From Desulfobacteraceae bacterium 4572_130 (lineage in GTDB: Bacteria > Desulfobacterota > Desulfobacteria > Desulfobacterales > Desulfobacteraceae), in the NCBI GenBank assembly GCA_002084425.1, contig NBLN01000003.1:1-64000 (forward strand): a stretch of DNA of 64,000 nt, given 5' to 3'. Below, piece by piece: positions 1 through 64,000 of this stretch. Position 1 is the stretch's first letter. Every line of letters starts with the position of its first letter. The notes under the pieces are model-generated. The model was given only the letters and a program-made list of their open reading frames with translations, was not told the DNA's origin and searched no databases. The translations under genes were made by a program, and so were the position numbers.

Positions 1-388
1 AAATTCGTATTAATAACAATAAAATTTTAAAAAATAGACACAGTTAAGTTAACGCTCCCATTTTAATACTTATTAAGCATTTTTATAAAAACCAGCATAC
101 AATATGTAAATATGTAACCCTTACAAAAGGTCTCATATATACATCTCATACATTTCAACAATCTCAATTTTTTTATTTAATAGAACCAATTTCTTTTAAT
201 TACCTGCCAAATCTTTTTTTTATCCACTTGTAAACTGCAATATAACTGCATTTTAAAAATCTGTATTTAAGCACTATTATGTTAAAGGATTTATTAAGTG
301 GTTTTAAAAGACTATATAAGAGGATTTGTTAATGATTTAAACTACTTTAATAAAATACAATTCAATTTAGTCAATTTTTCTCATAAAA
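1..388. other. AT-rich intergenic segment without a gene
   Basis: No credible coding sequence on either strand. Apart from one short dispersed repeat at 108-133, I see only low-complexity A/T sequence. It ends at the tRNA-Phe terminator. Confidence 0.6.
108..133 (-). repeat. Short dispersed repeat D, copy 1
   Basis: Read on the minus strand, this matches the sequence at 26315-26340 with a shared core TAAAGGTTACATATT (here with one change). A third copy lies at 55382-55411. In the 26.3 kb copy the core is preceded by an ACCTTT-TGT-AAAGGT palindrome. Function unknown. Confidence 0.5.
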
Positions 389-390
389 AA

Positions 391-419
391 AAGGGTTTTC
401 AAAAAAATTGAAAACCCTT
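391..419 (-). terminator. Rho-independent terminator of tRNA-Phe
   Basis: A perfect 12-bp stem (AAGGGTTTTCAA with its complement) and a short A/T loop, followed on the minus strand by a run of T. It sits about 10 bp past the 3' end of the minus-strand tRNA-Phe. Confidence 0.8.
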
Positions 420-428
420 ATTATCACA

Positions 429-504
429 TGGTGCCCAGGAACAGAATTGAACTGCTGACACGGGGATTTTCAGTCCCCTGCTCTACCGACTGAGCTACCT
501 GGGC
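429..504 (-). tRNA. tRNA-Phe (anticodon GAA)
   Basis: The minus strand folds as a 76-nt cloverleaf. The acceptor stem is GCCCAGG paired with CCTGGGC, the D arm contains AGCTCAGTCGGTAGAGC, the anticodon stem GGGGA pairs with TCCCC around a loop carrying GAA, and the T loop is TTCAATT. The 3' CCA is encoded. A terminator follows directly, so it is a single-gene unit. Confidence 0.95.
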
Positions 505-710
505 TTGGTAAAAAAAACCAAAAAAATTTATATGTTAATTAAAGATTATAGTCAAGATTTTTTTAAGTTAAGGTATATAGTACTTTAAAAAGCTAATCTT
601 CCAGGTTATCACAAATAATTTCCATTCTATATTATTTTCTCCTAGTTGTTAAAAATAAAAAATTCATACAAAAATTGATGTGTATTAGTAATAATGATAT
701 TTTAAAAAAT

Positions 711-1445
711 ATGCGACGATTTTATGTTAATAAAAAAGATATCAATCATAATAAAGCAATAATTAAAGGGCAGGATGCCATACATCTTGCTTTGGTGCTT
801 CGCCTTGTCCCGGGAAATATTGTTGAACTTGTTGATGGAGAAAATACAAATTATAAAGCTGAAATTATAAATATATCTCCCTTTGAAATAAAACTTTTAA
901 TTCTTAATAAAAAATTATCTATGGTTGAATCTCCAGTTCATATTTCAATTGCTCAGGCAATGCTAAAAAATAAAAAAATGGATATCTTAATACGATATTT
1001 AACAGAGCTTGGCATAACAGAATGGATACCATTTTTTTCCCAAAGATCAATACCAAAACACTGCCCTAAAAGAATTAAATCACGTATAATACGATGGGAA
1101 AAAATTGCAAAACAAGCATTAAAACAATGTAAAAGAAGCAATCTTCCAATTATAAACAAACCTGTTCAATTTAATGAAATAATTAATATAAGCAAAACCT
1201 ATGACACAAAAATTGCTTTTTGGGAAAAATCATCTCTTTCAATTAATACAATTAAAAAACAAAATAAAAATAATAAAATTTTTGTTTTAATTGGACCTGA
1301 AGGAGGTTTTACTGATAATGAAATGCAATTTGCAAAAAATAATGGATTTAATGTTTTTTTTCTTGGGCCTCGTATTTTAAGGGCAGAAACAGCTTGTATT
1401 GCTGGATGTACTTTAATCCAGAATATTTTTGGAGACCTTGGTTAA
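711..1445 (+). CDS. rsmE: 16S rRNA (uracil-1498-N3)-methyltransferase RsmE
   Basis: SAM-dependent SPOUT methyltransferase that makes m3U1498 in 16S rRNA of the 30S subunit. The C-terminal knot is clear: FVLIGPEGGFTDNE near residue 198, then FFLGPRILRAETA, the RsmE SAM-binding signature. The N-terminal PUA-like domain starts MRRFYV, as is usual for the family. The open frame extends 12 codons upstream (TTG at 675, ATG at 678), but the ATG at 711 gives 244 aa, the normal length, and the family N-terminus. No strong ribosome-binding site is visible at either start. It stands alone between tRNA-Phe and ndk. Confidence 0.93.
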   Translation: MRRFYVNKKDINHNKAIIKGQDAIHLALVLRLVPGNIVELVDGENTNYKAEIINISPFEIKLLILNKKLSMVESPVHISIAQAMLKNKKMDILIRYLTELGITEWIPFFSQRSIPKHCPKRIKSRIIRWEKIAKQALKQCKRSNLPIINKPVQFNEIINISKTYDTKIAFWEKSSLSINTIKKQNKNNKIFVLIGPEGGFTDNEMQFAKNNGFNVFFLGPRILRAETACIAGCTLIQNIFGDLG

Positions 1446-1497
1446 AAAATGTGTTTAATAACAAATTTTTAATAAAAACGATGACATTGTGCCAAGC

Positions 1498-1572
1498 TTC
1501 ATATATATAGTATAGATTTTTTTTAAGGATGAAATCTATACAAAATAGATGAAAATTTTTTACGATGCCATC
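1498..1572. repeat. Dispersed repeat related to family A
   Basis: The segment between rsmE and ndk has the GCTTCATATA start and a run of T followed by an AAGnATGAAAT block, as in family A copies at 6661, 11110, 18636 and 55088. It ends in TTTTTTACGATGCCATC, the inverted terminal sequence (ATGG-YRYC-GTAAAA) also seen at 11210-11223, 42058-42177 and 43228-43373. Confidence 0.45.
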
Positions 1573-1632
1573 AATATTAATAAACTATTGCATCTATATT
1601 TAATGGTGTAATTATTATGGGAGAATAAATAA

Positions 1633-2049
1633 ATGGAAAGAACTTTGTCAATTATTAAGCCAGATGGTGTTAAAAAAAATATTATAGGCGAGATAATAAA
1701 ACGCTTTGAAGATAATAATATTAAAATTATTGCCATGAAAAAAATACAACTAACAAAAACACAGGCTCAAGGTTTTTATGCAGTTCATAAAGAACGCCCA
1801 TTTTTTGACAGCCTTACTTCTTTTATGACATCAGGACCTATTGTTGTAATGATTCTTAAGGGTGAAAATGTTATAGCAGAAAATCGTAAACTCATGGGAG
1901 CAACTAATTTTAAGGAAGCTGAACAAGGAACAATTAGAAGAGATTTTGCAACTGATATTGAAAAAAATGTTGTTCATGGATCTGATGCCCCAGAAACAGC
2001 ATTATTTGAAATTGGATATTTTTTTAATGCCATGGAAATAGTAGGATAA
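1633..2049 (+). CDS. ndk: Nucleoside diphosphate kinase
   Basis: Transfers the gamma phosphate of ATP to nucleoside diphosphates through a phosphohistidine. The 138-aa protein has the usual N-terminus ([12 protein letters not shown]) and the active-site segment [12 protein letters not shown], whose His (about residue 116) is the catalytic one. Length and architecture are normal for a short bacterial Ndk. A GGGAG ribosome-binding site precedes the ATG, and a long hairpin follows the stop codon, so it is probably transcribed alone. Confidence 0.97.
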
Positions 2050-2060
2050 TATGACTTTAT

Positions 2061-2097
2061 AAATTGTGAATTACAAAATCTATGTAATTCACAATTT
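2061..2097. terminator. Hairpin downstream of ndk, likely terminator
   Basis: A perfect 15-bp inverted repeat (AAATTGTGAATTACA and its complement) with a 7-nt loop, between the convergent ndk and DUF4231 genes. The T-rich tail is weak, so bidirectional termination is inferred from position and stem length. Confidence 0.65.
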
Positions 2098-2119
2098 ATT
2101 ATTCATTATTAATAATTAT

Positions 2120-2560
2120 TTAAATTTTTGATTCATTTTTTTTCTCTGTATGCCCAGCCCATTGTGTATTTTCTTTAGAAATCAAATTTTCTACACGCTT
2201 TACAAAATAGTTAAATGCATTTTCTTGATTTTCTTCATTATATGGATATGATTTTGTTAAATATAAATATTTTTCATGCTTTAATGTTTCAGCGCTAGTA
2301 CGATACTGAATCCAGTTTTCATGAAATTTCCAAACAGAGCTTGCACCTGCACAAACAGCAATAACAACACCTAAACCACCAATAATCCATGTTGAATATG
2401 GAATTTTGCCTACCATACCTGCAAGAAAAGGAATCAAAGCAGCAAAAATAATTTCAGTTAATCTTAATAATTTATGGAATTTTTGGTTAAATCGACTCTC
2501 TTTACTATACCATAGTATTTGTTTTTCTAAGCGTTCATTAATATATTTTTCTTCATTCAT
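2120..2560 (-). CDS. DUF4231 (SLATT-like) two-helix membrane protein
   Basis: A 146-aa protein resembling DUF4231, a family related to the SLATT two-transmembrane domains. An N-terminal amphipathic part (YINERLEKQILWYSKES) is followed by two membrane helices at about residues 33-50 and 56-76, then a conserved cytoplasmic segment (WKFHENWIQYRTSAETLKHE, then YLYLTKSYPY) and VKRVENLISKEN near the end. SLATT proteins are predicted pore-forming or signalling membrane effectors; this member's function is unknown. It lies 53 bp downstream of fdhA on the same strand and may be co-transcribed, but no nucleotide-sensing or nuclease partner is adjacent. Confidence 0.75.
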   Translation of the reverse strand: MNEEKYINERLEKQILWYSKESRFNQKFHKLLRLTEIIFAALIPFLAGMVGKIPYSTWIIGGLGVVIAVCAGASSVWKFHENWIQYRTSAETLKHEKYLYLTKSYPYNEENQENAFNYFVKRVENLISKENTQWAGHTEKKNESKI

Positions 2561-2613
2561 ATTAAATCTCGTATAGCTTTAATAATTCTATTTAACTTTA
2601 TTTCAACTTAGCA

Positions 2614-5379
2614 TTAAGCAGGTCTTTGAATTTTTACTGCACAAACTTTAAGTTCAGGTATTTTTGCAATAGGATCAAGCTTTGCATTAGTTAATTTATT
2701 AGCAGCAGCCTTTGCAAAGTGAAAAGGTATAAACAAAGTTCCATCAACAGCTTTTGATGATATTTTAAGTTTTGCCTTAATTTTTCCTCTGCGAGATAAA
2801 ACTTCGACCATTGCCTTATCTTTAAACCCAAGCTTTGTAACATCATTTGATGATATTTCCACAAAACATTCAGGAGATAAAGTGTTAAGTCCTTTTGATT
2901 TCATTGTCATTGTACCTGTGTGATAATGATATAAAACTCTCCCAGTTGTAAGCATAAATGGATAATTTTTATCTGGAAGTTCAGCAGGATCCTGGTGCTC
3001 AATTGCATGAAATAATCCCTTACCCCTTGTAAACTGCTCTGTATGAAGAATAGGTGTTCCAGGATGATCCTCAGTTGGACAGGGCCATTGAAGTCCCTGT
3101 TTTTCTATTCTTTTCCATGTAATACCTTTATAAGATGGTGTTGTTTCTCTGATTTCTTCAAATATTTCCTCTGGATCTGCATAATCCATTGAATATCCCA
3201 TAAGGCTTGCAATATCACATATTATTTTCCAGTCTTCCTTTGCAGAACCAGGAGCATTTACTGCTTTTCTAACTCTTTGAACTCTTCTTTCTGTATTTGA
3301 AAATGTACCATTTTTTTCAGCAAAACAATTAGCTGGTAAAACCACATCAGCTATTTTTGCAGTTTCAGTAAGAAAAATATCCTGAACAACAAGAAAATCC
3401 AAATTTTTCAAAGCTTTTTCAGCATGGTTAAGGTCAGGGTCTGATACCATAGGATTTTCTCCCATAATATAAAGAGATTTTAATTCTCCTTTTTCAGCTT
3501 TTTCAATCATTTGAGTTGCAACAAGACCTGGTTTAAAAGAAAGTTCTGTAACATTCCAGGCTGTTTCATATTTTTTTCGTACATTATCATCATCTATTTT
3601 TTGATATCCAGTAAATACATTAGGAAGACCTCCCATATCACATGCTCCCTGAACATTATTTTGACCCCTTAAAGGATTTACACCACCTCCTGGTAAACCA
3701 ATATTTCCACAAAGCATAGAAAGATTAGCAAGGGATTTTACATTATCAGTTCCACAAGTATGCTGGGTAATTCCCATGCAATAAAGAATGCAGCCTTTTT
3801 TTGCCTGAGCAAATATTTTCGCTGTTTCTATTATTTTGTTTGCAGAAATACCTGTTATTTTTTCAACATATTCTGGAGTATATTTTAAAACTGTTTTTTT
3901 AAGTTCTTCAAAATCTTCAGTTCTTTTTTTAATAAATTCTTTATCATAAAGATTTTTTTTTATAATCACATGCATAAAACCATTAATCCAGGCAATATCA
4001 GTTCCAAGAGTTTGCCTAAGCCAGATATCGCCATGTTGTGTAAGTTTTATTTTTCTTGGATCTATAACAATAAGAGTTGTACCTTTAAGACAAGCTCTTT
4101 TTATAAAACTTGAAATCACAGGATGATTTTCTGTTGTATTTGTACCTGTTGCAAGTATTACATCTGCTGTTTCAATATCTTGTATTGAGTTTGTCATTGC
4201 TCCACTTCCAAATGCCGCAGCCAGACCGGCTACTGTTGATGAATGTCACAGCCTTGCGCAATGATCAATATTATTTGTTTTTAAAACTGCTCTTGCAAAT
4301 TTTTGAGCTATATAATTTTCTTCATTAGTAAATCTTGCAGATGTAAGAACTCCAATACTATCTGATCCTGATTCTTTTTTTATGCTAATAAATTTAGATG
4401 CCACAACATCAATTGCTTGTTCCCAAGTTGCAGTTTCAAGCTTACCATTTTTTTTAATCATGGGACTTGTAAGACGCTCAGAAGAATTTACAAAATCAAA
4501 TCCAAATCTTCCCTTTACACACAAACTACCATTATTAGGTACTATATCTCGTCCAGCACTATTTATATTTATAATTTTATTATTTTGAACACTTAATTCA
4601 ATTTGACATCCAACACCACAAAAGGAGCATGTTGTACGAGTTTTTTCTATTTTTACGCTTCTTTGTTTTTTTATGGATTTTTCATGGACCAACGCCCCAA
4701 CAGGACAAGCTTCAACACATTCACCACAAAATACACAATCAGAATCTTTTAAGGCAACATCAGAACCTGCTATAATTTTTCCACTGGTTTCATTATCTCC
4801 AAAATCTATGGCATTATTAACCTGAATTTCTCTACAAGCTTTTACACACCTGCCACAAAGAATACACCTTGAAAAATCTCTAATTATAAATGGATTTGCT
4901 CTTTCAATGGGAAAACTAGATTCAGATATAGGAATATCTCTTGTTTGAACCTGATATTTATAGGCAAGATCCTGAAGTTCACAATCTCCCCAAGCAGGAC
5001 AAAGCTGATCTGTTGCATCTTTTTTTAAAACTTTAAGCTGAAAACTTGTCCAATCCTTTGCATGAAAATCTCTAATAGCACAATTATGATTTCCCATGGA
5101 AAGCAACTTGGTTATAGCTTTTTTTCTTTTATTTATTACTTTTAAAGATTCAGTATAAATAATCATATTATTTGATGCAGGGGTTATACAGGCTCTTGTG
5201 AGATCATCAGAATCTTTGATTTCAACAACACACATTCCACATCTCCCAGTTGGGCTAGCACCCTTTAATCTGCATAAAGTTGGAATAAATATATTGTTGC
5301 GATGGGCAACTTCAAGAATGGTCTCTCCAGAATTAAATTCTAATTTATTATCATCAATAATAATATTTTCTTTTTTCAT
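2614..5379 (-). CDS. fdhA: Selenocysteine-containing formate dehydrogenase alpha subunit (UGA read as Sec)
   Basis: Catalytic molybdopterin subunit that oxidises formate to CO2. An in-frame TGA at 4246-4248 is best read as selenocysteine (residue 378): the flanks are DHCARL before and HSSTVAG after, the exact place of Sec in FdhF/FdhA enzymes, and a SECIS hairpin follows. Full length is 921 aa. Layout: a 2Fe-2S ferredoxin domain (CRLKG, then GRCGMC), a NuoG-like His/Cys cluster region (GNHNCAIRDFH, then CPAWGDC), two 4Fe-4S motifs (CILCGRCVKAC; CVFCGECVEACP), the 4Fe-4S of the Mo-bis-MGD domain (CSFCGVGC), then the molybdopterin domains ending in a dinucleotide-binding fold. No beta or diaphorase subunit is adjacent, so the electron acceptor is unknown. 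The Mo/W metal cannot be told from sequence alone. Confidence 0.93.
4217..4248 (-). promoter_or_regulatory. Sec UGA codon and bacterial SECIS hairpin in fdhA
   Basis: On the minus strand the UGA (4246-4248) is followed 12 nt later by GUAGCC-GGUCU-GGCUGC (4217-4233), a 6-bp stem (one G-U pair) closed by the loop GGUCU. The distance and the GGUCU loop closely match the SelB-binding SECIS of E. coli fdhF. It lies inside the coding sequence, as bacterial SECIS elements do. Confidence 0.92.
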
Positions 5380-5440
5380 TTACCTTATCCTTAAATATAA
5401 CAATTATTAATCTGACTTATGATTATTTATACTATATCAT

Positions 5441-5547
5441 TAAAAACAAACTCCATCTACTATAGTCTATTATTTTTTTAAGAAATTAATGCCATAAGAA
5501 TTAAAATCTTAAAAAAACCAGAACAAAATAGATGGAGAATTTTTACT
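5441..5547. repeat. Inverted-repeat element between fdhA and galU
   Basis: Ends are inverted copies: CTCCATCTA (5451-5459) and TAGATGGAG (5529-5537), each flanked outward by an A- or T-rich stretch. The CTCCAT-TA end resembles the inner ends of the element at 42058-42177, so I place it with family A. The right end overlaps the galU stop codon (5543-5545). Confidence 0.5.
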
Positions 5548-6412
5548 GATCTATTATCTTTTTAATAAACTTTAACATCTTATCTTTTAATTCAGGACGC
5601 TCCATAGTAAAAGCAAGATTTGCCATTTGATATCCTGCTTTATCACCACAATCAAATCTTGTACCTTTAAATTTATATCCATATACAGACTGAATATCAA
5701 GAAGCTCTGCAATGGCATCTGTAAGCTGAATTTCTCCTCCTGCTCCTATTTTCTTTTTTTCTAGAAAATCAAATATTTCAGGAGTTAAAATATATCTGCC
5801 AACAACAGCAAAATTGGAAGGTGCTTTATCTGGACTAGGTTTTTCCACCATACCTTTGATTTTAAAAATATCAGTTCCCTTATCCTTAAAATCAAGAATA
5901 CCATATTTGTTAGTTTGATTTTTTTCAACTTCCATAGCAGCAATAATAGAACTCTTAAATTCATTAAATTGCTCTACCATCTGAGAAAGAGCAGAAACCT
6001 TATTTTGAATAACATCATCTGCTAAGATTACTGCAAAGGGCTCATTTCCCACAATATCTTTTGCACACCAAATAGCATGACCAAGACCAAGAGGTTGATC
6101 TTGTATAACAAATTTAATTTTACCATGTTTGGGAACAATTTCTTTTACCTGCTTTAATAAATCATGTTTTCCTTTATCTTTTAAAAATTTTTCAAGTTCA
6201 GGGTCATTTTTAAAATGTTTTTCTAAACCTTTTTTTCTTTCACTATTTACAAAAATAATTTCTTCTATACCAGCATCAAACGCCTCTTCAACAGCATATT
6301 GAACAATAGGTTTATCAACAATGGGAAGCATTTCCTTTGGCATAAACTTTGTTGCAGGTATAAACCTTACTCCCAGCCCTGCAACTGGAAATACAGCTTT
6401 TCTAATTTTCAT
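5543..6412 (-). CDS. galU: UTP--glucose-1-phosphate uridylyltransferase
   Basis: Makes UDP-glucose from UTP and glucose-1-phosphate for envelope polysaccharides. The 289-aa protein opens with RKAVFPVAGLGVRFIPATK, the GalU nucleotide-binding loop, followed by KEMLPIVDKPIVQY. Also visible are FVIQDQPLGLGHAI, VILADDVI (metal and nucleotide site) and GAGGEIQLTDAI. Length is normal. A good AGGAG site precedes the ATG. It is separated from fdhA by an inverted-repeat element and is probably its own unit. Confidence 0.95.
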   Translation of the reverse strand: MKIRKAVFPVAGLGVRFIPATKFMPKEMLPIVDKPIVQYAVEEAFDAGIEEIIFVNSERKKGLEKHFKNDPELEKFLKDKGKHDLLKQVKEIVPKHGKIKFVIQDQPLGLGHAIWCAKDIVGNEPFAVILADDVIQNKVSALSQMVEQFNEFKSSIIAAMEVEKNQTNKYGILDFKDKGTDIFKIKGMVEKPSPDKAPSNFAVVGRYILTPEIFDFLEKKKIGAGGEIQLTDAIAELLDIQSVYGYKFKGTRFDCGDKAGYQMANLAFTMERPELKDKMLKFIKKIIDQ

Positions 6413-6779
6413 GAGATCTCCTGCGATTATAAATTATTATTTTAATGTATTTAAATATAATTTTTATACACTATTATTTTTCTTTTTTAATTTTATAACT
6501 ATATCCCAAAAAAATATAAATAGTTCTGTGTGATTAAAAGTTTAGCTGCTCTGGGGAAAAACCATTATCTCCTTATTTTTAAAAATTAAACGCCATATCA
6601 TAATTTCTATAATTAATGAACTCATAAAAACACAAAATTTAAAATATTAAATAGCTATATAAAAAGCTTCATATACAAGATATAGTGTTTTTTCAAGAAC
6701 AAAATTACACATATGGTATTTTGAAGTCTTTAAAAAATATTATAATAATTAAATAAAGAACTTTTTAGATCCCATATTT
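6413..6779. other. Intergenic region between galU and sucD
   Basis: 367 bp without a gene. It holds a family A repeat copy at 6661-6742. The remainder is A/T-rich; I recognise no terminator with a convincing GC stem. Confidence 0.5.
6661..6742 (+). repeat. Dispersed repeat A, copy
   Basis: Shares the block order AAGCTTCATATAC / ATATAGTGTTTTTTCAAGAA / ACATATGGTATTTTGAAGTC / TTTAAAAAATATT with 11110-11193, 18636-18722 and 55088-55165, with scattered substitutions. About 82 bp long. It contains no reading frame. Confidence 0.65.
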
Positions 6780-7649
6780 TTATATAAACACATCTTTGGA
6801 TATCTCACCAATCATTCCAAGATTATCACAAACATGAATACCATTTTTTTTCATTGATTCAACCTTTGCCTGAGCTGTACCACTTGAACCACTTATAATT
6901 GCTCCTGCATGTCCCATTCTTCGTCCTGGAGGAGCTGTAAGTCCTGCAATAAATCCAACAACAGGTTTTGTTAGATTAGCTTTTATATATTCTGATGCTT
7001 CTTCTTCTGCATTTCCTCCAATTTCTCCCACCATAACAATCCCCTTTGTTTCAGGATCATTTTGAAAAGCTTCTAGTACATCAATAAAATTTGTACCATT
7101 TATGGGATCACCACCAATACCTATACAAGTTGTCTGTCCCAGCCCAAGTTCTGTAAGTTGATCTACAACCTCATAAGTAAGAGTTCCAGACCTTGATATA
7201 ACACCAATAGGTCCTTTTTTATGAATATTTCCCGGCATAATTCCTATTTTACATTCTTCAGGAGTAATTATTCCAGGACAGTTTGGTCCAATAAGACGAC
7301 AATTTTTTGTAGCAAGAAAGTTTTTTACTTTTACCATATCAAAAACAGGAATTCCCTCGGTAATTGTTACAATTAAGTTTACTCCTGCATCAGCTGCTTC
7401 CATAATTGCGTCAGCACAAAATGGTGGTGGCACAAATATCATGCTGGCATTGGCTCCTGTTGATTCTACAGCATCTTTAACTGTATTAAAAACAGGAACA
7501 TTATCCATTTTTTGCCCGCTTTTTCCAGGAGTTACTCCAGCAACAACATTTGTTCCATATTCAATACATTGCCTTGTATGAAAACTGCCTTCTTTGCCTG
7601 TTATTCCCTGAACAACCAATTTGGTATTTTTATTTACAAAAATACTCAC
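6780..7649 (-). CDS. sucD: Succinate--CoA ligase (ADP-forming), alpha subunit
   Basis: Catalytic subunit of succinyl-CoA synthetase, which links succinyl-CoA cleavage to ATP formation. The 289-aa protein has the CoA-binding Rossmann start ([16 protein letters not shown]), [10 protein letters not shown], and [17 protein letters not shown] with the phosphohistidine near residue 246. A GTG start with a GAGGTG ribosome-binding site fits the family N-terminus. It follows sucC by 14 bp in one operon. In this context it probably joins succinyl-CoA from methylmalonyl-CoA mutase to the citric acid cycle. Confidence 0.95.
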
Positions 7650-7663
7650 AATTCACCTCACTT

Positions 7664-8821
7664 TTATATGGCATCTGCAACTTTTGCAGCAGCATCTTTA
7701 AGATTTTTTGCACTTATAAGATTAAGACCTGATTCAAAAAGTATTTTTTTTCCTTTTTCAAGATTAGTACCTTTCATACGCACTACAACAGGAATATTAA
7801 TGCCTGTTTTTTCAGCAGCTTTTACAATACCTTCTGCAAATACATCACACCTTAAAATACCACCAAATATATTGATTAAAATAGCCTTTACTTTTTCATC
7901 CCTTAAAATAATCTTTAAGGCATTTTCAACCATTTCAGCAGTTGCTCCACCACCAACATCCATAAAATTGGCAGGTTCTGCACCAGCATTTTTAATTATA
8001 TCCATGGTTGCCATGGCAAGTCCTGCACCATTTACAATGTTTCCAACATTGCCATCTAAATTAATATAATTTAAATTAAATTTTGAAGCCTCAACTTCTA
8101 GAGGATCTTCTTCATCTAAATCACGATATTCAATTAGATCTTTATGTCTAAACATTGAATTTGAATCAATATCAACTTTGGCATCTAAGGCAATAACCTT
8201 ATCATCACTTGTAAGAATAAGTGGATTTATTTCAAGCAAGGAACAATCGTTTTCAACAAATAAAACATAAAGTTTCTTAAGCATTCCCATAAATTGTTTT
8301 ATTGCAGAAGATGGTAAATCTAGTTTAAATGCAACTTCCCTTAAATGATAGGCTTGTATTCCACAAAGTGGGTCAACATATACTTTAATAATTTTTTCAG
8401 GGGTTTTAGAAGCAACTTCTTCAATATCCATGCCTCCTTCCTGACTTGCCATAATTACAATTTTTGAAGTTTCTCTGTCCACTAAAAGACTTAAATAAAA
8501 TTCTTTACTAATTTTCTGCCCTGCTTCCACAAGAATTTTTTTAACTTTTCTGCCTTCAGGACCTGTTTGATGTGTTACAAGGTTCATTCCAAGAATTTCA
8601 CATGAAAATTTTTCAGCTTCTTCCTGTGAATTTGCAAGTTTAACTCCACCGCCCTTACCACGACCTCCAGCATGAATCTGAGCCTTTACAACAACAGGAT
8701 ATTGACCAAGCTCCTTTGCTGCATTAATTGCATCTTGTCTTGAAAACGCAACTTTACCATCAGGCACAGGAATATCATATTTTCTGAAAAGTTCCTTTGC
8801 CTGGTATTCATGTATTTTCAT
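7664..8821 (-). CDS. sucC: Succinate--CoA ligase (ADP-forming), beta subunit
   Basis: ATP-grasp subunit that binds nucleotide and succinate. It opens [15 protein letters not shown], the invariant SucC start, followed by [19 protein letters not shown] (ATP-binding), SLLEINPLI (metal site) and MDVGGGAT with [14 protein letters not shown] near the C-terminus. The 385-aa length is typical. A GGGGAA site lies before the ATG. First gene of the sucCD operon. Confidence 0.96.
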
Positions 8822-9200
8822 AATATTTCCCCATAAAATTATTTTTTGTATTTGTTATAAATAACTTACATAAGGCAGATCTGATTTTTGGTTTCTGATT
8901 TGCATTAGCAATGAAACATAAAAGAATATTAAGTGGTTATAAATTCTTTTATATAAATAACAAATGATTTTAATTAAAAAATTATAATCACAAAAACCAC
9001 TAAAACACACAAAAAAAATATTTTTCTCATTGCCATGCTCCAGCGTGGCAATGCGTATATAAACGCTCCAGCGTAAAAGTTCAGTACATAAGTAAATTAG
9101 CAAGACTATAATTTTAAGTTTCAATACAAACCAGATTTAAAAAATATAAATGCTTTTTTATGTTTTTCCTGGTTAAAAGTTAAAAAAACTTTCACATGTA
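8822..9200. other. Intergenic region between meaB and sucC
   Basis: 379 bp. The sucC-proximal part holds repeat B copy 1. Near 9037-9080 a short motif (CTCCAGCGT) occurs twice 28 bp apart. The 89-codon minus-strand frame here runs through the repeat and I do not consider it a gene. Confidence 0.5.
8860..8956 (+). repeat. Dispersed repeat B, copy 1
   Basis: About 95 bp, beginning near ATAACTTACATAAGGCAGAT and continuing through GAAACATAAAAGAATATTAA to ATAAATTCTTTTATATAAA. It is the same unit as at 20346, 34689 (three in tandem), 41652 and 43248, and in reverse at 25173, 26366, 37024 and 49898. Confidence 0.7.
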
Positions 9201-10175
9201 TCAATAAATTGACAACAACTCTTTGGCAGCCCTTGAAGGTGAAATTTCTTCCTTTGTAACATTTTTAACAAGTTTAGGAATTTTTGCTGCTATATCGTTA
9301 TTTCCCCAAAATCTTGTTTTAAGTTCTTCATTAATAATGTTCCACATCCAATCAACAGCCTGCTTTTTACGCTTTTGTTCAAATTCCCCTGTTTTCTGCA
9401 TTTTATTTTTATGCTTAAGAACTGTTTCCCAAACCTTTTGAGTTCCTTTTTCTATAATTGAGCTGCATGTTAAAACCGGGGGTCTCCAAGTTGGAGATTC
9501 AGGAGAAATCATGTGCATGGCAATATCAAATTCCTGCCTTGCCTTTTCAGCCCTTTGTATATTATCTCCATCAGCTTTATTAATAACAAGGGCATCAGCA
9601 ATTTCAAGAACTCCTTTTTTTATTCCTTGGAGCTCATCTCCTGCACCTGATATCATTAAAACCAGAAAAAAATCAACCATAGTTGCAACCATTGTTTCAG
9701 ACTGCCCAACTCCCATAGTTTCCACTAAAATCACATCATAGCCTGCTGCTTCACAAACAAGCATAATTTCACGGGTTTTTGAAGCAACTCCTCCAAGAGT
9801 ATCTCCAGAAGGTGAAGGTCTGATAAATGCATTGTCATGGCAGGAAAGTTGTTCCATGCGGGTTTTATCACCAAGAATACTTCCTCCGCTTCTTTTACTG
9901 GAAGGATCAACAGCAAGTACAGCAACTTTATGACCCTTTTGAGCCAAATCAAGCCCAAGACTTTCTATAAAAGTACTTTTTCCAACTCCTGGAACTCCTG
10001 TTATTCCCAGACGCACAGATTTTCCTGTATTTTGAAGAAGTTTTTCAATTACCTTATCTGCTATTTGCCTGTGTTCTGGCAAAGAGCTTTCAATTAAAGT
10101 AATTGTTTTGGCAATAATCCGCCTGTTTTTTTTAACAACTCCATTAAGATAAAAATTATAATCATTTATATTCAT
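9201..10175 (-). CDS. meaB: Methylmalonyl-CoA mutase-associated GTPase MeaB
   Basis: G-protein chaperone that gates cofactor loading of methylmalonyl-CoA mutase and protects it from inactivation (ArgK/MeaB family). In the 324-aa protein the Walker A is GVPGVGKSTFI (about residue 59), followed by AVDPSSKRSGGSILGDKTRM, VETMGVGQSE (switch) and LVINKADGDN (base specificity). Family length is about 320-340 aa. The mutase gene lies about 1 kb upstream on the same strand, separated by toxin-antitoxin genes, which supports the assignment. No clear ribosome-binding site is visible. Confidence 0.94.
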   Translation of the reverse strand: MNINDYNFYLNGVVKKNRRIIAKTITLIESSLPEHRQIADKVIEKLLQNTGKSVRLGITGVPGVGKSTFIESLGLDLAQKGHKVAVLAVDPSSKRSGGSILGDKTRMEQLSCHDNAFIRPSPSGDTLGGVASKTREIMLVCEAAGYDVILVETMGVGQSETMVATMVDFFLVLMISGAGDELQGIKKGVLEIADALVINKADGDNIQRAEKARQEFDIAMHMISPESPTWRPPVLTCSSIIEKGTQKVWETVLKHKNKMQKTGEFEQKRKKQAVDWMWNIINEELKTRFWGNNDIAAKIPKLVKNVTKEEISPSRAAKELLSIY

Positions 10176-10277
10176 AATTTTAAACTTTTTATAACAATTA
10201 AGTTTAATGATAATTGCTTTAACAATTTTATAATAATTTGCTAGCTTTTTTTGTAATATTAATAAAATAGCTCAATC

Positions 10278-10478
10278 CTATAGACCTTTTTGAATTTCTT
10301 GAACAGCTTGTTCAAAAGGAATTGTTTCAAGATTCTCAGATTTTGCCTGATCATAGGCTTTAATATCTTCAAGCTCTTCAATGTATTCTAATATAGTTTT
10401 CCACTTGGAATAAGGAATAACAACAGATTTTTTATGTTGCTGTTCATTAACAATATATTCAGGATTTATAGACAACAT
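10278..10478 (-). CDS. Small antitoxin-like protein without an adjacent toxin
   Basis: A 66-aa protein. The N-terminus (MLSINPEYIVNEQQHKKSVV, then PYSKW) and a conserved tail (IEELEDIKAYDQAK, then PFEQAVQEI) resemble the antitoxins that accompany RelE/ParE toxins. The expected toxin would follow directly, but the next gene is meaB, 102 bp away, and I find no toxin-like frame in between. It may be an orphan left after toxin loss, or an antitoxin acting on a toxin elsewhere. It is not part of the nearby HicAB pair. Confidence 0.7.
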   Translation of the reverse strand: MLSINPEYIVNEQQHKKSVVIPYSKWKTILEYIEELEDIKAYDQAKSENLETIPFEQAVQEIQKGL

Positions 10479-10540
10479 TTTGCATGATCCTTTTTGTTAA
10501 ATTTTTTCTTGCCCTTGTTCTAACTAACAGTTAATAGCTA

Positions 10541-10607
10541 TTAATCAGTATTTCAAAGTTTTGAAAAAATATTACAACAAGTAGATAGACAATTTTTTAC
10601 AATACTA
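10541..10607 (+). repeat. Partial repeat A, right part
   Basis: The sequence CAGTATTTCAAAGTTTTGAA followed by an A-run and TATTAC matches the right half of family A copies (compare 11162-11190). The left half is missing. Confidence 0.4.
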
Positions 10608-10820
10608 TTAAACACTTGCTTCAATATAACGAGAATAAGAACATGGTCTTGGTTTGATTTGCTTTTCTAATTCCAATCCTTTTAAATGAAAATCTATTGC
10701 TTCTTTCATATTTTTTTCTGTTTCTGCTTTTGTTCTGCCTGTTGCAATACAACCTTCTATATCTGGTGAATATGCAGAAAATCCTGTTTTTGTTCTTTCT
10801 ATTATAGTTAGATATTTCAT
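10608..10820 (-). CDS. hicB: HicB-family antitoxin
   Basis: A 70-aa protein with the degenerate RNase H-like HicB fold: KYLTIIERTKTGFSAYSPDI, then GCIATGRTKAETEKNM and KEAIDFHLKGL. It neutralises the HicA mRNA interferase and usually represses its operon. It starts inside the end of hicA (ATGA overlap of 4 bp), a typical HicA-HicB arrangement. No C-terminal DNA-binding domain is present, so it is a short HicB. Confidence 0.88.
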   Translation of the reverse strand: MKYLTIIERTKTGFSAYSPDIEGCIATGRTKAETEKNMKEAIDFHLKGLELEKQIKPRPCSYSRYIEASV

Positions 10821-11005
10821 TTTCCCAACCTTGCTTGTTTTAAAATATTATTTTCAGTTCCTTTTGCTAAATCATCATTTGGTTTTCCTGCTAGTGTTAC
10901 TAAACCAGTTTTATTAGAATGTTTTAATTGACGATGGCTTCCTTTTATCCTCACAATATACCAGCCATCTTCTAAAAGCATTTTAAGAATTTTTTTAATT
11001 TTCAT
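10817..11005 (-). CDS. hicA: HicA-family mRNA interferase toxin
   Basis: A 62-aa protein with the double-stranded-RNA-binding-like HicA fold. The key segment is VRIKGSHRQLKH, with the catalytic His after GS, followed by LAKGTENNILKQARL at the C-terminus. The family cleaves mRNA independently of translation when free of HicB. It is first in the hicAB unit, between the methylmalonyl-CoA mutase and meaB genes. Length and catalytic His look intact. Confidence 0.88.
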   Translation of the reverse strand: MKIKKILKMLLEDGWYIVRIKGSHRQLKHSNKTGLVTLAGKPNDDLAKGTENNILKQARLGK

Positions 11006-11109
11006 ACTACAACATTTTCTCTATATGTAATACATATTGGCTTAAAGATTTATATATTAAAATTGAAAAATTCATAAAAATCCGAATTTAAAACACAAAT
11101 GGCTAAGTA

Positions 11110-11223
11110 AAAAGCTTTATCTACAAGGCGTAATATTTTTTTAAGAATGAAGTCATACATTCAGTATTTCAAAGTCTTAAAAAAATCTATAGCGCAGTAT
11201 ATAAAGGAATTTTACGACGCCAT
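11110..11223 (+). repeat. Dispersed repeat A with terminal ATGGCGTCGTAAAA end
   Basis: Bases 11110-11193 align block by block with the copies at 6661 and 18636. The right end at 11210-11223 is TTTTACGACGCCAT, the same terminal sequence as in the 43228-43373 element. This end lies within 4 bp of the stop codon of the mutase gene. Confidence 0.6.
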
Positions 11224-13347
11224 TTAAGCGCCAATTGCTTTTAGGGTCCTGTTTGCAGAATCTGTTACAACAGTTCCTGGTCCAAAAATATCAGATGCTC
11301 CTGCATTTGTTAAGAAATCATAATCTTTAGGTGGAATAATTCCTCCAACAACAACTTTTATATCTTCTGCACCTTGTTTTTTTAATTCTTTAATTAATGA
11401 TGGCACAAGGGTTTTATGGCCTGCTGCCAGACTTGAAACTCCAATAATATGAACATCATTTTCAACAGCCATTTTTGCAGCTTCAATAGGTGTTTGAAAC
11501 ATTGGGCTTATATCAACATCAAATCCAAAATCAGCATATGCAGTAGCAATAACTTTTACACCTCTATCATGGCCGTCTTGTCCCATTTTAGTTAAAAATA
11601 TTCTTGGTCTTCTTCCTGTTTTCTTTTCAAAATCCTTTGACCGTTGTCGCAAAGATTCTAAAATCTCGCTATCACCACATTCTGCTGCATAAACACCTGA
11701 AATACACTGGGTTGTAGCTACAAATCTGTTAAATACTTTTTCCATAGCATCAGATATCTCCCCTACAGTTGCCCTTGCCCTTACAGCAGGCAGACAAGCA
11801 TTAAGAAGGTTTTCATTGTTTTCTGCTGCATTTGTAATATCATTTAAGGTTTTTTGAACAAGATTTTCATCACGATTTTGTTTAATTTCATTAAGTCTTT
11901 GAATCTGCTCAACACGAATATCATCAGAAACTTCAAGAACATCAAGAGGTGTTTCATCTTCAATTGTATATTTATTAACACCAACAATAACATCTTTGCC
12001 TTGGTCAATTCTAGCCTGCCTTTTTGCTGAAACTTCTTCAATCCGCATTTTTGGCATACCTGTTTCAATTGCCTTTGCCATGCCGCCAAGGTCATCAATT
12101 TCCTTTATAATTTCCCTTACTTTATCAATTATATTTTGAGTTAAGGATTCTACATAATAGGAACCTCCCAAAGGATCCACAACACTGCATACATTTGATT
12201 CTTCCTGAACTATTATCTGGGTATTTCTTGCAACTCTTGCAGAAGTTTCCGTTGGAAGTCCAACAGCTTCATCAAAGGAATTAGTATGAAGGGACTGGGT
12301 TCCACCAAGAACAGCAGACATGCACTCTAATGTTGTTCTTATAATATTATTATAGGGATCCTGCTGAGCAAGAGACCATCCAGAAGTCTGACAATGAGTT
12401 CTAAGCATTTTAGATTTTGGATTTTTTGGATTAAATCTTTGCATAAGCTCTGCCCATAAAAATCTTGCAGCTCTAAGCATTGCAGCATCCATGAAAAAAT
12501 TCATGCCAATCCCAAAAAAGAAGGAAAGTCGTGGAGCAAAATCATCAACATTAAGCCCTGCTTCAATAGCTGCTTTTACATATTCCACACCATCTGCCAA
12601 AGTAAAAGCTGTTTGAAGTACTGAATCAGCTCCTGCTTCCATCATGTGATATCCACTTATGCTGATTGTATTAAATTTAGGCATATTCTGGGAACAAAAC
12701 CCTATTATATCTGATACAATTCTCATGGAAGGTTTAGGAGGATAAATATATGTGTTTCTTGTAAGGTATTCCTTTAAAATATCATTTTGAATTGTGCCAG
12801 TAAGTTGTTCATGTTTTACGCCTTGCTCTTCTGCTGCAACAATATATCCAGCTAGAATAGGAAGAACAGCTCCATTCATGGTCATGGAAACAGACATTTT
12901 ATCCAAGGGAATTTGATCAAAAAGAATTTTCATGTCTTCAACAGAATCAACAGCAACTCCTGCTTTTCCTACATCTCCTGTAACTCTTGGATGATCTGAA
13001 TCATATCCACGGTGAGTTGCAAGATCAAACGCTACAGAAAGTCCTTTTTGACCTGCTGCAAGATTTTTTCGATAAAATTCATTAGATTCCTTTGCAGTGG
13101 AAAATCCAGCATATTGTCTAATTGTCCAGGGTCTTCCTGTGTACATAGTAGCCCTTGGACCTCGAACAAAGGGATCAAATCCTGGAAGACAATTTAAAAA
13201 CTCAACTTTTTCAAGATCTTCAGCAGTATATAAAGGCTTTATTTTAATGCCTTCTGGAGTGTTTGTTTCAATGGATTCAAAGGGTTTTCCCCTTAATTCT
13301 TTTTCAGCAGTTTTTTTCCATGTGTTGACATCTGGCTTTTGTGACAT
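11224..13347 (-). CDS. scpA: Methylmalonyl-CoA mutase, large (catalytic) subunit
   Basis: Coenzyme-B12 enzyme that interconverts (R)-methylmalonyl-CoA and succinyl-CoA. The 707-aa protein combines the TIM-barrel catalytic part ([26 protein letters not shown]) with a C-terminal cobalamin domain carrying the base-off motif [11 protein letters not shown] (DxHxxG, around residue 590). Family length is about 700-730 aa. A single full-length chain without an adjacent small subunit suggests a homodimer like human or E. coli mutase. An AAGGAA site precedes the ATG. With meaB, epimerase and sucCD nearby it forms the propionyl-CoA/succinyl-CoA branch. Confidence 0.96.
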
Positions 13348-13621
13348 ATTAAATTCCTTTTACATTTATATTGTTAATAGATTTATTTATAGAATTTTTA
13401 TAATTTAATTAATTCAAATGTAACTATTTAAAATTATATTTGCCTTTACCATAAAAGGTATAAAGAACATAAAGTTTAAAAATAAATATTTTTATGTTTT
13501 TCATATATTTTAATACTTGTGTAATTATATTTTCTCTGGAGAATTTATATTGGATTAAATGCAATAAAACCCAACAAAACTCAATATTTTATTCTAAAGT
13601 ACAAAATTATCTATGGATAGC

Positions 13622-13665
13622 TACAATATATGGTAAGTTATTGTCAAGTGATACTATATATTGTA
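13622..13665 (-). promoter_or_regulatory. Inverted-repeat promoter/operator upstream of methylmalonyl-CoA mutase
   Basis: On the minus strand: half-site TACAATATA, then TAG, a -35-like TTGACA (13642-13647), N2-ACTT-N4, and half-site TATATTGTA. The same arrangement is found upstream of gapA at 41942-41990. The half-sites form a 9-bp inverted repeat around the TTGACA, suggesting a dimeric regulator on a promoter. It is about 275 bp upstream of the mutase start. The -10 box is not clear. Confidence 0.55.
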
Positions 13666-13746
13666 TTTTGATAGGTTTTCTTTTTAATATCATAACATCT
13701 TATCAAATATTTTATGATTTATAAATTATCAGGTTGTTTTATAAAC

Positions 13747-13776
13747 AAAAGGGCAACCACAAAGGATTGCCCCTAT
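13747..13776 (-). terminator. Rho-independent terminator of the epimerase gene
   Basis: GGGCAA with TTGCCC plus an inner CC/GG pair around a short loop; on the minus strand it is followed by TTTTGTTTAT. It lies about 90 bp past the mce stop codon. Confidence 0.7.
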
Positions 13777-13862
13777 ATTATCTTTATCTGTTTATTCTAA
13801 CCATTAACTTGTAATTCATAAATTTTTTACTTCTTAATTCTACTTTAACAACTTGTTAAGCT

Positions 13863-14267
13863 CTAATCTCTTTGGCACAATTCAACAAGAACTCCACCAG
13901 TAGCTTTTGGATGAAGAAAGGCAATTTTTGCACCACCTGCACCAATACGAGGTTTTTGATCAATAAGCCGAACTCCTTTATCTTTTAATTCCTGTAAAGA
14001 TTCTTCAATGTTTTCAACTCGAAAAGCAATATGCTGCATTCCCTGTCCTTTTTTTTCAATATATTTTGCAACAGGTCCATCAGGAGATGTTGATTCCAAA
14101 AGCTCAACTTCACTTTCCCCAACAGGAAAAAAAGCAGTTGTTACTTTTTGAGCTTCAACAGTTTCCTTGCCGGCAAAATCCAATCCAAGAATATCTGTCC
14201 AAAAATTCTTTCCTTCATTAATACTGTTTACCGCAATTCCCAAATGATCAATTTTTAATATTTTCAT
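13863..14267 (-). CDS. mce: Methylmalonyl-CoA epimerase
   Basis: Glyoxalase/VOC-fold enzyme that interconverts (S)- and (R)-methylmalonyl-CoA ahead of the mutase. The 134-aa protein begins LKIDHLGIAVNSINEG, where DHLGIAV carries a metal-ligand His, followed by VELLESTSPDGPVAKY, GQGMQHIAFRVENI (second His) and a C-terminal GGVLVELCQ (Glu ligand). Length is typical. A GGAGG site precedes the ATG. It is upstream of the mutase on the same strand but separated by a terminator and a new promoter. Confidence 0.94.
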   Translation of the reverse strand: MKILKIDHLGIAVNSINEGKNFWTDILGLDFAGKETVEAQKVTTAFFPVGESEVELLESTSPDGPVAKYIEKKGQGMQHIAFRVENIEESLQELKDKGVRLIDQKPRIGAGGAKIAFLHPKATGGVLVELCQRD

Positions 14268-14470
14268 TTGTCCTCCAAATTTTATTAATTATTTTTTTCA
14301 TTTTTAAAAAATAAAAATGCTTTAATGAACAAATAATGTCAATAAAAATTAAAGCAAAACAATAGATAGACTATTTTACAAAAATATAAAAAAAAAGCGT
14401 TTTCAAAGTCAATTGCATCATAAGAACAACCTTGAGAAACACTTTTTTTATGCTCATATTTATATTACAT

Positions 14471-14519
14471 AAAAGATTTTGCAGGCATTTTTTTTATAAA
14501 CAATACCCGCAAAACCTTT
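14471..14519 (-). terminator. Terminator downstream of dctP
   Basis: An imperfect stem of about 18 bp on the minus strand (AAAGGTTTTGCGGGTATT pairing with AATGCCTGCAAAATCTTTT, including G-U pairs) with an A/T loop and a T-rich end. It lies 30 bp past the dctP stop codon. Confidence 0.6.
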
Positions 14520-14549
14520 GTGTAATTTATAATTAAACAGTTTATAATT

Positions 14550-15650
14550 CTAAGATTTCAATTTTATTTTTTCTGCTATTAGTTGATGATAAGCAGCTTC
14601 GGAAAATTGTCCCCATGCACCAATGCGTTTTTGAAAAGCTTTAAAAGCTTGATTAACTTTTTTTGACATAAGGTCTTTTTTAGCTTCTTCTTCCAATGTT
14701 TCCTTTGCAAGTTTTCTTAATGTTGCCATAATTTCATTGGAAAATTTGTACATTTTTGTGCCGCCAGCAAGAATTTTTTCCAAATATTCACCATTATTTG
14801 CCTCAAATTCTGAAAGCTGCCACACATTTGTTTGGGCTGCACAGGCATCAAGTATCATTTGCAAATGTTTTGGCATGGATTCATATACTTTTTTGTTAAA
14901 CATTATTTCTAATACTGTTCCTGGCTCATGCCAACCTGGAAAATAATAATATTTAGCAGCTTTAGGAAGACCCAGCCTATGATCATGATAAGGACCAACC
15001 CATTCTGTTGCATCTATAACTCCTCTTTCAAGATTTGTAAAAATTTCACCTCCTGGAGAAAGAGTTACTGTACCGCCAGCTTTGGCAAATACTTTTCCCC
15101 CAAGACCTGGTATGCGCATTTTAAGGCCCTTAAAATCTGCCATAGTATTAATTTTTTTATTAAACCAGCCACCCATTTGTACGCCTGTATTTCCTATGGG
15201 ACGGGGAATTAAATTAAAAGGAGCATAGACTTCTTCCCATAATTTTAATCCTCCACCACTATAAAACCAAGCATTCATTCCTTGGGCATTTAATCCAAAG
15301 GGAACAGCTGCAAACCATTGTGCAGCTCTTACTTTTCCTGCCCAATAATAGGATGCACCACTTCCCACTTCCACGGTACCATCGGAAACCGCTTGAAATG
15401 TCTGCATAGCTGGAACAAGTTCTCCAGCAGCAAAAGTCTGAATATTTATCTGTCCTTCTGAAGCAATTTTAACTCTTTTAGCAAAATTTTCTAGACCAAT
15501 TTGAAATACTGGAAATTTAGGAGGCCATGTTGAAACCATTTTTAAATTGTACTTTTTCTTTGCAAGAACAGATGGCACAGCAACAGCTGTTGAAGCTGCC
15601 AGAGCAGCAGTACCAAAAGCTGCTTTTTTAAGAAAATTACGTCTTTTCAT
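14550..15650 (-). CDS. dctP: TRAP transporter periplasmic solute-binding protein (DctP/TakP-like)
   Basis: Binds an organic acid in the periplasm and delivers it to the DctQM permease. The 366-aa protein starts with a twin-arginine signal (MKRRNFLKKAAFG, then an Ala-rich segment ending SVLAKK), so it is probably Tat-exported. It resembles the TakP subgroup (2-oxo acids): WPPKFPVFQIGLENFAKR, LKMRIPGLGGKVF with the family's carboxylate-binding Arg, and ATEWVGPYHDHRLGL. The exact ligand cannot be read from sequence. An AAGGAG site precedes the ATG. Last gene of the dctQ-dctM-dctP unit, 56 bp after dctM. Confidence 0.9.
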   Translation of the reverse strand: MKRRNFLKKAAFGTAALAASTAVAVPSVLAKKKYNLKMVSTWPPKFPVFQIGLENFAKRVKIASEGQINIQTFAAGELVPAMQTFQAVSDGTVEVGSGASYYWAGKVRAAQWFAAVPFGLNAQGMNAWFYSGGGLKLWEEVYAPFNLIPRPIGNTGVQMGGWFNKKINTMADFKGLKMRIPGLGGKVFAKAGGTVTLSPGGEIFTNLERGVIDATEWVGPYHDHRLGLPKAAKYYYFPGWHEPGTVLEIMFNKKVYESMPKHLQMILDACAAQTNVWQLSEFEANNGEYLEKILAGGTKMYKFSNEIMATLRKLAKETLEEEAKKDLMSKKVNQAFKAFQKRIGAWGQFSEAAYHQLIAEKIKLKS

Positions 15651-15706
15651 AAAAATTCTCCTTTAAATTAAGTTAAAAGCCTAGGCTTTTTCTAAACAAA
15701 TCTTTT

Positions 15707-17032
15707 TTATCCACCAAAAACAACCTTGGGAAACCATGTTGCAAGTGATGGAAAAAAAATAATTAAAAGCATTCCAATTAATTGGAGCAATACAAAGGGA
15801 ATTACTCCACGATAAATATGTGCGGTTTTGATTTCCTTTGGAGTTACTGCTTTAAGATAAAATAATGAAAAACCAAAAGGAGGTGTTAAAAATGAAGTTT
15901 GAAGATTTACAGCAAGTAATATACAAAACCAAACAGGATCAAAACCAAATTCAATCATAATTGGTGCAAGAACTGGCACATGTATAAAAATAATTTCAAT
16001 AAAATCCAGAAAAAAACCTATGAAAAATATAACAGCAAGAACAATTGCTAAAACCATTCCATAACTATGTTTTTCACCAATAAGAGTTAAAAAGTCCCTT
16101 ACAATTGTATCTCCTCCAAGACCTCTAAAAACAAGACCAAACAACGCTGCTCCACATAATATAATAAAAACCATGCAAGTAAGAACCATGGTTGTTTCCA
16201 TAACTTCTTTTAATATTTTTATATTAAATTTACGGTTTAAAATAGTAAGAATTATAGCACCAACAGCACCAACTGCAGCAGCTTCCGTGGGAGATGCTAT
16301 GCCGGCAAATATGGAACCAAGAACTGCAATCATTAAAAAAAGAGGGGGCACCATAGAAATCATAACCTGAGCAAAAAGTTTTTTTCCTACAAGGTCTCCA
16401 ATATCTTTTTTTGAAATTGCCGGAGCACTTTCTGGATTTAAATATCCTGCAATAAAAATATAAACAATATAAAGACCAACCAGAATCAGCCCTGGAATAA
16501 GAGCTCCCATAAAAAGATCTCCAACAGAAACTCCAACTATATCTCCTATTAAAACAAGAACTATGCTGGGAGGAATTATCTGTCCAAGGGTTCCAGATGC
16601 TGCAACTGTTCCACATGCCATTTCTTTAGAATATCCTCTACGCAACATTGTTGGAACAGCAAGAAGTCCCATTGTTACAACAGTTGCACCAACAATTCCA
16701 GTTGATGCACCAAGAAGAGCGCCAACCACAACAACAGATGCAGCAAGCCCGCCTTTTATGCGCCCCATAAGAATACCCATTGTATCAAGCAATTTATCAG
16801 CAAGCCCGGATCTTTCAAGCATTACACCCATAAAAACAAAAAGTGGAACAGCCATAAGAGTAACATTGCTCATTCTGCCCCACACACGAAGAGGCAAAAG
16901 ATTAAAAAAATCCCATCCAAAACCTATTACACCAAAAACCATGGCAACACCGCCTAAGGTAAATGTAACAGGAAAACCGAACATAAGAAAAATAGACATC
17001 ACCAAAAACATCCAGACACTTAAATATTCCAT
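15707..17032 (-). CDS. dctM: TRAP transporter large permease subunit (DctM)
   Basis: Na+-dependent permease with about 12 hydrophobic segments, 441 aa. Family motifs include FGFPVTFTLGG near the N-terminus, VPLFVFMGVMLERSGLADKL, GIVGATVVTMGLLAVPTML, IIPPSIVLVLIGD, and a final TPPFGFSLFYLKAV. It starts 1 bp past the dctQ stop, with the ribosome-binding site inside the dctQ end, so the two are translationally coupled. Confidence 0.93.
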   Translation of the reverse strand: MEYLSVWMFLVMSIFLMFGFPVTFTLGGVAMVFGVIGFGWDFFNLLPLRVWGRMSNVTLMAVPLFVFMGVMLERSGLADKLLDTMGILMGRIKGGLAASVVVVGALLGASTGIVGATVVTMGLLAVPTMLRRGYSKEMACGTVAASGTLGQIIPPSIVLVLIGDIVGVSVGDLFMGALIPGLILVGLYIVYIFIAGYLNPESAPAISKKDIGDLVGKKLFAQVMISMVPPLFLMIAVLGSIFAGIASPTEAAAVGAVGAIILTILNRKFNIKILKEVMETTMVLTCMVFIILCGAALFGLVFRGLGGDTIVRDFLTLIGEKHSYGMVLAIVLAVIFFIGFFLDFIEIIFIHVPVLAPIMIEFGFDPVWFCILLAVNLQTSFLTPPFGFSLFYLKAVTPKEIKTAHIYRGVIPFVLLQLIGMLLIIFFPSLATWFPKVVFGG

Positions 17033-17033
17033 T

Positions 17034-17573
17034 TTATTTATTATCCTTTGAAATGTCTTTGTTCATAGGTAAATCAAGAATATTATAAAAACTTTTTATA
17101 CCAAGGGATATTCCCTGTAAAAGAATAAGAAAATAGCCTAAAGGAATACATCCTTTTAATAAAAAACGAAAAGGGATACCACCGGGATTAGGAGAGACTT
17201 CCATTATTGCAAAGGACTTTATGGCAAAGGGCAAAGAAGTTTTAATAAATAACACACAACTTGGAACAAGAAAAAATAATACCCCAAAAAAATCTATCCA
17301 TGCTTTTCCTTTTTTACTAAATCCACCATAAAATACTTCTACTCTTACATGTCCATCTTTTTTTAGAGTGTAGCCTGCACCCATAAGAAAAATAAATGCG
17401 AAAATATGCCATTCTAATTCCTGAGTAAAAACATAGGATGTATTAAAAAAATATCTCATAACAACATCAGTAAAAGTAACTATAATAAGTAAAAGAGTAG
17501 TCCAAGAGACAAATTTACCAACCTTTTCGTTTATGGCATCAACTGTTAAGCTGAATTTATAAAAAAAGCTCAT
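17034..17573 (-). CDS. dctQ: TRAP transporter small permease subunit (DctQ)
   Basis: A 179-aa membrane protein with four hydrophobic segments. It carries the DctQ signature YVFTQELEWHIFAFIFLMGA and KKDGHVRVEVFY, and an N-terminal VGKFVSWTTLLLII. It pairs with DctM to form the transport unit. First gene of the TRAP operon; no strong ribosome-binding site is visible before the ATG. Confidence 0.9.
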   Translation of the reverse strand: MSFFYKFSLTVDAINEKVGKFVSWTTLLLIIVTFTDVVMRYFFNTSYVFTQELEWHIFAFIFLMGAGYTLKKDGHVRVEVFYGGFSKKGKAWIDFFGVLFFLVPSCVLFIKTSLPFAIKSFAIMEVSPNPGGIPFRFLLKGCIPLGYFLILLQGISLGIKSFYNILDLPMNKDISKDNK

Positions 17574-17694
17574 AATAAAATAATCCTATATTTAATGGTG
17601 TTGTAACAAAATCTATTTATTATATTCCTTAACATATCTCCTTAAAAATCAATTTTTTTGATATCAAAGATGTCAAGACATTGGTTTGAAAAAT

Positions 17695-18576
17695 TTAAAG
17701 GTCAAAAGGTGTTAAGCTTTCATAACCTGTTTCTGTTACAAGAATTGTTTGTTCAAACTGGGCTGATAAAGACCCATCATTTGTAACAGCTGTCCATTTA
17801 TCTTTAAGAATATAAAGATCTTTTTTCCCAAGATTAATCATTGGCTCAATTGTAAAAACCATACCTTGTACAAGTTTTAAGCCCCTATCTTTTTCCCCAA
17901 AATGAGGCACCTGAGGTGGTTCATGGAATTTAACCCCAACCCCATGTCCAACAAAATCCCGCACAACTGAACAATTCTGTGCTTCAGCATAAGATTGTAT
18001 TGCAAACCCAATATCTCCCAAAGTTGCATTAGGCTTTACTATTTCTATTCCACGCCTTAAAGATTCCCTTGCTATATTAACAATTTTTTGACCATCTTTT
18101 GTTGGAGTACCCACAAAAAATGTTTTACTTGCATCAGCATAAAAACCATTAAGAATTGGAGTAATATCAATATTTACAATATCACCATCCTTTAAAATAA
18201 GATTGCCTGGAATGCCATGACATATAACATCATTAACTGACACACACACACTTTTAGGAAATCCGCGATAATTTAAAGTTGCAGGAACAGCATTTGCTTT
18301 TATTATTTTTTCATGAACAAAAGTATTAATATCATCAGTTTTAAGACCAGGAGCCAGCAAATTTTCAACTTCATCCATTATACTAAGAAGAAGCTTTCCA
18401 GACTTTTTAATTCCATCTATTTGATAAGGTTCTTTAAGAATTATATTATATTTTTTTTGATATTCTTCTTTAAGATGCAAATTATTATTTTGAGAATCTA
18501 AGCAGCAACTTTTATATTTTTTCCCTGACTTACAAGGACATAAAGCATTTCTTCCAATTTTTGTTTTTTTTCCCAT
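17695..18576 (-). CDS. map: Type I methionine aminopeptidase with N-terminal SEC-C zinc motif
   Basis: Removes the initiator Met from nascent proteins. The 293-aa protein carries a SEC-C motif (IGRNALCPCKSGKKYKSCC, residues 7-25), a zinc knuckle also found at the SecA C-terminus and probably directing it to ribosomes. The pita-bread domain follows: VNIDITPILNGFYADAS supplies two metal-ligand Asp, GHGVGVKFHEPP one His, FTIEPMI one Glu and FEQTILVT one Glu. The extension accounts for the extra length over the roughly 250-aa minimal enzyme. Confidence 0.95.
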   Translation of the reverse strand: MGKKTKIGRNALCPCKSGKKYKSCCLDSQNNNLHLKEEYQKKYNIILKEPYQIDGIKKSGKLLLSIMDEVENLLAPGLKTDDINTFVHEKIIKANAVPATLNYRGFPKSVCVSVNDVICHGIPGNLILKDGDIVNIDITPILNGFYADASKTFFVGTPTKDGQKIVNIARESLRRGIEIVKPNATLGDIGFAIQSYAEAQNCSVVRDFVGHGVGVKFHEPPQVPHFGEKDRGLKLVQGMVFTIEPMINLGKKDLYILKDKWTAVTNDGSLSAQFEQTILVTETGYESLTPFDL

Positions 18577-18635
18577 AAATACTTAACTCCAAATAAATAT
18601 CCATCTATTCCTAAAAAGTTAAAATCTAAACACCT

Positions 18636-18722
18636 TTATAAAAACTTTCCATATACAAAATATAGTATTTTATCAAGAATGAAATCACATATATAGTACT
18701 TTAAAATCTTAAAAAAAATACC
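18636..18722 (+). repeat. Dispersed repeat A, copy
   Basis: CCATATACAAAATATAGTAT, then TATCAAGAATGAAATCACAT, ATATAGTACTTTAAAATCTT and an A-run: the closest match to the family consensus in this window. It lies between map and miaB. Confidence 0.65.
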
Positions 18723-18768
18723 AGCTTAAAAGATAAAAAAAATTATAATACTATCAATATTAGAGACC

Positions 18769-20124
18769 TTAACAAATACCTCCCCATAAAGAATGGGGAT
18801 AAGCATTTTTTATTTTTATATTTAAAATATCTCCAGCCTTTATATTTTCCCCATAAAAATGAACAATTTTACCAGATTCAGTTCGTCCCGTCATTTGTGG
18901 TAGAATCTGTTTTTCAGGTTCTGGTGTATTTCTTTTTCTAAGACTTTTTCCTTCAACAAGAACTGATTGAATTTTTCCGACAAGGGCTTGATTTTTTTTT
19001 TTTGTAAACAAATCCTGGATTTTAAGAAGCTCATTAAGTCTTTCTTTTTTTTCCTGTTCATTAATCTGATTTGAAAATTTTAAAGCTTTTGTACCAGGAC
19101 GCCCAGAATATGCAAAGGCAAAAATACTGTCAAATTCTACTTGTTTTATTAGTTCAACAGTTTCATTAAAATCATGTTTTATTTCAAAGGGAAATCCCAC
19201 AATTATATCTGAAGAAAGAGCAATTTCAGGACATTGAGTTCTAAGTTTTTCTATTTTTTCCAGATATATTTCTTTTGTATAACCACGATTCATTTTTTTT
19301 AATATTTTATCAGACCCGGATTGAACTGGAAGATGAAGATGATTGCAAACCTTATCAATATTTTTTATTGCAAAAATCAAATCATCTGAAAGATCCCTGG
19401 GATGGGAAGTTGCAAATCTTATTCTTTTAATGGAATCAATTTCAGATATTTTCCCAAGGAGTTCAGAAAAAGAGGTTATGCCTTCTTTTTTACCATAGGA
19501 ATTAACATTTTGCCCAAGAAGAGTTACTTCTTTTACACCATTACTGCCAAGATTTCTGATTTCTTTTAATATATTTTCAGGATTCCTGCTTTTTTCCCTT
19601 CCTCTGACAAAAGGAACAATACAATAAGTACAAAAATTATTGCACCCCTGCATAATAGTAACAAATTTTGAAACTTTTTTATTATTAATATTTAAATTAT
19701 CCGGCATAGTTTCAAATATTTCTTTTTCTTCCTTAATATCAGTAATTCTTCTTTTTCCTAATTGAATTGCTTTAATGTGTTTTCCAATTCTTTTAAGAGC
19801 ACAAGTTCCAACAACAATATCAAGTTTTGGAATTCGCTTAAACACATTAGCTCCTTCCTGCTGAGCAACACATCCTGCCATTATTGATATAAGTTTTGGA
19901 TTTTTCTTTTTTTTATCTGCAATTGTTCCAAGAAAACTAAAAGCTTTTTCTTGGGCTTTTTCTCGTATGGAGCATGTATTACATATTATAATATCAGCAT
20001 TATCCAGAATTTCAGTTTTTTCATATCCTATAAGATGTAAAATAGAAAAAAATTTTTCAGAATCATATACATTCATTTGACAGCCAATTGTATAAATATA
20101 TACATATCCTTTAAACCTGCTCAA
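18769..20124 (-). CDS. miaB: tRNA-2-methylthio-N6-dimethylallyladenosine synthase MiaB
   Basis: Radical-SAM methylthiotransferase that adds the 2-methylthio group to i6A37 of tRNAs. The 451-aa protein has the N-terminal cluster domain with three Cys (IGCQMNVYDSE; IICNTCSIREKA; MAGCVAQ), the radical-SAM triad CNNFCTYCIVPF, VTLLGQNVNSYG and a C-terminal TRAM domain (VLVEGKSLRK, then TGRTESGKIVHF). The CSIREKA motif marks MiaB rather than RimO or MtaB. It overlaps the upstream DUF4911 gene by 14 bp, so the two are coupled. Confidence 0.96.
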   Translation of the reverse strand: MSRFKGYVYIYTIGCQMNVYDSEKFFSILHLIGYEKTEILDNADIIICNTCSIREKAQEKAFSFLGTIADKKKKNPKLISIMAGCVAQQEGANVFKRIPKLDIVVGTCALKRIGKHIKAIQLGKRRITDIKEEKEIFETMPDNLNINNKKVSKFVTIMQGCNNFCTYCIVPFVRGREKSRNPENILKEIRNLGSNGVKEVTLLGQNVNSYGKKEGITSFSELLGKISEIDSIKRIRFATSHPRDLSDDLIFAIKNIDKVCNHLHLPVQSGSDKILKKMNRGYTKEIYLEKIEKLRTQCPEIALSSDIIVGFPFEIKHDFNETVELIKQVEFDSIFAFAYSGRPGTKALKFSNQINEQEKKERLNELLKIQDLFTKKKNQALVGKIQSVLVEGKSLRKRNTPEPEKQILPQMTGRTESGKIVHFYGENIKAGDILNIKIKNAYPHSLWGGIC

Positions 20125-20332
20125 TTTTTATATCCTTTTTTAAATACTGTATTATTTCATCAGCCTCTTTAATATAATCAGGAGCAATTGCAAATCTTAT
20201 AAGACCTTTTTCTGCATCTATTTTTCTATCAAGACTAGTAATTACTGCAACACCATCATAGGCTTCAAAAATAAATTTTAAAAAACTTATTTTACTTTTT
20301 TCCACAATATATTTTTTATGTACTGTCTTCAT
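20111..20332 (-). CDS. DUF4911-type small protein upstream of miaB
   Basis: A 73-aa soluble protein resembling DUF4911, a short family seen beside miaB in related bacteria. It has KKYIVEKSKISFLKFIFEAY, a central GLIRFAIAPDYIKEAD and a basic/acidic C-terminus. There are no catalytic motifs. The 14-bp overlap with miaB argues for a role connected to tRNA modification, but this is inference. An AGGAT site precedes the ATG. Confidence 0.7.
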   Translation of the reverse strand: MKTVHKKYIVEKSKISFLKFIFEAYDGVAVITSLDRKIDAEKGLIRFAIAPDYIKEADEIIQYLKKDIKIEQV

Positions 20333-20345
20333 TTATTATCCTAAA

Positions 20346-20441
20346 GAACTGCATTAGGGCAGATCTGACTTTTGATTCCTTATTTACCTTACAACAAAAC
20401 ATAAGGAAAAGTATTAAATAATTATAAATTTTTTCATAAAA
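20346..20441 (+). repeat. Dispersed repeat B, copy 2
   Basis: ACTGCATTAGGGCAGATCTG, then TTTACCTTACAACAAAACAT, ATTAAATAATTATAAATT and TTTTTCATAAAAT: a full-length copy with a few changes, next to the DUF4911 gene. Confidence 0.7.
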
Positions 20442-20499
20442 TATTCATACTATTATAAAAAGCTTTATCTATATTTCAAGTCTGAACTTTTTACAAGTT

Positions 20500-20568
20500 G
20501 AGACCTTTACACAAATCCATTTTTTAAAAAAATATCTTTTTCTAAATCAAGGATTGTATAAAGACCTC
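20500..20568. repeat. Family C element, short form with terminal inverted repeats
   Basis: Ends GAGACCTTTACACAAATCC (20500-20518) and its near-complement GGATTGTATAAAGACCTC (20551-20568). The 69-bp unit could fold into one long hairpin. The ends match those of 21088-21201, 41732-41854 and 54904-54976. Confidence 0.65.
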
Positions 20569-20776
20569 AAGTTCATCTATATTTAAATAATTTTATTAAA
20601 CTAGATACTTTAAAAAAATACTTGATTTATTTTTTTAAAATTGTAATTATCCTTTTTTGCATTGTTAAAAGTGCAAAAAACAACAAATTTCATTTTTAAA
20701 GATAAATTATTTGCCAAGGTGGTAAAATCTTTAAGCATGAAATTATTATTTTTTATTTTTTAAGGAGAACGTTGTA

Positions 20777-20977
20777 ATGGCTAATGGTATTGTAAAATGG
20801 TTTAATGATTCAAAAGGTTTTGGTTTTATTGAACAAGAGAATGGTCCCGATGTATTTGTACATTATACAGGGGTTAACTCTTCAGGTTTTAAGTCACTTA
20901 ATGAAGGAGATCGTGTTACATTTGAGATTGAAGAAGGATCAAAAGGTCCTGCTGCTGTAAATGTAACTGTACAATAA
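20777..20977 (+). CDS. Cold-shock family RNA chaperone
   Basis: A 66-aa single cold-shock domain (OB fold) that binds single-stranded RNA/DNA. RNP1 is KGFGFIEQ and RNP2 is VFVHYTGV; the start [14 protein letters not shown] and the end [11 protein letters not shown] are typical. The basal sequence does not tell cold-induced CspA from constitutive paralogs. AAGGAGAACG is a strong ribosome-binding site. A good terminator follows, so it is monocistronic. Confidence 0.96.
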
Positions 20978-20992
20978 TTTAATTATCATATT

Positions 20993-21028
20993 AAACGCTT
21001 TATTCAGTAATGAATAAAGCGTTTTTTT
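20993..21028 (+). terminator. Rho-independent terminator of csp
   Basis: A 14-bp stem (AAACGCTTTATTCA with its complement), GTAA loop, then seven T. It lies 15 bp past the stop codon. Confidence 0.9.
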
Positions 21029-21087
21029 GTGTGTGTATTTTTTTTATTTTCCTACCCACTCATCCTAACAGACTCTGCAACATTTAG

Positions 21088-21201
21088 AAGAACCTTGCAC
21101 AAACGCATTTTTTTATAAAAACATCCCTAAAAATAAAATATCTTTTTTTAATTTTTAATCTAGAAAATATTTGTAAATACCTATAAATAGGGTTTGCTCT
21201 C
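21088..21201 (-). repeat. Family C element
   Basis: Left end GAAGAACCTTGCACAAACGC followed by a T-run and ATAAAAACAT. The right end, read inverted, is GAGAGCAAACCCTATTTATA followed by GGTATTTACAAATATTTT. It corresponds end to end to the 41732-41854 element in reverse orientation. Confidence 0.6.
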
Positions 21202-21243
21202 TTTTGTCTCATTTTAGATAAGGTATTACAATATATTCTTCAC

Positions 21244-21289
21244 CATAAAATTTAAACCAAATAGAATGATTATGCAAAGCTCTCATATT
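21244..21289 (+). repeat. Dispersed repeat F, copy 1
   Basis: ATAAAATTTAAACCAAATAG, then AATGATTATGCAAAGCTCTC. Similar sequences are at 38527-38570 (plus) and 44486-44526 (minus). It lies just upstream of recD2. Confidence 0.5.
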
Positions 21290-21380
21290 ATTTCTATAAT
21301 TAAATGTGTTTAACAAATTTTTGCAAGACAAACTTTTCAATATTGGCACAAAAAACCTTGTATGTTATAAGCTGAAAATT

Positions 21381-23558
21381 ATGAAACACACTATGCTTGA
21401 AAAACCAATTCAATTACAAGGACAAATTGAAAGGATTACTTTTCAAAATGAAGATAATAACTATATTGTTGCAAAAATTAAAGTTGATAAAACACAAAAT
21501 CTTGTAACAATTGTGGGAAATATTATAGACCCCTGCCCCGGTGAAATTCTTATTATGCAAGGCAAATGGATAAATCATCCAAAATTTGGAACACAATTTT
21601 TAATTAACAATTATAAAACAAAATATCCTGCAACAGAAACTGGTATTATAAAATATCTTGGGTCTGGTCTTATTAAAGGTATTGGACCTGTTATGGCAAA
21701 AAAAATTGTCCAATGTTTTAAAGAACATACTCTTGATATTATTGAAAATAATATAAAAAAACTTACAAAAATTGAAGGTATAGGAAAAAAACGCGTTTTA
21801 ATGATAAAAAAGGCTTGGGATGATCAAAAAGAAATAAGAGAAGTTATGATTTTTCTTCAATCCCATGACATAAGCTCAACTTATGCCTATAAAATATTTA
21901 AGTATTATGGAAATAATACAATTAAAATAATTGTAAAAAATCCTTATAAATTACCAGAAGATATATTTGGAATAGGTTTTATTCTAGCAGATAAAATTGC
22001 TGGAAAACTTGGCATAAAAAAAGATGCACTTTATAGAATTCAAGCTGGAATTCTTTATATGTTAAAACAAAAAGCAGATAAGGGAAATACATATTGTCCT
22101 TATGATGAACTTGTCTGGGAAACAGTAAATCTTCTTAATGTAAAAAAAGATTTAGTTATTAATGCCATTAAAACAACTGAATCTGAAAAAAAAATTGTTA
22201 TTGAAAATATTAATAATATTACAAAAACATTTCTTACTAGATATTATTTTTGTGAAAAAAAAATTTCATTAAACCTTAAAAAACTTGTAAATTCCTTTAA
22301 AAGCATACGAAAAATTAATTCTGAAAAAGCTCTGGAATGGGTAGAAAAAAAGCTTACAATTAAACTTGCCCTAGAACAAAAAAAAGCAGTAAAAAAAGCA
22401 TTAGATAAAAAAGTATTAGTTATAACAGGCGGGCCCGGCACAGGAAAAACCACAATAATTAATGCAATTATTAAAATATATTCACAACTTAATATTAGAA
22501 TTTTTCTTTGTGCTCCTACAGGCAGAGCAGCAAAAAAAATGAAGGAAGCAACAAATCATGAAGCTTTAACTATACACAGATTACTTAAATATTCCATACA
22601 GCAAAAAGGTTTTCAAAAAAATGAAAGAAATTTACTTTCTTGTGATCTTCTTATAGTTGATGAAGCTTCCATGATAGACACCTTACTTATGCATCATCTT
22701 TTAAAAGCAGTACCTGATACTTGTTCCCTTATTTTAGTTGGTGATGTAAATCAACTCCCTTCCATTGGTGCCGGAAATGTTTTAAATGATATAATTTCCT
22801 CAAATGCCTTTAATGTAATAAAACTTAATACAATATTTCGTCAGGCTAAAAAAAGCATGATAATTGTTAATGCCCATAAAATAAACAATGGATTTTTTCC
22901 TGTATTAAATACAAACAAATATAATAATGATTTTTTCTTTATTGAAAAACAAGAACCTGAAGAAATTGTAAACACAATAACTGAGTTAGTTAAAAATCGC
23001 ATCCCAAAAAAATTCGGGTTTAATCCTATTAATGATATACAAGTTATTACTCCCATGCACAAAGGAACAACTGGTGCTGGAAACTTAAATCATCAACTAC
23101 AACAATCACTTAATCCAAATAAAGAAGGAATAAAAAAAGGAATATTTGAATTTAAAGTTTCTGATAAAGTAATGCAGATAAGAAATAATTATAATAAAAA
23201 TATTTATAATGGTGATATTGGGACAATTAAAAAAATTAATTTTGCAGATCAAAATATGATAATAAATTTTGATTTTAATGATATAGAATACGATTTTAAT
23301 GATCTTGATGAAATAGTACTTGCTTATGCAATATCTGTTCATAAATCTCAAGGTTCTGAGTATCCTGTAGTTATTATTCCAGTTACAACTCAACATTATA
23401 TTCTTCTTCAAAAAAACCTTATTTATACTGCTTTAACCAGAGGAAAAAAACTTGTTATTATGATTGGAACAAAAAAAGCCCTTGCCATGGCAATAAAAAA
23501 TAAAAAATCTTCTAAAAGACATACTGGATTAGAAAACAGACTAAATGAGTTAACATAA
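21381..23558 (+). CDS. recD2: RecD2-type ATP-dependent DNA helicase (SF1B)
   Basis: A 5'-3' helicase of the RecD2/YrrC family, involved in DNA repair independently of RecBC. An N-terminal OB-like region is followed by tandem helix-hairpin-helix segments (GLIKGIGPVMAKKI; KIEGIGKKRVLMI), then the motor: ITGGPGTGKTT (Walker A), LLIVDEASMID (Walker B), LVGDVNQLPSIGAG, IFRQAK, and AISVHKSQGSEYPVV with YTALTRGKK. I prefer the ATG at 21381 (725 aa); the open frame reaches 21306, but those residues look unlike the family. No recB or recC is in the window. Confidence 0.93.
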   Translation: MKHTMLEKPIQLQGQIERITFQNEDNNYIVAKIKVDKTQNLVTIVGNIIDPCPGEILIMQGKWINHPKFGTQFLINNYKTKYPATETGIIKYLGSGLIKGIGPVMAKKIVQCFKEHTLDIIENNIKKLTKIEGIGKKRVLMIKKAWDDQKEIREVMIFLQSHDISSTYAYKIFKYYGNNTIKIIVKNPYKLPEDIFGIGFILADKIAGKLGIKKDALYRIQAGILYMLKQKADKGNTYCPYDELVWETVNLLNVKKDLVINAIKTTESEKKIVIENINNITKTFLTRYYFCEKKISLNLKKLVNSFKSIRKINSEKALEWVEKKLTIKLALEQKKAVKKALDKKVLVITGGPGTGKTTIINAIIKIYSQLNIRIFLCAPTGRAAKKMKEATNHEALTIHRLLKYSIQQKGFQKNERNLLSCDLLIVDEASMIDTLLMHHLLKAVPDTCSLILVGDVNQLPSIGAGNVLNDIISSNAFNVIKLNTIFRQAKKSMIIVNAHKINNGFFPVLNTNKYNNDFFFIEKQEPEEIVNTITELVKNRIPKKFGFNPINDIQVITPMHKGTTGAGNLNHQLQQSLNPNKEGIKKGIFEFKVSDKVMQIRNNYNKNIYNGDIGTIKKINFADQNMIINFDFNDIEYDFNDLDEIVLAYAISVHKSQGSEYPVVIIPVTTQHYILLQKNLIYTALTRGKKLVIMIGTKKALAMAIKNKKSSKRHTGLENRLNELT

Positions 23559-23945
23559 AAATTATTGTTACTTCAGCAATATTTATGTTATTTATATTGA
23601 TTAAATTATAAAACTGTTACAAAAAAATTTGATTTTTAATTTTATGGTCTTTAAAACAAATTCTAATATAAAATCATTAAAAACACTCAAAAAAATAAAG
23701 CTCTTTTTGTTAAGCTGTTACATAATGCTATTCTTCTCAATTTCTGCATTATAAATAAATTTTAATCTTTGCAATATTACTTGTATTTCTGTGGTTAGAA
23801 TTTATGCCTTAAACTTGAAAAAAATATAAAAAACACAAAAAACAAATTAATTTCATACATAATAAAATAAAAATTCCTATATCAGGAAATTATTTTATAT
23901 TAAAAATTTATAATCATAAAAAATTAAATCTTAAACGGAGGTATT
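23559..23945. other. Intergenic region upstream of the liv operon
   Basis: 387 bp. An imperfect inverted repeat directly after recD2 (23551-23590, TAACATAAA paired with TTTATGTTA) may act as a weak terminator. Around 23730 there is a fragment like a family C end (TTACATAATGC). No gene is visible, and the liv promoter cannot be fixed. Confidence 0.5.
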
Positions 23946-25133
23946 ATGCGTAAAACACTTTATTTACTATTTGCAATGTTTCTTGTAACAGCATTTATGT
24001 TTTCATTAAATGCATGTAAGCCAGAAAAAAAAACAATAATAAAAATTGGAATTAATGCTCCAATGACAGGAGATATCCCAAAAGTTGGAGAAGCAACAAA
24101 ATTTACAGCAAAAATGTGGTTAGAAGACATTAATAAAGCTGGAGGCCTTGAAGTAGGAGGCAAAAAATACCCTGTTGAACTTATTCTTGAAGACAATGAA
24201 ACTAAAGCTGAATCTGCTGTAAAAGCAAATACAAAAATGATTACTCAAGATGATGTACTTATTATTATTGGACCACAATCATCAAAACAAGCAATTCCAG
24301 CAGGTGATGTTGCAAACAATTATAAAACTCCTATGATTACACCTTGGTCAACAAATCCTGCAGCTACAAAAGATCGTCCCTTTGTTTTTCGTGGATGTTT
24401 TCTTGATCCATTTCAAGGACCTGTTTTAGCAGATTTTATAACACAGGAATTCGGCTTTACAAAAGCTGCTGTTCTTTATGATGTAGCAAGTGATTATCCT
24501 AAGGGTCTTGCAGAATTTTTCAAACAAGCGTGGGAAAAAACACATGGACAAGGTTCTGTTGTAGCTTATGAAAGTTTTACAACAAAAGATACTGATTTTA
24601 GTTCCCAGCTTACTAAAATAACTCAATCAGATGCTCAAGTTCTTTTTACTCCCCAGTATTATAATGAAGTTGCTTTAATAGTTAAACAAGCAAAGGAACT
24701 TGGCTGGACTAATCCTATTGTTGGAAGTGACAGCTGGGATTCAGCAGAAACTGTTACTTTATGTGGAGAAGCCTGTTATGGCAAATTCTTTAGCACACAT
24801 TATGCAGCAGCAGGAGCAAAAGGAGCAACAAAAGCATTTATAGATAGATATACTAAATTACATGGATATGTTCCAGATGCTGTTGCAGCTCTTACATGGG
24901 ATTCCATTCTCCTTGCACAAAAAGCAATTCAAGACACAGGAAAACTTACCGGAAAAATTAAAGAAGATAGACAAGCAGTACGAAATGCCCTTGCTAATAT
25001 TGAAGATTTTCAAGGAATTACTGGAAATATAACATTTACTGAACAAGGTGATCCAAATAAATGTGCTGTTATTGTTCAAATAAGTGACAAAGGTGAATAT
25101 GAATTTTATAAATCAATTTGTCCTGAAAAATAA
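23946..25133 (+). CDS. livJ: Branched-chain amino-acid ABC transporter substrate-binding lipoprotein
   Basis: Periplasmic binding protein for leucine/isoleucine/valine or a related amide/amino acid (LivJ/LivK family, type I periplasmic fold). The 395-aa protein has a lipoprotein signal with lipobox LNAC (Cys24), so it is probably anchored to a membrane. After it come IKIGINAPMTGDIPKVGEA, IIGPQSSKQAIPAGD and VGSDSWDSAETV. ACGGAGGTATT gives a strong ribosome-binding site. First gene of a livJHMGF order; its 257-bp gap to livH holds a repeat and a hairpin. Confidence 0.92.
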   Translation: MRKTLYLLFAMFLVTAFMFSLNACKPEKKTIIKIGINAPMTGDIPKVGEATKFTAKMWLEDINKAGGLEVGGKKYPVELILEDNETKAESAVKANTKMITQDDVLIIIGPQSSKQAIPAGDVANNYKTPMITPWSTNPAATKDRPFVFRGCFLDPFQGPVLADFITQEFGFTKAAVLYDVASDYPKGLAEFFKQAWEKTHGQGSVVAYESFTTKDTDFSSQLTKITQSDAQVLFTPQYYNEVALIVKQAKELGWTNPIVGSDSWDSAETVTLCGEACYGKFFSTHYAAAGAKGATKAFIDRYTKLHGYVPDAVAALTWDSILLAQKAIQDTGKLTGKIKEDRQAVRNALANIEDFQGITGNITFTEQGDPNKCAVIVQISDKGEYEFYKSICPEK

Positions 25134-25172
25134 TAAAAACATGTAAAAAAAACTGATATTTTTTTTAATTTT

Positions 25173-25265
25173 TATATGAAAAAACTTATAAATACTTAAT
25201 ATTCTTTTATGTTTCCTTGTAAGGCAAATCAAGAATTAAAAATTATATCTGCCTTATGGTAGTTA
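25173..25265 (-). repeat. Dispersed repeat B, reverse copy
   Basis: TATATGAAAAAACTTATAAA, then TACTTAATATTCTTTTATGT, TGTAAGGCAAATC and ATATCTGCCTTATGGTAGTT: a full copy in reverse orientation between livJ and livH. Confidence 0.7.
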
Positions 25266-25293
25266 TTTATAAAATATACAGACTGTATAAAAA

Positions 25294-25334
25294 AAGAGCT
25301 TTGTTTAAATTAAAATTATTTCAGCAAAGCTCTT
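25294..25334 (+). terminator. Hairpin between livJ and livH, possible partial terminator
   Basis: A perfect 10-bp stem (AAGAGCTTTG with CAAAGCTCTT) but no T-run. Such a hairpin could protect or shorten the livJ message and so raise binding-protein level over the permease. Confidence 0.5.
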
Positions 25335-25396
25335 AAAGTGTGTACTAGTCTGTTTATTTTTTTGAGTTTTTTTTATTAGATAACAGGAGCATGTTA

Positions 25397-26311
25397 ATGG
25401 ATTATTTTTTTCAAAACCTGATAAATGCCCTGCAATGGGGCAGCTTTTATGCCGTGATATCAATTGGTTATTCCATGGTATATGGCGTACTTATGCTTTT
25501 TAATTTTGCCCATGGCGATATATTTATGGTTGGCACTTATATTGGGTTTGGTATTGCAACTCTTTTACTTGCACTTTTTTCTGCTATTATGCCGGGGTGG
25601 TTAATATTTATCTTTACAGTTGTTATTACCATGTTCCTTGCCTCTTTTGTGGGAGTTTTCGTAGAAATTGTAGGATACCGCCCCTTAAGAAAAGCTCCCC
25701 GGGCATCTGCTGCTATTACAGGACTTATGATAGGTATTATATTTGAAACTGGAAATCTTATTCTCCTTGGTGCCCAAAGATTAAGTTTTCCTCCTTTAAT
25801 TAAATCCATATCATATAATTTTAAAGGGATTTATTTTACTAATGTTAAAATAATGATTGTAGTTATTTCTCTTTTACTCATGCTTTTACTTCATACTTTT
25901 ATTCAAAAAACAAAATGGGGCATGGCAATGCGTGCAATGTCCTATGATTTTCTTGCAGTTCCTTTAATGGGTGTTTCAATAAATGTTATTGCACCACTTA
26001 CCTTTGCATTAGGTGCAGGTCTTGCATCTGTTGCAGGAATTCTCTATGGACAAGCATATCCTGTTCTTGACCCCTACATGGGAGTTCTTTTGGGATGGAA
26101 AGCCTTTGTAGCAGCTATTCTAGGTGGCAGAGGTTCTATTATGGGTGCTGCCCTTGCAGGCTATATGCTGGGTTTCATAGAAATTTTTGTTGCCATGGTT
26201 TTTCCTTCAACTTTCAGAGATTTAATTGCCTACTCCATAATTCTTATTATCCTTACATTTAGACCAAGGGGCTTCTTTGGAATGGCACACAGTACCAGTT
26301 TAAGATTATAG
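25397..26311 (+). CDS. livH: Branched-chain amino-acid ABC transporter permease LivH
   Basis: Inner-membrane permease with about eight hydrophobic segments. Typical features are LQWGSFYAVISIGYSMVYGV, LFNFAHGDIFMVGTYIG (the LivH signature), RPLRKAPRASAAITGLMIG, and KWGMAMRAMSYD followed by LMGV. The open frame begins at ATG 25391, but the AGGAG at 25385-25389 is better spaced for the ATG at 25397, giving 304 aa. It pairs with LivM. Confidence 0.93.
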   Translation: MDYFFQNLINALQWGSFYAVISIGYSMVYGVLMLFNFAHGDIFMVGTYIGFGIATLLLALFSAIMPGWLIFIFTVVITMFLASFVGVFVEIVGYRPLRKAPRASAAITGLMIGIIFETGNLILLGAQRLSFPPLIKSISYNFKGIYFTNVKIMIVVISLLLMLLLHTFIQKTKWGMAMRAMSYDFLAVPLMGVSINVIAPLTFALGAGLASVAGILYGQAYPVLDPYMGVLLGWKAFVAAILGGRGSIMGAALAGYMLGFIEIFVAMVFPSTFRDLIAYSIILIILTFRPRGFFGMAHSTSLRL

Positions 26312-26314
26312 TTT

Positions 26315-26340
26315 AAGACCTTTTGTAAAGGTTACATATT
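26315..26340 (+). repeat. Short dispersed repeat D, copy 2
   Basis: AAGACCTTTTGTAAAGGTTA followed by CATATT, just past the livH stop. It contains the palindrome ACCTTT-TGT-AAAGGT. It matches 108-133 (minus) and 55382-55411 (plus, followed by a shared ATGATAGAAT). Confidence 0.5.
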
Positions 26341-26365
26341 TTTTTAAATGATAGAATAGCAATTT

Positions 26366-26449
26366 ATATAAAAGAATAAATACTTAATATTATTTTATCT
26401 TTCATTGTAAGGCAAACCAGAAATTAGCTCTGCCTCAGAGCAGTTATTA
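26366..26449 (-). repeat. Dispersed repeat B, reverse copy
   Basis: TATATAAAAGAATAAATACT, then TTCATTGTAAGGCAAACCAG and CTGCCTCAGAGCAGTTATTA. A slightly shortened reverse copy between livH and livM. Confidence 0.6.
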
Positions 26450-26517
26450 TCTATCATTCATAATTTAGTACAAAATTAACTTTAGTGAAAAAATGGCTAT
26501 GCCATCAGGGAAGTTTC

Positions 26518-27795
26518 ATGAAAATAATAGATACATTTAAAAAAATATTTTCAAAAATACCAACCACAGGATGGCTTTTAGGTATTTTTGTAGCAGTTGT
26601 GCTTGAATATTATTTAGGGGATATAATTTCCTATTATCTTTATTTACCCAAAATACCTGCTATTTTTGGGACATTAATTATGTTTAAAAAACCTTTAATG
26701 ATACCAAGTGTAATTGCCTATGATTTTATTATATATATTTTACCTATATTTATAGTTGGAAAATTTTTTGCTCCATTAACAAATAATCTTGCTTTAATGT
26801 TTGAAAAAATGCCTTTATGGATTTCAACTATTTTACATTTGTGCCTGTTATATGGTGCCATGCACATATGGGCAGAAATCAGTGATTATAGAGTTCTTAT
26901 TTTAAAACTTACAATGATTTCCATTATTTTAACCATAAGTATAAATATTATAAATGGGTACCAAGGAGAGTTTTCATGCTCCCATCCCGGATTTATGGCT
27001 TTAGGAGCATATTCATCTTCAACACTTACCCTTCTTCTTTTTACCAATGACAAACTTTTTGGTACTGCTCTTTTACCGTCTTTTCTAGGTCCATGGCTTT
27101 TTCCTGTTACCCTTATTTTTGGCGGCATAGTAGCTGCTATTGGATCTCTTATAGTTGCTATACCATCCTTTAGAACAAGGGGGGATTATCTTGCAATTAT
27201 TTCCCTTGCGTTTATGTTTATTGTAAAAAGCGCCATAGAAAACCTTGAAATTCTTGGGGGACCAAGGGGAATGAGCAGCCAGCCTGATTATGCTTCCTTA
27301 CCTGTTGTGTTTTGCTGGATGGTAATGGCAATATGGATAATCCATAACTTTGTTACCTCTATTATGGGTAAGGCATTAAATGCAGTACGAGACAATGAAC
27401 CTGCTGCTGATTCCATGACTGTTAATACAAGAAAAACAAAAATGACTGCATTTATGTTTGGTGCTTTTTGGGCAGGAATTGCAGGAGGATTATTTGCCCA
27501 TGTACTAAGATATATTAATCCCGGTACATTTGGTATTCAAAAATTGGCTGAAATTCTTGCAATGGTTTATTTTGGAGGATTAAATTCCATATATGGATCC
27601 ATTGTAGGAGCCGTAAGCATTAGTCTTCTTGGTGAAGCTCTACGGCCCTTTGAACTTTTTAAATGGATTGTTATCCCACTTATACTCATCATAATAATGA
27701 TAGTTAGACCTTATGGATTAATATCATTTAAAGAATTAAATATAAAAAAATTACTAGGTTCTAGAGACAAACCCAAAAATCAAGGAGTTAAATAA
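26518..27795 (+). CDS. livM: Branched-chain amino-acid ABC transporter permease LivM
   Basis: Second permease of the liv system, 425 aa from this ATG, with about ten hydrophobic segments. The C-terminal two thirds carry the family signatures: GYQGEFSCSHPGFMALGAYS, FRTRGDYLAIISLAF, GGPRGMSSQP, and AVRDNEPAADSMTVNTRKTK. The N-terminal part contains extra hydrophobic segments before the core. A GTG at 26485 extends the frame by 11 residues, but CAGGGAAG before 26518 supports this start. livG starts on the last base of its stop codon (TAATG). Confidence 0.92.
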   Translation: MKIIDTFKKIFSKIPTTGWLLGIFVAVVLEYYLGDIISYYLYLPKIPAIFGTLIMFKKPLMIPSVIAYDFIIYILPIFIVGKFFAPLTNNLALMFEKMPLWISTILHLCLLYGAMHIWAEISDYRVLILKLTMISIILTISINIINGYQGEFSCSHPGFMALGAYSSSTLTLLLFTNDKLFGTALLPSFLGPWLFPVTLIFGGIVAAIGSLIVAIPSFRTRGDYLAIISLAFMFIVKSAIENLEILGGPRGMSSQPDYASLPVVFCWMVMAIWIIHNFVTSIMGKALNAVRDNEPAADSMTVNTRKTKMTAFMFGAFWAGIAGGLFAHVLRYINPGTFGIQKLAEILAMVYFGGLNSIYGSIVGAVSISLLGEALRPFELFKWIVIPLILIIIMIVRPYGLISFKELNIKKLLGSRDKPKNQGVK

Positions 27796-28568
27796 TGTCA
27801 ACATTACTTAGTGTTGAAAATATGACCCATTTTTTTGGAGGTCTTAGGGCTGTTCATAATTATAATCTTAAAATTAAATCAGGTCAGATTATTGGTTTAA
27901 TTGGTCCCAATGGAGCTGGTAAAACAACTATTTTTAATCTTATTACAGGTGTTCATACTCCAACAAAGGGAAATATCACCCTTAAAAATACAAATATTAA
28001 GGGAATGAAAACCCATGAAATTGCATCTCTAGGACTTGGAAGAACCTTTCAAAATCTTCTTTTATGGAGACATATGAATGTTTTGGATCATATTAAAATG
28101 GCACATTTTTCCCAACTTAAATATACTCTTTTTGATGCTTTTCTAGGAACTCCCAAATGCAGAAAACAGGAAAATGAAATTAAAGAAAAATCCCATGAAC
28201 TTCTTAAACTTTTTGAAATTAATCAATTTGCAGATCAAATTGTGGGAAGTCTTCCCTATGGAGCACAAAGACGCGTTGAAATGGCAAGGGCAATGGCAAC
28301 AAATCCCAAAATTTTATTTCTTGATGAACCAACAGCAGGCATGACTCCAGATGAGCTTGTGCGAATGATTGAAATTATACGCAAAATACATAATGACTTT
28401 AAAATTGCTATATTTCTTATTGAGCATAGAATGAAATTTGTCATGGATTTATGTGAATATATCCAAACTCTGGTTTTTGGTGAAATAATAGCTCAAGGAA
28501 CTCCTGATGAAATTCAAAATAATCCAAAAGTTATTGAAGCATATCTTGGCAAGGAGGATTTAACTTAA
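27795..28568 (+). CDS. livG: Branched-chain amino-acid ABC transporter ATP-binding protein LivG
   Basis: Cytoplasmic ATPase, 257 aa. Walker A is GPNGAGKTT (about residue 37), followed by the LivG segment GLGRTFQNLLLWRHMNVLDH; the signature region is PYGAQRRVEMARAM, Walker B is LFLDEPTAGMTP and the switch His is LIEHRMKFV. It overlaps livM and livF by one base at each end, so it is translationally coupled. Confidence 0.95.
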   Translation: MSTLLSVENMTHFFGGLRAVHNYNLKIKSGQIIGLIGPNGAGKTTIFNLITGVHTPTKGNITLKNTNIKGMKTHEIASLGLGRTFQNLLLWRHMNVLDHIKMAHFSQLKYTLFDAFLGTPKCRKQENEIKEKSHELLKLFEINQFADQIVGSLPYGAQRRVEMARAMATNPKILFLDEPTAGMTPDELVRMIEIIRKIHNDFKIAIFLIEHRMKFVMDLCEYIQTLVFGEIIAQGTPDEIQNNPKVIEAYLGKEDLT

Positions 28569-29281
28569 TGCAGCTTAAAGTAAAAAATCTAACTGTTTCC
28601 TATGATAAAATAAAGGCTTTGCATGGAATCAGTTTTTCTCTTAACCAAGGAGAAATTGTTACAATAATTGGTGCTAATGGTGCAGGCAAAAGTACTACCT
28701 TAAGAGCTATTTCAAGAATGCTTCCCTGTGAGGCAAATTCAAAAATTGAATTTATGGGGGAAGATATTTTAAAATACAGCACAGATAAAGTTGTATCAAA
28801 ACTTGGTATTTCCCATGTCCCAGAAGGAAGGATGATATTTGGAAATTTAACAATAACTGAAAATCTTACCCTTGCCTGCTTTGCAAGAAAAAACAAAAAC
28901 AAAATAAAAAAAGATAAAAAATGGGTGTTTGATCTTTTTCCAAGACTTGAAGAAAGAAAAGATCAATTGGCTGGTACATTAAGTGGTGGAGAACAGCAAA
29001 TGCTTGCCGTGAGCAGAGCCTATATGAGCGGAAAAAAAATCATGCTTTTAGATGAGCCATCAATGGGACTTGCTCCTATTCTTATGCTTGATATGTTTAA
29101 TTCATTAAAAGAAATTAATAAGCTGGGCACAACAATACTTCTAGTGGAACAAAATGCACGACTTGCCTTAAAATTTGCCCAAAGAGGCTATGTTCTTGAA
29201 AATGGAAATCTGGTATTAAAGGGAAATTCCAAGGATCTTTTAAAGGATCCAAAGGTTAAACAAGCTTATCTAGGAGCTTGA
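28568..29281 (+). CDS. livF: Branched-chain amino-acid ABC transporter ATP-binding protein LivF
   Basis: Second ATPase of the system, 237 aa. Walker A is GANGAGKSTT, followed by the LivF-type SHVPEGRMIFGNLTITENL; the signature is LSGGEQQMLAVSRAYMS, Walker B is MLLDEPSMGLAP and the switch His position is Gln (LLVEQNARLAL), as is normal for LivF. Last gene of the liv operon. Confidence 0.95.
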   Translation: MQLKVKNLTVSYDKIKALHGISFSLNQGEIVTIIGANGAGKSTTLRAISRMLPCEANSKIEFMGEDILKYSTDKVVSKLGISHVPEGRMIFGNLTITENLTLACFARKNKNKIKKDKKWVFDLFPRLEERKDQLAGTLSGGEQQMLAVSRAYMSGKKIMLLDEPSMGLAPILMLDMFNSLKEINKLGTTILLVEQNARLALKFAQRGYVLENGNLVLKGNSKDLLKDPKVKQAYLGA

Positions 29282-29372
29282 AAAAAAGCAGGATGTAAAA
29301 TATTAGAAATAGAAGCTATGATTCTATATTATTAGAATAAATAAAAATTAATAAAAAAAAGCAAAAAAAATA

Positions 29373-29804
29373 ATGACAAAAAAACATGCAAAAGATTATG
29401 CAATAAAACATTCTGGGAAAAGAATTAATAAAAAAGCAGAAAAAATTATAAAGCAAAAATCAAAGGATGAAAAAATCACATGCAAATCACTTCATATAGC
29501 TGCCAAAGAGATTGGTATTACACCATCTGATGCTGGAATTCAAATAGATCTTATGGGACTAAAATTAATAGAATGCCAGCTTGGAGTTTTTGGATATTTA
29601 CCTAATGGAAAAATTTTAAAAAAAGAGATCAAATTTTCAAAACAAGTTGAAAAAATTATAGAAAAAAATACTCAGAACGGAAAAATTATCTGTAAAAAAT
29701 GCTGGGAAATTGCAAAGAATTTAAAAATGAAAAAACTAGATATATCTTCCATTGCCAATATAAAAAACATTAAAATTAAAAACTGCCAACTTGGAGCTTA
29801 TTAA
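29373..29804 (+). CDS. Internally duplicated small protein, function unknown
   Basis: A basic, soluble 143-aa protein built of two copies of a roughly 60-residue module. The first ends GLKLIECQLGVFGY (about residue 77), the second ends NIKIKNCQLGAY at the C-terminus; each is preceded by a charged helix (KKAEKIIKQKSKDEKITC and KQVEKIIEKNTQNGKIIC), then a Cys and a helix-turn-helix-like stretch (IAAKEIGITPSDAG in the first). The spacing suggests a winged-helix-like fold, but I cannot name it with certainty. It follows livF by 91 bp on the same strand. The single Cys before QLG is conserved in both repeats. Confidence 0.7.
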   Translation: MTKKHAKDYAIKHSGKRINKKAEKIIKQKSKDEKITCKSLHIAAKEIGITPSDAGIQIDLMGLKLIECQLGVFGYLPNGKILKKEIKFSKQVEKIIEKNTQNGKIICKKCWEIAKNLKMKKLDISSIANIKNIKIKNCQLGAY

Positions 29805-29868
29805 AATATTATCTTTCTTTAATCTACTAGACACATTTTCACTCTCCTATTTGAAACATCTTTAGGGC

Positions 29869-30369
29869 TCAATACTCGGCTCGCTTTCTATGCTCAATCC
29901 AATTTTTACTTAATTCATTCCAAATATCAATATACTCTTTTTCGTACTCATCAAGAATTTTGAGATCAATCTGGTCATTGTTAATTCCTGAAATATAATA
30001 CTTAAATTTATCAATCAGCTTATGAAGATGCCACAGGGCAATTTCATGTTCAACCCAAAAAGCTCTGTAGGTAAAGAAAGGTTCAATAGCATTTATTACT
30101 GTTGCTAAGGAAATAAAAATAAACGGCAACAAGTTTTGAACAACCCCCCAAAAACTATAACCAATACATTTTAATCCTAAAAAAATCATAGCTGATCCAG
30201 TTAATACAGTATTTATAACCTTCAAAAATATTGCCTTTCGTTTATTATTATTTCTACCATTTGTAATTTTTTCTAAACCGCTTTTGAAAGTTTTCTTTAG
30301 ATGATCAGCTTTGGCTTTTCGAACCTCAGGATCATTCACTTTGTTCACTATATTATCTTGTGAAGACAT
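29869..30369 (-). CDS. SLATT-like two-helix membrane protein
   Basis: A 166-aa protein with a basic N-terminal segment (KADHLKKTFKSGLEKITNGR), two membrane helices at about residues 46-66 and 76-92, and then a conserved FWVEHEIALWHLHKLIDKF and YYISG region with a C-terminal helix ending WIEHRKRAEY. This matches the SLATT arrangement (two TM helices plus C-terminal helix), the family of predicted pore-forming effectors in nucleotide-signal conflict systems. It starts 2 bp after the stop of the methyltransferase gene with a GAGGT site, so the two are coupled. No cyclase or nucleotide sensor is adjacent. Confidence 0.7.
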   Translation of the reverse strand: MSSQDNIVNKVNDPEVRKAKADHLKKTFKSGLEKITNGRNNNKRKAIFLKVINTVLTGSAMIFLGLKCIGYSFWGVVQNLLPFIFISLATVINAIEPFFTYRAFWVEHEIALWHLHKLIDKFKYYISGINNDQIDLKILDEYEKEYIDIWNELSKNWIEHRKRAEY

Positions 30370-30371
30370 AA

Positions 30372-31205
30372 TTACCTCACTTTCTTAAAAATGATGGCAA
30401 AACCTTTTCCATTTAAATTCCGGAAGAAAATATTATCCAATCGAGATATGAATAGCATAATAATCTTTGGTAATATATAATTCATTCCTCTAATTGAATA
30501 TAGTAAATCATGGGAAACAGCTCCAAAAATTTGCATATAATAATCTATAGAAACAATTTCAAATCTATCGCCAATAGTATCAGATATTGATTCGATTGTG
30601 TACAGATGAATGTGATTGAAATATGATTCTAAGAAAAAGCGTGCTTGCGAAATACTATTAATGTTATGAAATTTTTTGGTAAAAATTATTCTTTTTAAGG
30701 ATGGATTGAGTTTTAATAGTAATTTCCATACCCCCTGAAATCGTTGTGCAAATCTAATTTCTTTATTTGGAACTGTAATTGCTAAAACACCTTGCTTTTT
30801 CATTACTGTATCAATTTCTTTAATTATCTCTATATCATTATCTGTATGTTCCAATACTGAATTACAGATTACTAATTCAATAGTTTCTTTTTTAAAGGGG
30901 AGTTCTTCACCCTTGGCAACAATAGGATAACTGTTCGATGAAAATGAACTATTTTTTATTTTAGAATTAAAGATGGAGACCTTTTCTATTGATGAATCTA
31001 ATGAGATAACTTTTGCACCTTTTTTTAGTAAATCAAGGCTAATATGACCAGTACCACTTCCAATATCTAGGTGTCTAATATTTTTATCTTTTGGAATAGT
31101 ACGAAAAAGAGCAGCAGCTTGAATCCGTCCAGCAAATCGATTATTTGAAATTATAATATTTGATAACTTAAATCCTATTTTTTTTATTAACCTTTTTATT
31201 AACAT
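30372..31205 (-). CDS. Class I SAM-dependent methyltransferase
   Basis: A 277-aa Methyltransf_11-like protein. Motif I is IRHLDIGSGTGHISLDLL (residues 43-60), the acidic end of strand 2 is VISLDSS, and motif IV-like VICNSVLEHTDNDIE is followed by KQGVLAITVPNKE. The C-terminal 100 residues hold hydrophobic stretches (YSIRGMNYILPKIIMLFIS) that could bind a membrane or a lipid-like substrate. The target is unknown. It is first in a two-gene unit with the SLATT-like protein; an AAGGG site precedes the ATG. Confidence 0.8.
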   Translation of the reverse strand: MLIKRLIKKIGFKLSNIIISNNRFAGRIQAAALFRTIPKDKNIRHLDIGSGTGHISLDLLKKGAKVISLDSSIEKVSIFNSKIKNSSFSSNSYPIVAKGEELPFKKETIELVICNSVLEHTDNDIEIIKEIDTVMKKQGVLAITVPNKEIRFAQRFQGVWKLLLKLNPSLKRIIFTKKFHNINSISQARFFLESYFNHIHLYTIESISDTIGDRFEIVSIDYYMQIFGAVSHDLLYSIRGMNYILPKIIMLFISRLDNIFFRNLNGKGFAIIFKKVR

Positions 31206-31382
31206 TCAAAAACCCTTTATAATAAAACTCAATTAATTCCATAAAAGAATTAAATTAATTTAAAAAACAAGTTGATAAGTATCAAGGACAGACTTGTCCT
31301 TTTTTTCTTACGGTTGCAATTTGATACTTTATGCAATATAATATGTTTTTTAATTTAAAACACACTATATTAAGGAGGTATT

Positions 31383-31607
31383 ATGCCTAGTGCAGTTAAA
31401 ATTTCAGATAATTTAGTTGATAGAGCAAAAGTAAAATCAAAAGTTTTTAACAGATCAATAGCTGGGCAAATAGAATATTGGGCAAAAATTGGAGAAATTG
31501 TTGAAGACAACCCAGACATTCCATTACCGCTAATACAAAATATTTTAATAGGAAAAGAACAAATCAAATCTGGGCAAGGAACTCCATATGTATTTGGAGA
31601 ATACTAA
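31383..31607 (+). CDS. parD: ParD-like antitoxin
   Basis: A 74-aa protein of the ParD-like antitoxin family: PSAVKISDNLVDRAKVKSKV, then NRSIAGQIEYWAKIGEIVED, PLPLIQNIL and a C-terminal FGEY. The N-terminus is a ribbon-helix-helix-type DNA-binding part, so it likely autoregulates. AAGGAGGTATT is a strong ribosome-binding site. The stop overlaps the start of the toxin frame (TAATG). Confidence 0.85.
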   Translation: MPSAVKISDNLVDRAKVKSKVFNRSIAGQIEYWAKIGEIVEDNPDIPLPLIQNILIGKEQIKSGQGTPYVFGEY

Positions 31608-31911
31608 TGAACCAAATAAAAATAATTCAGATAAAAAAAATAATTCAGTCCCCACTTTTTGCTAGACAAAAAAAAAACTAGAAAAAAACCAAGTAAAAAA
31701 ATTAGACGAGGCCATAAAAACAATAATAGCAGAACCTGAGCTTGGGAAGACAAAATCTGGTGATTTGCAAGGTGTTTGTGTTTATAAATATAAAATTAAC
31801 AACAATCAAATTTTACTAGCATATGAAATTATTAACTCTACATTATATTTATATACTTTTGGATCTCACCAGAACTTTTATAGAAAACTAAGTAAATATA
31901 TACATCAATAG
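31607..31911 (+). pseudogene. parE: ParE/RelE-family toxin, frame interrupted at an A10 run
   Basis: The ATG at 31607 overlaps the parD stop. The first frame reads MNQIKIIQIKKIIQSPLFAR, then QKKN and TAG (31679-31681). The homologous body continues in the -1 frame: LEKNQVKKLDEA, then IIAEPELGKTKSGDLQGV, VYKYKINNNQILLAY, and FGSHQNFYRKL to a TAG at 31909-31911. The junction is a run of ten A (31668-31677) before C, which contains the heptamer A-AAA-AAC directly before the stop. Either a one-base deletion has inactivated it, or slippage on the A-run yields about 100 aa of active toxin. The intact downstream frame argues for recent loss or a functional shift. Confidence 0.75.
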
Positions 31912-31941
31912 TTTAAGTTATAATGATATATCTCAAAACAA

Positions 31942-31982
31942 CAAAAGGCACAAAAAAATCTTATATTTTTTTGTGCCTTTTG
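31942..31982. terminator. Bidirectional terminator between parDE and HcyBio genes
   Basis: An 18-bp stem (CAAAAGGCACAAAAAAAT with its complement) and 5-nt loop; A-run on one side and T-run on the other allow function for both convergent genes. Confidence 0.85.
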
Positions 31983-32002
31983 TATTTTAATTAAGTTGTT
32001 TT

Positions 32003-33163
32003 TTAAAAAAAATGTTGAGGCTCACCCAGCAGAAACCCTTTCTTTAAAATCCATTGTTTTAATTTATCTGCAATCTCTCTTGCCTTTACAATGCTTGAAA
32101 GAGGAACAGTTTGAACTTTTTTTCCATTTACCATTATTGTACCACTTTTAAGTTCACCATAACTTACCTGACCATAGGATTTAAAATTTCCCTGTCCATA
32201 GCCATCACCATAATCAATAATCTGGGTAAAAAGCTCATCATCAGATACTGCTGTATATTGTGCCATTTCCTCATTTAAAATTGGAATAGGAACACCAAGC
32301 CCAACTGAAAGGGAACATCCATATCCTTTAAAACTTTGTCCTACAAGCCATTTAGGAGACATTTCCTTAAGATCTCCCATTACAAAAAGTGTTGCACTGG
32401 GTGTTAATGGAACGCCTATAGAACTTCGATCAACATCTTTTTTATGCTGAGTTCCATTCCATGTTACATATCCCATTGCTCCACCAAGAAATATTCTTGT
32501 GCCAAGACCAATAGTTTTTAAATAGGGATCATTTAAAAGAGGGCTTAATTGAGCAGATGTTGAATAATTAGCATTACCCATTTCAGGTTTTAAAATTCCC
32601 ATGTAGGAATATTTTATTTTATCAGACATATTTATGGCACAATTATAATTTTGATAGGCATTCCTGGGATTGCATAGAATTGCCTGGCTAAGGTCATTAA
32701 GCACAATTGTTTTTTCTAATCTTGTTTTGGGATAATCATCTGTAGCATAGGCTTTTGCTTTTAAAGTAACTTTTTTCCCAGCAACCAGATCCTGAATTAC
32801 ATGACCACCCCCATAATTAAATTCTCCTGGATAAATTTTATTTAATGGGTCATCTTCACAGGGTTGAGTTGCTCCAAGAAAACAATCAACAGCTGCAAGT
32901 CCTGAATAAGCTGGAACATTATTAAACAAAGTTGAAGTTGTTCTAATCAAGGGCTTTGTCTGACCTATATTTAAAAAAGCACCAGATGAACACATTGGGG
33001 CAAAGGTACCTGTTGTAACAACATCAACATTATTTGCAGCTTCAACAGCTCCATTTTCCTTAACAATATCAATTATTTCCTCAGCAGTAACAACCACAGC
33101 TTTACCTGATTTTATTTTTTCATTTATTTCTTTATAGGTTTTATTAATTCTATGCTTACCCAT
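32003..33163 (-). CDS. Homocysteine biosynthesis protein (HcyBio/DUF39)
   Basis: A 386-aa member of the DUF39/HcyBio family, whose archaeal member converts aspartate semialdehyde plus sulfide equivalents to homocysteine. Visible family segments are TTGTFAPMCSSGAFLNIG (Cys58), CFLGATQPCEDDP, NYGGGHVIQDLVAGK, LCNPRNAYQNYNCA (Cys164, Cys175) and LGTRIFLGGAMGYVTWNGTQ. The end is normal for the short form; there is no CBS or NIL-ferredoxin domain and no ferredoxin partner adjacent. Its gene is 9 bp downstream of an M23 peptidase gene. In anaerobes it gives a sulfide-dependent route to homocysteine, linking to metK and ahcY. Confidence 0.88.
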   Translation of the reverse strand: MGKHRINKTYKEINEKIKSGKAVVVTAEEIIDIVKENGAVEAANNVDVVTTGTFAPMCSSGAFLNIGQTKPLIRTTSTLFNNVPAYSGLAAVDCFLGATQPCEDDPLNKIYPGEFNYGGGHVIQDLVAGKKVTLKAKAYATDDYPKTRLEKTIVLNDLSQAILCNPRNAYQNYNCAINMSDKIKYSYMGILKPEMGNANYSTSAQLSPLLNDPYLKTIGLGTRIFLGGAMGYVTWNGTQHKKDVDRSSIGVPLTPSATLFVMGDLKEMSPKWLVGQSFKGYGCSLSVGLGVPIPILNEEMAQYTAVSDDELFTQIIDYGDGYGQGNFKSYGQVSYGELKSGTIMVNGKKVQTVPLSSIVKAREIADKLKQWILKKGFLLGEPQHFF

Positions 33164-33172
33164 TACCTCTCC

Positions 33173-34552
33173 TTAATCATTTTCCAGCATTTTTACATTT
33201 TCAATTTTTAAAAGAATATTATCTTGAATCCATTTTTTGTCCCACCATTCCACAGGATTTACAAATACATTATTAATGGAAACTCCAAAATGTAAATGAT
33301 CACCTCCTGCAAGTCCTGTTGATCCTGTTTTTCCTATTATTTCGCCCTTTTCAACAATTCTTCCCTTTTCAACTGAAATCTCACTTAAATGGGAATAAAT
33401 GGAACAAAGACCAAAACCATGATCTAAAATTATAGAATTACCAAATATTCCAATATTTTTTGTTTTAATTACTTTGCCTTTATTAGCTGCTAGAACAGGT
33501 GATCTGGAAAATGAAGCAAGATCAATACCCAAATGTGTTTGAGAATCAATTGTTTTTCCTTTATACTTATATGTTCTATAATCTGCAAATCCTGCTTTGT
33601 TAGCAGAACTTGGAAGCCTTAGCATGGGTCCATGCCACATGATTTTATTTTCCAGATTAGAAATATTTCCTATTAATTCATTAATATTTTGTTTTCTAAC
33701 TTCGCTGTTTATATAAATAAATTTTTGCAAAAAAGGATTTTTTGCAAGACTAAATTCTTCTTCTTTTTTAGAATCAAAATTAAATTCAGGCATTTTTCTG
33801 GCAAGAAAACTATTAGTTATATTTAAAGTATCAGTTTTAAATTTTTTATCTCGTATATAATAATGAAAACCACGCTTTATACTATTGCCTGCCATATCTT
33901 CTGCCTTAACAAATATATTAGTTCCAGGTCCTTGTTTATAATTTAAAGCAAAAAATGCAGCAAAAAAATTTTTATCTTTAAACATACCTGAATAACCCGG
34001 GAAAAAATTTTCTCCAACTTGTACACCAGTTTTTATATCATTTTCAAAAACTCTATAAATTACAAGCCCTGTTCCTCCCTTTGTAATATTATGTGTTCCA
34101 CTAAGTATCTCAATTTTAGGCGGTTTTGTATCAATTATGATTTTTTTCTCAAGGGAGCTGATATTACCTTTTTTCCATCCAGCCCAGGAATAATCACTTA
34201 TATATATTTTTAAAAAAGCCTGTCCATCAATTATATCATATTTTGACAACTCCAAGAGAATTTTAAAAGAATCTTGAAAAATTCCAGATCCCATAGAAAT
34301 CCCTTTATATAAAGTAGATGGATATTTTTTTTCAAAAAGCAGATTTTCTTTATTATTTTGCATAATTGATACTTTTATATCTTTAAGTCCGGTACCTTTG
34401 TCTGAAACATCAAGAATTATTTCCCAGGATTTATTTAAATATAATGGGAAATCAAAAGATATTTCTGGTTTTTTTCCTTCAAATTGATTAATAAAAAACC
34501 ATGCTGACAAAACACCTGCCAGCAAAACCATAAACCTAATAAAATTTTTCAT
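33173..34552 (-). CDS. M23 family (LytM) peptidase, membrane-anchored
   Basis: A 459-aa protein with an N-terminal membrane segment (FIRFMVLLAGVLSAWFFI), a large extracytoplasmic region of beta-rich Ig-like repeats, and a C-terminal LytM domain. The zinc ligands are visible in HLGIDLAS (His, Asp) and HLHFGVSI (His), with YSHLSEISVEKGRIVEKGE and GKTGSTGLAGG in the usual order. Active LytM enzymes cut cross-links of peptidoglycan. The frame extends to a GTG at 34561, but GGTGGAG is properly spaced for the ATG at 34552. It is coupled to the downstream HcyBio gene by a 9-bp gap, probably without functional link. Confidence 0.88.
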   Translation of the reverse strand: MKNFIRFMVLLAGVLSAWFFINQFEGKKPEISFDFPLYLNKSWEIILDVSDKGTGLKDIKVSIMQNNKENLLFEKKYPSTLYKGISMGSGIFQDSFKILLELSKYDIIDGQAFLKIYISDYSWAGWKKGNISSLEKKIIIDTKPPKIEILSGTHNITKGGTGLVIYRVFENDIKTGVQVGENFFPGYSGMFKDKNFFAAFFALNYKQGPGTNIFVKAEDMAGNSIKRGFHYYIRDKKFKTDTLNITNSFLARKMPEFNFDSKKEEEFSLAKNPFLQKFIYINSEVRKQNINELIGNISNLENKIMWHGPMLRLPSSANKAGFADYRTYKYKGKTIDSQTHLGIDLASFSRSPVLAANKGKVIKTKNIGIFGNSIILDHGFGLCSIYSHLSEISVEKGRIVEKGEIIGKTGSTGLAGGDHLHFGVSINNVFVNPVEWWDKKWIQDNILLKIENVKMLEND

Positions 34553-35039
34553 TAACTCCACCTGTTTTTTGACTATATTTTTTAATAATTTTTGAAAATA
34601 TTAAATAAAATAACAGCTATAAGACAAGTTATCAAGGCATTTCCCTTGCTTGACTTTTAATATATAAAAATATAAATTTGCTTAAAATAACTGCTATAAG
34701 GCAGATTTGATTTTTAATTTTTGATTTACCTTAAAACAAAACATAAAAGAATACCAAATAATTATAAATTCTTTCATATAAACTGCCATAAGGCAGATCT
34801 GGTTTTTAATTTTTGATTTACCTTAAAACAAAATATAAAAGAATACCAAATAATTATAAATTCTTTCATATAAACTGCCATAAGGCAGATCTGGTTTTTA
34901 ATTTTTGATTTACCTTAAAACAAAATATAAAAGAATATTAAATACTTATAAGTTCTTTCATATAAAAAGCTTTACTGAAAATACTTTTCTATAAAAATAT
35001 GATAGCATCACAAAATATAGTTAAAATGGAGATTAATAT
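34553..35039. other. Intergenic region upstream of kdsA with tandem repeat B
   Basis: 487 bp between divergent genes. It is dominated by three head-to-tail copies of repeat B (34689-34966). A TTGACT at 34650-34655 with A/T-rich sequence 17 bp on could be a kdsA-side promoter. No gene visible. Confidence 0.55.
34689..34966 (+). repeat. Three tandem copies of repeat B, 92-bp period
   Basis: AACTGCYATAAGGCAGATYT recurs at 34689, 34781 and 34873, exactly 92 bp apart, each followed by TTTTTAATTTTTGATTTACC, TTAAAACAAAA(C/T)ATAAAA, GAATA, and ATAA(A/G)TTCTTTCATATAAA. The second and third units are more alike than the first, consistent with tandem duplication of an element that elsewhere is single. 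Confidence 0.9.
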
Positions 35040-35855
35040 ATGAGTAATTTTTTCAAACATTTATTGCCCAAAACATATAACCCATTTTTTCTAATTGCAG
35101 GTCCTTGTGTTATTGAAAATTACAATACAACATTTGAAACTGCTAAATATCTAAAAGAAATATCTGAAGAACTTAAAATTCCTTTTATATTTAAATCTTC
35201 CTTTGATAAAGCAAATCGCACATCAGCAAAATCTTTCAGGGGACCAGGTTTTGCTCCTGGTCTTGAAATCTTAAACAAAATCAAACAACAACTTGATATA
35301 AAAATCATCTCTGACATTCATCTGCCTGAACAAGCATTAAATGCTGGAAAAATTCTTGATATTATTCAAATCCCTGCTTTTTTATGTAGGCAAACAGATC
35401 TTATTTCTGCTGCAGCACAAACTGGAAAACCAATTAATATTAAAAAAGGACAATTTCTGGCACCATGGGAGGTTAAAAATATTATTAATAAAGCTTTAAG
35501 TGCCGGAGCAACTGATATAAGCATAACAGAAAGAGGAACAACATTTGGTTATAATAATCTTATTGTTGATTTTAGAGGTATTGAAATAATAAAAAAAATG
35601 GGAGTGCCTGTAATTTTTGATGCAACACATAGTGTTCAGCTTCCCGGAGGAGATGGTAAAACATCCGGAGGACAAAGAAAATTTGCACCTACACTTGCAA
35701 AAGCTGCTATTGCAGCAGGGGCTGATGGTATATTTATTGAAACACATCCTAACCCTGATAAAGCTTTATGTGATGGTCCAAATTCTATAGCACTTAATGA
35801 AATAAAAAAAATTTTAGAAATACTTATTGCAATCAAAAAGGCTGTTAAAAATTAG
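35040..35855 (+). CDS. kdsA: 3-deoxy-8-phosphooctulonate (Kdo-8-P) synthase
   Basis: Condenses arabinose-5-phosphate with PEP in Kdo synthesis for lipopolysaccharide. The 271-aa protein has FFLIAGPCVIEN near the N-terminus, FKSSFDKANRTSAKSFRGPG, PAFLCRQTDLISAAAQTGKP, and DATHSVQLPGG near the end. Cys23 in GPCVIEN marks the metal-dependent class; the metal-independent enzymes have Asn there. First gene of the kdsA-kdsC-lptCAB-rpoN block. The ribosome-binding site is poor (TGGAG at a suitable distance). Confidence 0.94.
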   Translation: MSNFFKHLLPKTYNPFFLIAGPCVIENYNTTFETAKYLKEISEELKIPFIFKSSFDKANRTSAKSFRGPGFAPGLEILNKIKQQLDIKIISDIHLPEQALNAGKILDIIQIPAFLCRQTDLISAAAQTGKPINIKKGQFLAPWEVKNIINKALSAGATDISITERGTTFGYNNLIVDFRGIEIIKKMGVPVIFDATHSVQLPGGDGKTSGGQRKFAPTLAKAAIAAGADGIFIETHPNPDKALCDGPNSIALNEIKKILEILIAIKKAVKN

Positions 35856-35933
35856 TGGAGTTGTAAAATTACCATATATTTTTTAATACCATATACTTTA
35901 ATAAAGTATAAAATACCCAGGACAATCAAAACT

Positions 35934-36449
35934 ATGCTTAAAAAAAAACTTGGGCAAATAAAACTTCTTTTACTTGATGTTGACGGCATTCTTACAGATG
36001 GAAAAATCACATATACAGAAAATGGAAAGGAAATTAAAAATTTTGATTCAAAGGATGGGCTTGGATTAAAACTTTTAATGGAATCTGGTGTTAAGGTTGG
36101 AATAATTACTGGAAGAAAATCAAAGGCTCTTACTGCAAGATGTAAAAATCTTGGAATTAATATTATTTTTGATAATATTAAAAATAAAATCAAAGCATTA
36201 GATACCATACTTAAAGAAACTGGTATTTCAACTGAAAACACTGCATTTGCAGGAGATGACTTGCCTGATCTGTGTGTAATGAAAAAAGTGGGGCTTTCCA
36301 TTACAGTTTCTGACGCATGTTCTGATGTTATAAAAGAAGCTGATATAGTAATTCCCCAAAGGGGAGGCAAAGGTGCAGTTCGTCAAATTTGCGAAGATAT
36401 TTTAAAGGCAAAAAATTTATGGAGTAATATTATATCTGGGTTTTTATAA
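35934..36449 (+). CDS. kdsC: Kdo-8-phosphate phosphatase KdsC
   Basis: HAD-family phosphatase that releases Kdo from Kdo-8-P. The 171-aa minimal HAD protein, without a cap domain, has motif I LLLLDVDGILTDGKI (two Asp), motif II GIITGR, and motif III/IV FAGDDLPDLCVM. C0-type tetrameric KdsC enzymes have this length. It follows kdsA, and lptC starts on its stop codon (TAATG overlap), so the genes are co-translated. Confidence 0.93.
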   Translation: MLKKKLGQIKLLLLDVDGILTDGKITYTENGKEIKNFDSKDGLGLKLLMESGVKVGIITGRKSKALTARCKNLGINIIFDNIKNKIKALDTILKETGISTENTAFAGDDLPDLCVMKKVGLSITVSDACSDVIKEADIVIPQRGGKGAVRQICEDILKAKNLWSNIISGFL

Positions 36450-37030
36450 TGAATTTTAATAAAATAACACCTAAAAAAATTAAACTTATACTATCTTTTA
36501 TTTTGTTTTTTATTATTATAGGGCTTTTTATAGTAGTAAGTTCCTTTAAAAAAAAATCTTTAAGCAAGCCAATAATCAACAATATAAAAATTGATTCAAA
36601 AGCAAGCTTAAGTTTAAACACCATGCATCAAACATCCATAAAAAATGGGATAAAACAATGGTCTCTTGATGCTTCTTCAGCAAAACTTTTAAAAGATAAC
36701 AAAGCTTTATTAAAAAATATAAAAGTTTTATTTTTTCTGAAAAATTCAAAGGAAATTGTTCTTACTTCTCCCAAAGGTATTATTGATACAAAAACAAATA
36801 ACATGACATTTTCAGGTAATGTTATTATTGCCTATAATGATTATATACTTGAAACCAAGAATTTGTATTATAAGAAAAATACCAATAGAATATACTCAAA
36901 TGACTCTGTTAAAATAAAAAATCAAAATTTAATTATTATTAATGCTGATACTTTATTAACTAATCTTAATAAAAACAGAGTTGTTCTTAAAGGAAATGTT
37001 AAAGCCATATTAAGTAAAAAATTTATATGA
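36449..37030 (+). CDS. lptC: LptC, LPS export periplasmic bridge component
   Basis: A 193-aa protein with a single N-terminal membrane anchor (LILSFILFFIIIGLFIVVSS) and a periplasmic beta-jellyroll domain, typical of LptC. It forms the bridge between LptB2FG and LptA. Sequence identity in this family is low, so the call relies on size, anchor and position between kdsC and lptA. The stop codon (TGA, 37028-37030) falls inside a reverse copy of repeat B that begins at 37024, so the last two or so residues may come from the insertion. Confidence 0.8.
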   Translation: MNFNKITPKKIKLILSFILFFIIIGLFIVVSSFKKKSLSKPIINNIKIDSKASLSLNTMHQTSIKNGIKQWSLDASSAKLLKDNKALLKNIKVLFFLKNSKEIVLTSPKGIIDTKTNNMTFSGNVIIAYNDYILETKNLYYKKNTNRIYSNDSVKIKNQNLIIINADTLLTNLNKNRVVLKGNVKAILSKKFI

Positions 37031-37118
37031 AAGAACTTATAACTACTTAATATTCTTTTATGTTTCCTTGTGAGGCAAACTAGGAATTAAAAACCAAATT
37101 TGCCTTAAGGCAATTATT
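37024..37118 (-). repeat. Dispersed repeat B, reverse copy overlapping the lptC end
   Basis: TATATGAAAGAACTTATAAC, then TACTTAATATTCTTTTATGT, TTGTGAGGCAAACTAGGAAT and TTGCCTTAAGGCAATTATTA: full copy between lptC and lptA. It covers the lptC stop codon. Confidence 0.7.
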
Positions 37119-37138
37119 AAAAAAATGGATGTAAAGGA

Positions 37139-37699
37139 ATGAACAAATATAAACTCATTAGTTTTTCTATTTTTTGTATAATATTAATCATAAATCCTAT
37201 TAAAATTTTTGCAGTAAATGTATTGGAGCAAAAAGATGATTTTTTTCAGATAACATCTGATACCATGATTTTTGAAAAAAAATCCTTATTTGTTGAATTT
37301 ACTGGGAATGTTATTGCAAAGAACCAAGAAACTATTATTTATGCAGATACTATAAAAATTTTCTTTTATAAAAATAAAAGAAAAGAAAAGAAAATAAAAG
37401 AAATAACTGCCCTGGGACATGTGAAATATATTTCAAAAAATCGAACAGCTTTTGCTAACAAAGCTGTTTATATAATAAAAGATCAAACACTTATTTTAAC
37501 AGGAGGACCTCCGAAAATTACAACAGATGAAAACTTTATAACAGGAGAAAAAATTACTTTCTTTATAAAAAAAAATAAAATCATTGTGAACAGTGGAGAA
37601 AAAAAACGAGTTGAAGCTTTTTTTAACTCCAAAGAGAATATTCATAAAAAAGAAAAAAATGACAAAACTAATATTAAGCAATCTAATAAAAACATATGA
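37139..37699 (+). CDS. lptA: LptA, LPS transport periplasmic protein (OstA-like)
   Basis: A 186-aa protein with a cleavable signal peptide (LISFSIFCIILIINPIKIFA) and an OstA-like beta-jellyroll: ITSDTMIFEKKSLFVEFTGN, IIYADTIKIFFYKNK, ITALGHVKYISKNRTAFA and LILTGGPPKI. It forms the periplasmic bridge carrying lipopolysaccharide. Its 3' end overlaps lptB by 41 bp. Confidence 0.87.
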   Translation: MNKYKLISFSIFCIILIINPIKIFAVNVLEQKDDFFQITSDTMIFEKKSLFVEFTGNVIAKNQETIIYADTIKIFFYKNKRKEKKIKEITALGHVKYISKNRTAFANKAVYIIKDQTLILTGGPPKITTDENFITGEKITFFIKKNKIIVNSGEKKRVEAFFNSKENIHKKEKNDKTNIKQSNKNI

Positions 37700-38381
37700 C
37701 AATAAACCTGTTGTAAATGGTGTTAATATTAAAGCAAACAAAGGGGAAGTAACAGGATTGCTAGGGCCCAATGGTGCCGGAAAAACTACTACTTTTTATA
37801 TGACTATAGGTATGATTAAGCCAGACAAAGGCAAGGTTTTTCTTGACCAGAATGAAATAACAGACTATCCAATATATTTAAGAGCGCGCAAAGGTCTAGG
37901 GTATTTACCTCAAGAATCATCAATTTTTAGAAAACTCACTGTAAGAGAAAATATCACTGCCATATTAGAAGTATTGCCTAATACAAATTCTGATATTAAT
38001 AAAAAAGCTGATCTTATCATGCATGAACTTGGAATAAGTTCTCTTGCAGAAAAAAAAGCAGGTCTTCTTTCAGGAGGAGAAAGAAGAAGACTTGAAATTT
38101 CAAGGGTCCTTGCGACAAAGCCTTTATTTATTCTCCTTGATGAACCTTTTGCAGGCATAGATCCCATGGCTGTATCAGATATTCAAAATATCATCACACA
38201 ACTTAGCAAAAAAAAAATAGGAATTCTTATATCTGACCATAATGTACGAGAAACTCTAGGAGTTTGCGATTTTGCATACATTATGAATCAGGGAACTGTA
38301 ATTGAATCAGGAAATCCTAAAAAAATCGCATCAAGCAAAATTGCAAAAAAAATCTACCTGGGAAATAATTTTAAACTTTGA
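37659..38381 (+). CDS. lptB: LptB, LPS export ABC transporter ATPase
   Basis: Cytoplasmic ATPase that powers LPS extraction. From the ATG at 37659 the protein is 240 aa, normal for LptB, and begins KLILSNLIKTYDNKPVVNGV. Walker A is GPNGAGKTTTFYM, the signature LLSGGERRRLEISRVL, Walker B FILLDEPFAGIDPMAV and the switch His SDHNVRETL. The DEPFAGIDP and HNVRET motifs are diagnostic for LptB. The frame opens 22 codons earlier, but those residues overlap lptA and are not in the family. Confidence 0.95.
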   Translation: MTKLILSNLIKTYDNKPVVNGVNIKANKGEVTGLLGPNGAGKTTTFYMTIGMIKPDKGKVFLDQNEITDYPIYLRARKGLGYLPQESSIFRKLTVRENITAILEVLPNTNSDINKKADLIMHELGISSLAEKKAGLLSGGERRRLEISRVLATKPLFILLDEPFAGIDPMAVSDIQNIITQLSKKKIGILISDHNVRETLGVCDFAYIMNQGTVIESGNPKKIASSKIAKKIYLGNNFKL

Positions 38382-38526
38382 TGGCATATTAGAACCTATT
38401 AGTTAATAATAATCTGCTTAAAAAGAATTTGTTATTAATTTTAATACTTTTTTTATCTAAAGTAATTATAAATAAAGGTGTCTTTTCTTATCCAAATTTC
38501 AGATTCAAAATATTATAATACGACTT

Positions 38527-38570
38527 CATAAAACTTGAACAAAACAGAATAATTGTGCAAAGCTCTTATT
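38527..38570 (+). repeat. Dispersed repeat F, copy 2
   Basis: CATAAAACTTGAACAAAACA, then GAATAATTGTGCAAAGCTCT. It aligns with 21244-21289 and with the reverse of 44486-44526. It lies in the lptB-rpoN gap. Confidence 0.5.
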
Positions 38571-38641
38571 CTAGTCATATTTAGATAATTTTACATTCTC
38601 ATAACAACTTAACCAGTTTATCAACTTTAATATGGTACAAA

Positions 38642-40078
38642 ATGGTACAAATAGGATTACAACAAAATCTATCCCAACAACTTGTTATGACGCCACAGTT
38701 GCAGCAGGCCATAAAACTGCTTCAGCTTTCTCACCTTGAGTTGCTTAATACTATACAACAAGAAATAGAAGAAAATCCAATATTAGAAGAAACTGCTCAA
38801 GAAGACCAAGAAGAGACTGATGATTCAAATAACAAAGATAAAAATCTCACAAAAGAAGATAACCAAATTAAAGAAATTACAATAGATGAAAGCATTAATA
38901 AGGATATTGATTGGGAAACTTATATTAATGAATATAATTCTACAGGTCGGATATATACTGAAACAAACCACCAGCAATCTCCTAATTATGAAGCATTTAC
39001 CAGTGCAAAAAAAACTTTAAAAAATCATCTTCAATGGCAGCTTTTAATGCATGGACAAACTAAAGAAGAAGAGGCTATTGGAAGTATTATCATAGGTAAT
39101 CTTAACTTGAATGGTTATCTTTGTACATCTATTGAAGAAATTATAGATTCAAATTCATTTAACCAAAAAAAAGTTGAAAAAGTTTTAAAAATAATACAAA
39201 GCTTTGATCCTTCTGGAGTATGTGCAAAAGACCTTAAAGAATGCCTGTTGATTCAAATAGAACATTTGGGTATAAAAAATCCTTTTCTTAAAAAAATAAT
39301 TTCAAACCACATGAAACACCTTGAAAACAAAAACTATAATAAAATTGCACAATCCCTACAAACTAATATAAAAAATGTTATTATAGCTGTAAACATTATA
39401 AAATATTTAGAACCTAAACCCGGCAGAAAATTTAATACTGATGAGCCCCATTATATTATCCCTGACATTTATGTTTATAAAAAAGGAGATGATTTTAAAA
39501 TAATTATGAATGAAGATGGGCTTCCAAAACTTAAAATAAATCATTTTTATAAAAATGTTATAAGTAATGGTAAACAAATATCAAAGGGAACAAAAACTTA
39601 TCTTAATGAAAAAATTCAGTCTGCATCCTGGTTTATAAAATCAATCCATCAACGCCAAAAAACCATATATTCAGTTATGGAAAGTATTATTAAATTTCAA
39701 AAAGAATTTTTTCAAAAAGGAATTTCATATCTAAAACCAATGGTACTAAGAGATATTGCTGAAGACATTGAAATGCATGAATCAACCATAAGCAGAGTTA
39801 CTACAAATAAATATACTTATACGCCCCAGGGACTTTTTGAACTTAAATATTTTTTTAATAGTTCAATAAAGCGTTTAGATGGTGATTTTCTATCCTCCAC
39901 AAGTGTTAAGGATAAAATCAAATTAATTATTCAAAAAGAGGACACTAAAAAACCATACAGCGACAGGCAAATCGCAAACCTTTTGAAAAAAGTAAATATA
40001 AATATAGCACGCAGAACAATTGCTAAATACAGGGAGACGCTTCGTATTCTTCCTTCTAGTAAACGCAAACAATTTTAA
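38642..40078 (+). CDS. rpoN: RNA polymerase sigma-54 factor
   Basis: Recognises -24/-12 promoters and needs enhancer-binding activators. The 478-aa protein has region I, rich in Gln and Leu (LQQNLSQQLVMTPQLQQAI, then LLQLSHLEL), an acidic region II, and the C-terminal DNA-binding part with the RpoN box ARRTIAKYRE (about residues 458-467). The order lptB-rpoN-hpf-ptsN is widely conserved in Proteobacteria. The start overlaps repeated ATGGTACAA triplets; 38642 gives the usual N-terminus. Confidence 0.96.
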   Translation: MVQIGLQQNLSQQLVMTPQLQQAIKLLQLSHLELLNTIQQEIEENPILEETAQEDQEETDDSNNKDKNLTKEDNQIKEITIDESINKDIDWETYINEYNSTGRIYTETNHQQSPNYEAFTSAKKTLKNHLQWQLLMHGQTKEEEAIGSIIIGNLNLNGYLCTSIEEIIDSNSFNQKKVEKVLKIIQSFDPSGVCAKDLKECLLIQIEHLGIKNPFLKKIISNHMKHLENKNYNKIAQSLQTNIKNVIIAVNIIKYLEPKPGRKFNTDEPHYIIPDIYVYKKGDDFKIIMNEDGLPKLKINHFYKNVISNGKQISKGTKTYLNEKIQSASWFIKSIHQRQKTIYSVMESIIKFQKEFFQKGISYLKPMVLRDIAEDIEMHESTISRVTTNKYTYTPQGLFELKYFFNSSIKRLDGDFLSSTSVKDKIKLIIQKEDTKKPYSDRQIANLLKKVNINIARRTIAKYRETLRILPSSKRKQF

Positions 40079-40090
40079 GGAGGTTTTTAT

Positions 40091-40444
40091 ATGAAAACAT
40101 CAATAACATTTAAAAAGATTGAGCCTTCTGATGCATTAAAACTTTATATTCAGAAAAAAATAGATCGATTTGAAAAAATGCTTGATAAACCTGCTGAAGC
40201 TCATATTGTACTCTCAGTAGAAAAAATTCGCTATATTGCTGAAATTTCTCTTGTTTGTGACAAATTAAAAATTCATGCAAAAGAAGAATCAGAAACCATG
40301 TATTCATCCATTGATACTCTAATGGATAAAGTAAAAATCCAGATAAAAAAGAACAAGGAAAAACTAAGACGGCATATGTCAGGAAACAAAAAAAGTATAA
40401 AAAATGATAATCTTATTTTAGATACATTACCAGAGAATTCTTAA
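40091..40444 (+). CDS. hpf: Ribosome hibernation promoting factor (short HPF/RaiA family)
   Basis: Binds the 30S decoding region and stops translation in stationary phase or stress. The 117-aa protein has TSITFKKIEPSDALKLYIQK, then AHIVLSVEKIRYIAEISL and a basic C-terminus. Short form: it lacks the C-terminal dimerisation domain of long HPF. AAGGAGG is a strong ribosome-binding site 12 bp past rpoN. Confidence 0.92.
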   Translation: MKTSITFKKIEPSDALKLYIQKKIDRFEKMLDKPAEAHIVLSVEKIRYIAEISLVCDKLKIHAKEESETMYSSIDTLMDKVKIQIKKNKEKLRRHMSGNKKSIKNDNLILDTLPENS

Positions 40445-40631
40445 AAAGAAAATTAATGGTATTGTAAAAAAGCTAGCTATAATTCTCTATAATATTTTTT
40501 TACAACTTCAATATATATATTGTATAGATACTTTCATTTTTAAAAAAAATATTATGTTTTGCCTGAGAAACTTTTTACTAAATCATCAAAATTACAACTT
40601 ATTTTTAAATTGGAATTTTTAATTTAATACT

Positions 40632-41090
40632 ATGAAACTACTAAATATTCTTAATAAAGATGGAATAATTGCAGCTCTCAAAGCAAAAGACAAAAAAAGT
40701 GTTCTTGAAGAACTTGCATCTTCTGTTTCAAAAACAGCTGGAATAGAAACCAAAGAAATAGTCAAAGTTTTACTTGAACGAGAAGGTCTGGGCAGCACAG
40801 GAATAGGAGGTGGAATTGCCATCCCGCATGGTAAATTAAATTCCATTGATTCAATCTTTGTAGGTTTTGGATTAAGTCGTAAAGGTATTGATTTTGACTC
40901 TTTAGATAACAAGCCTGTCCATATTTTTTTTCTTCTTATTACTTCAGAAAATTCTACAGGAATTCATCTTAAAGTACTTGCTAGAATTTCAAAATTCCTT
41001 AAACAAGAAAATTTTAAAAAAAGCTTGACAAAAGCTAATTCTAGAGAAGAAATTTTAAAAATAATTCAGGCAATAGACAAAGATTTTTAA
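40632..41090 (+). CDS. ptsN: PTS EIIA-Ntr-like regulatory protein
   Basis: A 152-aa EIIA(Ntr)/fructose-type domain with GGGIAIPHGKLNSID, where the His in IPHGK is the phosphorylation site, and LITSENSTGIHLKVLARIS. In this gene order it regulates rather than transports sugar, often acting on K+ uptake and sigma-54 output. The RapZ gene (rapZ/yvcJ) that often follows is absent here; a second EIIA (mannose type) follows instead. Confidence 0.93.
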   Translation: MKLLNILNKDGIIAALKAKDKKSVLEELASSVSKTAGIETKEIVKVLLEREGLGSTGIGGGIAIPHGKLNSIDSIFVGFGLSRKGIDFDSLDNKPVHIFFLLITSENSTGIHLKVLARISKFLKQENFKKSLTKANSREEILKIIQAIDKDF

Positions 41091-41237
41091 CAAACCTCCT
41101 AAAGACATCATTGAAATTAGATGAAGATTATAAAAATCCTGCATTAATATTTCAAATTTTGTTCATTGCCATGGCAACAATTTTTTAAAAGCTTATTAAA
41201 TATAATTTATAAAAATATGCATAGGAATAATAATAAC

Positions 41238-41651
41238 ATGACAGGATTTCTAATTGTTACGCACTCCAATCTCGGGCAGGCTCTTATTGAATCTGTAGAA
41301 TTTATTCTTAACACAAAACTTGAAAATATATTTTTTATTTCAATAGATATTAAGGAAGATACAAATTCTTTACATAAAAAAATAAAAAATGGTGTTAAAA
41401 AAGTACAAAATAATAATGGCGTTATTATCTTTACTGATATGTTTGGAGGAACACCATCCAACCTTAGTTATTCATTTCTAGAAGATGGGAAAATAGAAGT
41501 TATATCTGGAGTAAATCTTCCCATGCTTTTAAAAGCAGTAAATATTAGAAAAAAAACAGATATAAAAAAAATGGCGTCTATTCTTATAGAAAATGGGAAA
41601 AAAAGTATTTCTCTTGCAAGTGAAATACTTAAAGGTACCAAAAGAAACTAA
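41238..41651 (+). CDS. PTS EIIA-mannose-type protein
   Basis: A 137-aa PTS EIIA domain of the mannose family. TGFLIVTHSNLGQALIESVE contains the phosphorylatable His9; IFTDMFGGTPSNLSYSFL is the family signature. The open frame begins at ATG 41166, but residues before 41238 do not resemble the family and no IIB/IIC/IID genes are adjacent, so a regulatory role (a nitrogen-PTS branch) is more likely than sugar uptake. Confidence 0.88.
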   Translation: MTGFLIVTHSNLGQALIESVEFILNTKLENIFFISIDIKEDTNSLHKKIKNGVKKVQNNNGVIIFTDMFGGTPSNLSYSFLEDGKIEVISGVNLPMLLKAVNIRKKTDIKKMASILIENGKKSISLASEILKGTKRN

Positions 41652-41878
41652 AATAACTGCTATAAAGTAGATCTGATTTTTAATTCTTGGTTTGTCTTAC
41701 AACAAAACATGAAAAAATATTAATAGTTATATAGAGCTTTGCATAATGCCCTATTTATAGATATTTACAAACATTTTTTAAATTAACAATTAGAAGAAAA
41801 TATTTTATATTTTTAAAAATGTTTTTATAAAAAATGCATTTGCACAAAGGGTTCTTATAAGTTCTTTGATATAAAAAG
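41652..41878 (+). repeat. Repeat B copy interrupted by a family C element
   Basis: The left part of B (ATAACTGCTATAAAGTAGAT to AAAAAATATTAATAGTTATA) runs to about 41731. Then follows a family C element, 41732-41854, with ends TAGAGCTTTGCATAATG and TGCACAAAGGGTTC. B resumes at 41855 (TTATAAGTTCTTTGATATAA). TTATA occurs on both sides of the C element, as expected of a target duplication. Confidence 0.75.
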
Positions 41879-41941
41879 ATAATAAAAAAAATCTAACAGT
41901 ATGATGTAATCAAAGTATTATAAAACTAAAAAATAATACTT

Positions 41942-41990
41942 GATACAATATATAGCTATTTCTTGACATCTACTTGTTGTATATTGTATC
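41942..41990 (+). promoter_or_regulatory. Inverted-repeat promoter/operator upstream of gapA
   Basis: GATACAATATA (41942-41952) and TATATTGTATC (41980-41990) are a perfect 11-bp inverted repeat around TTGACA (41963-41968). The same arrangement, with N2-ACTT-N4 between TTGACA and the right half-site, precedes the methylmalonyl-CoA mutase at 13622-13665. A -10 TATCTG lies 18 bp after the -35 but is weak. Confidence 0.6.
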
Positions 41991-42057
41991 TGTCTTTATA
42001 TGGTTTTGTATTCCCAGGATATTGTTCCGGGAACAGCAAATAATTTAAAAACAATAG

Positions 42058-42177
42058 ATGGCATCAAAAGAAACTCCATATATAATGTTTTCTATTTTTC
42101 ATAAACAAAATATAGTATGTTAAAATTTTGAAAGAATACTAGAACACAATATATGGAGATTTTTTTTTAGGTACCAT
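42058..42177. repeat. TIR element upstream of gapA (family A ends)
   Basis: Left end ATGGCATCAAAAGAAACTCC followed by ATATA, right end inverted ATGGTACCTAAAAAAAAATC followed by TCCATATA. It is 120 bp, without coding capacity, and contains family A blocks (AAATATAGTATG, AAAATTTTGAAAGAATA). Confidence 0.65.
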
Positions 42178-42206
42178 TAAAATTGATTTAAAGGAGGTAT
42201 TTTTCA

Positions 42207-43211
42207 ATGAGTATCAAGCTTGGAATTAATGGATTTGGAAGAATTGGTAGAATGATTTTTAGAGCATCACTTAAAAATCCAGATATTGAGGTTGCAGCAA
42301 TCAATGATCTCACAGATACTGAGACCATAGCACACCTTCTTAAATTTGATTCTGTCCATGGCAGATTAAACAGCGATGTTACAGCACAAGATGGAGCAAT
42401 TAGTGTTGACGGAAAAGAAATTAAAATAACTTCTTTTAAAGAACCTGCTAATATTCCTTGGAAAAATTCAAACATTAATATTGTTGCAGAGTGTACTGGA
42501 TTTTTCAGAAGCAAAAAAGATGCATCCCAACATATTAAAGCCGGTGCAAAAAAAGTTGTTATTTCGGCACCTTCTCCAGACCCTGACATTACTGTTGTAC
42601 TAGGTGTAAATGAACAAGAATATGATAGTACATCACATAATATTATTTCAAACGCCTCATGTACAACAAACTGCCTTGCTCCTGTTGCAAAAGTACTTTT
42701 AGAAAATTTTGGAATTGTAAACGGTATGATGACAACAGTTCATGCCTATACTGGCGATCAAAAACTTCTTGATTTTCCCCATAAAGATTTAAGAAGAGCA
42801 AGAGCGGCAGCTCTATCAATGATTCCAACAACAACTGGTGCTGCAAAGGCAGTATCACTTGTACTTCCTGAACTTAAAGGTAAACTAAATGGGCTTTCAG
42901 TTCGTGTTCCCACAGCAAATGTATCATTAGTTGATCTTGTTGCAGTCATAGAAAAAGACAATGTAACAAAAGATGATATAAACCAAGCCTTAAAAAAAGC
43001 CAGTGAAAACGAACTCGCAGGTATTCTTGAATATAATGATCTTCCATTGGTATCCATAGATTTTAATGGAAGCCCTTTTTCATCAATTGTTGATGCAAAA
43101 AGTACAGATGTTATTGGTAATATGGTAAAAATATATTCATGGTATGATAATGAAGTTGGATATTCCACAAGAATGATTGATCTTATAGCAATGATAGGCA
43201 GATCTCTTTAA
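42207..43211 (+). CDS. gapA: Glyceraldehyde-3-phosphate dehydrogenase
   Basis: Interconverts glyceraldehyde-3-phosphate and 1,3-bisphosphoglycerate with NAD(P). The 334-aa protein begins KLGINGFGRIGRMIFRA (Rossmann fold), has the active-site NASCTTNCLAPVAK (catalytic Cys near residue 150) and MTTVHAYTGDQKL, with WYDNEVGYSTRMIDL at the end. AAGGAGG is a strong ribosome-binding site. The long upstream region contains an operator and a TIR element. pgk, the usual neighbour, is not between gapA and tpiA. Confidence 0.96.
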   Translation: MSIKLGINGFGRIGRMIFRASLKNPDIEVAAINDLTDTETIAHLLKFDSVHGRLNSDVTAQDGAISVDGKEIKITSFKEPANIPWKNSNINIVAECTGFFRSKKDASQHIKAGAKKVVISAPSPDPDITVVLGVNEQEYDSTSHNIISNASCTTNCLAPVAKVLLENFGIVNGMMTTVHAYTGDQKLLDFPHKDLRRARAAALSMIPTTTGAAKAVSLVLPELKGKLNGLSVRVPTANVSLVDLVAVIEKDNVTKDDINQALKKASENELAGILEYNDLPLVSIDFNGSPFSSIVDAKSTDVIGNMVKIYSWYDNEVGYSTRMIDLIAMIGRSL

Positions 43212-43227
43212 TACAAACTAAATTATG

Positions 43228-43373
43228 ATGGTGCCGTAGAAACTGAATAACTGCTATGATGCAGACCTGATTTTTGATTCAAGGCTTGCCTCACAATGAA
43301 AAATGAAAGAATATTAAGAAGTAATTATAAGTTCTTTCATAATAAAATATATGGAAAACTTTCACGGTGCCAT
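43228..43373. repeat. TIR element with a nested repeat B between gapA and tpiA
   Basis: Left end ATGGTGCCGTAGAAA and right end, inverted, ATGGCACCGTGAAA. A copy of repeat B occupies 43248-43345 (ATAACTGCTATGATGCAGAC to AGTTCTTTCATAATAAA). Residual TATATGGAAA at the inner right end matches the inner end of the 42058-42177 element, so B seems to sit inside a family A element. Confidence 0.7.
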
Positions 43374-43391
43374 TAATTTAAAGGAAAAATT

Positions 43392-44150
43392 ATGAATAGA
43401 ATTCCCTTAATTGCAGGCAACTGGAAAATGTTTAAAACTATAGATGAGTCTGTCTCAACAGCAGCAGAACTTGCTGAACTCAGTCATGATGTTAAAAAAA
43501 TTGATATTATGCTAGCTCCAACATCTATTAGTCTTTATCAAGTATCTCAAAAACTTAAAAACACAAACATACAAACAGGGGCTCAAAATATTTTTTATGA
43601 GGATGAAGGAGCTTATACTGGGGAAATATCTGCAAAAATGATAAAAGCTGCTGGTGCTAAATATGTTATTCTAGGACATTCAGAACGAAGGCAATATTTT
43701 GGAGAAACAGATGATTCCCTAGGAAAAAAAATAAAGGCAGCAATAGAACAAGACCTTATTCCCATATTATGTATTGGAGAAACTGAAAAACAAAGAGATG
43801 AAAATAACACTCTTGCAGTACTTAATAAACAAATAGAAAATGGATTAAAAGGATTTTCTTCCCAGGAACTTAAAAACATAGTCCTTGCGTATGAACCTGT
43901 ATGGGCTATTGGCACAGGAAAAACTGCAACTCCAGATCAAGTAAATAAAGTTCACAAAAACATTAGATCTTTCCTAGGGGAAATACTAGAAAATGAACTT
44001 GCAAATTCAATTAGAATCCTCTATGGTGGTTCGGTAAATTCTGGGAATGTAGCAGAATTAATGGCACTTGAGGATGTTGACGGAGCTCTGGTTGGCGGAG
44101 CAAGCCTTGGGGCTGATAAATTTATTAAAATAATAAAATATAAAGTTTAA
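43392..44150 (+). CDS. tpiA: Triose-phosphate isomerase
   Basis: TIM-barrel enzyme interconverting DHAP and glyceraldehyde-3-phosphate. The 252-aa protein has IPLIAGNWKMFKT (Lys), YVILGHSERRQYF (His), and VLAYEPVWAIGTGKTATP (catalytic Glu), ending ILYGGSVNSGN and GALVGGASL. Length is normal. AAGGAAA precedes the ATG. secG follows by 11 bp. Confidence 0.97.
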   Translation: MNRIPLIAGNWKMFKTIDESVSTAAELAELSHDVKKIDIMLAPTSISLYQVSQKLKNTNIQTGAQNIFYEDEGAYTGEISAKMIKAAGAKYVILGHSERRQYFGETDDSLGKKIKAAIEQDLIPILCIGETEKQRDENNTLAVLNKQIENGLKGFSSQELKNIVLAYEPVWAIGTGKTATPDQVNKVHKNIRSFLGEILENELANSIRILYGGSVNSGNVAELMALEDVDGALVGGASLGADKFIKIIKYKV

Positions 44151-44161
44151 AAATATAGATT

Positions 44162-44485
44162 ATGGGAATGTTCATATTATCAATACATATAATCGCCTGT
44201 ATCCTTCTAATTTTAATAGTTCTTCTTCAAACTGGAAAAGGAGCAGACATGGGAGCATCGTTTGGAGGTGCTTCAAGTCAGGGACTTTTTGGTGGGGCAG
44301 GTCCTGCCTCTTTTTTAAGTAAAATAACCACTGGAATTGCAGTAATTTTTATGCTTACATCATTATCTCTTGCTTATTTGGCAGGCAACAAATCAAATGT
44401 TTCTGTTATGCCAGATACAAAACCTCCAATCGAACAAAAAGCAAAACTTCCCATTGATCAAAAAGCAGATAATACTAGTAAATAG
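44162..44485 (+). CDS. secG: Preprotein translocase subunit SecG
   Basis: A 107-aa membrane subunit of SecYEG. Two hydrophobic helices: LSIHIIACILLILIVLLQ and ITTGIAVIFMLTSLSLAYLA, with the signature GKGADMGASFGGASSQGLFG between them. A hydrophilic tail follows. The order tpiA-secG-tRNA-Leu is common in many bacteria. Confidence 0.95.
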   Translation: MGMFILSIHIIACILLILIVLLQTGKGADMGASFGGASSQGLFGGAGPASFLSKITTGIAVIFMLTSLSLAYLAGNKSNVSVMPDTKPPIEQKAKLPIDQKADNTSK

Positions 44486-44526
44486 AAAGTTTTGCACAAT
44501 TGTTCTATTTTGCTTAAATTTCATGG
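44486..44526 (-). repeat. Dispersed repeat F, copy 3
   Basis: On the minus strand ATGAAATTTAAGCAAAATAG, then AACAATTGTGCAAAACTTTC, aligned with 21244-21289 and 38527-38570. It begins directly after the secG stop. Confidence 0.5.
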
Positions 44527-44614
44527 TGAAGATGTATTGTAATGTAATGATGTAATATCTTAAGCTTGAAATTTGAATAAAAGAGAGTAAGCTCTGTTTA
44601 AGGTCTATTATTAT

Positions 44615-44699
44615 GCCGAAGTGGTGGAATAGGTAGACACGCACGCTTGAGGGGCGTGTGGGGCAACCCGTGGGAGTTCAAGTCTCCCCTTCGGCACCA
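44615..44699 (+). tRNA. tRNA-Leu (anticodon GAG)
   Basis: An 85-nt class II tRNA. The acceptor stem GCCGAAG pairs with CTTCGGC, the anticodon stem CACGC/GCGTG carries the loop TTGAGGG with anticodon GAG, a variable arm follows (TGGGGCAACCCG), and the T loop is GTTCAAGTC. The CCA end is encoded. Confidence 0.95.
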
Positions 44700-44740
44700 T
44701 ATAATTAAAAAAATAATATATTACAAATTCATTAACTTTT

Positions 44741-44775
44741 AAAAGCCACGTATTCTAGAATTCGTGGCTTTTTTT
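44741..44775 (+). terminator. Terminator of the gapA-tpiA-secG-tRNA region
   Basis: AAAAGCCACG with CGTGGCTTTT and an inner palindromic loop (TATTCTAGAATT), followed by a T-run on the plus strand. About 40 bp past tRNA-Leu. Confidence 0.85.
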
Positions 44776-44867
44776 ATTAATATTACGATATTTACAAATA
44801 TATATATTTTTATTGCACTTTCTTTTATAAAATTTCTTAAATAAAAAATAAGTAGATACTTCTAATA

Positions 44868-44987
44868 ATGAATGATTTATTTGAATTAAAAACTCCTAAT
44901 GATTTGTTTAAAAAGGCTAAGAAAGATCATAAAAAAAATTTTGATAATCCTAACAAAACTCAAGGAAATTTTCTGAAATTGCCATAG
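44868..44987 (+). pseudogene. Short frame, probable remnant of a longer gene
   Basis: A 39-aa frame beginning MNDLFELKTPNDLFKKAKKD and ending NFLKLP. The start resembles the first 25 or so residues of a hypothetical family whose members run well beyond 100 aa, so it is more likely a truncated remnant than a full gene. No ribosome-binding site of note. Low confidence. Confidence 0.3.
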
Positions 44988-45007
44988 ATAAAATATATTT
45001 CATTAGC

Positions 45008-45037
45008 TTGACTATATACCAAGGCCCATTGTGTAAT
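45008..45037 (+). promoter_or_regulatory. Possible metK promoter
   Basis: TTGACT (45008-45013) and TGTAAT (45032-45037) with an 18-bp spacer, about 140 bp upstream of metK. The leader contains a short hairpin (AAGGAT near 45101, ATCCTT near 45122). I do not recognise a SAM riboswitch class. Confidence 0.35.
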
Positions 45038-45177
45038 AAATCATTTTCTTTTCTTGAAAAAACTTTAAATATCAGCTTAAAATAATTAATAATAAATAAA
45101 AGGATATAATCTAAAATAAAAAATCCTTAATTAAAACTTAATGTTTCCTTCTATAATATAAGCATAAGGAGCAAACC

Positions 45178-46350
45178 ATGACAGGAAAGATATCTAAATT
45201 ATTTACATCAGAATCTGTTACTGAGGGACATCCTGATAAAATTGCAGACGCAATATCAGACAGCATTCTTGACGCAATAATAACTAAAGATAAAAAATGC
45301 AGGGTTGCATGTGAAACAATGGTTACAACAGGTCTTGTTATGATAGCAGGAGAAATAACTACTAATTGTTATGTAGATATTCCCGAAGTAGTAAGACAAA
45401 CCATTAGAGATATAGGATATAATTCATCAAATATGGGGTTTGACTGGCAAACATGTTCAGTAATAACAAGTATTGATCATCAATCTGTTGATATTGCTCA
45501 GGGAGTTAATGAAGGCCATGGGCTTTTTAAGGAACAAGGAGCAGGAGATCAAGGACTTATGTTTGGGTTTGCAACAAATGAAACTCCTGAATTTATGCCA
45601 ATGCCTATTATTTATGCACATAAACTTACAAAACGACTGGCAAAAGTTAGAAAAAATGGTGTCCTTGATTTTTTAAGACCAGATGGTAAATCCCAGGTTA
45701 CAATTGAATATGTTAATAAAATACCAAAAAGGGTTGACACAGTTGTAGTATCAACACAACATAAACCTGACATTACCTACGAAACCCTGAGGGAAATTAT
45801 TATAAAAGAAGTTATAAAAAAAATAATTCCTGAAAATATGATGGATGGTGATACAAAATTTTTTGTTAATCCAACTGGTAAATTTGTTATGGGGGGTCCC
45901 ATGGCAGATTGTGGGCTTACTGGAAGAAAAATTATTGTTGATACATATGGAGGTCAGGGAAGTCATGGAGGAGGATGTTTTTCAGGAAAAGATCCATCAA
46001 AAGTAGATAGAAGTGCTTCATACATGGCAAGGTACATAGCAAAAAACATTGTTGCATCAAACATTGCAGATAAATGTGAAATTCAAATTGCCTATGCAAT
46101 AGGTGTTGCAAAGCCAGTTTCTCTTTTTATTGATTTTATGGGAACTGGAAAAATTCCTGAAGAAAAAGCCATTGAAATTATAAAACAGGTTTTTGATTTA
46201 AGACCTGTTGCAATAATAAATACTCTTGATCTTTTAAAACCCATATATCAAAAAACATCATCTTATGGACATTTTGGAAGAAAAGATCCAGATTTCACGT
46301 GGGAACAAACTAATAAAGCTGAAATAATTAGAGAAAAAGCAGGACTATAA
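45178..46350 (+). CDS. metK: S-adenosylmethionine synthetase
   Basis: Makes SAM from methionine and ATP. The 390-aa protein begins [20 protein letters not shown] (ATP-binding), has [16 protein letters not shown] (signature 1), [20 protein letters not shown] followed by [14 protein letters not shown] (signature 2), and [14 protein letters not shown] at the end. A GAGCAAACC leader gives a moderate ribosome-binding site (AAGGAG). It is followed by ahcY after 20 bp. Confidence 0.97.
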
Positions 46351-46370
46351 AAAAAATAGGATTACAAAAA

Positions 46371-47822
46371 ATGAACTGCACAAATTGCACTAGTAATAAC
46401 TCTTTTATGGAGCTTGATTTTAGTCTTAAAAACAAAATAAAAGATATATCCCTTGCAGCTTATGGGCTTAGGGAAATTGAGCTTGCTGAAAAAGAAATGC
46501 CAGGTCTTATGTCTATTCGTAAAAAATATGGTAAAGAAAAACCCCTTAAAGGTCTAAAAATTACTGGAAGTCTTCATATGACAATTCAAACAGCCATATT
46601 AATAGACACTCTTTATGAGCTTGGTGCTGATATTAGATGGGCTTCCTGTAATATATTTTCCACTCAAGATCATGCTGCTGCTGCAATTGCCCAAAAAGGC
46701 ACAGCCTCAGTATTTGCATGGAAACAGGAAACTCTGGAAGAATTCTGGTGGTGTACTGAAATGGCACTTACATGGCCTGATAACACAGGGCCAGACCTTA
46801 TTGTTGATGATGGTGGAGATGCAACGCTTTTTGTTCATCAAGGAGTAAAGATTGAACAATCTCCCTTAGTTCTTGACAAAAAATATAAAAGTACTGATGA
46901 AAAACTTCTTATGCAAAGACTTAGAAAAAATTTTAATAAAAATCCCAGAAAATGGACTGATATTTCCCAAAAAATAAAAGGTGTGTCAGAAGAAACAACA
47001 ACAGGAGTTCACAGGCTTTACCATCTTGCTTCAAAAAACGAACTTCTTTTTCCTGCAATTAATGTAAATGATTCTGTTACAAAATCAAAATTTGATAATT
47101 TATATGGATGCAGAGAGTCCCTTGCAGATGGCATTAAAAGAGCAACAGATATAATGCTTGCTGGTAAAACTGTTGTTATTGCAGGATATGGAGATGTTGG
47201 AAAAGGTTGTGCAAGTTCCATGAAAGGTTATGGCGCAAGAGTAATTGTTACAGAGATTGATCCGATTTGTGCTCTTCAAGCCTCTATGGAAGGATTCCAA
47301 GTAATGACTATGGAAAAGGCAGCAATTCTAGGTGATATTTTTGTAACGGCAACTGGAAATTATCATGTAATTAAAGGTAAGCATATTAAACTAATGCGTG
47401 ACCAGACAATTATTTGTAATATTGGTCATTTTGATAATGAAATTGAAATGTCATATTTTGAGAATAATCCCAAGCATATAAAAACAGTTATTAAACCCCA
47501 GGTTGACAAATGGACATTGGAATCAGAAAAATCTGTAATTGTGCTTGCAGAAGGAAGGCTTGTAAATCTAGGATGTGCAACAGGTCATTCAAGTTTTGTT
47601 ATGAGCAATAGTTTCTGTAATCAAGTCCTTGCCCAAATTAAATTAGCAAAGGAAAATCTGGAAAAAAAAGTTTATACACTTCCCAAGAAACTTGATGAAG
47701 AAGTTGCAAAACTCCACCTTGAAAAACTTGGGGCTAAACTTACAACTTTAACTAAAGAGCAGGCTGATTATATTGGTGTGCCTGTTAATGGACCCTTTAA
47801 ACCAGATTATTATAGATATTAA
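46371..47822 (+). CDS. ahcY: Adenosylhomocysteinase
   Basis: Hydrolyses S-adenosylhomocysteine to homocysteine and adenosine, removing the inhibitory product of methylation. The 483-aa protein has the substrate region ([20 protein letters not shown]) and [15 protein letters not shown], the NAD-binding [20 protein letters not shown], and a C-terminal [20 protein letters not shown] whose Lys-x-x-x-Tyr tail is typical. It is co-transcribed with metK and completes the SAM cycle with homocysteine formation. The length (about 480) fits the bacterial type with an insertion. Confidence 0.97.
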
Positions 47823-47896
47823 TAATAATAGCGTCTTATAAAATATAGATAACAAAAAAAATCTAATCTGCCCCAGCCTTTTCTATATTTTTGCTT

Positions 47897-48622
47897 TTAC
47901 ACATGTTTATGAGGAAGCTTGCCAAGCTTGTGTATATGCTCATGTTGATGAATATGAACTTCATCATCTTTAAAAATTTTCCCATTTTCCATAGATACTG
48001 TTTTATTTGTAATTTTATTTATAAAATTAAATTCATGGGATATCACAATATAGGAAATATCAAGGTTCATTAAAATTTTTTCAATTTTTTCCTTTGCATT
48101 TGTATCAAGCCCTGCTGTTGGTTCATCTAATAAAAGAATGCTTGGCTTCATGGCAAGAACTGATGCAAAGGCAACAAGCCTTTTCTGCCCCCCTGAAAGT
48201 CTGTGGGTTATACTGTTTTCAAATTCTTCAAGACCAAGATCATAAAGAATTTTCTTTGCAATATCACAGGCATCAATATTTGAATATCCAAGATTAAGAG
48301 GCCCAAATGCAACATCATCTAAAACTGTAGGGCTAAAAAGCTGATCATCTGCATCCTGAAACATAAGCCCTATTTTTGAACGGACAAAAGAAAAATCTTT
48401 CTCAGTTTTTACAAGTTTGCCCAATATTTTTATATTACCTGAAAAAGGTTTACAAAGCCCCATAATTGTATAAAACAATGTTGTTTTACCACTGCCATTG
48501 GGAGCAATTATTCCAATTTTATCGTTTTTAAAAACTTTAAAATTAAGTTTATCAAGTATTTTAATATTAGAATCTGGATAGGAAAAACTTATATTTTCAA
48601 GTTCTATTATTGGTTTATTCAT
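47897..48622 (-). CDS. nikO: ECF transporter ATPase for nickel/cobalt (NikO/CbiO)
   Basis: Energy-coupling-factor ATPase, 241 aa from the ATG at 48622 (the frame starts at a TTG 12 bp earlier). Walker A is APNGSGKTTLFY, the signature HRLSGGQKRLVAFASVL, Walker B ILLLDEPTAGLD, and the switch His is ISHEF. The C-terminal tail is His-rich (EVHIHQHEHIHKLGKLPHKH), unusual for CbiO and suited to binding Ni2+ or Co2+. Last gene of the nikKMLQO unit. Confidence 0.92.
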   Translation of the reverse strand: MNKPIIELENISFSYPDSNIKILDKLNFKVFKNDKIGIIAPNGSGKTTLFYTIMGLCKPFSGNIKILGKLVKTEKDFSFVRSKIGLMFQDADDQLFSPTVLDDVAFGPLNLGYSNIDACDIAKKILYDLGLEEFENSITHRLSGGQKRLVAFASVLAMKPSILLLDEPTAGLDTNAKEKIEKILMNLDISYIVISHEFNFINKITNKTVSMENGKIFKDDEVHIHQHEHIHKLGKLPHKHV

Positions 48623-48640
48623 TATTATATCCAAAACTGT

Positions 48641-49411
48641 TTAAATCCAAGCTTCTATTAAAACAAGAAAAAAAGTTATTGCAAATATAATAAATATAAA
48701 AATTAAACTTAGTTTACTAGAATCAAAAGTATCAAGAGTATAAAATTTTCCATTAAATCCTCTGCAAACCATTGCCTGATATACTCTTTTTGCCCTGTTA
48801 GATGCACGAACAAACAGCATGCCTGCAATATAAGCATAGGTTCTATAGGAATGAAGATTTGTTCTTGGCTTAAATCCTCTAAATTTTGCAGCTCTTAATA
48901 ATTTTTTATATTCATGTTCAATTACAGAAATATATCTATAGGTCATAAGAATAAGAAAAACCATTTTATCAGAAACAAAAAGTTTGTGAAGTCCATTTCC
49001 AATTGATGCAAATGTCATTGTTGCAACAAGGGACACAAAAATTAAAACAATAGTTATTGATTTTAAAGTAATTTTTGCACAAAGCTCAAGACCTGGTATT
49101 GACAAAGTTAAAAATTTTGAAAAACTAAAAAAAGGTATTTTTAAAAACATTTTATCTTGAAATGTTAAGGGAAGAATTATCCAAATCATTAATAAAAACA
49201 AAAAAACAGGTTTAAGTCTTTTAATTATATAAAAAAAATCTATTGATGCCATATAAATTAGAGCAAGGGAAATTAAAAAATAAATTCCTAGAATTAAAAA
49301 CTTGTCTGAAAGAGCTGCTGCAAATGATAATATTAAAGATGAAATAATTCTTGTCCTAGGATCAAGTTCATGAATTATAGAATTTTTATGTGCAAGGATT
49401 TCATCAAACAT
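48641..49411 (-). CDS. nikQ: ECF transporter transmembrane component (NikQ/CbiQ)
   Basis: A 256-aa membrane protein with about five to six hydrophobic segments. It starts HKNSIIHELDPRTRIISSLI (CbiQ-type), and the coupling helix region is KKLLRAAKFRGFKPR, with RAKRVYQAMVCRGFNGKF near the end, the Ala-Arg-Gly motifs that bind the ATPase. It overlaps nikL by one base (TAATG) and precedes nikO by 6 to 18 bp. Confidence 0.92.
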   Translation of the reverse strand: MFDEILAHKNSIIHELDPRTRIISSLILSFAAALSDKFLILGIYFLISLALIYMASIDFFYIIKRLKPVFLFLLMIWIILPLTFQDKMFLKIPFFSFSKFLTLSIPGLELCAKITLKSITIVLIFVSLVATMTFASIGNGLHKLFVSDKMVFLILMTYRYISVIEHEYKKLLRAAKFRGFKPRTNLHSYRTYAYIAGMLFVRASNRAKRVYQAMVCRGFNGKFYTLDTFDSSKLSLIFIFIIFAITFFLVLIEAWI

Positions 49412-49944
49412 TATTTATTCTTTTTTCTCATAATGTATTTTGCTAGAAAGGCAAGGCTAAATATAATTAATATTCCGCCAATAATGGAAAAAAAAGATGA
49501 ATTTTTAAAAATTTTATATTTTTGCTCCCTAATTTTTTTTATATTTTCTAAGGACTTATCTTTAACAGCAAGTTCTTGCTTTGAAATTTTCCATGTTGCT
49601 TTATGTCCTGGTCCAGCATTAAGTTCTATAATAATATCAGAATTAATATTATTTAGAATTCTAAAGGAAAACTTACCATTTTCATCAGTACTACCTTGTT
49701 TGATTAAATTATTATTTATATCAAAAACTTTAATCTCTCCAAAATGAACTTTTTTGTTGCCTCCAAAACTGCTTTCTGTATGAACAAATCCATTTTCCAC
49801 CCATGCAAAAATTATTACCTTATGTGCAAAACCCAGGGGAACATATAAAAACAAACAAAACCCAAAAACAAAAAAAACAGTAAGTATTTTGTTAAATTTT
49901 ATATGAAAGAACTTACAACTACTTAATATTCTTTTATGTTTCAT
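49411..49944 (-). CDS. nikL: NikL/CbiL-like auxiliary component of the nickel/cobalt ECF transporter
   Basis: A 177-aa protein from the ATG at 49944. A hydrophobic signal/anchor segment (ILTVFFVFGFCLFLYVPLG) is followed by AHKVIIFAWVENGFVHTESS with a conserved His after the cleavage site, a carboxypeptidase-regulatory-like beta domain (GEIKVFDINNNLIKQGSTDE) and a C-terminal membrane helix. The open frame extends to 50025, but the upstream DNA is repeat B; the ATG at 49944 and about 17 codons also lie in the repeat. No other ATG precedes the signal segment, so the insertion appears to provide the start. There is no obvious ribosome-binding site. Confidence 0.78.
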   Translation of the reverse strand: MKHKRILSSCKFFHIKFNKILTVFFVFGFCLFLYVPLGFAHKVIIFAWVENGFVHTESSFGGNKKVHFGEIKVFDINNNLIKQGSTDENGKFSFRILNNINSDIIIELNAGPGHKATWKISKQELAVKDKSLENIKKIREQKYKIFKNSSFFSIIGGILIIFSLAFLAKYIMRKKNK

Positions 49945-49995
49945 TATGAGACAAAACAACAAGCAAAAAACCAGCTCTTCCTTATGGCAGTTATT
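49898..49995 (-). repeat. Repeat B copy at the start of nikL
   Basis: TTATATGAAAGAACTTACAA, then TTAATATTCTTTTATGTTTC, and TCTTCCTTATGGCAGTTATT. Read on the minus strand it is in the same direction as nikL and contains the ATG at 49942-49944 (GAAACATAAAAGAATATTAA follows). Confidence 0.75.
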
Positions 49996-50071
49996 AATAA
50001 TCAAGTTTTTAATCAGTTTATTCATTTTTATTTAATACTTTTTAATGGCGTTATAAAAAATTAAAAAAAAA

Positions 50072-50692
50072 TTAATTTTTTTGCAGACTATCATTTTTCT
50101 GATAAAAAATTTCAGGATATACTTTTAAAAGAAATAAAATACAAAATCCTGTTACAAAACCTTCAATTATCATTACAGGTATATGAGCAGCTATAATAGT
50201 AATAGCAATACCAAAGAATTTTTTTTCTGTGAACCATAAGCTTGAAGCAAATAAAACAGCTGAACAAAAAGTTGCAAAAGCTCCTCCTATAAATGATGCA
50301 AAAAAAGAAAGCTTTGAATCTTTTTTAATAAACGGAGAAAAAATATAATAACATAATAATGCTGGCACAGCCATAATAACAGTATTAACACCTAAGCCTG
50401 TAATACCACCATATTGAAAAAAAAAAGCCTGGAGCAAAAGAGCTGCAAAAATTGCAGGAAAAGCTGCCCACCCAAGTAAAAGTCCAATAATCCCATTACA
50501 AATAAGATGAACACTGGAAGGACCAATATTAACATGAATTAAAGAAGCTACAAAAAATGCTGATGCTATAATTGCAACATGGACAATCCTGTTATAATCA
50601 ATTTTTCTAAGACCCAGAGTAACACCTATAATAGTAAACACTGCTCCTGCAGCCATTACCTCCCCTGATAAAATACCTTCTGATATATGCAT
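50072..50692 (-). CDS. nikM: ECF transporter substrate-binding membrane component (NikM/CbiM)
   Basis: A 206-aa S component with about six hydrophobic segments. It starts MHISEGILSGEVMAAGAV; His2 in the MHIxEG/DG N-terminus coordinates the metal in NikM/CbiM. Further conserved parts are NIGPSSVHLICNGIIGLLLG (His) and FFQYGGITGLGVNTVIMA. It starts directly after the nikK stop. Confidence 0.93.
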   Translation of the reverse strand: MHISEGILSGEVMAAGAVFTIIGVTLGLRKIDYNRIVHVAIIASAFFVASLIHVNIGPSSVHLICNGIIGLLLGWAAFPAIFAALLLQAFFFQYGGITGLGVNTVIMAVPALLCYYIFSPFIKKDSKLSFFASFIGGAFATFCSAVLFASSLWFTEKKFFGIAITIIAAHIPVMIIEGFVTGFCILFLLKVYPEIFYQKNDSLQKN

Positions 50693-51472
50693 TTAATTAT
50701 CCATGTGCCACTTTTCAAATTTAACCCATAAAACTGCACCAAGTTCTATATCTTTTTCTTGACCTTTGTGCATCATTTTTTTATCAGAATTATTTAAAGC
50801 TGCAAACCCCCACCACCCGCTAGCTGGTACTGCATAACTAAAAACACCGTTTTTATCTGCCTTTATAGTTTGAGTAATCATGTAATCGCAAGGCGCAGAG
50901 ACCTTGCTATTTTTATTATAATATTCAACTTCAACTTTAGAATATGGCACAGGCTTATTATCAAATTTTACCATGCCTTGAAAAAGATTTCCTGCATACA
51001 GCCCAAAGGGTTTTGCCAATGGAATAATTTCTGTTTTAAGTCCAATTTCTTTGTCCCAGTCATTATCTGCACCAAATGCTGCAACAACTGTCTTTGTATA
51101 ATGAATAATAAAACAATCTTCTGTTGGCTCCCAAAAAGGTTGAGGTATCATACAAAAATTATACACCCCAGGTTTTTTTATATTAAAATCCAGAGTCCAT
51201 GCCTTATTATCCATAATTTTTGTTTTATTAAGTTCTCCTAGAAGATTTTTTTTTTTATCATTTGTAACAACAAAAAATTCAGCAGGTTTTACAAGTTCCA
51301 TGCCCTGCCCTTCAAAAGGATGGGAAAATGATAAATTAATATTTATCTTTTTAAAATCCCTTTGCATAACCATGTTATCATTGGGAATGATCATTCCAAA
51401 ATGTGCAAGTCCCAAACCTTTTGAAAAACATATAATTAAAATTATAAAGCAAACTTTGTTAAAATATCTCAT
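50693..51472 (-). CDS. nikK: NikK-like DUF4198 periplasmic auxiliary protein
   Basis: A 259-aa protein from the ATG at 51472, preceded by GGAGGTTTT; the frame extends to 51526 but the ribosome-binding site decides the start. A signal peptide (YFNKVCFIILIICFSKGLG) ends before LAHFGMIIPNDNMVMQ, where a His directly follows the signal. DUF4198 beta-domain parts: INLSFSHPFEGQGMELVKPA, WTLDFNIKKPGVYNFCMIPQ, and a C-terminal GWWGFAAL. In NikKMLQO transporters it helps present Ni2+. First gene of the operon. Confidence 0.85.
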   Translation of the reverse strand: MRYFNKVCFIILIICFSKGLGLAHFGMIIPNDNMVMQRDFKKININLSFSHPFEGQGMELVKPAEFFVVTNDKKKNLLGELNKTKIMDNKAWTLDFNIKKPGVYNFCMIPQPFWEPTEDCFIIHYTKTVVAAFGADNDWDKEIGLKTEIIPLAKPFGLYAGNLFQGMVKFDNKPVPYSKVEVEYYNKNSKVSAPCDYMITQTIKADKNGVFSYAVPASGWWGFAALNNSDKKMMHKGQEKDIELGAVLWVKFEKWHMDN

Positions 51473-51490
51473 TTTAAAACCTCCAAAAAC

Positions 51491-51546
51491 AAAAAAACCA
51501 CTCAGGTATTGGCATTTATTTACCAATATTAAAACCTTCGTGGTTT
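51491..51546 (-). terminator. Hairpin with T-run in the nikK leader
   Basis: On the minus strand AAACCAC (51540-51546) pairs with GTGGTTT (51495-51501), enclosing a TATTGG/CCAATA hairpin; a T-rich run follows (TTTTTTTGTTTTT), then the nikK GGAGG. It may end the upstream fdhD transcript, or act as an attenuator in the nik leader; both fit the position. Confidence 0.65.
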
Positions 51547-51650
51547 AGCTTATTTAAAAAAAATATTTTTCTCCAGACTTCTGCCTGAAATTAAATTTTA
51601 ATTATCTTTTCAATCCCAACATGTCAATGGAAAAATTAGAAAAGAAGTCT

Positions 51651-52454
51651 TCAATTTTGAATTCTTTGTTCATGAGTATAAATATTAAATCTATTATTCC
51701 TTGCAAACCCAACAATAGTTAATCCTTTTTTGTGGGCAAGTTTAACACCAGAAAGTGTGGGTGCAGCATTGGATATAATAATGGAAATACCTGTTTTAAT
51801 TATTTTGCCAATAATTTCAAGGGACATTCTGCAACTAACTGTAGCAATTTTATCGGATATATCAATTTCTTTTAAAAGAACATCACCTGCTAATTTATCA
51901 AGGACATTATGCCTTGAAATATCTTCGTAATAGGATAATATTCCTGATAAATTACAAATACCTGCACTATGAACACCACCAGTTTTATGAAACAAATCAG
52001 AATAATCCCAGTGCATTTGGATTAAGGACAATACCTGCTCATAGGTAATTTTTAAGGAACTTTTAAGTTTTAATGATAAAAAATTTACCTTATCCTGTAA
52101 AAGTATCCCCCCGGAAGAACCTTTAATTTGATAATTTTCCTGAAATCTATTTAATCTTTGGTGAGATCTGGAATTTAAAGTTACATAACATTGTTTTTTT
52201 TCTTTAATAAATTTTATTTCTTTAATGTCTGTTTTTTTATTAACAATCCCCTGAGTAAATAAAAAACCCGCCACAAGGGCTCTTGTATGAGTCATAGAAA
52301 ATACCATTTGAAAAATTTTATTTTTATTAACAAATATTTCAAGAATATCTTCATCAATAATATTATCTTTCATTAAAATTTTTTTATTGGCTTTTATCCT
52401 GAAAATATCAATTTGTTTGATTATATGTTTATCTATATTTTTATTAAACATCAT
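51651..52454 (-). CDS. fdhD: FdhD-like formate dehydrogenase accessory sulfurtransferase, CxxC missing
   Basis: FdhD transfers sulfur from IscS to the Mo-bis-MGD cofactor of formate dehydrogenase. The protein (267 aa) has the family regions SMTHTRALVAGFLFTQGI, FHKTGGVHSAGICN, YYEDISRHNVLDKLAGDVL, MSLEIIGKIIKTGI and KKGLTIVGFARNNRFNIYTH. The loop that normally holds the essential CxxC reads KGSSGGILLQD, with no Cys. The enzyme may be inactive as a sulfurtransferase or use another Cys (for example in TVSCRMSLE). Its gene is 5 bp from the PBP gene; the start is ATG 52454 (a TTG lies one codon upstream). Confidence 0.85.
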   Translation of the reverse strand: MMFNKNIDKHIIKQIDIFRIKANKKILMKDNIIDEDILEIFVNKNKIFQMVFSMTHTRALVAGFLFTQGIVNKKTDIKEIKFIKEKKQCYVTLNSRSHQRLNRFQENYQIKGSSGGILLQDKVNFLSLKLKSSLKITYEQVLSLIQMHWDYSDLFHKTGGVHSAGICNLSGILSYYEDISRHNVLDKLAGDVLLKEIDISDKIATVSCRMSLEIIGKIIKTGISIIISNAAPTLSGVKLAHKKGLTIVGFARNNRFNIYTHEQRIQN

Positions 52455-52459
52455 CAAGT

Positions 52460-54862
52460 TTATATACCTGATTTAAACAGCACATCAGATTTGGTTGCAA
52501 TATTAGGTCTAGGTGTAAGTTGTGTTGGAATAGTTCCTTCTTTAAAGCATTCAAATATTATTTTTTCAGATTCTTCAATAGGAAGCAGTCCTGTTCCAGC
52601 ATCAATATTTGCAAATACAACTCCTGCTGGAACATTAAATGTTCTTATAGTTTTATCCTTAAGAATCTCCTGCATATAACCAAGCCATATAGGACTTGCT
52701 GCCTTGGAGCCAGTTTCATCTTTTCCCAGAGATATTTCATCATCAATTCCAACCCAGACGCCAGTTGTATATCTTGGAGTATAACCAATAAACCATGCGT
52801 CATAATGATTGTTTGTTGTTCCTGTTTTGCCGGCAGCAGGTCTTTGTAATGCTTTTACTCTTCTGCCAGTTCCTGATTGAACAACATCTTCCAACAGATT
52901 AGTCATTATATAAGCAGTACTCATATCAATAACTTTTTCTCTTTTTAGTCTAGATTCTTCTATTATATTCCCGTCTCTATCAATTATTTTTGTTATAAAT
53001 ACAGGTTCTATAAGATATCCTAAATTAGAAAAAACAGAGTAGGCTTTTATAATTTCTAGCAAAGAAAGTCCTGATGAGCCAAGGGAAATAGACAAATTCT
53101 GATCTATTTTAGATTCTATTCCAAGTTTTCTTGCATACTTAATAATATAATCTATACTAATATCTTGAAGAATTTTTATAGTTACAACATTGCACGACTT
53201 AACTAGAGCCTGTCTAAACAAAGTTGGCCCATAAAATTTTTCTTTGTAATTATGAGGTTTCCAAGTAAAATCTCGGGAAGCATCTGTAAATACAATGGGA
53301 GAGTCAATAATTATACTTGCCGCAGTATAACCCTTATCCAGAGCTGCTGCATAAATTATAGGTTTAAAGGCACTTCCTGGTTGGCGCCTGGATTGAATTG
53401 CCCTATTAAATTGACTATCTTTAAAATTTTTACCACCAATCATAGCTTTTACATGACCTGTTTCTGCTTCAATGCTTAGAAGAGCTGATTGAGCCAGAGT
53501 TTCTTGCTCCAGAGAAAATTGCCATAAATCAGAATCTTTAAGTAAATTTATAGGTTGTACAAGTATTACATCTCCAATTTGAAAACTTTTTTTTAATTTT
53601 TGAGTTTCTCTATTTAAAGTTATATTTTTATATTTAGGTTCTTTTGACCAAAATATATTATTAATTTTTATAATACCATATTCATTGCCAACTCTTACTC
53701 TTGCAATTTTATACTTATTATTAATACTAACTATAACACCTTTATAAGTAATTCCTTGTTTTAAAAATTCTTTATTTGTTGCCAAGGATATTTCCTGGCA
53801 GAATTCTTCAATTTCAAAGTATGAGAGTGTTTTTAAAGGACCTCTGTAGCCCTGTCTTTTTTCAAGCCCCTCTAGCCCTTTAACAACCTGTTCCCTTGCA
53901 ATTTTCTGAAATTCAATATTAACTGCTGTATGAATTTGTAATCCTTGTTTGTAAAGGGCATCTTTGCCATATCTTTCTTCAACAATTCGTCTTATATGCT
54001 CTGTATAACAAGGAACTTTATCAATAAACCAATTTTTCCTGGGCTTTATATCAAGTTTAGTATTTATTGCCTTTGTTGCCTGAAGATTTGTTATATATTC
54101 ATCTTCTTTCATGCGATTTAATACATATATTTGTCTTTGTCTGGCACGATCAGGATATTTAAATGGAGAATATTTACTGGGAGCCTGGGGAAGTCCTGCA
54201 AGTAAAGAACACTCTGCAAGATTCATTTCCTTTGCTTCTTTATCAAAATAATTTTCAGCAGCAGATTCTACACCATAAGCACCATGACCAAGGTATATTT
54301 GATTAAGATAAAAATAAAGAATTTCATCCTTTGTAAAAGTTTTATCAATGCGGTAGGCAAGTATTACTTCTTTGATTTTTCTTTTATAGGTACGCTCATT
54401 AGTTAGAAAAAAAGATTTTGTTACCTGTTGAGTTATTGTGCTACCACCCTGGACAACAGCTCCTGCCTTGATATTTTTTATAAAAGCTCTAAAAATACTA
54501 AGTATATCAACACCAGGATGTGTCCTAAATCTGGAATCTTCTGCTGCAATAAAAGCATTTTTTAAATTTTCAGGCATATCAGAAAGAGGAATTACAATTC
54601 TTCTTTTTTCATAAAATTCACCAATTTTTCTTCCATCATCAGAATAAACATTTGTTACTATGGAAGGTTTATAATCTCTTAATTTTGTGATTCTGGGAAG
54701 ATCCTTTGCAATATAAAAATAAAGACCTGTAAGTCCTATTCCAATTACAAAAATACACACCAAAATTAAAATAAACATACTTTTCATAAAAAATGAAAAA
54801 AAAGTGTTTTCTTTTTTTTTCCCTCTTTTTTTCATAATTTTAGCTTTTTTATTTTTTATCAT
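52460..54862 (-). CDS. mrcA: Class A penicillin-binding protein (PBP1A-like)
   Basis: Bifunctional peptidoglycan glycosyltransferase/transpeptidase, 800 aa. A cytoplasmic basic start, one membrane helix (FILILVCIFVIGIGLTGLYF) and the GT51 domain (AAEDSRFRTHPGVD; QGGSTITQQVTKSFFL; LYFYLNQIYLGHGAYG) are followed by an OB-like insert and the transpeptidase with SAFK (SRRQPGSAFKPIIYAAAL), SCN (VKSCNVVTI) and KTGTT. The insert between the two catalytic domains is characteristic of PBP1A. The start could also be M10 at 54835. Confidence 0.94.
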   Translation of the reverse strand: MIKNKKAKIMKKRGKKKENTFFSFFMKSMFILILVCIFVIGIGLTGLYFYIAKDLPRITKLRDYKPSIVTNVYSDDGRKIGEFYEKRRIVIPLSDMPENLKNAFIAAEDSRFRTHPGVDILSIFRAFIKNIKAGAVVQGGSTITQQVTKSFFLTNERTYKRKIKEVILAYRIDKTFTKDEILYFYLNQIYLGHGAYGVESAAENYFDKEAKEMNLAECSLLAGLPQAPSKYSPFKYPDRARQRQIYVLNRMKEDEYITNLQATKAINTKLDIKPRKNWFIDKVPCYTEHIRRIVEERYGKDALYKQGLQIHTAVNIEFQKIAREQVVKGLEGLEKRQGYRGPLKTLSYFEIEEFCQEISLATNKEFLKQGITYKGVIVSINNKYKIARVRVGNEYGIIKINNIFWSKEPKYKNITLNRETQKLKKSFQIGDVILVQPINLLKDSDLWQFSLEQETLAQSALLSIEAETGHVKAMIGGKNFKDSQFNRAIQSRRQPGSAFKPIIYAAALDKGYTAASIIIDSPIVFTDASRDFTWKPHNYKEKFYGPTLFRQALVKSCNVVTIKILQDISIDYIIKYARKLGIESKIDQNLSISLGSSGLSLLEIIKAYSVFSNLGYLIEPVFITKIIDRDGNIIEESRLKREKVIDMSTAYIMTNLLEDVVQSGTGRRVKALQRPAAGKTGTTNNHYDAWFIGYTPRYTTGVWVGIDDEISLGKDETGSKAASPIWLGYMQEILKDKTIRTFNVPAGVVFANIDAGTGLLPIEESEKIIFECFKEGTIPTQLTPRPNIATKSDVLFKSGI

Positions 54863-54903
54863 GATAAAAATCTAGTAATATTTCTTATAAGGTTAATAGT
54901 ATT

Positions 54904-54976
54904 GAGAGCTTTACATAATGACATGTTTATAGGCATTTACAAACATTTTTTAAAAATACATTTGTGCAAAGACCTC
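54904..54976 (+). repeat. Family C element, internally deleted
   Basis: Left end GAGAGCTTTACATAATG and inverted right end GAGGTCTTTGCACAAATG. The centre retains ATAGGCATTTACAAACATTT but is about 50 bp shorter than the copy at 41732-41854. Confidence 0.65.
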
Positions 54977-55087
54977 ATATTATAAAAAAAAATTAAGGAT
55001 AGACATGCCTGTTCCTGCTTGATTTTAATAAAAATTCTTTAAGATTTATTTGTAATTCAAAATTAAAATATAGATACTATTATTTTA

Positions 55088-55165
55088 AACTCTATATACA
55101 AAATAGAGTATTTTTTCAAGAGCGAAAGTCATACATATAGTATTTTGAAATCCTGAAAAATATTA
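55088..55165 (+). repeat. Dispersed repeat A, copy
   Basis: ACTCTATATACAAAATAGAG, then TATTTTTTCAAGAGCGAAAG, CATACATATAGTATTTTGAA and ATCCTGAAAAATATT, colinear with 6661 and 18636 copies. Confidence 0.65.
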
Positions 55166-55381
55166 AAGAGCCCAGATGAAAAAAATTATAATTATTCTAT
55201 CCTATTTATTGTTTTATATTGTTTTATGATGTTATAAATTTGTTTTGCCTGTTCAATATAATGATGTCCCCTGGGTAATATTTTTTTTTAAATTTTAAGT
55301 GTTTTATCAAATAATTATAGAGCTTTTTTATAATTACCAAACTCTTAAAGTACTAGTGCTAAATTATATCAATCCATAAAT

Positions 55382-55411
55382 AGTGTAAAGGTTACATATT
55401 TTGATGATAGA
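55382..55411 (+). repeat. Short dispersed repeat D, copy 3
   Basis: AGTGTAAAGGTTACATATTT, then ATGATAGAAT. It is more similar to 26322-26356 than to 108-133; both share TGTAAAGGTTACATATTTT and ATGATAGAAT. Confidence 0.5.
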
Positions 55412-55526
55412 ATTAGTTGACTTTTACCAAAGAAAGGGCTCACTTTATTTTACAGCTTTGTTCTGTATAGTAAATTTCACTTGTTTATCAAAACAATTAT
55501 TAGATATTAAATTAAAGGTGGTTTAA

Positions 55527-56690
55527 ATGAAAATACATAAACCTGCAAAAAGAACTAGGGAAATAACATCTTTTATTGTAATGGATGTTCTTGAAAAAAT
55601 TCATGAAATGGAATCAAAAGGTATTAATGTTATTCACATGGAAATTGGTGAGCCTGATTTTCAAACTCCTGAATGTGTTAAAAAAGCAATAACAAAAGCC
55701 CTTGATAAAAATGAAACAAATTATACACATAGTCTTGGGGACATAAATTTAAGAAAAGCAATTTGCAAATATTATAAAAATAAATACAATGTTGATGTTG
55801 ATTTAGAAAGAGTAATTATTACATCAGGCACATCACCTGCAATGCTTATTTTATTTGCTGCACTTATAAATCCAGAAGATGAAATTATTATATCAGATCC
55901 TTATTATGCATGTTATCCTAATTTTATCAAATTTAATAAAGGAATTCCTGTAACAGTACCTGTTTATGAAAATCAAGGTTTTCAATATACTCCTGATGCA
56001 ATAAAAGAAAAAATTTCTAAAAACACAAAAGCAATATTTATAAATTCTCCTTCTAATCCTACTGGAAATATAATGCCAAAAAAAAGAATGGCTGAAATTA
56101 TAAGTCTTGCAAAACAAAATAATATTTTTATTATTTCTGATGAAATTTATCATGGTCTTGTTTATAAAGGAAAAGAACATTCAGCACTTGAATTTACTGA
56201 TAATGCCTTTGTTTTAAATGGATTTTCAAAATTATTTGCCATGACAGGTTTAAGACTTGGATATCTTATTGCACCAAAAGAATTTATTCGTCCTTTACAG
56301 GTTCTTCAGCAGAATTTTTTTATTTCTGGTAATTCAGTTGTACAAATAGCAGGAATTGCAGCACTTGAGCATAGTGAAAAAGAAACCTTAAATATGAAAA
56401 CAAAATATAATGAACGAAGAAAATATATGATAAAAAGACTAAGGCAAATGGGATTTGGCATTACCATAGAACCTGAAGGAGCATTTTATATATTTGCTAA
56501 TGCAAAACATATATCCATGGATTCATATGCTCTTGCATTTGATATTCTTGAAAAAGCACATGTTGGTGTGACCCCGGGAATTGATTTTGGAATAAATGGT
56601 GAAGGTTATATTAGATTTTCCTATGCAAACTCCATGAAAAATCTTGAAAAAGGGCTTAATAGGATTGAAAAATATTTAAGCAAATTATAA
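55527..56690 (+). CDS. PLP-dependent aminotransferase class I/II
   Basis: A 387-aa fold-type I aminotransferase (aspartate/aromatic/alanine type). The family segments are VIHMEIGEPDFQTPECVKK, GDINLRKAICKYYKNKYNVD, FINSPSNPTGNIMPKKRM, IISDEIYHGLVYKGKEH and NGFSKLFAMTGLRLGYLI with the PLP lysine in SK. The substrate cannot be assigned between LL-diaminopimelate, aspartate and alanine types. An AAAGGTGG site precedes the ATG. Confidence 0.9.
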   Translation: MKIHKPAKRTREITSFIVMDVLEKIHEMESKGINVIHMEIGEPDFQTPECVKKAITKALDKNETNYTHSLGDINLRKAICKYYKNKYNVDVDLERVIITSGTSPAMLILFAALINPEDEIIISDPYYACYPNFIKFNKGIPVTVPVYENQGFQYTPDAIKEKISKNTKAIFINSPSNPTGNIMPKKRMAEIISLAKQNNIFIISDEIYHGLVYKGKEHSALEFTDNAFVLNGFSKLFAMTGLRLGYLIAPKEFIRPLQVLQQNFFISGNSVVQIAGIAALEHSEKETLNMKTKYNERRKYMIKRLRQMGFGITIEPEGAFYIFANAKHISMDSYALAFDILEKAHVGVTPGIDFGINGEGYIRFSYANSMKNLEKGLNRIEKYLSKL

Positions 56691-56773
56691 TAACATCTTA
56701 AAAAAATAGTAACATACCAAGTCACAAATAATTTTAAAATACAAAATTTTTTAAAAAAACAAAAAGTAACCAT

Positions 56774-57355
56774 ATGATTATTAAACAATCAGAATTTGTT
56801 AAAAGTGCTACAAAACCATCTAATTATCCTGATGATAATTTCTCTGAAATTGCATTTGCAGGAAGGTCTAATGTAGGAAAATCCTCACTTATTAATACTT
56901 TGCTTAACAGAAAAAAACTAGTTAAAACAAGTTCAAGACCAGGATGCACACAACTTATAAATTTTTTTAAAATAAATGAAGAATTTTTTTTTGTGGATCT
57001 TCCCGGTTATGGGTATGCAAAGGTTTCTAAGAAAGTGCGTTTTACATGGGGACCCATGATTCAAACCTATCTGGCTAATAGAAATAATTTAATGGGTGTT
57101 ATATTTTTAATGGATATACGAAGAGACCCAAGGGAACAAGAATTTAAATTTATTGACTGGCTTTTTAATAAATCCATTCCTGTTCTTACAATTCTTACTA
57201 AGGCAGACAAAATTTCAAAAAACAAACAACCAAAGCAGGTTCAAAATATTGCAAAAAATCTTCAAATAAATGAACAAGATATTATTCTTTTTTCTGCAAA
57301 ATCAAAGCTAGGAAAAAATTCAATTTTAAATGAAATTAAAATTTTACTAGGTTAA
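56774..57355 (+). CDS. engB: Ribosome biogenesis GTP-binding protein YsxC/EngB
   Basis: Essential TRAFAC GTPase for 50S assembly. The 193-aa protein has G1 GRSNVGKSSLINTL (about residues 31-44), G3 DLPGYGYAKVSKKVR, and G4 TILTKADKIS, with a final ILFSAKSKLGKN (G5). Length is normal for the family. It starts 83 bp after the aminotransferase, followed by the DUF3786 gene after 31 bp. Confidence 0.95.
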   Translation: MIIKQSEFVKSATKPSNYPDDNFSEIAFAGRSNVGKSSLINTLLNRKKLVKTSSRPGCTQLINFFKINEEFFFVDLPGYGYAKVSKKVRFTWGPMIQTYLANRNNLMGVIFLMDIRRDPREQEFKFIDWLFNKSIPVLTILTKADKISKNKQPKQVQNIAKNLQINEQDIILFSAKSKLGKNSILNEIKILLG

Positions 57356-57386
57356 AATTTAAAAAAATTACAAAGGTTCAAGTATT

Positions 57387-58187
57387 ATGACTCAAATAAA
57401 AAATCCAATGGAAATTTTTAAATTACTTGAAAAAACAAACTGCAAAAAATGTAATAAACCAACCTGCCTTTCTTTTGCAGTTGAAGTTTTTCAAGGCAAA
57501 AAAACACTTGACCAATGCCCGTATCTTAAAAAAGATATAATTAAAAATTATACTATAACACCTCAAAAACAATCTTCCATTGAACAAGATATGGAAAAAA
57601 ATCTTAATAATTTTAAAAAAAAAATCACAACAATTGATTTAGCTCTTTGTGCAAAAAGGCTGGAAGCTAAATTTTCCAATGATAGATTAACTTTAAAAAT
57701 TCTTGGCAAGGATTTTAGTGTTGATTCAAAGGGAAATTTTTATTCTGATATTCATATTCATGCCTGGGTAATAAGTCCAATTTTAAATTATATAATAGAT
57801 GGTGCAGGACTTGCCTGTACAGGAAAATGGGTTCCCTTTAGAGAACTTAAAAATGGTAAAACATGGGATGGTCTTTTTCAACAAAGATGTGAAAAACCTT
57901 TAAAACAAATTGCTGATACCTATACAGACCTTTTTAAAGATATGATTGATATTTTTAAGGGAGAAAAAGTAGAAAATCATTATGTTGCTGATATATCTCT
58001 TGTTTTACATCCTTTGCCAAAACTTCCTATTTTAATTTGTTTTTGGGAACCTGAACATGAACTTGAATCTAATTTAAATATTTTTTTTGATTCAACAGCT
58101 GAAAAAAATTTAAATATTGAATCTATTTATGGACTTGTTACAGCACTTGTAACAATGTTTGAAAAAATCGCCCAAAGGCATGGTTGA
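57387..58187 (+). CDS. Fe-S/DUF3786 protein
   Basis: A 266-aa protein with an N-terminal putative 4Fe-4S domain of the CFeSP type (Cys19, Cys22, Cys27 and Cys44 in NCKKCNKPTC, then FQGKKTLDQCPYL) and a C-terminal DUF3786 domain (SDIHIHAWVISPILNYIIDG, GKWVPFRELKNGKTWDGLF, LVLHPLPKLPILICFWEPE). It is characteristic of anaerobes with corrinoid and acetyl-CoA enzymes; a reductive activator for corrinoid proteins has been suggested for similar architectures, which I do not claim. Convergent with the aldolase gene. Confidence 0.8.
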   Translation: MTQIKNPMEIFKLLEKTNCKKCNKPTCLSFAVEVFQGKKTLDQCPYLKKDIIKNYTITPQKQSSIEQDMEKNLNNFKKKITTIDLALCAKRLEAKFSNDRLTLKILGKDFSVDSKGNFYSDIHIHAWVISPILNYIIDGAGLACTGKWVPFRELKNGKTWDGLFQQRCEKPLKQIADTYTDLFKDMIDIFKGEKVENHYVADISLVLHPLPKLPILICFWEPEHELESNLNIFFDSTAEKNLNIESIYGLVTALVTMFEKIAQRHG

Positions 58188-58205
58188 TAAAAAAAATTGT
58201 TCTAA

Positions 58206-58859
58206 CTATTTTTTTATTATCTTATTTCCATATGTTTTAAATTTCTTTTCCACTTTTTCCATTTCATCATTAGATAATATTACAGGCTTGCCTATATTAT
58301 TTGCCTGGTAATAAATTCTTGCAACAAATTCTATTTCTTTTGCTGTTAAATATGCTGATTTTATTGATGAACCAAGAGAAACAAGCCCATGATTTGCAAG
58401 TAAAACCGCATTATAGTTTTTTATATTTTTGCATATATTTTCAGCAAGTTTACCTGATCCAAATTCTGCATAAGAAGCAATAGGAACTTTTTTTCCTGCA
58501 AGCGCAATTAAATAATGTATTGCAGGAATTTCAATATTAAGGCAGGCAATGGTTGTGGCATATATTGAATGGGTATGTACAATGGAATTTATATCATTTC
58601 TCTTTTTATAAAGTGCCACATGAAAATCTGTTTCACTTGATGGTTTATATTGTCCCTGTATTATATTTCCATTTATATCAATAATTACAATGCTTTTATC
58701 ATTAAGCTTTAAATAATCAATTCCACTTGGACTTATTGCAATTAAATTTTCATTTTTATTATAAATACTTAAATTTCCGCTTGTTTCAGAATTTAAACAT
58801 GAATTAAAAGTTTTAATGCCATATTCAACTATTTTTTTTCTTTCATTTTTTAAAAGCAT
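58206..58859 (-). CDS. Class II aldolase/adducin family protein, probably in methylthioribose salvage
   Basis: A 217-aa zinc-dependent aldolase of the fuculose-phosphate type. Visible: GNLSIYNKNENLIAISPSGI, SSETDFHVALYK (catalytic Glu), VHTHSIYATTIACLN (two Zn-ligand His) and LLANHGLVSLG (third His). Because it is 25 bp downstream of mtnP and opposite mtnA, it probably cleaves methylthioribulose- or deoxyribulose-1-phosphate to DHAP and an aldehyde (the Ald2 step of the DHAP shunt). MtnB dehydratase is the alternative. The AGGTAAAG leader is a modest ribosome-binding site. Confidence 0.8.
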   Translation of the reverse strand: MLLKNERKKIVEYGIKTFNSCLNSETSGNLSIYNKNENLIAISPSGIDYLKLNDKSIVIIDINGNIIQGQYKPSSETDFHVALYKKRNDINSIVHTHSIYATTIACLNIEIPAIHYLIALAGKKVPIASYAEFGSGKLAENICKNIKNYNAVLLANHGLVSLGSSIKSAYLTAKEIEFVARIYYQANNIGKPVILSNDEMEKVEKKFKTYGNKIIKK

Positions 58860-58884
58860 ATTTCTTTACCTATAAAAAAATTTA

Positions 58885-59619
58885 TTAGATAGCTTTTATA
58901 GAAGTAACTAACAGTTTTTTTACTCTTTCAGCATTATCGCTAAATATTTCAAAAACTTTTTCCCATGAAACAGATTCTTCATCTTTTTTCCAACAATCAT
59001 AATCTGTAACCATGGCAATAGATGCATATGGAATTTTAGCCTCATTAGCAAGGGATGCTTCTGTTGCAATTGACATATTTATAATATCAGCCCCAAGAAT
59101 TCTAAACATATTTGATTCTGCCCTGGTTGAAAATCTTGGACCTTCAATTGTTACAACTGTTCCTTTTTTATGTACTTTAAAATTTAATTCTTCTGCTGAA
59201 TTAATTAAAATCTGCCTTAAAAAATCATCAAAGGGATCTGCCATGGGAGCATGGTTTATTTCATTTTCAAAATTTTCAAAAAAAGTATTTTTCCTGAATT
59301 TTGTAAAATCAATAAATTGATCAATTATTACAAAGTCTCCCCTGTCCATTTTTTTTCTTAAACTTCCACAGGCTGTTGTGGATAAAATGACATCAACTTT
59401 TTTCTGCTTTAATGCATCAATATTTGCCCTGTAATTTACCTGAGTAGGTGTTAATTTATGATTTTTTCCATGTCTTGCAATAATTAAAATTTCTTTTGAG
59501 TCAATTGTGCCTTGTGTTATTATTGCGTTTCCAAAATTTGTTTGAACTTCATTTTTTTCTGCGTTTTCAAGTATTGCAGGATTATCAAGACCTGAACCAC
59601 CTATAATTCCTATTTTCAT
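58885..59619 (-). CDS. mtnP: S-methyl-5'-thioadenosine phosphorylase
   Basis: Splits methylthioadenosine into adenine and methylthioribose-1-phosphate. The 244-aa PNP-family protein begins KIGIIGGSGLDNPAILEN, has IIARHGKNHKLTPTQVNYRA (phosphate and ribose), TVVTIEGPRFSTRAESNMFR, GADIINMSIATEASLANEA and MVTDYDCWK. Length is near the family minimum. AAAGGAT precedes the ATG. It heads a two-gene unit with the aldolase. Confidence 0.92.
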   Translation of the reverse strand: MKIGIIGGSGLDNPAILENAEKNEVQTNFGNAIITQGTIDSKEILIIARHGKNHKLTPTQVNYRANIDALKQKKVDVILSTTACGSLRKKMDRGDFVIIDQFIDFTKFRKNTFFENFENEINHAPMADPFDDFLRQILINSAEELNFKVHKKGTVVTIEGPRFSTRAESNMFRILGADIINMSIATEASLANEAKIPYASIAMVTDYDCWKKDEESVSWEKVFEIFSDNAERVKKLLVTSIKAI

Positions 59620-59815
59620 TTTATATTATCCTTTTAAAATAAGGAAAAAAATGGCATAGGAATAAATCTTAGTCAATAAAAACAAAAGAAAAAATTACTG
59701 AAACTATCCACCATTATATTTGTTTTCACCATAAAGAACATAAGGTTTAACAACAAAATCTTAATGGTATTATAAAAATTCATAATGCATAATTATAAGA
59801 TAAAAAAGGATAAAA

Positions 59816-60919
59816 ATGAAAAAAAAAGAAAATTTAAGACCTATCTGGATAAACAAAAAAGATCCATCAATTATAAATATTATAGATCAAAGAATGCTTC
59901 CTCACAAATTTGTTGTTGCAGATTTAAAAAATGTTGATGATGTAATTTTTGCAATTAAAGAAATGATGGTAAGAGGAGCGCCTTTAATAGGAGTTACAGG
60001 AGCTTTTGGAGTTTATCTTTCTTGTATAAATCTAGAAAAAACTGGGATACAAGATAAAGATATAATTTTACAATGCAAAAAAATTAAAAATTCTAGACCT
60101 ACTGCTGTGAATCTTTTCTGGGCAGTTGATAAAGTTTTAAATAAAATTTTACAGGAAAAAACTTCCAGTGCAAAAATTAAAATGGCATTAAAAGAAACTC
60201 TTAAAATCGTTGATTTTGAAATTCAAAGCAGTAAAAAAATCGGATTATTGGGATATGATTTAATAAAAAAAATAAGTAAAAGAAAAAATAATAAAACAGT
60301 AAATATTTTAACCCATTGCAATGCAGGGTTCCTTGCCACAATTGAATATGGAACTGCCACAGCTCCAATTTATACTGCCCTGGAAAAAAATATAGATATT
60401 CATGTTTTTGTGGATGAAACAAGACCATTAAATCAAGGAGCAAGGCTTACTTGCTGGGAGCTTTCCCAAAAGAAAATAAAACATACCATAATAACAGATA
60501 ATGCTGGAGGTCATCTTATGCAGCATAAAATAATAGACATGGTTATTGTGGGAACTGACAGAACAACTTATACAGGAGATGTTGCAAATAAAATCGGCAC
60601 ATATTTAAAGGCTCTTGCAGCAAAGGATAATAACATTCCCTTTTATGTTGCACTTCCTTCAAGTACCTTTGACTGGAATATTAAAGATGGATTAAAACAA
60701 ATAAAAATTGAAAAAAGAGATCCCAATGAAGTAAAATTTGTTCAGGGATTAGTTGATGAAAAAATTAAAAATGTTTTGATTTGTCCCAAAACAACCCCCG
60801 GCCTAAATTACGCGTTTGATGTTACACCCCAAAGGCTTGTAACTGGGTTTATCACAGAAAGGGGGATTTGCCATGCCAATGAAAAAGCTATAAAGAATCT
60901 TTTCCCAGAAAAAGCATAA
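59816..60919 (+). CDS. mtnA: Methylthioribose-1-phosphate isomerase
   Basis: Isomerises methylthioribose-1-phosphate (or 5-deoxyribose-1-phosphate) to the ribulose. The 367-aa eIF2B-like protein contains IKEMMVRGAPLIGVTGAFGV, RPTAVNLFWAVDKV, ILTHCNAGFLATIEYGTATA (catalytic Cys), HVFVDETRPLNQGARLTCWE (Asp) and VGTDRTTYTGDVANKIGTYL. It is divergently transcribed from mtnP and the aldolase, forming a three-step set. Confidence 0.95.
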   Translation: MKKKENLRPIWINKKDPSIINIIDQRMLPHKFVVADLKNVDDVIFAIKEMMVRGAPLIGVTGAFGVYLSCINLEKTGIQDKDIILQCKKIKNSRPTAVNLFWAVDKVLNKILQEKTSSAKIKMALKETLKIVDFEIQSSKKIGLLGYDLIKKISKRKNNKTVNILTHCNAGFLATIEYGTATAPIYTALEKNIDIHVFVDETRPLNQGARLTCWELSQKKIKHTIITDNAGGHLMQHKIIDMVIVGTDRTTYTGDVANKIGTYLKALAAKDNNIPFYVALPSSTFDWNIKDGLKQIKIEKRDPNEVKFVQGLVDEKIKNVLICPKTTPGLNYAFDVTPQRLVTGFITERGICHANEKAIKNLFPEKA

Positions 60920-60963
60920 ACTTTAACGGAAAAACTTTTTTATTTTTATTCCTACAATGCCAC

Positions 60964-60982
60964 GAGACATTTGCACAAATGC
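60964..60982 (+). repeat. Half family C element
   Basis: GAGACATTTGCACAAATGC followed by a T-run and ATAAAAACA, like the right end of family C. I could not locate the matching second end before trpS. Confidence 0.45.
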
Positions 60983-61087
60983 ATTTTCTATAAAAACACT
61001 GATAAAAATAACTATTCAGCACAATTTGACTAAAGATAAATGGGTTGCTCCTGTTGCCCATAGCTTTTTAAAATATAATCACTAAGT

Positions 61088-62098
61088 TTATCTAATTATT
61101 TGAATACCAATTGATTTTTTTATTTTTCCAAGAAAGGGAACAGAATATTCCCTTGCCCTTTGTGCTCCTTTTTTTAAAATATCTTCAATATAATCAGGAG
61201 ACTTAATAAGCTTATTATATTCCTGCCTTGGTTGCTTTAAGACTTCATTAAGAAGTTCAAATAATTCCTGTTTCATCACACCCCAAGCAATTCCTTTTTT
61301 ATATCTTTCTTTCATTTCTTTTATTTCATTAGACTCTGCAAATGCCTGATATATAGCAAAAAGAATAGAAGTTGAATAATCCTTTGGTTCTTCTGGACTA
61401 AGAGAGTTAGTTTTTATTTTCATAATAAGTTTTCTTAAATGTTTTTCCGACTCAAAAAGTGGAATGGTATTATCATAGCTCTTACTCATTTTTCTGCCAT
61501 CAACACCTGATAATATTGGAATTTTTTCATCCACAACAGCTTCAGGCAATATAAAATATTTTCCATAGGTATTATTAAATTTTACTGCAATATCTCTTGC
61601 CATCTCAATATGCTGGATCTGATCTTTGCCAACCGGAATTTTATCTGCATTAAACATTAAAATATCTGCTGCCATAAGTATTGGATAATTAAATAACCCC
61701 ATAGTTATATTTTTTTCCAGATCTTTTCTTTTATCTATTCTATTTTGTGTTAAACTAGCCTTATAGGCATGAGCTCTATTCATAAGCCCTTTGGAAGTTA
61801 TACAGCTTAAAATCCATGTAAGTTCCAATATTTCAGGAATATCAGTTTGCCTGTAAAAAATTGATTTATCTGTATCAAGCCCCAGGGCAATCCAGGTGGC
61901 AGCAACTTCAAGTGTTGATTTTATAATTCTTTCAGGTTTCTGGCACTTAATAATTGCATGGTAATCAGCAAGAAAATAATATGAAAGTTTATCTTTTTTT
62001 TTACTTGATTTTATTGCAGGTCTTATTGCTCCAACATAATTTCCAAGATGTGGTGTTCCTGTAGTTGTAATTCCTGTTAATAAATCAGCATTTTTCAT
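61088..62098 (-). CDS. trpS: Tryptophanyl-tRNA synthetase
   Basis: Class I aminoacyl-tRNA synthetase, 336 aa. The HIGH-like motif is TGTPHLGNYVGAIRPAI, the KMSKS motif is GRKMSKSYDNTIPLF, and YPILMAADILMFNADKIPVG with KDQIQHIEMARDIA form the tryptophan pocket region. It lies 12 bp after the CCA-fusion gene on the same strand and is probably co-transcribed with it. Confidence 0.96.
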   Translation of the reverse strand: MKNADLLTGITTTGTPHLGNYVGAIRPAIKSSKKKDKLSYYFLADYHAIIKCQKPERIIKSTLEVAATWIALGLDTDKSIFYRQTDIPEILELTWILSCITSKGLMNRAHAYKASLTQNRIDKRKDLEKNITMGLFNYPILMAADILMFNADKIPVGKDQIQHIEMARDIAVKFNNTYGKYFILPEAVVDEKIPILSGVDGRKMSKSYDNTIPLFESEKHLRKLIMKIKTNSLSPEEPKDYSTSILFAIYQAFAESNEIKEMKERYKKGIAWGVMKQELFELLNEVLKQPRQEYNKLIKSPDYIEDILKKGAQRAREYSVPFLGKIKKSIGIQIIR

Positions 62099-62110
62099 TT
62101 TATCATGTTC

Positions 62111-64000
62111 CTAAGTTTTTTGTTTTTTTATATATTGAGTAACAAATTCTATTTCATCTTTAAAAGTTTTAACATGACCATTAAGTCTTGCATCCATTAC
62201 TTTTTGCAAAATTTCTTTATATTCTATACCGGGTTTGATTTTAAGATTAATAAGATCTCTTCCCCTGATATAAATTTCAGTATCTTTAAGATGTGTATAA
62301 AAATATGACACAGCCTTTTTTGTTGCCTTGTTTTTTGCACACGCCATAATATAAAGAATAAGTTCTGTTTTAAAAATAGAAACAAGAGCATAAAGCCTAC
62401 TATTATTTGTAGGTAGATTTTTTTCCATCAATTCCAGGCATTGATCAGCTTTTAATCTATGTCTTTGAATGATTTTCTTTTGTTTTGGAGGAATTTTTAA
62501 TCTAATACATATATCAGCTATCACTCTATTAGAGCATTTTTTTACCATAACCATAAAATAAACAGACCATCTTAAATATTTTTTATTAAGAAAAAGAAGG
62601 TCATGCCATGAAAGAACTTTTTTAACATTTTCCATTAAATTAATTATTTCTCTATCAATAATAAAATCAGGATGAATTGCTTTTTCAAGATTATATTGTT
62701 GTAAAGTTTTAATGGCAGGGATTGGATTTTCTTCCTCCAGGATTTGTTTTAGTTCTGATAAGACTCTTAACCCACTTATTTTTTTAAACAAATCAATTTT
62801 AATTGCATTTTTTATAAGACTTGATGTTAACTTGCCTATAGTAAAATCATATCTATTGGCAAATTTAATTGCCCGAAAAATTCTTGTTGGGTCTTCAACA
62901 AAACTTAAATTATGAAGGATTCTTATTGTTTTATCTTTTATGTCTCTTTGGGCTCCAAAAAAATCAATAAGATTTCCAAATTCATTTTCATTTAAAGAAA
63001 TAGCAAGGGTATTAATTGTAAAATCTCGTCTAAATAAATCCAATTTAATAGAGCTCATCTCAACAGTTGGAAGTGCAGCAGGAAATTTATAATATTCAAG
63101 TCTTGCAGAGGCAACATCAATTTTAATTCCATTAGAAAGAATAATAACAGCAGTACCAAATTTTTTATGGGCATTATATCTGGCATTCTTTTTATCAGCA
63201 AATTTTCTGGCAAAGGCAATGCCATCACCTTCAACAACTATATCAATATCATCTACTGCTTTATATAAAACAAGGTCCCTTACAAAGCCTCCTATTACAA
63301 ACACATTAATTTTCATATCATCTCCAGTCTTACCCAGAGATTTAAGCAATTCTATTATTTTATTATCTAGTCGTTCATTTATAAAATAATTTATATTTTT
63401 TTGTTTTGCATGTCCTGGTGCATTAATGTTTTCTTCATTAAACTGAGCTAATTTGTTTTGTTGAAAAAGAAAACTTAAAAGATCTGTTCGTGTAATAATT
63501 CCAGCAATATTATTATTTTTAATAACAGGAAGTATTCGTTGTTTTTTATCAATAATTTTATTTTCAATTTCACTTAGGCTTGCTTGAAAAGTTATAGTTG
63601 TGATTTCATTTGTCATATACTCTTTTACAAAAAGATGACCAAGATTATGAAAAAGTATTTTTTCAATAACCTGTCTTGTAATATATCCTTTAATATTGTT
63701 TTCATGTGCAACAATAAGACAATTAATATTATATCTTGTCATTATTTCGCTTGCTTTTTTACATGGTACATCAGGATTTATTGTAATTGCAGGTGAGGAT
63801 ATGAGTTTTTTCACTATTTCTACAGGCTTTACTTGTTTTTTTATAATTTCTAAAAGTTTTTGTTCAACTTGAACCAGAGTTTTATTACTGATTTTTGCAG
63901 AACCTGCATAATAATGTCCACCTCCTCCAAAAAATGAAAGTATTTTTCCTGTATCAACTTCATTTGATTTACTTCTTGCAATAATATGAATTTTATTTTC
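62111..64000 (-). CDS. DHH-CBS-nucleotidyltransferase fusion (CCA/poly(A) polymerase-like), 5' part outside the window
   Basis: Partial: 629 residues are visible and the frame is open to the window edge. Order of domains: end of a DHHA1 domain (SFFGGGGHYYAGS, visible residues 22-34), two CBS domains (VKKLISSPAITINPD; then VKEYMTNEITTITF, and ITRTDLLSFLFQ), and the nucleotidyltransferase head (VIGGFVRDLVLYKAVDDIDI, with the DxD metal site), KLDLFRRDFTINTLAIS, EDPTRIFRAIKFANRY, and a helical tail. Family members of about 850-900 aa are found in Desulfobacterota and some other bacteria. The GTG at 63814 is an internal codon, not the start. It may mature tRNA 3' ends or add poly(A), with the DHH part as a phosphoesterase. 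Confidence 0.85.
   Translation of the reverse strand, partial: ENKIHIIARSKSNEVDTGKILSFFGGGGHYYAGSAKISNKTLVQVEQKLLEIIKKQVKPVEIVKKLISSPAITINPDVPCKKASEIMTRYNINCLIVAHENNIKGYITRQVIEKILFHNLGHLFVKEYMTNEITTITFQASLSEIENKIIDKKQRILPVIKNNNIAGIITRTDLLSFLFQQNKLAQFNEENINAPGHAKQKNINYFINERLDNKIIELLKSLGKTGDDMKINVFVIGGFVRDLVLYKAVDDIDIVVEGDGIAFARKFADKKNARYNAHKKFGTAVIILSNGIKIDVASARLEYYKFPAALPTVEMSSIKLDLFRRDFTINTLAISLNENEFGNLIDFFGAQRDIKDKTIRILHNLSFVEDPTRIFRAIKFANRYDFTIGKLTSSLIKNAIKIDLFKKISGLRVLSELKQILEEENPIPAIKTLQQYNLEKAIHPDFIIDREIINLMENVKKVLSWHDLLFLNKKYLRWSVYFMVMVKKCSNRVIADICIRLKIPPKQKKIIQRHRLKADQCLELMEKNLPTNNSRLYALVSIFKTELILYIMACAKNKATKKAVSYFYTHLKDTEIYIRGRDLINLKIKPGIEYKEILQKVMDARLNGHVKTFKDEIEFVTQYIKKQKT

Follow-up and report, generated by a model that had tools for sequence, protein, structure and literature searches.

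A probable NrdR-type double operator at gapA, methylmalonyl-CoA mutase and other promoters of Desulfobacteraceae bacterium 4572_130

NrdR is a repressor normally limited to the synthesis of DNA building blocks. In Desulfobacteraceae bacterium 4572_130, the DNA sequence indicates that the NrdR regulon has probably been expanded about tenfold, onto gapA-tpi, methylmalonyl-CoA mutase, PPi-dependent phosphofructokinase (PPi-PFK), an aldolase, glgA, panC, coaX, a dGTPase and other genes. The element concerned, here called T1, would be an NrdR-type operator of double form enclosing a promoter, in which two palindromic CNATATATNG boxes bracket TTGAC(A). Two copies lie in the window, by which is meant the whole stretch of DNA analysed (64,000 nucleotides, 29.8% G+C, from an AT-rich genome). 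Their features are given below, the gene calls being ORFs with profile matches and not an annotation.

41944..41988, plus strand: T1 element (predicted NrdR-type double operator) of gapA-tpi-secG, TACAATATATAGCTATTTCTTGACATCTACTTGTTGTATATTGTA, 45 bp; E 2.5e-16 with model R1 (see below)
41946..41955, plus strand: box 1 of the gapA element, CAATATATAG, matching CWATATATWG exactly
41963..41968, plus strand: TTGACA between the gapA boxes, putative -35; the order box-TTGAC-box is also found before nrdD of relatives
41977..41986, plus strand: box 2 of the gapA element, TTGTATATTG, 31 bp from box 1, with a degenerate inner end
41999..42007, plus strand: TATGGTTTT, gapA version of the ATARTTTT element and alternative -10, within the 10-12 nt class past box 2
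42207..43211, plus strand: gapA, encoding a type I glyceraldehyde-3-phosphate dehydrogenase (GAPDH)
43392-44150, plus strand: tpi, 3' of gapA
44162-44485, plus strand: secG, 3' of tpi
13622..13665, minus strand: T1 element before the methylmalonyl-CoA mutase gene, TACAATATATAGTATCACTTGACAATAACTTACCATATATTGTA, 44 bp, boxes 30 bp apart; model R1 E 1.4e-16
13654..13663, minus strand: box 1 of the mutase element, CAATATATAG, from the box tabulation
13642..13647, minus strand: TTGACA between the mutase boxes, exact site
13624..13633, minus strand: box 2 of the mutase element, CCATATATTG, from the box tabulation
13603..13610, minus strand: ATAATTTT element, 11 nt past the mutase box 2, from the ATARTTTT tabulation
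11224..13347, minus strand: methylmalonyl-CoA mutase (NF006944, 1225 bits, cut-off 876)

At both places, TACAATATA-N26/27-TATATTGTA encloses TTGACA. Within the genome of 1.94 Mb, the exact pattern with a gap of N24-29 occurs seven times, against none in the reversed control, which confirms both sites beyond chance; the gene-directed promoter/operator common to gapA and the mutase gene that had been proposed in an earlier sequence-only reading is supported. The gene calls of that reading also hold (a type I GAPDH with tpi and secG behind it, and a mutase by its NF006944 match), and the site that it had placed at 41942-41990 is present, drawn 2 bp too wide on each side. Its half-sites, taken there as one inverted repeat with 9-bp arms, are instead two separate boxes of 14-16 bp, three helical turns apart. 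The window contains three CNATATATNG box pairs with at most one mismatch and a distance of 30-32 bp (one of them, at 18656, belongs to the T2 repeat described below), compared with a mean of 0.1 and a maximum of 2 in 60 dinucleotide shuffles.

The two genes do share this architecture, and their number had been understated, with about 29 copies genome-wide. The sequence-only model R1, made from 26 T1 sites, returned 29 copies with E-values no higher than 1e-9, followed by a gap to 5e-5, where the first of the weaker matches are the opposite strand of the same near-palindromic sites. All 29 elements are intergenic, two of them overlapping short, apparently spurious ORFs in the opposite frame (76 and 67 aa); the many random matches outside promoters that had been named beforehand as counter-evidence were not found in the genome scan. 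Along the direction of TTGAC, the next ORF is on the same strand for 27 of the 29 sites, or for 28 if an opposite, likely spurious 63-aa ORF at locus L040 is ignored, panC being then next, and the site at C3:92439, between murC and murB, faces away from the nearest gene. Between the 3' end of the element and the start codon there are at least 63 and at most about 460 bp.

The common layout consists of box 1 (C-N8-G), TTGAC, box 2 (C-N8-G) and, after 10-12 nt, ATA(A/G)TTTT. The distance from C to C of the two boxes is 31 bp in 25 of the 29 copies, 32 bp in three and 30 bp in one, and the conserved G/C offsets are 0, 9, 31 and 40. The outer positions are invariant (C at position 0 of box 1 and G at position 9 of box 2, each 29/29), with the inner G of box 1 kept in 25/29 and the inner C of box 2 in 24/29. 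TTGAC is kept in 24 sites and missing in five, and ATARTTTT is found 10-12 nt past box 2 in 22 of the 29; with at most one mismatch allowed, the count is 20/29 against a shuffle mean of 10.0 and a maximum of 18. The base at -2 of box 1 is T in 29/29 sites, a strictness that may partly come from the TAC seed, although an unbiased search still recovered 21 T1 sites. At L008, two T1 copies about 100 bp apart (6096-6140, minus strand; 6242-6286, plus strand) face divergent DUF1598 and radical SAM/SPASM genes. Another dispersed short repeat, about GGCAGATCTGATTTTTAATT, was observed in several intergenic regions, 3' of T1 in L023, L026, L027 and L033.

Carbon metabolism is prominent among the T1 targets listed from profile matches. 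These include gapA-tpi-secG, methylmalonyl-CoA mutase, PPi-PFK, a class II aldolase-like protein, phosphoglucomutase (pgm) and glycogen synthase (glgA), as well as a glycosyltransferase of the sucrose-phosphate-synthase/MshA kind, an acyl-CoA ligase and an acyl-CoA dehydrogenase-like protein. Additionally, T1 precedes genes for an Fe-S/CCG oxidoreductase, qrcA and the sdhC operon (via a 66-aa ORF); panC, coaX, folE2, dGTP triphosphohydrolase and an aminomutase/ammonia-lyase; OmpA-like, MlaE, radical SAM and C-GCAxxG-C-C proteins; and a thioesterase beside an NRPS-like ORF, PLD-like, FAD-binding and DUF1598 proteins and small or unknown ORFs. None of the targets identified is an RNR gene, although RNR control is customary for an NrdR operator and no requirement. 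A regulon for central carbon flow had been suggested for gapA and the mutase alone; the regulon is supported and many of its targets belong to central carbon (gapA-tpi, the mutase, PPi-PFK, aldolase-like, pgm and glgA), but that scope was too narrow, leaving outside it CoA and folate synthesis, dGTPase, sdh, qrcA and outer-membrane genes.

The element was identified from its box spacing, since CNATATATNG boxes 31 bp apart have the geometry of an NrdR operator. Both boxes are palindromic with a CWATATATWG core (at gapA, the inner end of box 2 is degenerate), and their centres are separated by an integer helical spacing of about three turns, the length that the NrdR tetramer is reported to cover (PMC9110341). 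The G/C offsets 0, 9, 31 and 40 equal the GC pairs at 9, 18 and 40, 49 described as essential for S. coelicolor NrdR, whose binding falls about 50-fold or more when they are inverted (PMC9110341). Counting boxes as 16 bp, the T1 spacer is 15 bp, and the NrdRs tested are reported to prefer, among others, inter-box spacers of 14-17 bp (PMC12051234). Like the NrdR operators of RNR operons, T1 has palindromic AT-rich boxes with C and G 9 apart, three turns from each other and bracketing or overlapping the promoter. Unlike them, it precedes about 29 mostly non-RNR genes, carries TAC instead of CAC as the outer flank, has its -35-like TTGAC shifted by 3 bp and is followed by the extra ATARTTTT. The sequence features that define the operator are present in T1; what appears unusual is the content of the regulon and residue 15 of the regulator.

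A neutral search built from NrdR box geometry alone (CNATATATNG-N21-CNATATATNG, at most two mismatches) found 29 pairs in this genome against none in the reversed control, corresponding to 21 T1 elements, the nrdD site, four T2 copies and three others. In 115 relatives, the same search gave 2.9 pairs on average (control mean 0.96), with a median of 2 and a maximum of 18, counts that are somewhat low because the fixed 31-bp gap misses operators at 30 or 32 bp. The highest were G089 with 18 and G001 with 11, both of them larger genomes; the box pairs of G089 (4.3 Mb) could represent a second expansion or a repeat. The T1 DNA pattern had no matches in the named genome collection, from which this or near genomes may be absent. 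Another operator known to regulate gapA, that of CggR in the gapA operon of Bacillus, differs in motif, being made of CGGGAC direct repeats, which were not seen at the gapA element here.

A T1-like arrangement is found before nrdD in the order. From 80 nrdD loci of named Desulfobacterales (Desulfamplus, Desulfobacula, Desulfobacter and others), two were dropped for a missing gene start, and the 500 bp upstream of the rest carried a box pair 30-32 bp apart in 71 of 78, a raw count without random control; TTGAC stands between the boxes in 70 of these 71. These operators resemble T1 in the order box-TTGAC-box and in the C-to-C distance, so that they align to it directly, and they differ from it in occurring mostly as one strong site per genome, before nrdD, with TTGAC at offset 19-20 instead of 17 (in T1, 3 bp nearer box 1). 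Model R1 gave weak matches elsewhere when run over this genome and 29 relatives, and six of the nine relatives' loci with ORFs read sit directly upstream of nrdD. A second model, R3, was made from 72 nrdD operators of relatives, none from this genome (73 TTGAC-bearing sites minus one duplicate). The invariance of TTGAC in that set is by construction, as the set was chosen for it, and the unforced figure is the 70/71 given above. Across 57 relatives, R3 gave a match at E < 1e-5 in 46, mostly one per genome (hand count), and for 23 of the 29 T1 loci its best match within 3 kb coincides with T1, 21 of them on the right strand (hand count). As a strict T1 detector R3 was discarded as weak, with T1 matches near E 1e-3, below a T2 repeat that is its best match in this genome (E 2e-4). 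For this reason, similarity of sequence would not by itself be proof of a link to nrdD, and it is geometry, register and copy number that would carry the argument.

The nrdD gene of this genome has the following upstream region:

L031:2713-3414: own nrdD upstream region, with two perfect CAATATATTG boxes 31 bp apart

This operator is rearranged, in the order TTGAC, CAATATATTG and a second perfect box 31 bp downstream, with no TTGAC between the boxes; the pair lies 382 bp from the start codon, in a layout other than that of T1. Both boxes read TACAAT, that is, they have the TAC flank of T1.

The genome encodes one NrdR (TIGR00244, 186.1 bits, cut-off 124.65), with the Zn-ribbon and ATP-cone of the family, and residues 1-148 of its 166 align with solved NrdR chains. 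From the ORF reading, nrdR adjoins dCMP deaminase and ribD. A single RNR gene was recognised, the class III nrdD, and no class I or II RNR was found with PF02867 in the whole genome, of which the assembly is 80% complete; within that completeness, the class III enzyme may be the sole RNR. Asp15 and Arg17 are the NrdR residues described as reading the boxes (PMC9110341); they are conserved and not family-defining. In this NrdR, Arg17 is kept and residue 15 is Asn (codon AAT, one base change, in a draft assembly 80% complete), compared with Asp15 in 24 of 24 relatives. A D15A substitution in Streptomyces NrdR is reported to relax specificity, mutated boxes being bound 10- to 100-fold better than by the wild type and even a control promoter being bound (PMC9110341). 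The T at -2 of T1 fits a changed recognition by an Asn15 NrdR and is not proof of it: the 72 operators of relatives have C in 58, T in 11 and A in three at this base, so T does not need Asn15, since 11 of 72 carry it where the NrdRs have Asp15 in 24/24.

For the promoter inside the element, a weak -10 had been noted beforehand, and the match at the normal distance from TTGACA is indeed poor. In a tabulation of 21 T1 sites, taken from a first list of 26, -10 matches 17 bp from TTGACA were at background (1.0 of 6), and the best match, at a 16-bp spacer (3.7 of 6), was set by the box letters TGTA, since TGTA(T/G)N overlaps the box. TTGACA is therefore treated as a putative -35 only. The second highest match to TATAAT (3.14 of 6) was at a 30-bp spacer. 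The candidate -10 is either the one overlapping the right arm of box 2 or TATA(A/G)T 10-12 nt further down.

A different repeat, T2, was set apart from T1. It is a hairpin-bearing repeat of about 150 bp with inverted arms TATTTTTTCAAG...CTTGAAAAAATA, found in the window at the following positions and at about 26 other places (L076-L105):

6674-6718: T2 copy
18654-18698: T2 copy
55097-55142: T2 copy
11088-11175: T2 copy

The nine copies checked are intergenic. The core of T2 mimics an nrdD-type operator, having a single good box, TTGA at the register of nrdD operators and TATA after the box, and T2 may be a MITE-like element carrying a promoter. Its approximately 30 matches were considered as a second promoter class; they turned out to be this longer hairpin-bearing repeat, and T2 was for that reason left out of the T1 count. 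A mismatch-tolerant pattern (49 versus 14) had T1 and T2 mixed together. T1 as a MITE-like mobile element was likewise discarded. In a test that covered 28 T2 copies and all but three of the 29 T1 sites (26), the likeness among T1 flanks did not exceed that of shuffles (medians 15/15 and 14/14), and the upstream flank of T2 does show homology among copies; T1 is therefore an operator/promoter motif, its flanks being unrelated. An RNA element was also rejected, Rfam giving two tRNAs only in the window.

Here it is proposed that the sole NrdR, when its tetramer carries dATP together with ATP (or ADP), would clamp the two T1 boxes and bend the promoter shut, leading to repression as at RNR genes elsewhere. 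The boxes, their spacing, orientation and copy number, the nrdD-like arrangement, the single nrdR and Asn15 are read directly from the genome, and from them we infer the binding of NrdR to T1 and its repressive effect. A set of 29 targets is a large claim for this regulator, because 186 known NrdR regulons average 3.2 target genes (PMC5343134), and for the Proteobacteria studied there, regulation by NrdR is reported as one of the interactions conserved most strongly. The closest precedent is the regulon of Pseudomonas aeruginosa, where NrdR also acts on a non-RNR gene, topA; unlike the present case, topA is the only additional target, has a single box and is activated, and the authors found no NrdR boxes in that species beyond the RNR genes and topA (PMC4409342). 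No report of a 29-operator NrdR regulon was found in searches of open-access papers.

The ambiguity of the -10 (background at 17 bp, box overlap at 16 bp, TATA(A/G)T at 30 bp) is why an activating role was kept as a rival. NrdR or a partner would then activate T1, with box 2 over the -35, TATA(A/G)T 10-12 nt downstream as the -10 and TTGAC as an ancestral remnant. This is a variant of the repression proposal, so the confidence placed in the two overlaps, and it is considered unlikely: the ATARTTTT of most T1 sites, the second-highest TATAAT match and the reported activation of topA speak for it, but topA has the single box, a remnant leaves unexplained why TTGAC is kept in 24/29 sites, and in the species studied, RNR operators whose boxes surround the promoter serve for repression (PMC12051234, PMC9110341). 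Another regulator unrelated to NrdR could also read TACAATATATAG...CTATATATTGTA, activating or repressing, the likeness being due to convergence or to descent of the sites without the protein. The 3-bp difference in TTGAC register, the fixed ATARTTTT that is absent from the nrdD operator alignment, the strict T at -2 and the own nrdD operator, with its perfect CAATATATTG boxes and no TTGAC between, would agree with such a protein. It is nevertheless judged quite improbable, as the box core, the 31-bp spacing, the four GC positions and the intervening TTGAC of T1 match the nrdD operator of the order, and the TAC flank is common to T1 and the own nrdD boxes; a non-systematic search also gave no candidate protein. 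A third reading, in which no dedicated regulator is involved and T1 is a mere strong promoter class or else a mobile repeat, would suit an AT-rich genome where other repeats such as T2 are present; it is very hard to reconcile with flanks that resemble shuffles, which speak against mobility, and with the box C and G, not promoter bases, as the most conserved positions, and it is given almost no weight.

Under the proposed repression by NrdR, the replacement of Asp15 by Asn would have altered or loosened recognition, and the regulon would have grown from nrdD to about 29 promoters. The dATP:ATP state would then tune glycolysis/gluconeogenesis, propionyl-CoA use and CoA and folate synthesis. That the Asp15-to-Asn change is what made a global regulator out of NrdR, which elsewhere is dedicated to about three genes, and coupled dATP:ATP to central carbon, CoA and folate through about 29 operators with a new TAC flank, is advanced tentatively and with some doubt. 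If true, this would be a natural experiment in a narrow regulator becoming global, with a natural change at the very position where substitution by alanine abolishes specificity in vitro, and DNA-precursor sensing would be linked to carbon metabolism in a sulfate reducer.
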